A stretch of 23,735 bases of DNA, from IMG/VR virus record IMGVR_UViG_3300025869_001198, positions 1 to 23,735 of that record. The stretch is one strand, 5' to 3'. Numbering within the stretch: position 1 is the first letter of the stretch; the number at the start of each line of letters is the position of its first letter. Positions 1 through 23,735 of the stretch are shown here, piece after piece. The notes under the pieces are model-generated. The model worked only from the letters and a program-made list of their open reading frames with translations. It did no database searches and was not told the origin of the DNA. The DNA is from a virus. Position numbers and translations under genes: made by a program.

Positions 1-478
1 CAATATTACGAACCTGTGTAATCCCCCGACGATGATCATTAGTATCAATAACTTTGTGATAGTAGATGCGTCCATCAACATACCAGCGCCTAAAGATATC
101 ATGGCCCTTAACATTAAAATCTAATAGACGAAGAACTTCGTTGAACTCATCACGAATTCTTTTCTTAATCTTCTCTGGATAGGGTAGATTGTCTAGTGTG
201 ATTTGTACTGCAACATCATTCGTATTTGCTACAATTGATTCGTTTACAATATCCTCAACTGCGGCATCACACTCTGATTGTAATGCAATATCTCTGTACC
301 TTCTAATAAGGTCAAGGTCTGACCTTTCACGACCGTCTGTATTGAGTACAGACGATACAAAACCACCGCCAGCAACGTCAATTGTGCCGTCATCAGGAGT
401 AGGGGTGGTGAATGTTTTCTCACCACCCTCTACTTCTTTGGTTGCTCTTTGAATTTGGAACCCAAAAAGTTGTGCCAT
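1..478 (-). CDS. 20: Portal vertex protein gp20 (N-terminal part; runs off the window)
   Basis: This is the first ~159 residues of a T4-type portal protein, the dodecameric ring through which the terminase packages DNA and to which the neck attaches. The reading frame starts MAQLFGFQIQ and is open to base 1, so the C-terminal two thirds lie outside (T4 gp20 has 524 residues). By eye it follows T4 gp20 closely. DLIRRYRDIALQSECDAAVE matches the T4 stretch around [20 protein letters not shown], and GHDIFRRWYVDGRIYYHKVI matches [20 protein letters not shown]. The ATG is preceded by a strong AGGAG Shine-Dalgarno sequence, and a weak late-promoter-like octamer lies 22 bases upstream. It follows gp19 in the T4 order. 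Confidence 0.95.
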   Translation of the reverse strand, partial: MAQLFGFQIQRATKEVEGGEKTFTTPTPDDGTIDVAGGGFVSSVLNTDGRERSDLDLIRRYRDIALQSECDAAVEDIVNESIVANTNDVAVQITLDNLPYPEKIKKRIRDEFNEVLRLLDFNVKGHDIFRRWYVDGRIYYHKVIDTNDHRRGITQVRNI

Positions 479-500
479 AATATCTCCTACTATTGTCTTC

Positions 501-508
501 TATTTAGT
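501..508 (-). promoter_or_regulatory. Weak late-promoter-like octamer upstream of gp20
   Basis: On the minus strand this reads ACTAAATA, six of eight positions of the T4 late consensus TATAAATA. It lies in the 39-base gap between gp19 and gp20 and 22 bases before the gp20 ATG. That distance leaves room for a start site and the AGGAG ribosome site. The match is imperfect, and gp20 may also be read through from the gp18 promoter. Confidence 0.35.
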
Positions 509-517
509 AGGTTTAAA

Positions 518-1051
518 TTAGAAGTTCACGCCGGAAGCTTCAAAGTGTTGATATCTCCATGTTACTTCAAACTCTTCAATCGCATCTGATGTATCAGATG
601 TTAATTCGATTGCAGAAATTGTCATTGGCCATGCACTTCTAAAGATATATGTCTTTAGCACTGTATCGTCACGATCAAGTTGTTCCACTGTGAGGTCTGT
701 CTGATAATCAGCAGGAGCAACAACACCAGTATTATCTGCAAGATCGTTGATACCGTTACTCCAACGTTCCATCGCATTGCGGATCATGAAGTCTGTGTCA
801 TTCATGAACGTAGTTGTCCATGTTTCATCAAACGTTCTATCACCAGCAATATAGATGTTCCTACCTCTGAATGGAATTGCAATCTCACCCAAAGTTTGTG
901 CAGGAAGGTTGGAAGCACGAACTATAAATGAGGTTCTACGAACATCAAGTCCAATTGCAATGCCAGGTGGTGGGGTGACCGTTACACGAAACTGGTTCGC
1001 ACGAGCACCACCACCGATTAGGTTAGCCTTAAAATCGTCAATATTAGCCAT
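518..1051 (-). CDS. 19: Tail tube protein gp19
   Basis: A 177-residue protein of the T4 gp19 tail-tube family, close in length to T4 gp19 (163 residues). It polymerises as hexameric rings inside the contractile sheath and forms the channel for DNA ejection. Seen in the sequence: start MANIDDFKANL, an N-terminal segment rich in Gly and Pro (RVTVTPPPGI), a central RGRNIYIAGDRTFDETWT segment, and the late EFEVTWRYQHFE strand typical of tube proteins. It lies just downstream of the sheath gene, the usual T4 order. Its GGAGG ribosome site overlaps the stop codon of gp18, which suggests coupled translation. Confidence 0.95.
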   Translation of the reverse strand: MANIDDFKANLIGGGARANQFRVTVTPPPGIAIGLDVRRTSFIVRASNLPAQTLGEIAIPFRGRNIYIAGDRTFDETWTTTFMNDTDFMIRNAMERWSNGINDLADNTGVVAPADYQTDLTVEQLDRDDTVLKTYIFRSAWPMTISAIELTSDTSDAIEEFEVTWRYQHFEASGVNF

Positions 1052-1053
1052 GA

Positions 1054-3057
1054 TTAACCTCCTACCTCACTAAACGATACGCCCGTTCTTACGGCAATAA
1101 AGTTCAGTGTAATAAAGTTAATGGAACGAGCAGGTTTGATGAAGATATCACCAATAAACTCGTTACGGTCAATCACCTCTCCAGTGTTGTTTGTTGCGTC
1201 ACAAATTACACTGAAGTCGGTAATACCTCTACGACCTTGGACATCACGAAGGAAAGGTTCAACTAGGTTACGGAACTGTGCCCGAGTAAACTCATCGTTG
1301 AATTCGAAGAGTTGGAACTTAGCAGCAGTTGCGATTGCCTTCTCAAGAACCAAGAATAGACGACGCACGTTAATGCGGTCAAATGCACTTGGTTTTGAAA
1401 GTGCAGTCTTATCACCGAATAGAACCACACCTTGGCCGGGGAAGTCCGTTACAGGATTAACTCTTGCACGGTATAGACGATCTCTCTCTGCCTTCGTTGG
1501 ATTGAAGGAGAGTTTGATTGCACCACGAACATTACCACGGTTGAAACCAGCGGGTGAGAACCAAGGGTCTGCAACACCATCTGTGTATGCACAAAGACCA
1601 GCAGTATCACCATTCAATGGAACGAATCGATACACGTCATTATACTTATCGTAGATGTATTTGTATCCACTGTCGAACACCATGTAAGATGATGATGGGC
1701 AAAGGTCAAATGCATCAATCACATTGTCTGCCTGTGTGATGTTAGATGCAACATTCACTGTAGCAGCACGATATGGTGATACGAAACCAACACAGTCTTT
1801 TCTCAACTCAACTAGGTCTGTGATCATAGTCACATGAGTGTCCTGTGCAGCGGCAGTATCTCCAACAGCAGAACTTGGACCACCTAGAACTAGGTTAATG
1901 TCAAGTGATTCGGTGTCTGCAAAATTGTCGTATGCAAGAGCAATTTCACCAGCGGTTACTGCATAGTCGTCTGTGCCACCCGCAAGAGTGACCACAACAG
2001 GCGCATTCACAGCAGTGTATGCTGCTGTAACATCTGTACCCCAGTTTGTACCAGCAGATGTGTGATCCATCCAGTAAATAAAGTTAGACTGACGGTAAAT
2101 AACGTCTGGATAGTAGTTACCACCACCCTGTGCAGTCTTTGCAACAGGGTTCTTAGACATGTTGGCAAACACTTCAATGATACCGTTTGTGCGGTTACCA
2201 GCAACGTCTACGTCGAAACCAGTAATGTCACCAGTTGTGTCATAAACACAAACATGGAGTTCATCACCAGTACCACGTCCGTTTGCAGTGGCCCAATCTG
2301 ATGTGCCGGGAGCACCATCAAATAGGTCATAGAAACGCCAACGTCTACGAATGAAACTGTTATCGGGGATGATTGCTTTAACACCAGCACTGTTTGGATC
2401 GTCTTTCAGACGAACTGTAAGGTCATTTGTAGAAATTGCAGTAATTTCATACTCGTTTCCTTCATCACCAGTATTGAATGCGAATGCTGTTGCGTCTGAA
2501 GATGCATCTACACTTGAGAAGGAAATAAGATCACCAACACTAAAGGCAGTACCGTCATCAACACCGATTGTTGTTGAACCAGCAGCATCTTCACCAGTTG
2601 TCTGGTTAGAAGAACCAAGGTTCTGTTCGTATGCAGTAGCATTACCGCAGATGGAAACGCCAATACCATTTCCGTGAGTACCAGCAGTTCTTGCAGCCCA
2701 CTCACCGACAGAACCCGATCCAGTAGAATATGATGCAATATAATGGTCTGTGTCCCGAATAAGGACCGCAGAACCAGTTGCAACAGCGTTTACAATACCT
2801 GATTCTGCACGGACTACTCGTAGTGCATCTCCATATTGTAGAAAGCTTGATGCAGTAAACCAAAATTCAAAATTTGAACCATTAGGTTTACCAAATACTT
2901 GTATCAATTCCTGTTCAGATGAGATTGCTGTTACAGTAGAAACTGGACCCTTTTCAAAAGGACCGGCAATCGCACCGATAGAAGTTGATACAGCGGGAAC
3001 GACATTCGTAAGATCAATTTCTCTTACATGAACGCCAGGTGAAACTAGAAATCCCAT
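1054..3057 (-). CDS. 18: Contractile tail sheath protein gp18
   Basis: A 667-residue contractile tail sheath protein, nearly the length of T4 gp18 (659). The N-terminus (GFLVSPGVHVREIDLTNVVP) is the usual sheath start, with the PGV.V.E motif. The C-terminal ~100 residues carry the most conserved part: DVQGRRGITDFSVICDATNN, then DRNEFIGDIFIKPARSINFI and TLNFIAVRTGVSFSEVG, close to the T4 C-terminus. The variable, Ser/Thr/Gly-rich middle (about residues 100-370) is the surface-exposed domain region. The ATG has a clear AAGGAG site, and a perfect TATAAATA late promoter lies 41 bases upstream. It heads the gp18-gp19-gp20 transcription unit. Confidence 0.96.
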   Translation of the reverse strand: MGFLVSPGVHVREIDLTNVVPAVSTSIGAIAGPFEKGPVSTVTAISSEQELIQVFGKPNGSNFEFWFTASSFLQYGDALRVVRAESGIVNAVATGSAVLIRDTDHYIASYSTGSGSVGEWAARTAGTHGNGIGVSICGNATAYEQNLGSSNQTTGEDAAGSTTIGVDDGTAFSVGDLISFSSVDASSDATAFAFNTGDEGNEYEITAISTNDLTVRLKDDPNSAGVKAIIPDNSFIRRRWRFYDLFDGAPGTSDWATANGRGTGDELHVCVYDTTGDITGFDVDVAGNRTNGIIEVFANMSKNPVAKTAQGGGNYYPDVIYRQSNFIYWMDHTSAGTNWGTDVTAAYTAVNAPVVVTLAGGTDDYAVTAGEIALAYDNFADTESLDINLVLGGPSSAVGDTAAAQDTHVTMITDLVELRKDCVGFVSPYRAATVNVASNITQADNVIDAFDLCPSSSYMVFDSGYKYIYDKYNDVYRFVPLNGDTAGLCAYTDGVADPWFSPAGFNRGNVRGAIKLSFNPTKAERDRLYRARVNPVTDFPGQGVVLFGDKTALSKPSAFDRINVRRLFLVLEKAIATAAKFQLFEFNDEFTRAQFRNLVEPFLRDVQGRRGITDFSVICDATNNTGEVIDRNEFIGDIFIKPARSINFITLNFIAVRTGVSFSEVGG

Positions 3058-3097
3058 TGTTTTACTCCTTAGTTAAAGAGTTGTTATTCTCTAAAGA

Positions 3098-3105
3098 TAT
3101 TTATA
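3098..3105 (-). promoter_or_regulatory. T4-type late promoter for gp18-gp19-gp20
   Basis: On the minus strand the octamer reads exactly TATAAATA, the T4 late (gp55/gp33/sliding-clamp dependent) promoter element. It stands in the 104-base gap between the divergent gp18 and HNH-like genes. It leaves about 35 bases for a leader with an AAGGAG ribosome site before the gp18 ATG. Confidence 0.8.
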
Positions 3106-3148
3106 AAAAAGTAGTTTTGCAGAACATCAATTTATAAGTGTTATATCA

Positions 3149-3156
3149 TATAAATA
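3149..3156 (+). promoter_or_regulatory. TATAAATA octamer directly before the HNH-like gene
   Basis: A perfect TATAAATA on the plus strand, ending five bases before the ATG at 3162. A T4-type late start site falls a few bases downstream of the octamer, so transcripts from here would begin at or very near the ATG and be essentially leaderless. No Shine-Dalgarno sequence is visible. In AT-rich DNA this may be chance. Confidence 0.35.
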
Positions 3157-3161
3157 ACATT

Positions 3162-3461
3162 ATGAATGAACATTACGAAAAATACAAAGATACCATCAAA
3201 AAGGTATCTAGGAGAAACTACCAGAAGCGTAAGATACTTCTGGAAGAGTTTCTAGTTGATAAATCATGTAGACACTGTGGTGAGTCTGAACATGTGTGTC
3301 TCAAGTTCTATCCTCATGATGCAGAGATACGCAAGGTATCAAAGAGAGTTGGGACAAGTGATGATAGCCGAAAAGAAGTCTTTCATCTCATAGACCAATC
3401 CGTTATCCTCTGTTATAACTGTTATATTAAGAAACACCACGATTTAATCGAATTTATTTAA
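3162..3461 (+). CDS. Small HNH-endonuclease-like zinc-finger protein
   Basis: A 99-residue, very basic N-terminal protein (KKVSRRNYQKRK) with two Cys pairs, C36xxC39 and C84xxC87. A LKFYPHDAEIRK segment follows the first pair, and CYNCYIKKHHD ends the core. This spacing is that of small phage HNH proteins: CxxCG, then LxFHHxD, then LCxNCHxxxH. The second His of the usual HH pair is kept (PHD) but the first is Tyr-Pro, so nuclease activity is uncertain. The ATG at 3162 is preferred over a GTG at 3138, which would add eight residues without a ribosome site. It opens a plus-strand block in an otherwise minus-strand region, beside two transport genes. Such genes are often free-standing homing endonucleases, which is an inference here. 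Confidence 0.7.
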   Translation: MNEHYEKYKDTIKKVSRRNYQKRKILLEEFLVDKSCRHCGESEHVCLKFYPHDAEIRKVSKRVGTSDDSRKEVFHLIDQSVILCYNCYIKKHHDLIEFI

Positions 3462-3467
3462 CCTATA

Positions 3468-3473
3468 TATAAT
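3468..3473 (+). promoter_or_regulatory. Possible sigma70 -10 box for the transport genes
   Basis: A TATAAT hexamer lies 33 bases before the ATG of the solute-binding protein gene, in the 45-base gap after the HNH-like gene. No convincing -35 box is seen at the right distance. A good AAAGGAG ribosome site follows at 3493-3499, seven bases before the ATG. Confidence 0.35.
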
Positions 3474-3506
3474 AGTAAATGATTTGAGTCATAAAGGAGT
3501 ATTATT

Positions 3507-4477
3507 ATGAAATCATTAATTTGTGGGGTATTTACCCTACTACTATGCATGTCTTCAGTTCATGCATCAACACCCGCAAAATTTATTGTAGATACTGGAC
3601 CCTTTGGGGTGCATAGTTGGTTTCTGAAAGGCATCAAAGACGGTGCATTTTCTAAACGTGGATTAGATATTGAATTTGTAGGAAAGGCCCCGGCAGTATT
3701 AAAACTGGTCTTGCTATCGCAACTGGAAGAGCAGATATTGGATATCATGACTATAGTGGTGTAGTTCTTGTCAATAGTAAATCAACTGACCCTAAAGTTT
3801 TAACAATCCTTGTCGTTGATGACAAGGCACAAAATGGAGTGATTGCACTTAAATCATCGGGTATTAAGACATTCGATGATCTAAATGGACGTAAACTTGG
3901 TAGTCATCCCACTAGTTTCATCGTTAAGACCTTACCCATAGTAACACAGTCTAAATGGATAGATGTTACTATGCAGATGCCTGCGCGGTCGCCTGCACTG
4001 GTTTCTGGGCATGTGGATGCAATCACCGCATTTACAACAACCTCAATTTTCAATTTGGAAAAGTCAGGAGTTGGTATTGACAAATTAAATATTATTAAAC
4101 TTAGTGACCACTTTCCAATGGCAGTAAGTCGAGTAATTACTGTAAATGCAAACTGGGCAGAAAAAAATCCACATGCAGTAAAAGTTCTTCGTGAGGTATC
4201 ACGTCAATTACTGAACGATTTTATTAAAAATCCTGATGCAAGTGTGTCTGCATTGGAAGGTCCAATTGTATCTACAGATAAAAAGGTGAATACTGAAATC
4301 AGAAGGGCTCAATACAGTATTGACGAACTTGTTAATACACCATTTGTAAAGAAGAATGGAATTAGTAATCCTAGTGCAGTTGGTCCTCGTTTGAGTGAAT
4401 TCACAACCCTTCTGGTAGAAAAAATGAATTTACCAACTCGTCATCCAGATAACAAGTATTTTGATTTAGGTAAATGA
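3507..4477 (+). CDS. Periplasmic solute-binding protein, NMT1/SsuA type, with one frameshift
   Basis: The N-terminal 21 residues form a Sec signal peptide (MKSLICG, a Leu-rich core, then SVHA before the cleavage site), so the product is periplasmic. The mature start (PAKFIVDTGPFGVHSWFLKG, then AFSKRGLDIEFV) is the usual N-lobe of NMT1/SsuA/TauA binding proteins. These serve importers of sulfonates, taurine, nitrate or thiamine-pyrimidine precursors. The frame is broken near 3683. The first frame runs to a stop at 3764. The family sequence continues in the -1 frame (KGPGSIKTGLAIATGRADIG, then GVVLVNS) to the stop at 4477. With the shift repaired the protein has 323 residues, normal for the family, and there is no other damage. 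The last codons overlap the permease start as ATGA. The substrate cannot be read from the sequence. Confidence 0.85.
3680..3692 (+). other. -1 frameshift site in the solute-binding protein gene
   Basis: The zero frame reads GTA GGA AAG GCC CCG. The family-like continuation needs GTA GGA, then AAA GGC CCC GGC AGT, so one base is missing or the ribosome must slip back by one. The run A GGA AAG resembles the lambda tail slippery site G GGA AAG, with one mismatch in the P-site part. The simplest alternatives are loss of one A from an AAAA run in the phage, or a homopolymer error in sequencing or assembly. Confidence 0.8.
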
Positions 4478-5208
4478 AACACGTACTTGTAACTATTTCC
4501 GTAGTTGTACTCACATGGGAATTATTGATAAGGGGTGAATATATTCCTGGCTTATGGGATATATTCACCACCTTCTTTGCGTTATCAGTTAATCCAGATT
4601 TTCTTTATAACCTATGGACTAGTCTGTGGAGACTTGTTGTAGGTTGGTCAATTGGAATGTTAATTGGAACCACTATTGGTGTCTTCATGGGTACTAATAT
4701 CCATGTGAAGAAACTTGTAATGCCATTAGTGAGTTGTTTATTTCCTATTCCAAAAATCGCACTACTACCTCTGTTCATAGTTCTTCTAGGAATAGGAGAA
4801 TTAAGCAAGATAACAACTATCTTCATCGGTGCATTTTTTCCCAGTATATTGAACGCATATAATTCTATTATAAGGACACCCACCATCTATGTGGAAGCAT
4901 CTCGTTCTTGTGGTGGTGGTTACTGGTTCACGTTACGAAAAATAATTTTACCATATAGTACGCCAACAATAATCTCAGGATTTAGAACAAGTGGTAGTTT
5001 GTCATTGGTGTTATTGGTTGCGGCAGAAATGTTAGGTTCAAATTATGGTTTAGGAAACTGGATATTCATAACTGGTGGAGAAATGGATTTTGCAGAAATG
5101 TTTGCTGGAATAATCTGGCTCAGTATAATTGGTTTAGGAATTGGTTGGGGTACAGAGTTTTTGAAACGTAGATTTTGTCATTGGAGTACACATAATGAGG
5201 GTGTTTGA
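4474..5208 (+). CDS. ABC importer inner-membrane permease, SsuC/TauC type
   Basis: A 244-residue polytopic membrane protein with hydrophobic segments near residues 1-17, 55-73, 83-107, 112-130, 173-190 and 205-226. It carries the BPD-type EAA loop at 141-160 (EASRSCGGGYWFTLRKIILP), which docks on the ATPase. The family signature AEMLGSNYGLGNW follows at 184-196. Both are typical of nitrate/sulfonate/taurine permeases (SsuC, TauC, NrtB), which have about 250 residues. Its ATG overlaps the stop of the binding-protein gene (ATGA), so the two are translationally coupled. No ATP-binding subunit is present in the window, so the transporter would need a host ATPase or one encoded elsewhere. Its TGA abuts the stop codon of gp17 on the other strand, with no bases between. 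Confidence 0.92.
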   Translation: MKHVLVTISVVVLTWELLIRGEYIPGLWDIFTTFFALSVNPDFLYNLWTSLWRLVVGWSIGMLIGTTIGVFMGTNIHVKKLVMPLVSCLFPIPKIALLPLFIVLLGIGELSKITTIFIGAFFPSILNAYNSIIRTPTIYVEASRSCGGGYWFTLRKIILPYSTPTIISGFRTSGSLSLVLLVAAEMLGSNYGLGNWIFITGGEMDFAEMFAGIIWLSIIGLGIGWGTEFLKRRFCHWSTHNEGV

Positions 5209-6852
5209 CTACCAACTTCCAGAACTATCTCTTATGATAGGAGCCCAACGAGTTCCATACTCATCTACCATCTCACCAATATTCTCGTCCTCTAATCCAT
5301 TCACAACAAAACCAAACGGAGCCATATCCTGTTCCAGTGAGTCTTGTTGTTCTCTCATCATGGTCATACGAATATCACTGTCAGTAAGTTCCTTAAAATA
5401 CTGTTGGTCTGTCATCCATGAAAAAATAAATAGACACGCAACTAAGTCATCATTACACCCATCATCTGCTTCGTATGAATGTCCTTTCACAATAAAGGTA
5501 GACAACTCATTGATAACATCATAGTCCTCTACAATAAGTTTATTGTCCTCAACCATTTGTTTGAGATTAGAACACCCAATCTTCTTAACTGCCTTCGTTG
5601 TTCTTACACCCAACTGAGCCCTACCACCAGAGAAACCTCCACCAAGAACCTGTCCCGCACGTCCTCGCATCGATGCCATAATTAGGTTGTCATACTCTAG
5701 GTCAAACTGCATTGCGTTTGCGACCTGTTCACCGATATCGTTCACCTCAATCAACACGAATGCCTGATTGTATGCCCTTGCAACATCGTATATCTTTGAG
5801 GGAAAGATGAGAGGTTTCAGTTCGTTGTCTCTAAACTTTGCAACCAACTTGTACGGCATCTGTGTAACATCAAACACACAGAATGCAGAATAGTCGTTTG
5901 AAGTACCTCTAGAAACGTCAGCGGTGAGGACGTAGGTGTGTCCTTCCTGTGGAGGTATGTGAACATCCAACCCTGCATTAGACTGTTTGGGTTCTCTGTA
6001 AGTCATTGTGCGAAGTTTTGAAGGTGTAATAAGAGTATCGATAGAACCAAGAAACTCACACTCAAACTCTGTGTTAAACTGTGCCTCTGATGTGTTCTTA
6101 ATTGTCTCTGCTTTCCACGCCTCGTCTCTACCAGGCACTTCTGACCAGTGAACCTCAATAGGAACATATGTGTTACGTCCCTCTTCTGCATCCACCCACA
6201 ACTTGTAGAACATATTCATACCATGTGGTGTAGAAACAATCATCACCTTCGTTGACTTACCAGATGAAATCGTAGGATACACAGAACTGAAGAACTGTTC
6301 TGCTACGTTAGCAGGAACGTATGCAAACTCATCAAGAAAAATAATATTATATGAACCACCACGAACAGCACTAGCCGAAGTGGAACTTGCAAGAATTTTA
6401 GAACCATTCTCTAACTCCAAGGAACCTTTGTTCCATGCCATGACACCTTGTTGCAACCACTTGGGTAGATGTTCGTATGCCAACTGCAAACGACCAAGAA
6501 GGTCACGAGCAGTTGCTGCCTTGTTCGCAAGGATTGCAACGTTCACACTATCGTTAAACAGAACGTAATGTAAAAGGTATGAGATAATTGTTGTGGACTT
6601 ACCAGACTGTCTAGGAAGTTTGCAGATGGTAAAACGATTACTATGGAAGGTTCCCACCATCTCCTTCTGAAAATCATACATCTTAAACGGCACCAGTCCC
6701 TCGTCAAGAGAAACAATCTTGACGTAGTTCTGAATGAAATACAGGGGGTCTTCCATGCATTTCTGATATTCTTGAAGTTCTTCTTTCGTCCAAGACTGTG
6801 CAACGTTAGCCCGTTTGAGATTTGGGTTTCCTAGATAGACTTCTTCAGTCAT
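5209..6852 (-). CDS. 17: Terminase large subunit gp17 (packaging ATPase/nuclease)
   Basis: A 547-residue DNA-packaging motor and headful nuclease; T4 gp17 has 610. ATPase domain: Walker A RQSGKST at 81-87, Walker B IIFLDE with D174/E175, and coupling motif MIVSTPHG at about 204-211. Nuclease domain (RNase H fold): acidic residues at D312 (LTADVSRG), E369 (VLIEVND) and D468/D469 (GCNDDLV), matching the T4 triad D401/E458/D542. All key residues are present. The ATG overlaps the stop of the 58-residue gene (ATGA), so the two are probably coupled and driven by the late promoter at 7031-7038. In T4, gp16 is directly upstream; here three extra genes separate them. Confidence 0.97.
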   Translation of the reverse strand: MTEEVYLGNPNLKRANVAQSWTKEELQEYQKCMEDPLYFIQNYVKIVSLDEGLVPFKMYDFQKEMVGTFHSNRFTICKLPRQSGKSTTIISYLLHYVLFNDSVNVAILANKAATARDLLGRLQLAYEHLPKWLQQGVMAWNKGSLELENGSKILASSTSASAVRGGSYNIIFLDEFAYVPANVAEQFFSSVYPTISSGKSTKVMIVSTPHGMNMFYKLWVDAEEGRNTYVPIEVHWSEVPGRDEAWKAETIKNTSEAQFNTEFECEFLGSIDTLITPSKLRTMTYREPKQSNAGLDVHIPPQEGHTYVLTADVSRGTSNDYSAFCVFDVTQMPYKLVAKFRDNELKPLIFPSKIYDVARAYNQAFVLIEVNDIGEQVANAMQFDLEYDNLIMASMRGRAGQVLGGGFSGGRAQLGVRTTKAVKKIGCSNLKQMVEDNKLIVEDYDVINELSTFIVKGHSYEADDGCNDDLVACLFIFSWMTDQQYFKELTDSDIRMTMMREQQDSLEQDMAPFGFVVNGLEDENIGEMVDEYGTRWAPIIRDSSGSW

Positions 6853-7025
6853 TGTCTATTTTTCCAAAAATGCGTTCCATAATAATGATCATTTGTATAT
6901 GGAGTTTTCTGTCCATATCCTTGATTTGCCTTGTAAATTTTTGTGCCATCGTCATCATATTCCCAGACTCTTTCATCGGGATTATGACTCTGTATTGGAC
7001 CTTCTTTTATATCATTATTTTGCAT
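6849..7025 (-). CDS. 58-residue protein coupled to gp17, function unknown
   Basis: A short open frame (start MQNNDIKEGPIQSHNPDERV, end YYGTHFWKNRQ) that fills the gap between the fatty acid hydroxylase gene and gp17. Its TGA overlaps the gp17 ATG as ATGA. A perfect late promoter octamer ends five bases before its ATG. The protein is hydrophilic, acidic at the N-terminus and rich in Tyr, Trp, His and Asn in the second half (VWEYDDDGTKIYKANQGYGQ). It has no membrane segment or Cys. The coupling suggests a late gene translated with terminase. I do not recognise a family. Confidence 0.7.
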   Translation of the reverse strand: MQNNDIKEGPIQSHNPDERVWEYDDDGTKIYKANQGYGQKTPYTNDHYYGTHFWKNRQ

Positions 7026-7030
7026 GTTTC

Positions 7031-7038
7031 TATTTATA
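7031..7038 (-). promoter_or_regulatory. T4-type late promoter for the 58-residue gene and gp17
   Basis: A perfect TATAAATA on the minus strand, in the short space between the end of the fatty acid hydroxylase gene and the 58-residue gene. It is the only strong promoter element directly before gp17. Only five bases separate it from the ATG at 7025, so the leader would be minimal or absent. Confidence 0.65.
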
Positions 7039-7045
7039 TATCAAA

Positions 7046-7492
7046 TTATTTGTTAGTTCTAAAGATCACATCCCAAAAAGGTGTGTGTAAACCGAAATTT
7101 ACATTCAATCTTGTGTGGTGAGTCAGATGCCATTTTCCTGCTGCTATAAATGGAACATTAAATTTAGGGTTATGTTCTATAATCTCAACAATTAGAGCAG
7201 ACCATAACCAATACATTACTAGTATCCACCACTGTCCGGTTATGATACTATAAAGTATGGTTGGTATGACTTCTGTTAACCACAGATCAACGGTGCTTTT
7301 CCATGTGTCTTCAATTAAAAATATATCTGTCCAACTCCAACCTGTCGGATTCTCTAATCCGTTATTCCAATTTTCAGTAATGTATCTATGATGACCTGAA
7401 TGAAAATAGTTAGTCCATTCCGTAATATGAACTATTCTATGTAACCAATAGATAAAAAATGTCCAAACCAAATAATGAAAAAAATATTCCAT
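7046..7492 (-). CDS. Fatty acid hydroxylase / sterol desaturase superfamily membrane enzyme
   Basis: A 148-residue integral membrane di-iron oxygenase. The full set of metal-binding His motifs is visible: HRIVH at 18-22, HSGHH at 31-35, EHNP at 106-109, HLTHH at 122-126, then NFGLHTPFWDVIF at 132-144. These fit the pattern HxxxH, HxxHH, HxxHH plus NxG...WDxxF of the fatty acid hydroxylase superfamily. Hydrophobic stretches at about 3-17 and 70-105 would span the membrane with the His clusters on the cytoplasmic face. It is shorter than most members (often 200-300) but keeps the core. The family oxidises lipid chains, sterols or carotenoids using O2; the substrate here is unknown. An AGAGGA site precedes the ATG, 14 bases after the stop of the PP-loop gene. 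Confidence 0.9.
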   Translation of the reverse strand: MEYFFHYLVWTFFIYWLHRIVHITEWTNYFHSGHHRYITENWNNGLENPTGWSWTDIFLIEDTWKSTVDLWLTEVIPTILYSIITGQWWILVMYWLWSALIVEIIEHNPKFNVPFIAAGKWHLTHHTRLNVNFGLHTPFWDVIFRTNK

Positions 7493-7506
7493 CGGAATCC
7501 TCTATA

Positions 7507-8502
7507 CTAATCTGAACGCACAAATGTTCCATTTTCATATACAATCTTATTTATAATGGGGGTTATAGAGTCAGGTCGATAATGTGGCCATTTTTTCCAA
7601 ATTTTAGGCACTGAACCTTCTGGTATTTTTTGCAAAAAATAGTCCTCGTCTTTATCATATTCGTAAATAATTTTTTTCATTGGCCACTTGTATGTATTCC
7701 ATGTTCCGTTGTGACCAGCACTTGGATTCATTAACGACCAAAGATCAAAATAATCTGTAGTGAAAAAAGAATACTCTAAATTATAAACAGATGGGTCTTC
7801 AAGGAATCTAGGAGATATGTATATTTGTGATAAATCATCTATTATTTTTGACATCCACCAAAAGAACTCCCAAATTGTTTCTGGTTTATATGGCGATATT
7901 TCAATATGATTATTAACAACTTCTAACGTATCAGGATTTGAGATTATATTCACCCAGTGATCGTCTTTGATTTCGAATAATGTTTCTAAGTCTATTGAGT
8001 GAGGTAATGCTAAAAATAATTCATTTCCACCACCACCATTTACATTTATGGTTTCACCACTCCATATTTCAGGATTTCTCCACGGATGATTTGTTGATGA
8101 ATGCCATTGCAATTTAACTTTCTTATTCACCAACAAATCATAAAAACGAGGATTTTCTTGCACACTATCCGTTGACAGATAAACTATAAGGTTTGTATTC
8201 AGTCTTCTAGTTTTTAGAAGACTTACCAATGCACATGTGCTGTCTATACCACCAGACCACCATAATCGTATTGGTTTACCAATATCCCACAACTCTACAG
8301 CCCTGCGACTAGTCAACTCTTCGAAGGTTGGTGTAAAATTTGTAGGAATTTCTGGAAATGGATTGTCAACTAAATCAAAATAATTATCAAACCCAAACCT
8401 AAAACGAGGAGAGTGTAACGCACAAAAAGATGCTAATTTATATTCTGTTCTGTCACTTATTTCTGGAAAAGAATTTAGATGATAATAAAGAACTTTACTC
8501 AC
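7507..8502 (-). CDS. Asparagine-synthase-type PP-loop ATP pyrophosphatase without glutaminase domain
   Basis: A 331-residue protein with an N-type ATP pyrophosphatase motif, SGGIDST at 83-89, after a strand (KPIRLWW). It later has GGGGNELF at 156-163, in the place of the GNGGDE loop of asparagine synthetases. It lacks the N-terminal Cys-dependent glutaminase domain; the first ~80 residues instead are an unrecognised segment with the helix (EELTSRRAVELW) that leads into the PP-loop. The chemistry expected is adenylation of a carboxylate (or similar) with release of pyrophosphate, followed by attack of an amine or ammonia. It starts with GTG, overlaps the end of gp16 by 8 bases, and has an AAGGG site. 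The substrate is unknown. Confidence 0.8.
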   Translation of the reverse strand: MSKVLYYHLNSFPEISDRTEYKLASFCALHSPRFRFGFDNYFDLVDNPFPEIPTNFTPTFEELTSRRAVELWDIGKPIRLWWSGGIDSTCALVSLLKTRRLNTNLIVYLSTDSVQENPRFYDLLVNKKVKLQWHSSTNHPWRNPEIWSGETINVNGGGGNELFLALPHSIDLETLFEIKDDHWVNIISNPDTLEVVNNHIEISPYKPETIWEFFWWMSKIIDDLSQIYISPRFLEDPSVYNLEYSFFTTDYFDLWSLMNPSAGHNGTWNTYKWPMKKIIYEYDKDEDYFLQKIPEGSVPKIWKKWPHYRPDSITPIINKIVYENGTFVRSD

Positions 8503-8902
8503 TTTTACCCTTTAACATTTTTTGTAACTCAGCGGTGCTACCAACAAACAAAGCATTTGTTACATTCTTAGGTCCGTGGTCTGGAACCTCTTTGAGTTTT
8601 TTCATTTTCTCTTGAAGTTCACCAAGTTTCTCAGTAACATCAGCAACCTGTTTGATGAGGTTTCCGGCAACTTCATACGCTCGTGGATGTTCCGATTCTC
8701 TGGCAAGTTCCAGTATTCCTTCCACTGCATCCGTTCCTCTTTCGACCAGATTGTAGAAGTTTCGTCTTTGGTATTCATAGTCATTTTCTACGTCATCTCC
8801 ATTACTAGGCATAACAATTTCTTTTTTTTCTACGACAACCTCTTGGGGAACAACCTTGTTGATGACCCCAAGTGCTTTCTCTATTTCAATTTCTGTTGAC
8901 AT
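8495..8902 (-). CDS. 16: Terminase small subunit gp16
   Basis: A 135-residue regulator of DNA packaging that recognises viral DNA and stimulates the gp17 ATPase; T4 gp16 has 164. By eye it aligns along its length with T4 gp16: an acidic DDYEYQRRNFYNLVERGTDA segment (T4 DDYGVVRRNMHFQQQML), SEHPRAYEVAGNLIKQVADV (T4 [20 protein letters not shown]), a central coiled-coil region with TEKLGELQEKMKKL, and a C-terminal NVTNALFVGSTAELQKML (T4 NATVFMGSPTDLMDEI). The position between gp15 and gp17 agrees. A CATAAATA late-type octamer lies immediately upstream. The ribosome site is weak. Confidence 0.92.
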   Translation of the reverse strand: MSTEIEIEKALGVINKVVPQEVVVEKKEIVMPSNGDDVENDYEYQRRNFYNLVERGTDAVEGILELARESEHPRAYEVAGNLIKQVADVTEKLGELQEKMKKLKEVPDHGPKNVTNALFVGSTAELQKMLKGKSE

Positions 8903-8909
8903 AACCTAT

Positions 8910-8917
8910 TATTTATG
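8910..8917 (-). promoter_or_regulatory. NATAAATA-type late promoter candidate before gp16
   Basis: Minus strand CATAAATA, seven of eight positions of the T4 late consensus. It overlaps the stop codon of the upstream asparagine-synthetase-like gene and leaves seven bases before the gp16 ATG. The position fits a late gene, but the leader would be very short. Confidence 0.4.
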
Positions 8918-10280
8918 CGGGAATTTTTATTCCTCTATCCTGTAAATATTTTTTTTGAAAAACTTTAGGTGTTTGATTTTTAATCCATGGCATAACATGT
9001 AACCATTCTTGTGCAAACTTTTTATCATAAAATGCATTTCTATTCTCAATTCCATAGGCCAATGACAAAGTTTCAAACAGGTCAAGTAAACGTCTTGATT
9101 GTCCTCCATAAAAGTGTTGCCACGGAAATACTGTTGATAAATCCTCAGGCCAGATAGAAAAACCAGCTGGATTTTTATTCATAATGCCGTTGTACCTCAA
9201 CGAATGCCCAGTCGGTAACGATGGATAATTATCAAAAATTTCATCTCCTCCGTTTCCAGTAAATATAACTTTACTGTTAAATTCAGAAATACATTTTTCT
9301 CTCATAAACCAAGATGTTCGAAGAGATAAATTTGCAGACACTAATCTGTTTCTATTATTCTTCCATTTGGATTTTGAATTTATTTCATCCCAAGATATAT
9401 CTATATCGGGGGGAAGGTTTTCTATCTTAATATTTTTATTATATGTGCCTGTATACTGAATAACTTGATTCAATGTTTCCATATTTTCGCGGCCTTCCCA
9501 TGGCCCTGTTAAACAAGTCATACTATTAAAATGTTTTTTATGGTCAGTTAAACACAATGCAATAGGTGAACTATCTAAACCACTACTGAGAAGTATAGTT
9601 AAATTTTCTGTATGACGTTTAAGAACTGCTTCTTCAAAAGAATTGGTAAGATCATCCAAATTATCTTTATACTGATTTAAATCCCATTTATGAAGTTCTG
9701 TATTAACTGGTTCCAATACACCAGTTTTTACATTATAATTATGATGACTGTTATGTGGAATTCTATAGAATGTTTTATTCCATTCAATATCGTTATACAC
9801 AGCGAACTTGAGCTCAAAGGGTGTTTCTAATCCCGCCGGTCCAAATCTTCCATCTTTAGGTTCTGTCATTGGATAGGTGCTGAAATAGAAATAATTATCA
9901 ATTTTGTAATAAAATGCTTGTCTTGTACTCCACGGATCAGTAAATAAATCTATGGTGTCAGTTTTCTCATCATAAACTATGAATAGAAATTCACCATCCA
10001 AATATTCTGTAAATTTGTCACCATATTCTAAATATTTGTCAATGCAAAAAAAGATACTACTGAATAATGGATGACGATTATAAATTTCTCCAATCAATAT
10101 ATAATATTTGTTATGATGTTTGAAAGGTTGTACAACATCTTTTCCAGTAATACTTGATAGGTGGTGTGTTATATAAACACCATTAACATCTATAGTATTA
10201 CTAGCATCAGGTCCACCTAACTTCAAATGATCATCAATTATTATTGAGTTTGGATTATTAGTTATTTTAAAAGTACACAT
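8913..10280 (-). CDS. Asparagine synthetase-like amidotransferase, paralogue 1
   Basis: A 455-residue class II glutamine amidotransferase/PP-loop protein of AsnB architecture. The N-terminal domain starts Met-Cys, with Cys2 in the nucleophile position, followed by GEIYN at 64-68 and LDGEF at 94-98. The synthetase domain has PP-loop SSGLDSS at 232-238 and TGNGGDEIFDNY at 341-352. Two glutaminase residues differ from E. coli AsnB: the oxyanion Asn in NGEIYN is Ile, and the RRLSI loop that binds glutamine is replaced by HHLSSI. Ammonia supply may therefore differ. Its ATG overlaps the end of paralogue 2 by 19 bases. AsnB-like enzymes in surface polysaccharide clusters amidate sugar acids; plain asparagine synthesis is the alternative. 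Confidence 0.88.
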   Translation of the reverse strand: MCTFKITNNPNSIIIDDHLKLGGPDASNTIDVNGVYITHHLSSITGKDVVQPFKHHNKYYILIGEIYNRHPLFSSIFFCIDKYLEYGDKFTEYLDGEFLFIVYDEKTDTIDLFTDPWSTRQAFYYKIDNYFYFSTYPMTEPKDGRFGPAGLETPFELKFAVYNDIEWNKTFYRIPHNSHHNYNVKTGVLEPVNTELHKWDLNQYKDNLDDLTNSFEEAVLKRHTENLTILLSSGLDSSPIALCLTDHKKHFNSMTCLTGPWEGRENMETLNQVIQYTGTYNKNIKIENLPPDIDISWDEINSKSKWKNNRNRLVSANLSLRTSWFMREKCISEFNSKVIFTGNGGDEIFDNYPSLPTGHSLRYNGIMNKNPAGFSIWPEDLSTVFPWQHFYGGQSRRLLDLFETLSLAYGIENRNAFYDKKFAQEWLHVMPWIKNQTPKVFQKKYLQDRGIKIPA

Positions 10281-11611
10281 GGTCTGTTTATATTATTTAA
10301 GTCCGTGACTGAAGTGCCTTGTAAACTAAATCCAACATCAGGGTTAGACCATTCGAGTATACCACACTTCCTTAGATACTCTTTAGAAATATGTTTGTAT
10401 TCTATATTTTTATAATGAGGTTTCAAATTTAACCAATCTTGTGCGAGTTGTTTATCATAAAAAACGCTTCTTACTTCTTGTCCAAAAAAACAACAATATG
10501 TGTAATGATAATCTATGGAATTTATATAACCATATGATTTTCTGTCATCCTCATACAATCTTCTGTATGGAAAGATTTCATTTTGATTTTCAGGCCATAA
10601 ATCAAAATTAGCTGATCGCCCCGGCCCATCAGAATTGTTTTTACCCCTATACGCATCAATAATTTCATCACCACCATTACCCATTAAAATTACCTTACTG
10701 CCAAAAGATAATGCAAGTTTTCTTAGTTCAGATGATACTGTATGTTTCGGATAATAATCTGCGTTATCTCCAAGATGTTCTGCTGTTACATAAGTATGGT
10801 TAATATAATCACCACAATACTCAACTACCTTATCAATGGCGGTTTGGTTTTCACCAGCCTTAACAATGGATGTGATTGCATTAAAATGTTTTTTGTTTTT
10901 TGCTAAACAACATGCAATAGACAAACTATCAACTCCACCACTCATAAGAAGTGTAGAATTAGGATACCATCTTTTATTTACGGCATTCTCAAATGATAGA
11001 ATAACTTTATCGAGGTCATCACTATTCTGTTCCAAATCCCACTTATGTAGGTTTTCATTTACAATATCAAATTCTTTTGTATCAACATCAAATACAACAT
11101 GTGAATTTGCAGGCAATCTATAATGACCTTCCAAATTTTTAAAATATTTGAATGCTTCTGGTCTTTCTAGTCTTCTATCGTAGTATTTGGGGTCACATTT
11201 GTTTGTTAAAGAGGTAAAATAAAAATTATCACCATCTTGAAAGTAATATGCTTGTTTTGTAGAAAATGGGTCAGTGAAAAAATGAATTTTTCTATCATCA
11301 ACAACAATGAATAAAAATTCACCGTCTAAGTGTTCTGTAAATTTATCACCATATTCATTATATTTTTCGATACCAAAATAAATATCACTTGGCCAAGAAT
11401 CATCGTAATTATAAATCTCACCGATTAACATAAAATATTTCCCACCCTGATAAATTGGTTGTGGTGTTATTTCACCAGTAATATTTAATAAGTGATGGGT
11501 TATGTAGATACCGTCAAGTTCTACAGTTCTTGATTCTGTTGGTCCACCAACTTTCAAATATTGGTCTATCAACAATTCAGTTGAGTCATTAGTTATTTTG
11601 AAAGTACACAT
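10262..11611 (-). CDS. Asparagine synthetase-like amidotransferase, paralogue 2
   Basis: A 449-residue protein of the same architecture as its downstream neighbour. Both start MCTFKITN and share LKVGGP/LKLGGP, GIYITHHL/GVYITHHL, YGDKFTEHLDGEF/YGDKFTEYLDGEF and LHKWDL. Cys2 is the expected glutaminase nucleophile. PP-loop SGGVDSL is at 224-230 and GNGGDEIIDAY at 311-321. The oxyanion Asn (Ile63 in LIGEIYN) and the glutamine-binding Arg loop (HHLLNI) are changed as in paralogue 1. It has about 25 C-terminal residues more than paralogue 1 after the shared YL.KCGI/YLQDRGI end. It has an AGGTGG site and follows the PP-loop gene by 13 bases. The pair looks like an old tandem duplication. Confidence 0.88.
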   Translation of the reverse strand: MCTFKITNDSTELLIDQYLKVGGPTESRTVELDGIYITHHLLNITGEITPQPIYQGGKYFMLIGEIYNYDDSWPSDIYFGIEKYNEYGDKFTEHLDGEFLFIVVDDRKIHFFTDPFSTKQAYYFQDGDNFYFTSLTNKCDPKYYDRRLERPEAFKYFKNLEGHYRLPANSHVVFDVDTKEFDIVNENLHKWDLEQNSDDLDKVILSFENAVNKRWYPNSTLLMSGGVDSLSIACCLAKNKKHFNAITSIVKAGENQTAIDKVVEYCGDYINHTYVTAEHLGDNADYYPKHTVSSELRKLALSFGSKVILMGNGGDEIIDAYRGKNNSDGPGRSANFDLWPENQNEIFPYRRLYEDDRKSYGYINSIDYHYTYCCFFGQEVRSVFYDKQLAQDWLNLKPHYKNIEYKHISKEYLRKCGILEWSNPDVGFSLQGTSVTDLNNINRPCVLLK

Positions 11612-11624
11612 TAGTTATTTCCAC

Positions 11625-12416
11625 CTATTCATAAATTAAGTACGGCAATTTTCCATCCTCGTCTCTACCCCTATACAGATAGGTTTCTGGGTCAGCTTCA
11701 TGTCTCCAAGGACCATAACTTCCATGTTTGGCACAATACAAATCAAAGTCTCTTCCCGTCTTGTCATCTTCAACAAATTTTTGATAGGTTTTCCAGTATG
11801 CTATTTCACGCCCCTGACGAGTATAATTATATCTAATAACTAAATCTTGCAATTCTTTTGGTAAGAATTCATATTGTTCAAATCGACCTATCATATGTTT
11901 TGCGAGTTCATCATATTTAAAATTATCACCAATTGGTACTGGACTTAATTCTTTTACACCAGCCAAATATATATCAACACCAATATTTTCAATACCACAT
12001 ATTAGACGACTTAAATCATAACCTTGAGTTGAAGTATTTTCTAAAGATACACCAATTGATACTGCATCAACATTAGTTTCAAGACACCATTTAGTAATTC
12101 CGAAATATCTTGGTTTAAGAGCACCAATGTTATAAGTTCCTTTTGTAAAACCTGACCGAATAGGAATACGTTCTTCTACATATTCTTTGGGAAACTCACC
12201 CATTTCTAAATTAAAATTACGATATTCTTTTTTAAGAAAGTTTGTTATGTTTTTAACTCTTTCAAGTTCTTCTGAATAGTAGTCATCATCTTCAAAACGA
12301 TCAAATCCATATCGAACAACAACATCAGCGTCAGTCTCAGTTAACCAGCGATAAAGAGAATATGTTGAGTTTATGCCACCGGAGAATGGTATAAGTATTT
12401 TGTATCTATCACTCAT
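11625..12416 (-). CDS. PP-loop (adenine nucleotide alpha hydrolase) protein
   Basis: A 263-residue N-type ATP pyrophosphatase. The PP-loop IPFSGGINSTYS is at 9-20, in a first strand followed by helix YSLYRWLTETDADVVVRYGF. The C-terminal part is rich in Tyr, Arg and Lys (YCAKHGSYGPWRHEADPETY). It looks related to the QueC-like protein at 14958: compare TNFLKKEYRNFNLEMGEF with CNWLKENVRDFDFGFAEF. It lacks the Cys cluster of that protein. The ATG at 12416 overlaps the gp15 stop by 8 bases and has AGGTG just upstream. An in-frame GTG at 12422 would add two residues. The reaction is probably adenylation of an acid or carbonyl oxygen; the substrate is unknown. Confidence 0.75.
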   Translation of the reverse strand: MSDRYKILIPFSGGINSTYSLYRWLTETDADVVVRYGFDRFEDDDYYSEELERVKNITNFLKKEYRNFNLEMGEFPKEYVEERIPIRSGFTKGTYNIGALKPRYFGITKWCLETNVDAVSIGVSLENTSTQGYDLSRLICGIENIGVDIYLAGVKELSPVPIGDNFKYDELAKHMIGRFEQYEFLPKELQDLVIRYNYTRQGREIAYWKTYQKFVEDDKTGRDFDLYCAKHGSYGPWRHEADPETYLYRGRDEDGKLPYLIYE

Positions 12417-13209
12417 CTTCACCTGTCACTGGATTATAATTCTTCGCATCTTCAAAGAATGAGGTTGTCTCACTGAAACCAAAATCATCATCAGCGTCAG
12501 CACTAGTTGGGTTTGGTGTAACTGCGTACCTCTGTTCTCTCTTGGGCGACTGATCAGGTAGGTCTGTGTATTGATCAACCTGTACAGTCTTGATAACCTT
12601 ACTAGAGGTAACAGGACCATAGAGATGGAACTTAGCAGTAAAGGAAAGAGTGTATATAATGGCTCTACGGTTTGCAAAGTCACCCTGATAATCGTCCTCG
12701 TAACCAATACTGTTTAGGACAACAGGGACATCTCTCTTGATACCCATGTCTGTGTTATCATTTAGTGTGATTGTGTAATCAGGTTGAAAGTATGGTAGAA
12801 TCTGTTCTACAATCTGTAAGGCATCATCTGACTGTTTAGATAGAATGTAGAGTTCAAAGTCAATGTTGTATGGGACAGGCATATACTGCGTGTCCAACTG
12901 GTCAGACTTTGCACCCTTCACTTTCTTGAACTTCTGCACACGTTGTAGTTTGCGTGATGGGTCATATGTCATACCAGTAATCTCAAACCCAATACGAGGT
13001 AAAGTTACTGCGGTCTGATTAGACAAAGAAGGGTCGTCATTCAAACGAACAAGGAATTTCTGCCGTGGACCATATGCAAGAGGAACCTTCATAGACTGTT
13101 GAATAGTTCCACTGTTGTCTTTACGAACAAGATGAATGTCATTGAAAAGTGAGCCGAAAGAAACGACTACCTTACGAATTGTTTCGTGATAAAACTGTTG
13201 TCCCAACAT
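12409..13209 (-). CDS. 15: Tail sheath terminator/stabiliser gp15
   Basis: A 266-residue homologue of T4 gp15 (272 residues). Gp15 caps the finished tail as a hexamer and joins it to the neck. Matching stretches by eye: VVSFGSLFNDIHLVR (T4 YATLMGDLFSNIQIKR), VPLAYGPRQKFL (T4 VPITYASKEHFM), the near-identical QIVEQILPYFQPDYTITLND (T4 QIVEQILPYFQPHFNTTMYE), IKRDVPVVLNSI, and the FANRRAIIYTLSFTAKFHLYG strand (T4 LSRRRIEWSLTFEVNGWMYP). The C-terminal ~50 residues are acidic and probably disordered. The ATG shares one base with the gp14 stop (TAATG), indicating coupled translation. Confidence 0.95.
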   Translation of the reverse strand: MLGQQFYHETIRKVVVSFGSLFNDIHLVRKDNSGTIQQSMKVPLAYGPRQKFLVRLNDDPSLSNQTAVTLPRIGFEITGMTYDPSRKLQRVQKFKKVKGAKSDQLDTQYMPVPYNIDFELYILSKQSDDALQIVEQILPYFQPDYTITLNDNTDMGIKRDVPVVLNSIGYEDDYQGDFANRRAIIYTLSFTAKFHLYGPVTSSKVIKTVQVDQYTDLPDQSPKREQRYAVTPNPTSADADDDFGFSETTSFFEDAKNYNPVTGEDE

Positions 13210-14102
13210 TACGATACTTCTCCCGCATCACCGAATGGATTTGATTCGCTGAAGTCTAGGATAGTGTCATCCAATTCATCGAACAGTTCATTCTGATTGA
13301 CCTTATCTGTCACTTGGTCACCTACTATATAGTCCTCATTGATGAAGTATGATGCATCACCAGTATCAGCAGCGTTCTCAAGTAACAATGCACCACTGTC
13401 ATCTTCAAGTGTGAACTGATAGGTGAGTGCATCCATTGAATCTGCATCTTCGATTGCATCAATTGCAGCAATGTCTGTGTCAAGAACTTCTGACCCATAC
13501 TCGAACATACGACAACGCATTTTATATACTGGGTTGTTATCAAGTTGATGGAATGGTTCATCGTGGTCAACGAAGTTAATCTCAAACAGTTTACCAAGAA
13601 TAGGATGGTAGATTGCATCACCTTCCTGCGGTCTATCTGCATCTGTAGAGTCTGCCTCTGAGATTAGATACCCACTCTCGTATGAAGATGAAATGTCAAC
13701 CTCGTCACTGTCTAGTGTTCCATCTTCAAGTAGAATAGAACCAGTAAGAGTATCTGTGCCACTCTCAATTGTAAACTGCTTGGTTATATCTCTAAATCTA
13801 TTTTTACTGACAATGAAAGTGACTTCACTAAGGTTCTGTAAACCAAACTGTGTCATCAATTCTCGTTCACCAGCATACCCACCACCAGAGTTCTCAACAT
13901 ACATCTCAATCTTTGCCTGAGTGTTGAACTTGGATAGAGAGTCTTCGCCAAGGAATGTATCCTCTGCTACAAGTGTGCGGTCAAGATAATAAACATCATG
14001 ACCGTAAATCTGAATTGCCTCTGCAATCAAGTCTGCATACAGATTTTTCTCTGTAGTAAGTGCATGTTGATTGTTTGTGTGAAATGCTTTATTGACTGCC
14101 AT
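13209..14102 (-). CDS. 14: Neck protein gp14
   Basis: A 297-residue homologue of T4 gp14 (256 residues), a head-completion/neck protein that prepares the filled head for tail joining. Shared features: an early LYADLIAEAIQIYGHDVYYL (T4 [20 protein letters not shown]), LGEDSLSKFNTQAKIEMYVE (T4 [20 protein letters not shown]), LMTQFGLQNLSEVTFIVSKN (T4 [20 protein letters not shown]), PQEGDAIYHPILGKLFEINF, and a C-terminal SESNPFGD like the T4 FESSPFDND end. The extra ~40 residues include an acidic insert around residues 115-155 (SGTDTLTGSILLEDGTLDSD). It lies two bases after gp13. Confidence 0.95.
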   Translation of the reverse strand: MAVNKAFHTNNQHALTTEKNLYADLIAEAIQIYGHDVYYLDRTLVAEDTFLGEDSLSKFNTQAKIEMYVENSGGGYAGERELMTQFGLQNLSEVTFIVSKNRFRDITKQFTIESGTDTLTGSILLEDGTLDSDEVDISSSYESGYLISEADSTDADRPQEGDAIYHPILGKLFEINFVDHDEPFHQLDNNPVYKMRCRMFEYGSEVLDTDIAAIDAIEDADSMDALTYQFTLEDDSGALLLENAADTGDASYFINEDYIVGDQVTDKVNQNELFDELDDTILDFSESNPFGDAGEVS

Positions 14103-14104
14103 GT

Positions 14105-14926
14105 TTATCCAATCATGTAGTTAACTGGTAGTTCGAACGTAAGTTGAATCTGTTCTTCCAACTTATTCACTTCCTCTTGTGCCTGCGAATATATTTCTGC
14201 ACCGTTCATAGTAACACCACCCAACATCTCAACACCATTAAACTTAGATAGGTTTGCACCCCACTGTCTTTTAATCAGTGCAGTTGCATATCTCTTAAGA
14301 TACATATCATTGAACATATCTGTGAAACTTGTTGGGTCTAACTTTCTATAACACTCAATAATAATGTAATCCTCTCCAGCAGTAAAGTCATTTTCCCAAT
14401 CTGCATCAATATAGAGTCTTTCTTGATGTTGATTAAATCTAATAGGAGTTTCACCAACAAGAATATGTTCCAGAAGGTCTAGATTGTCCATAGCCATCTG
14501 ATACTGAATAACAGAGGTGGATGAGAGGTCAAACAAATCATTAAGACGTAACTGATAACGAACATCAAACATATTTGAACCACCGCCTGTATCTGTAAAG
14601 GGGAACACCTGTACAACAGATATTACAGAACTTGGAACAGGTATCCAGTTCTTTCCTTCCAACCAATCAGCAGTTATCGTTCCATCTACAACATCTGTGA
14701 CTGAAGTTGTTGTATTGTCTCTTGCACGGGTAACATCTGCTTCAGTAATCAGATGCTTGAGATACATTCTCTCAACCCCATCGTAGTGATACTCTGCGAA
14801 GAATTGTAATGCCTCGTCAATACGGTCATCAACTTGGTCATCTGACACGTTAATGTCGATAACCCCATATCCAAGGTTCCGTAGACAATAATTCTTGAAG
14901 TCTGTTCTGGTAGAAGGTATTGCCAT
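14105..14926 (-). CDS. 13: Neck protein gp13
   Basis: A 273-residue homologue of T4 gp13 (309 residues), which with gp14 forms the neck collar under the portal. The N-terminus carries the family pattern: FKNYCLRNLGYGVIDINVSD, then QVDDRIDEALQFFAEYHYDG (T4 [20 protein letters not shown], then [20 protein letters not shown]). The C-terminal YLKRYATALIKRQWGANLSK and the following QAQEEVNKLEEQI helix are also typical. An AAGGAA ribosome site precedes the ATG, and a perfect TATAAATA late promoter is 20 bases upstream. It is the first gene of the gp13-gp14-gp15 set. Confidence 0.95.
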   Translation of the reverse strand: MAIPSTRTDFKNYCLRNLGYGVIDINVSDDQVDDRIDEALQFFAEYHYDGVERMYLKHLITEADVTRARDNTTTSVTDVVDGTITADWLEGKNWIPVPSSVISVVQVFPFTDTGGGSNMFDVRYQLRLNDLFDLSSTSVIQYQMAMDNLDLLEHILVGETPIRFNQHQERLYIDADWENDFTAGEDYIIIECYRKLDPTSFTDMFNDMYLKRYATALIKRQWGANLSKFNGVEMLGGVTMNGAEIYSQAQEEVNKLEEQIQLTFELPVNYMIG

Positions 14927-14946
14927 TAGAAGATTCCTTTTTTATA

Positions 14947-14954
14947 TATTTATA
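14947..14954 (-). promoter_or_regulatory. T4-type late promoter for gp13-gp14-gp15
   Basis: A perfect TATAAATA on the minus strand in the 31-base gap between the QueC-like gene and gp13. The spacing to the ATG leaves room for a start site and the AAGGAA ribosome site, so this one is well placed for normal translation. Confidence 0.8.
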
Positions 14955-14957
14955 ACA

Positions 14958-15689
14958 TTATGTATTGTGAGGTTTCGTTGGTAATGGATGATTGCCATAA
15001 ACATTATGTCTAGTTTCTTTAACACTGTCTTTTGTGTAATATTTTCCGTATTTTCCCTCTTTCATAATTAAATCATCAAGTTCCTCTGCACTAAACCCTT
15101 CGTGTTTCTTTTTATTATACCATTCCCAACACTTACACTTAGAACATTCTCCACAAGGACAAATGGAAATCAACTTTTGTAGTTCTTGTGGTATTGATTC
15201 CCATGTTTGCCACCGACCCATAGGTTTCGTTTCACGACTCATTAGGGGCCAATCAATAAGAATATCTGTGTAATCTCTAAAAATAGAATGATCTAATCTA
15301 GTATATGGATTACCCCTTTCATAAAACTTTCCAATAGGTTCTGTAGTTTGAAAATACCAATTAGAGGGACTCCAATTATATGTATTATAACCCATGCATA
15401 TCAAATCTACGTCATGCATTTCTGATAACAGTGCAATATTATATAATTTTGACCTTATGGTTTCTAACATGGTATCACTAGCACGATCTTCAAACTCTGC
15501 AAAACCAAAATCAAAATCACGGACGTTTTCTTTCAACCAATTACAGACAATAGGATAATGTTCTAAATCTTGATCAGATGCGTCAAGGTGAAGTATCCTT
15601 GATATTACATCATCCGTAGTTTCAGTAAGAAGTTTATACAACATAGCTATACTGTCTGAAGATGAACTAGTTGCTGCAAAAACTTTCAT
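14958..15689 (-). CDS. QueC-like PP-loop protein with Cys cluster and altered PP-loop
   Basis: A 243-residue protein. Near the N-terminus KVFAATSSSSDSIAMLY sits where PP-loop enzymes have a strand followed by SGGxDS; here the two Gly are Ser but Asp-Ser is kept. Near residues 177-187 it has ICPCGECSKCKCW. Five Cys in eleven residues include CGxCxxC, the zinc-site pattern of QueC (7-cyano-7-deazaguanine synthase). The rest does not obviously follow QueC, and no other queuosine genes are visible, so the substrate is open. The ATG at 15689 has GGAG five bases upstream and is preferred over an ATG at 15704 without a ribosome site. It overlaps the end of the glycosyltransferase gene by 23 bases. 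It is probably a paralogue of the PP-loop protein at 11625. Confidence 0.75.
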   Translation of the reverse strand: MKVFAATSSSSDSIAMLYKLLTETTDDVISRILHLDASDQDLEHYPIVCNWLKENVRDFDFGFAEFEDRASDTMLETIRSKLYNIALLSEMHDVDLICMGYNTYNWSPSNWYFQTTEPIGKFYERGNPYTRLDHSIFRDYTDILIDWPLMSRETKPMGRWQTWESIPQELQKLISICPCGECSKCKCWEWYNKKKHEGFSAEELDDLIMKEGKYGKYYTKDSVKETRHNVYGNHPLPTKPHNT

Positions 15690-16371
15690 AGTCTCTCCAC
15701 TCATGCGGTTTGTTTCTGTGGTTTGTAAAATGTACGAACTTTATATCTGGATGAAACTCCCCACCCATATATATCCAATCATTACCTGTCTTTTCTTTAT
15801 ATTTTTCAGTCATACTGTATTGCCAAGTTCTGGTGTTTTTATAATCAATAACTTTATTATCTGCAACCCATCTGGTAAACCATTCGTCAGGAAGTGTAAT
15901 GAGTTCTAGTCTCTCATTCACACTATCTCCTACAAAATATTGTTCCCCATTTACTGGTCCTGTAGTAGTTCCGTTTTCAATATAGAACTTTTGCCAGTGA
16001 TGCACATCACTCATAAACTTATCGTAGATGTAACGACACTCCTTCGGATAGTATTTGAAGAAACCACCATTGAGTTGATAAAGATTTGAGTCATTTCTCC
16101 ACCATCCCGGCATCGCAAGAAACTGCCCCGGCTTGATTGGATAGTCAAAAACCTTCTTATAATCATTGGCCAATAGAATGTCAATGTCCATAACACAGAT
16201 AGGTTCATCAGTGTCCATCTGCATACCCCACATCTTGTTCCATTGCAAAGTTACGTCTGGATGATATGGTTCACGAATCCAGATAAAGTTATGTTCTGGT
16301 AGTTTGTTCTCTAAGTATGTCTCATACTCTGGACCATACTTATCACCGATACGAACTGCTACGATATCCAT
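15667..16371 (-). CDS. Glycosyltransferase-like protein (GT-A fold, DxD)
   Basis: A 234-residue protein with features of small nucleotide-sugar glycosyltransferases. It begins with strand IVAVRIGDKYGPEYETYLEN and has ICVMDIDILLANDYKKVFD, whose D62-I-D64 is a DxD metal/nucleotide-sugar site. Then come GQFLAMPGWWRNDSNLYQLNGGFF and a C-terminal IKFVHFTNHRNKPHEW, where His and Lys would close over the donor. This pattern resembles GT8-like enzymes of marine phages. It overlaps the unknown 428-residue gene by 13 bases and the following PP-loop gene by 23, so it lies inside one cotranslated run. Donor and acceptor are unknown. It is similar in plan to the protein at 18956 (RGWWND/PGWWRND; KFLFLDLDVI/ICVMDIDILL). 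Confidence 0.8.
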   Translation of the reverse strand: MDIVAVRIGDKYGPEYETYLENKLPEHNFIWIREPYHPDVTLQWNKMWGMQMDTDEPICVMDIDILLANDYKKVFDYPIKPGQFLAMPGWWRNDSNLYQLNGGFFKYYPKECRYIYDKFMSDVHHWQKFYIENGTTTGPVNGEQYFVGDSVNERLELITLPDEWFTRWVADNKVIDYKNTRTWQYSMTEKYKEKTGNDWIYMGGEFHPDIKFVHFTNHRNKPHEWRDYESFCSN

Positions 16372-17645
16372 CCATCTACCCTCTGTTTTGTCGGTCTATG
16401 TCCTCGGAAATAAGCACCGTCTGCTTTTTTTAAAACCTTCAGTAAATTATTATACGCATTTACCAACTCATCTAGAGTATAATATGCGTGTGACATGTGA
16501 TAACAAAAGATATTAGTTGCATCGAAAAACACAGTTTTTCCTTTAATTTTTTTCAAGAGTTTATCATAATCTGGTGATATAACATCCATCAACCAATATT
16601 CAATATCATAATCCTTTTGCATTTTTTGTTCTAATTTTCTTAAATCTTCAAATGCAGGCATGTCTTTCTTTGCGTTTTTAGATGCGATAGAATCAGGCAT
16701 TACCATATTGTGAGTGAGCCTTTGACCGTAATAATAAATTTCCTGTAAAGACATATTCATTTCTAAAATCATTTGTTTTATGTCTAAATTTTCTTGACAA
16801 TAATCAAACAGAACAATCTCACCGTCAAAATCTAATCGATCAACTATGAATGCAGCACGTTGACCTGCCGTGGTAGAAAATATGATATCAAATTTTTCCG
16901 TAGGTAGTTCTCCAACTCTTTCTGTATTCTCTATATAAAAATGTTTTCGTATTCTTGTCATAAATCTACTAAAATAGTAGTCATTTAAATCTACATTATC
17001 AAGGTCTTTCCAAGTTTCAGTTTGATGATCTCTATAGTATGAAAAAGACTTTCTTGATCTTTCATCTTTCGTAAAATTTGTGACAGTAGGCAGACCTTTC
17101 ACATCAATCCATGGCGGGGTATAGTCATCATGGAAATTGTCGGGGGATCGTTTAATAACACCATACCTCTCAGACATATCTGGAGCTCCAATATCCTTCC
17201 ACATTGTCAAATTTAAATTCATATGTTGGTGGTGAAAATATGCTTTACGGTCTGGTCTTGCCATTATGTGTGCTTTGCAAAACTGACCACTCTCCACAAA
17301 ATCATAGAAGTCTGTTATCGGTGTTTGTCTTTTCTCTGGACCACCAGATACCATATCAAATACCATACCAACTGATACAATCATAGCATGAGTATGATCA
17401 CAATTTAAAAGAACATCATGAACTTCACTTCTATAACAAAAATGAACATCGTGGCCACTGTTCCCTCCAGTGGCACCACCTGATACCATAAATGTTGTAG
17501 TTTGGGTTTGTTTCTCTATTCCAAAATCCCACTTTAGTTTATCTGGATAAACTACTAGAAACAACATATGTTTAAATCTTGTATATATTTTTTTATTCTC
17601 TGTTTCACCCACCCACAAGGTAACAAACTCATCAAAGTTATTCAT
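16359..17645 (-). CDS. Unrecognised 428-residue protein in the modification cluster
   Basis: I do not recognise a family with confidence. The N-terminal ~160 residues contain a Gly-rich SGGATGGNSG at 55-64, then HAMIVSVGMVFDM and a His-rich segment ARPDRKAYFHHQHMNLNLTM at 129-148. The C-terminal half (about 250-415) has alternating strands and helices. They include KFDIIFSTTAGQRAAFIVDR, GEIVLFDYCQENLDIKQMIL and GKTVFFDATNIFCYHMSHAY, compatible with a Rossmann-type fold such as a methyltransferase or sugar-modifying domain. No canonical glycine motif is present, so this is only a structural guess. There is no signal peptide or membrane span. It overlaps its neighbours by 8 and 13 bases, between a hydroxylase and a glycosyltransferase, which argues for a shared pathway. 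Confidence 0.75.
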   Translation of the reverse strand: MNNFDEFVTLWVGETENKKIYTRFKHMLFLVVYPDKLKWDFGIEKQTQTTTFMVSGGATGGNSGHDVHFCYRSEVHDVLLNCDHTHAMIVSVGMVFDMVSGGPEKRQTPITDFYDFVESGQFCKAHIMARPDRKAYFHHQHMNLNLTMWKDIGAPDMSERYGVIKRSPDNFHDDYTPPWIDVKGLPTVTNFTKDERSRKSFSYYRDHQTETWKDLDNVDLNDYYFSRFMTRIRKHFYIENTERVGELPTEKFDIIFSTTAGQRAAFIVDRLDFDGEIVLFDYCQENLDIKQMILEMNMSLQEIYYYGQRLTHNMVMPDSIASKNAKKDMPAFEDLRKLEQKMQKDYDIEYWLMDVISPDYDKLLKKIKGKTVFFDATNIFCYHMSHAYYTLDELVNAYNNLLKVLKKADGAYFRGHRPTKQRVDGWIS

Positions 17646-18336
17646 TGATCTCTCTCAATACATCTTTACCAAACTGTTTTACCAGCGATTTCTTCATCAA
17701 CTCTTTGCGTTCTTTATTAAAACCACCATGCATAATAAAGTGGAACCTATTCTCGTTTGAACTGTTTAATGCTTCGTGATTTACGCCGTTGTCAAACCAG
17801 AAACCCGTGCAGTTCTCAAAGGGTAACTCTTCCTTTGTGTCTGTGCGTCTCAGATAACAATTCTCTGGTTGATAAAACGCAAGATTGATTGCACCAGCAA
17901 TGTTTCTAGTTCTTCCTTCTCTATCTCTTTTTTCATTGGAGTCATTATGATCTACAATAGCACCGCCCGGTTTCAATAACATAAATCGCAAACGTCGATA
18001 ATTTTTGTGTGGAAAATCTTCCAACCATCTTTTAGTCTCAGGTGCGACCTCTGCAATCTCCGTCCATCCCCAATCAACATTATTCTCAGATAAACCATGC
18101 CCATCTGGATTTTTTGTATGATACCATCCTAGTGATGGGTCAGAACCTTTCTCCACATAACTGTGTATGGCCGCAGAACACCAACCATCTCCATCACCGT
18201 ATCTATGATCTACAAAGAACCCCTCATCATACACTGTCTGTGCTTCTTGAATACAAACCTCCGGTATCTCTATGTCCATCTTGAGATACCAAACATCATT
18301 ATCTCTACACCAATCTACGATTTTTTTGCTTATCAT
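17638..18336 (-). CDS. Fe(II)/2-oxoglutarate-dependent hydroxylase, aspartyl/asparaginyl beta-hydroxylase type
   Basis: A 232-residue oxygenase. The iron ligands are H130-N-D132 (GAIVDHNDSN) and the distal H187 (GVNHEALN). R197 (ENRFHFIMHGG), ten residues after the distal His, would bind 2-oxoglutarate. The preceding strands (RRLRFMLLKPGGAIVDHND, NIAGAINLAFYQPENC) and the turn FENCTGFWFDNGVNHEALNS are those of the aspartyl/asparaginyl beta-hydroxylase-like double-stranded beta-helix. The enzyme inserts a hydroxyl group using O2 and 2-oxoglutarate, releasing CO2 and succinate. The substrate could be a peptide, a sugar or a small molecule. The start ATG overlaps the methyltransferase-like stop (ATGA), and AGGA lies just upstream. 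Confidence 0.85.
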   Translation of the reverse strand: MISKKIVDWCRDNDVWYLKMDIEIPEVCIQEAQTVYDEGFFVDHRYGDGDGWCSAAIHSYVEKGSDPSLGWYHTKNPDGHGLSENNVDWGWTEIAEVAPETKRWLEDFPHKNYRRLRFMLLKPGGAIVDHNDSNEKRDREGRTRNIAGAINLAFYQPENCYLRRTDTKEELPFENCTGFWFDNGVNHEALNSSNENRFHFIMHGGFNKERKELMKKSLVKQFGKDVLREINE

Positions 18337-18968
18337 TTTCCTATCACCATAAATCTTTCCATACCATTGTCTAATGTCTTTGTTCCACTATACATGATGT
18401 CCACAAACTCTGCTTGTTCTGCAAGTTCCTCTGGACCACTCACACAATTGATGTGGTCCTCATATTTATCCTCGTTTGTAGATTGCAAAACATATATTGG
18501 ATTTCCACTTAAATTTTTATTAAGTTCACGGAATCTACGCATGGGAAACATATGTTCACAAGAAGTATTGATAAGAACATCAAAGGCTCCATAATTTTCT
18601 TCCTTTCTCCATATTTCTTTAAACATAATATCCGTTATGTGACATTCGTATTTCTCTTGATCCTTATATCTTTTATTAAACTTGTAAGATATGTCTTTAG
18701 CGTCACGATCAATTTCAAAATTATAAATGAACTCAACACCGTGTTCTATCAAAAGAGGAATGATATATTGTGAGTACCACCCAGCAAGTATTGCAACTCT
18801 TTTTGGTTTAATTTCTAACTTGATTAATTCTTGGATTATCCACAACTTACTTTCTAATTGAGATCGGTTCATGGAATCCAATACTCTTTTTAACAAGTAT
18901 GGTTCTGACGATGATAATGCGTTTTTCCAATCATGAGCTAACTCTGGAGTAAATTTTAAGTATTCCAC
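18333..18968 (-). CDS. SAM-dependent methyltransferase-like protein
   Basis: A 211-residue protein with the outline of a class I methyltransferase. After a helical N-terminus (about 1-55), the strand-loop RVAILAGWYSQYIIPLLIE at 57-75 stands where motif I would be. The acidic end of the second strand follows at IYNFEIDRDAKDISYKF (E85/D87), and FDVLINTSCEHMFPM comes where motif IV is expected. The glycine loop is poor (AGWYS rather than GxGxG), so SAM binding is probable, not certain. It starts with GTG, since no ATG fits before residue 33, with AGGAG 11 bases upstream. It overlaps the glycosyltransferase by 13 bases. The substrate is unknown; a sugar or lipid intermediate fits the context. Confidence 0.7.
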   Translation of the reverse strand: MEYLKFTPELAHDWKNALSSSEPYLLKRVLDSMNRSQLESKLWIIQELIKLEIKPKRVAILAGWYSQYIIPLLIEHGVEFIYNFEIDRDAKDISYKFNKRYKDQEKYECHITDIMFKEIWRKEENYGAFDVLINTSCEHMFPMRRFRELNKNLSGNPIYVLQSTNEDKYEDHINCVSGPEELAEQAEFVDIMYSGTKTLDNGMERFMVIGK

Positions 18969-19696
18969 AATAATTTTAACTCCTCAACATCACTAGTTTC
19001 TGCACTATTATTAAACAAACAAATTTTGTGGTCTTCTCTTATTTTATTTTTCTCCATATCATCAGGAAAAATATTTCCCTTATACCATGAATATATATCT
19101 CCTTGTGGAAATCCTTGCAAAAATCCCTCATCTTCTTTCCAAGGATCATACCAATGGTGGGCAAAGTAGTTATCCAAACTTGGGTATGTAAAGAAAACAA
19201 CTTCGGGATGTTTCATAACATGCTCCCACACAGGCACCATCTGATTCTTCTTCCATACTATGACTGATGAATTGAGTGGAGTTGATTTATGCTTTGCATA
19301 GTTTTGTTTAACAGTATGAATATCATTCCACCAGCCACGAACAATCCATGGCTTGTCGTTAGGTAAATCAAAGAAATACTTTAAATCTTGATGAATGATA
19401 ACATCAAGGTCAAGGAAAAGAAACTTGGAGTTATCAGGGAAATGTCTATTGTCGCCGGGGGTTTGTCCGTGACTAAACATATGACACTTACGATATGCCC
19501 AGAAGAAACCACAGTCTTCATCATAGAACTCGTCTAGTGTATTTGGAATTGGAATGTGCCAGTCTTTTTCTGACTTGTCGGTAAAGCACCAAAACTTAAA
19601 GGGAACAGAACAGTTTGCCTCGCACTGTTCTTTTAACTTCTCAACATAGGAGTCATCATATTTGTCTCCCCACTTCATACATAATATATTATTCAT
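18956..19696 (-). CDS. Glycosyltransferase-like protein (GT-A fold, DxD)
   Basis: A 246-residue protein with the plan of small GT8-like glycosyltransferases. An N-terminal strand NNILCMKWGDKYDDSYVEKL leads to FKFWCFTD and the helix CGFFWAYRKCHMF, then KFLFLDLDVIIHQDL with D96-L-D98 as the metal/nucleotide-sugar site. Later come PWIVRGWWND and a Trp/Tyr/His-rich segment (PSLDNYFAHHWYDPWKEDEG) likely to bind the acceptor. The ATG at 19696 is chosen because AAAAGGA lies five bases before it; ATGs at 19711 and 19702 have no ribosome site. It follows the SGNH hydrolase after a 74-base gap and overlaps the methyltransferase-like gene. The acceptor is unknown. Confidence 0.8.
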   Translation of the reverse strand: MNNILCMKWGDKYDDSYVEKLKEQCEANCSVPFKFWCFTDKSEKDWHIPIPNTLDEFYDEDCGFFWAYRKCHMFSHGQTPGDNRHFPDNSKFLFLDLDVIIHQDLKYFFDLPNDKPWIVRGWWNDIHTVKQNYAKHKSTPLNSSVIVWKKNQMVPVWEHVMKHPEVVFFTYPSLDNYFAHHWYDPWKEDEGFLQGFPQGDIYSWYKGNIFPDDMEKNKIREDHKICLFNNSAETSDVEELKLLWNT

Positions 19697-19770
19697 CTTC
19701 ATCCTTTTCATATATAAAATCGTTATTTCTATGTTCGTATTTTTTAAAACGAGAGAAAAATAACCTCACT

Positions 19771-20562
19771 CTATAAATAAATATTTTTATATTCATTGAA
19801 TAACATCTCTCCTATATACTGATGGCCTTTTTTGTTTGGATGAGTGTCCTCCATTGACATTCTATAAATTTTTCCTGATGGGTCAAGTTTATCTAAAAGG
19901 CTATCTATATTATAACCACCTATCCTCTTGAAAATAGGCCATCCTATAAATTTGTTTTCATCTATTTTCTTAAAGAGAGGGTGTGATATAAATTCTTTAA
20001 TTCCTATTTCATGATCGGCGGGGCCCGCTTTAAAAGTTTTAAATGAACCATCAGCAAGTTTGCCAAATGATACATCTTCGGCAAATTCTTCCGTCCCTTG
20101 TATCATAAGATATTGCACATTTTTTAACAATTCTTGAGCTAGAAAAAAAGTTCTTAAAGATTTCATTGATTTAGCTTTAAAATTTAAATATTTTGATATG
20201 TTTTGTTTTGCCTCTATGTTTATAGGAAATTTTCCTAAAGAGTTAGCTCTATGCGGATGAAAAGTATTCCAACCGAGATATCCCTCTCCTGTTTCAAAAT
20301 CTAGTCTTGGCCATTCACTCCACATAATAACAACCAATCCAATATTTTTTTCATCAATAACATCCAGAACCTTGGCAAGCATGTACTCGTTACCCTGACC
20401 AGAATTGCCTAGATTAACACACTCCATATCAAGCATATCTGCAAGGTGTTGCGGCCACCTTGGAAAATCAAAGTCTAAATTAGGACTCCGAAACGACCGT
20501 AAATTGTGATGAGTATAACTGCATCCTATAGCAATGAGTTTTTTTCTAGAAGACTTGAACAT
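19771..20562 (-). CDS. SGNH/GDSL-type hydrolase
   Basis: A 263-residue protein with the SGNH blocks. Strand KLIAIGCSYTHH places the nucleophile at S15 (block I, GCSYT). NLGNSGQGNEYM at 50-61 gives the block II Gly. VIMWSEWPR at 78-86 stands at block III, where the usual Asn is not kept. DTHPNKKGHQYIG near 239-251 supplies the catalytic Asp and His (block V). The family cleaves or transfers esters, often O-acetyl groups of glycans or lipids. The 'GCSYT' start is common in phage SGNH proteins. The ATG at 20562 is preferred because it puts the block I strand close to the start; an ATG at 20589 would add nine residues and a longer overlap. Neither has a clear ribosome site. It overlaps the carbamoyltransferase end. 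Confidence 0.82.
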   Translation of the reverse strand: MFKSSRKKLIAIGCSYTHHNLRSFRSPNLDFDFPRWPQHLADMLDMECVNLGNSGQGNEYMLAKVLDVIDEKNIGLVVIMWSEWPRLDFETGEGYLGWNTFHPHRANSLGKFPINIEAKQNISKYLNFKAKSMKSLRTFFLAQELLKNVQYLMIQGTEEFAEDVSFGKLADGSFKTFKAGPADHEIGIKEFISHPLFKKIDENKFIGWPIFKRIGGYNIDSLLDKLDPSGKIYRMSMEDTHPNKKGHQYIGEMLFNEYKNIYL

Positions 20563-21883
20563 TATATAATTTTGAAAACTCCATCGCATCGTTCCAAGTA
20601 TCCACTATCGGCATACCCTTTATATTTAGGGATGTGTTCAGAAGCATTGGACAACCTGTTTCATCATACCACTCCTCCAGTATTGAACGGATTATAGAAC
20701 TACAATCTTTCTTAACCACCTGTACTCTTGCAGTTCCATCAACGTGTGTAACAGAACTATAATCGTGTTTGGCTTTTGCGACAAACTGCATGTACTCGTT
20801 CATTGGTCCTTCGAAGTATTCGTCTGCATATTCCTCTAGAATTGCTGGTGCAAAGGGACGAAAATTCTGTCGTTTCTTAATGTCGTTTACAGTATCCTTG
20901 ATGTCATATCGTGGATCACCAAGGAGTGAACGATTACCAAGTGCCCGTGGTCCAAACTCTGCACGACCATTTGCAACACCACACACTTTGTTCTTCAACA
21001 ACTCTTCTACCACCTTTTTTGGATTTACACCCCTACCAATAAAAGTTCCAAGGTATGGGTTTCTCCATTTCAACTTTCTTTTAAGAACCAGTGCTGCAGC
21101 GCCCAACGCACTACCAGCATCGCCGGGTGAAGGCATAATCCAAATGTTCTTGTTCTTGATCTTTGAGTTTGCAACACAATTCAAAGCACATCCACCCATA
21201 AGAACTAAGTTTTCACTTGGACATAACTCTACAAGTTTAAGTAGTTCCCTCTCATACAGGTCTTGTATGGACGCTGCGAGGTCACTAGCCTCTGCTTTTG
21301 GATATATGTTTCCCACGCCTTTGTGGTTATTATTCCATAATAGATCACTAAGATCATACTTGGGTTCACCAAATGCAGACATACCCATTGTGATATACTC
21401 ATCCTCATTAGGTTTCAATCCGATACGTTGTGTGATTGCTGAATAGAGAAGACCAAGAGAGTGAGGATACTTCCAAGTCATAATTTTCTTCATGCTATCA
21501 TTTTTGCAGTGCCATATAGACATGGTGTCCCACTCACCAATTGCGTCAATGACTAGGACGTTGCACTCATCAAAAGAGGATGTGTAATAACCAGCCGCAG
21601 CATGGCACTCATGGTGACCAAAATACATATCGTATTTTCTACGAGGTTTCTGCCACTTCTGACCAGCGTAGAGTCGTCGCAAGTTCTTACGAAAAGGTTT
21701 CTCGTAATACGCAATTATGTCTGGTTTATTTAATTTAGATTTTGGTAACTGTGTGGGATGTATCCACTTATCACCCTTTTTTCGACTATGACGTTCACTA
21801 TGTGAAGCAAAATAAATTCGGTCATTCTTCAGTAAGCAAATGCCAGCGTCATGGAATCCTTCAGAAAATCCAAGTACATTCAT
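20546..21883 (-). CDS. Carbamoyltransferase, NodU/CmcH family
   Basis: A 445-residue carbamoyltransferase that uses carbamoyl phosphate and ATP to put a carbamoyl group on a hydroxyl, often of a sugar. All main motifs are visible. In the Kae1-like domain: HDAG at 11-14, HHECHA at 90-95 (metal-binding His), DAIGEWDT at 113-120, GMSAFGEPKY, GGCALNCVAN at 230-239 and GDAGSALGAA at 254-263. In the C-terminal domain: EFGPRALGNRS at 309-319, RPFAPAIL at 342-349 and NTSLNIKGMPIVDT at 416-429. The length is somewhat short for the family (often 500-600). The ATG at 21883 has GGAA six bases upstream and gives the usual start; an ATG at 21895 is possible. Members occur in many marine T4-like phages. It heads the modification run. 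Confidence 0.95.
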   Translation of the reverse strand: MNVLGFSEGFHDAGICLLKNDRIYFASHSERHSRKKGDKWIHPTQLPKSKLNKPDIIAYYEKPFRKNLRRLYAGQKWQKPRRKYDMYFGHHECHAAAGYYTSSFDECNVLVIDAIGEWDTMSIWHCKNDSMKKIMTWKYPHSLGLLYSAITQRIGLKPNEDEYITMGMSAFGEPKYDLSDLLWNNNHKGVGNIYPKAEASDLAASIQDLYERELLKLVELCPSENLVLMGGCALNCVANSKIKNKNIWIMPSPGDAGSALGAAALVLKRKLKWRNPYLGTFIGRGVNPKKVVEELLKNKVCGVANGRAEFGPRALGNRSLLGDPRYDIKDTVNDIKKRQNFRPFAPAILEEYADEYFEGPMNEYMQFVAKAKHDYSSVTHVDGTARVQVVKKDCSSIIRSILEEWYDETGCPMLLNTSLNIKGMPIVDTWNDAMEFSKLYNVQVF

Positions 21884-21896
21884 AATAATTTCCATA

Positions 21897-22469
21897 TTAT
21901 TTTATCGGGATATAAACCCCCTCAACTTCAAACTTTTCTGTATCGGCCATCTTGAGTTCAGCACCATTTGCAAATACCATATACCCCAATAAAACTTCTA
22001 CAGGATTTTCTGATTTGCGAATGAATGTTTTTGTATTTTTAAACATGTCAGATGACTTTGAGTTTTTAACAATATCTAGTTCAAAAACTTTGAGTTTTAA
22101 CTTAAACAGTTGTTCTTTTTGATCAGCATTTGTAATATCGAAGTCGTTAATAAAATTAACCATAACATCTTCAAGAGATTTGCTATTATCGATTAAGTTA
22201 ATATCTTCTTCATTTCTTCCAGACCATTCTCGAAATGCTTCTCTAAATTGTTCACGAAACTCTTCATGACGAACCTGAGTACGATTATCTATATCCTCAT
22301 AAGAAACTTCTTTTACAAAGTCTCTCCACTGTTCATCCGCTTCATCTACCAGAATATAATGTTCTCTGGTAAGTCCATCGTCTGGGTCTGTCCACAAAAC
22401 TGCAACAGTATCCAATTCTGGATTGCTGTAATAGTAATCTGTAATTTTATCTGTCCATAAATATGACAT
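21897..22469 (-). CDS. Unrecognised 190-residue acidic protein
   Basis: I do not recognise a family. The protein is acidic and Asp/Glu-rich, starting MSYLWTDKITDYYYSNPELD. A central EEFREQFREAFREWSGRNEE segment is likely a charged helix, and the C-terminal KMADTEKFEVEGVYIPIK is probably strand. It has no membrane span, signal peptide or Cys. It has its own CATAAATA late-type octamer and a GGGAGA ribosome site, so it is probably made late with the structural proteins. Its TAA is one base before an alternative carbamoyltransferase ATG, so the two may be cotranscribed. It could be a virion or assembly protein. Confidence 0.75.
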   Translation of the reverse strand: MSYLWTDKITDYYYSNPELDTVAVLWTDPDDGLTREHYILVDEADEQWRDFVKEVSYEDIDNRTQVRHEEFREQFREAFREWSGRNEEDINLIDNSKSLEDVMVNFINDFDITNADQKEQLFKLKLKVFELDIVKNSKSSDMFKNTKTFIRKSENPVEVLLGYMVFANGAELKMADTEKFEVEGVYIPIK

Positions 22470-22488
22470 TAATATCTCCCACTCTTTC

Positions 22489-22496
22489 TATTTATG
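22489..22496 (-). promoter_or_regulatory. NATAAATA-type late promoter upstream of the 190-residue gene
   Basis: Minus strand CATAAATA, 19 bases before the ATG at 22469 and in a true intergenic gap of 35 bases. A GGGAGA ribosome site follows. It is the nearest promoter-like element upstream of the carbamoyltransferase-to-PP-loop run, which would then be expressed late. Confidence 0.6.
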
Positions 22497-22504
22497 CATC
22501 CACA

Positions 22505-23443
22505 TTAAGTTTTAGCAATCCTAAGATTATATGTTGTTATTGTTGCTGCTGAACCATTAGGAAATTCCTGTGAACGATAATCATCACCAACCTGTCTGGT
22601 TTGATAATTACCAGCGCCGTTAAGTCGTGTATCAACTATAGCAGTACCCCTTGTATTACCACCGGATGTTGCCATTGTGTATGTAATTTTTTGACCAGTG
22701 GTATTAGCAGCATCATAACGTATCCAGTTTCCAATAAGGGTTTTCATTGTAGCAGTTGCGCCTTCTTGCAAATTATTGTCGCCGTCAATGAGCAATAAAT
22801 TGCGTGTCGGATCGCTATCTGCACCATTCCTTCTGTGAAGAAAATAACTAGTTATCGTTTGAGGCTGATCCAATGTTTCTGGAATACCGCCAGAACTATA
22901 TAGACCAGTATTTGCCCGTGTGTCAACAAATACTGCTGTTGTTGACACATTAGTATATCCTGTTGCTGCTGTTGAAGATGTAGTAATACTATAAGTTCCA
23001 CCCGTGTCGTTTGACTCTGATCCTGCTATAAGAAGATCAATTGCTGGTTCAATGAAGGTATCCTTAAAATCTGTAAGATTCATTGCTTGAATATTTCCAC
23101 TACCGTCATAATAAACAGGAAAGGTTGTTCCTGAGTCAGCAGTCTGACCTACACCGCTTGTAGTAAGTGTTTGAGTAACCTTGTCATAAGAAACAGTATT
23201 CGTGCCGGGTTCAGCCGTAGAGCCTTCAGCAACAAACGCAGATGCATTTGTAGAAACAGCGCCCGCCATTTTTCTTGTATCATTCATAGCATCAAGGCTA
23301 CCCGAACTACTAACAACAGTAAGCACAGATGTTGGACTTTGAGCATATACAAAAATTGCTGCTTTTTGCCATTCAACAATCTCAGCGGAGGTCATCTCTT
23401 GAAGATTGCCGCTGTTATACCATAGGGGTGAACGTGCTGTCAT
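22505..23443 (-). CDS. Probable virion structural protein (312 residues)
   Basis: A Ser/Thr/Gly/Ala-rich protein with low charge and strand-forming composition, typical of phage structural or fibre-associated proteins. The N-terminus (TARSPLWYNSGNLQEMTSAE, then IVEWQKAAIFVYAQSPTSVL) is globular. The C-terminal half has DNNLQEGATATMKTLIGNWI and GTAIVDTRLNGAGNYQTRQV. No catalytic motif, signal peptide or membrane span is present. It lies between a fibre-like repeat protein and the modification cluster and has two NATAAATA octamers and a GGAGA site just upstream, so it is a late gene. The structural role is inferred from composition and position; I cannot name a T4 counterpart. Confidence 0.7.
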   Translation of the reverse strand: MTARSPLWYNSGNLQEMTSAEIVEWQKAAIFVYAQSPTSVLTVVSSSGSLDAMNDTRKMAGAVSTNASAFVAEGSTAEPGTNTVSYDKVTQTLTTSGVGQTADSGTTFPVYYDGSGNIQAMNLTDFKDTFIEPAIDLLIAGSESNDTGGTYSITTSSTAATGYTNVSTTAVFVDTRANTGLYSSGGIPETLDQPQTITSYFLHRRNGADSDPTRNLLLIDGDNNLQEGATATMKTLIGNWIRYDAANTTGQKITYTMATSGGNTRGTAIVDTRLNGAGNYQTRQVGDDYRSQEFPNGSAATITTYNLRIAKT

Positions 23444-23456
23444 TGGTTATTCTCCA

Positions 23457-23473
23457 TATTTATCATATTTATG
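23457..23473 (-). promoter_or_regulatory. Pair of NATAAATA late-promoter octamers upstream of the structural gene
   Basis: Two octamers stand one base apart on the minus strand: CATAAATA at 23466-23473 and GATAAATA at 23457-23464. Both precede the ATG at 23443 and its GGAGA site. The upstream one gives the more normal leader. The doubling could be chance in AT-rich DNA. Confidence 0.55.
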
Positions 23474-23735
23474 CACCAGCCGCATGAAGAGTTTTCAGTG
23501 TAGTACCGCCAGAGTTTTTAATCAGTAGCGTAGAGAGAGTCTTCATTTCAGCAGAACCTACGGAATCGTTTGCCATTTTCGCCTGTGTAACTTGGTCGTC
23601 GGCAATGTGGGCAGTATCAATACTTCCATCTGTGTAGTGTTCACTATTTATCGCATTATCAGCAATCTTAGCGCCCGTTACCGCATCTGCTTGAAGATCA
23701 CCAGTTGATACTGTGTTGTCTGGTAGCAATGGTAT
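23469..23735 (-). CDS. C-terminal part of a fibre-like repeat protein (5' end outside window)
   Basis: The frame is open to the window edge, so only the last 88 residues are seen. They contain imperfect short repeats of the type IADxxI/V: TGDLQADAVTGAKIADNAIN, then GSIDTAHIADDQVTQAKMAN. Such repeats are common in marine phage fibre and baseplate-associated proteins and probably form a stacked beta structure. The end, STLLIKNSGGTTLKTLHAAGA, is not repetitive. An internal TTG near 23729 is not a convincing start, since the repeat pattern continues to the edge. Confidence 0.7.
   Translation of the reverse strand: MPLLPDNTVSTGDLQADAVTGAKIADNAINSEHYTDGSIDTAHIADDQVTQAKMANDSVGSAEMKTLSTLLIKNSGGTTLKTLHAAGA

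Follow-up and report, generated by a model that had tools for sequence, protein, structure and literature searches.

The locus described here raises two questions, namely whether an ABC importer pair made of a solute-binding protein (SBP) and a permease truly belongs to the phage that carries it, and which ATPase would drive such an importer. The window, by which we mean the whole stretch of DNA analyzed, is a 23.7-kb virus record (IMG/VR) of a T4-like phage, and the pair occupies 3507-5208 on the plus strand, opposite to the virion genes and flanked by tail sheath and terminase large subunit (TerL) genes (Table 1). The permease starts inside the stop codon of the SBP gene, forming an ATGA overlap at 4474-4477, and it is unbroken and has the canonical EAA loop (EAA...G...I-LP), as the preliminary description of this DNA had read it. 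The closest isolates by TerL are the OM43 phage Melnitz (70.5% identity) and the SAR11 phage HTVC008M (68.7%), and by this measure the window and its relatives are a clade of ocean T4-like phages in the Melnitz/HTVC008M group.

Table 1. Features of the window, in order of position
Feature	Coordinates	Strand	Assignment or remark
Contractile tail sheath (gp18)	1054..3057	-	PF17482/PF04984
Small HNH-endonuclease-like gene	3162..3461	+	phrog_3106 E=6e-6; abuts cassette
Conserved leader of the SBP gene	3464..3499	+	TATATATAAT box 3464-3473; AAAGGAG ribosome-binding site 3493-3499
NMT1/THI5-like secreted SBP gene	3507..4477	+	PF09084; split in the window record
Predicted Sec signal peptide of the SBP	3507..3566	+	MKSLICGVFTLLLCMSSVHA; read from the sequence; lipobox not clear
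ABC importer permease, 244 aa, SsuC/TauC/NtrB-like	4474..5208	+	BPD_transp_1, PF00528 E=1.2e-20
EAA (coupling) loop, permease residues 136-160	4879..4953	+	contains YVEASRSCGGGYWFTLRKIILP; expected ATPase contact
Terminase large subunit (gp17)	5209..6852	-	PF03237/PF17289; end directly abuts permease stop codon
Fatty-acid-hydroxylase-like gene	7046..7492	-	PF04116
Several PP-loop/asparagine-synthetase-like proteins	7507..12422 and 14958..15704	-	by eye
Two AsnB-like paralogues	8913..10280 and 10262..11611	-	by eye
Carbamoyltransferase gene	20546..21895	-	PF02543/PF16861

The ATG at 3162 of the HNH-like gene aligns with the start of its Melnitz counterpart, while the ORF list begins the gene at a GTG at 3138. 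No Rfam family, riboswitches included, reached its gathering score in the window, and the 331-, 265- and 248-aa PP-loop/asparagine-synthetase-like proteins had no Pfam match. Orthology between the PP-loop genes near the pair in the clade member L015 and those in L028 and L017, two loci of the lineage described below, was unconvincing.

In the window itself the loss of one base from a short A-run at 3683-3685 splits the SBP gene into two ORFs of different frames (3507-3764 and 3839-4477). The contig L001, which is 98.9% identical to the window over 9.9 kb, encodes an intact SBP of 323 aa, and the A-run deletion (~3683) is the sole indel between the two from about position 500 to about 9800 of the window; it may be a sequencing error or a rare variant. 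Searches with the SBP used the intact L001 protein, and PF09084 matched an intact homologue over its cut-off (E=6.7e-22) and the 3′ ORF of the window with E=3.7e-14. The preliminary description had the SBP overlapping the permease between gp17 and gp18 on the opposite strand and missed the frameshift; the SBP is not a single frame in this contig, but the arrangement holds for the family and the SBP is intact in L001 and in all fully covered relatives. The TATATATAAT/AAAGGAG leader is near-invariant in the upstream alignment of the other window-clade loci compared.

In IMG/VR the scans recovered 17 to 22 loci with the permease and 25 with the SBP, and at least 16 contigs share one site for the pair, where it stands tail-to-tail with TerL and beside the small HNH gene. 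Members of the window clade (L001-L016) have it between the HNH gene, itself beside the tail sheath gene, and TerL, and the permease stop directly abuts the TerL end in the clade loci inspected. A second, sister lineage (L017 and L026-L028) keeps the pair at another place, close to genes for ribonucleotide reductase, with 53-62% identity to the window clade for the SBP and 64-75% for the permease. All fully covered copies (17 plus L026-L028) are intact, with SBPs of 322-336 aa and permeases of 244-246 aa, and median dN/dS values are 0.23 (SBP) and 0.17 (permease); judged by these ratios, the pair is kept under purifying selection. A stable site among virion genes, conserved reading frames and purifying selection, the marks of an auxiliary metabolic gene of a tailed phage, are all present. 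Host contamination fails as a reading because the pair is flanked by virion genes or phage ribonucleotide reductase genes in 17-25 viral loci, and the idea that either gene is degenerate in all relatives is contradicted by every fully covered relative. The pair is real, viral and conserved, well beyond chance. That it consists of decaying passenger genes left by a recent host capture is very improbable and already largely refuted, since the frameshifted SBP copy of the window, which would fit decay, stands against intact frames in all other fully covered relatives, the low dN/dS, the presence of the pair in two lineages at two genome positions, and the searches run, in which no close cellular SBP parent was found.

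Comparison with the isolates suggests how the site was built. In Melnitz the gap between gp17 and gp18 is occupied by a single small gene, which lies on the opposite strand and is 55.6% identical to the HNH gene of the window; in HTVC008M the gap is empty. The complete Melnitz genome has no homologues of the SBP, the permease or an ATPase. Because neither isolate has the pair at this site, it would most simply have been added by insertion beside the HNH gene. The HNH-SBP junction accepts further insertions, as one clade member holds a 375-aa gene there (L015:7688-8815, minus strand).

No cellular parent of the SBP was found in 783 sampled Pseudomonadota genomes at the strict threshold of E<=1e-35, in a set without a positive control; the best SBP match among 14 genomes carrying a cytosolic NMT1-like gene was 6e-27, and plasmid matches had 30% identity or less. 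A permease scan of genome contigs gave no matches, and a profile search then placed an alphaproteobacterial permease orthologue group in 49 of 385 genomes, nearly always with one copy per genome. These permeases are the nearest cellular ones found (37-41% identical) and sit in an SBP-ATPase-permease operon, which gave no substrate because its SBP is only 22-24% identical to the phage SBP and its neighbor genes vary. Permease matches in INPHARED (25-34%) were set aside as phage relatives and taken as host DNA, since some of those records annotate tauC/ssuC as in hosts.

The ATPase is the part that decides how the pair could work. No PF00005 transporter ATPase was found in the window, in agreement with the preliminary description, where the phage SBP and permease are coupled but have no ATPase beside them, nor in the clade records of 50.7, 49.9, 15.3, 15.1, 14.9 and 11.9 kb, which cover roughly half or less of the genome, and an ATPase may lie elsewhere. 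In these records, then, no ABC ATPase is encoded with the transporter; partial PF00005 matches in the two largest (G001 and G002) belong to gp46-like recombination proteins and not to transporters. The second lineage gave a different result, as its member G003 has, some 20 kb away from the pair, a gene for an ATPase of the importer type, whose best NCBIfam matches are SaoA, TauB and NtrCD; this gene adjoins one for a cytosolic NMT1-like protein without a signal peptide. A search for an ATPase across the genome, proposed earlier, thus returns none in the clade, with incomplete records, and one in G003. The relative G005, whose flanking genes are 65-99% identical to those of G003, has the same site without either gene, so the ATPase and the NMT1-like protein are an optional insertion. 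An importer-ATPase profile scan of IMG/VR found nothing above 48% identity to the G003 ATPase except itself. The G003 record also carries a permuted tmRNA (L154:6099-6521; Rfam alpha_tmRNA, 123 bits). Melnitz reportedly has two-piece tmRNAs, a phage gene not following the host lineage, and because of this departure the G003 tmRNA is a weak guide to its host.

A complete vSBP-vATPase-vPermease operon of the same broad class also emerged from the ATPase scan, at about 26 marine viral loci (among them L173, L176, L184, L191, L195 and L200), some of which are cut by the contig end. Some of these operons are in T4-like phages, to judge from gene content: G764 carries genes for UvsX and a DnaB-like helicase, and in one region 12 of its 19 ORFs have Melnitz homologues, while the gp46 of L200 is 65% identical to that of Melnitz. 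Among the operon neighbors Pfam identifies a phosphoribosyltransferase and GTP cyclohydrolase I, and reading by eye adds PurA, PRPP synthetase, PyrB and an IMPDH/GMP-reductase-like protein. The L200 operon also contains an SbmA/BacA-like protein, assigned by eye (L200:5725-6753). The phage SBPs tested against INPHARED had no phage match except at 21% identity in two unannotated Listeria records. These loci and the G003 ATPase, 20 kb from its pair, are what would favor a complete phage importer in the window clade, with the ATPase elsewhere in the same genome, either as in G003 or as a distant complete operon. We regard this as somewhat unlikely, since no ATPase appears in clade records up to 50.7 kb, the IMG/VR profile scan gave no other ATPase above 48% identity to that of G003, and the complete-operon proteins are only about 20% (permease) and 22% (SBP) identical to those of the window, with a different EAA loop in the permease; the window-clade region around gp46 is likewise without a complete operon.

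The contact loop of the permease offers a second line of evidence. The permeases of G003 and L028 are 74% identical overall, but residues 136-160, the least conserved stretch of the protein, match at only 5 of 25 positions (20%) versus 80% elsewhere (Fisher p=3e-9); this test concerns one phage, the genomes are incomplete, and the loop was noticed before testing. When L028 is compared with the window clade, neither of which has a known ATPase, the loop does not differ significantly from the rest of the permease. We infer that the G003 loop has probably been re-tuned to its own ATPase, while the loop of the other lineages was kept for a common partner, which most simply would be a host ATPase. 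Taken together, we find it moderately probable that these phages acquired the pair late, as an importer module which a host ATPase drives in the window clade and a phage ATPase drives in G003. The earlier proposal that the permease recruits a host ATPase would, accordingly limited, remain the best reading for the clade, where the loop is kept and no ATPase was detected, and would not extend to the related G003, which encodes its own.

A dominant-negative or decoy role, in which the phage SBP and permease displace host parts and so shut down or retarget a host importer, could also account for the missing ATPase, and the modest SBP identity between the lineages would suit it. We consider it quite improbable, as purifying selection has kept the two translocation parts together with the canonical EAA loop, and the ATPase gained by one lineage would be needless for a decoy.

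Cytosolic NMT1-like proteins of about 307 aa, without a signal peptide, also occur in other T4-like marine phages (L036-L049, e.g., L043:4823-5746 and L046:9439-10359), in several of them between the major capsid gene gp23 and a tail-tube-like gene. They are about 80% identical to proteins of marine Rhodospirillaceae MAGs, where three copies stand in tandem, and their predicted fold is PBP type II, close to THI5/SsuA. In L043 a PyrB (aspartate carbamoyltransferase)-like gene, assigned by eye, follows directly (5758-6558). On a Geminicoccaceae plasmid (L055:7995-11793) and a Nostoc plasmid (L056:1402-7155, split by a transposase), the cytosolic NMT1-like gene adjoins SBP, permease and ATPase genes, and these neighborhoods suggest that it is functionally linked to the importer.

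As to the substrate, profile searches of the kind proposed in the preliminary description confirmed the NMT1 (PF09084) and BPD_transp_1 families, but none of the NCBIfam equivalogs TauA, SsuA, TauC, SsuC and NtrB reached its curated cut-off (SsuA_fam 42.4 bits against 163.5, TauC 95.9 against 342, NtrB 72.4 against 209), and the best permease matches, SaoP, TauC, SsuC and NtrB, were each below theirs. Among solved structures of this protein class, the SBP profile lies nearest by sequence to a C. difficile SBP with bound thiamin (4nmy, E=5e-8); the matches to the FAMP-binding ThiY (3ix1, E=0.007) and to SsuA (3uif, 0.025) are far weaker. In a low-confidence model of the SBP (pLDDT 52), THI5, 4nmy, CmpC and ThiY gave Z scores of 13.9-14.5, with thiamin- and ThiY-type structures at 14.0 and 13.9, slightly above SsuA (12.6) and TauA (12.4). 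Reading the ligand from the fold was rejected, as the model is poor and the shared PBP fold does not give a ligand. A sulfonate, nitrate or taurine substrate is not favored over a thiamin- or pyrimidine-type one, since no cut-off was reached and the nearest structure binds thiamin; a thiamin- or pyrimidine-like heterocycle is our best current guess, a weak lead to be held with doubt.

Under the host-driven reading of the clade, the SBP would be exported to the periplasm during infection and the permease would form a homodimer in the inner membrane, where a host ATPase of the Ssu/Tau/Nrt/ThiZ class would dock on the EAA loop and power the import of a small organic nutrient. In G003 the module would have been completed by the gained ATPase and its cytosolic NMT1-like partner, with the contact loop changed to match. 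A broader formulation is possible, if more tentative: a split importer, in which the phage encodes the substrate-defining and membrane half and borrows the host ATPase by way of the conserved coupling loop, one lineage having become autonomous with an acquired ATPase and a re-tuned loop. If true, these phages would show successive evolutionary stages of transporter hijacking in nature. Were the pair to rely on a partner in trans, the phage could decide which nutrient its host takes up while the host pays for the motor, and the lineages found bear on the nutrient that limits virus production in streamlined ocean bacteria. The series of lineages, with no ATPase seen in two, one acquired in G003 and a complete operon elsewhere, makes the ATPase question testable.

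We found no description of this SBP-permease cassette in the open-access literature, and the papers on pelagimyophages and on Melnitz (PMC7029224, PMC9004378) do not mention it in the passages found. A 2018 survey of virus genomes lists ABC transporters in mimiviruses and related large viruses and in entomopoxviruses (PMC6163359). Marine virome studies give ABC transporter auxiliary genes as pathway-level counts and propose that viruses may boost uptake (PMC5504273, PMC10224230), and in the portions available these counts describe neither this cassette, nor its site, nor the split. The new element is an SBP-permease pair that is conserved and fixed in its site, with no ATPase detected in two lineages, together with one phage that has an acquired ATPase and an altered loop.

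Several known systems resemble parts of this arrangement. The cytosolic NMT1-like protein beside the ABC ATPase of G003 recalls the known NrtC/CmpC ATPases, which have a cytosolic SBP-like regulatory domain, and CmpC domain structures (9uak, 9u9z) were among the fold-comparison matches; unlike that domain, the G003 protein is a separate gene, not a fusion, and is absent from the window and clade records. Single phage-encoded binding proteins such as PstS are familiar from marine phages, and the pair likewise provides a phage-encoded periplasmic binding protein for uptake in infection, but its SBP is of the NMT1 family and comes with its own permease. The complete vSBP-vATPase-vPermease operons are also phage-borne NMT1-type importers of marine phages, and differ in keeping all three genes together, beside nucleotide genes. 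From the Ssu/Tau/Nrt/ThiXYZ importers the pair differs in being phage-encoded, in standing apart from any ATPase and in an SBP with 30% identity or less to the cellular SBPs seen, but it shares with them the same SBP and permease families and the EAA loop.
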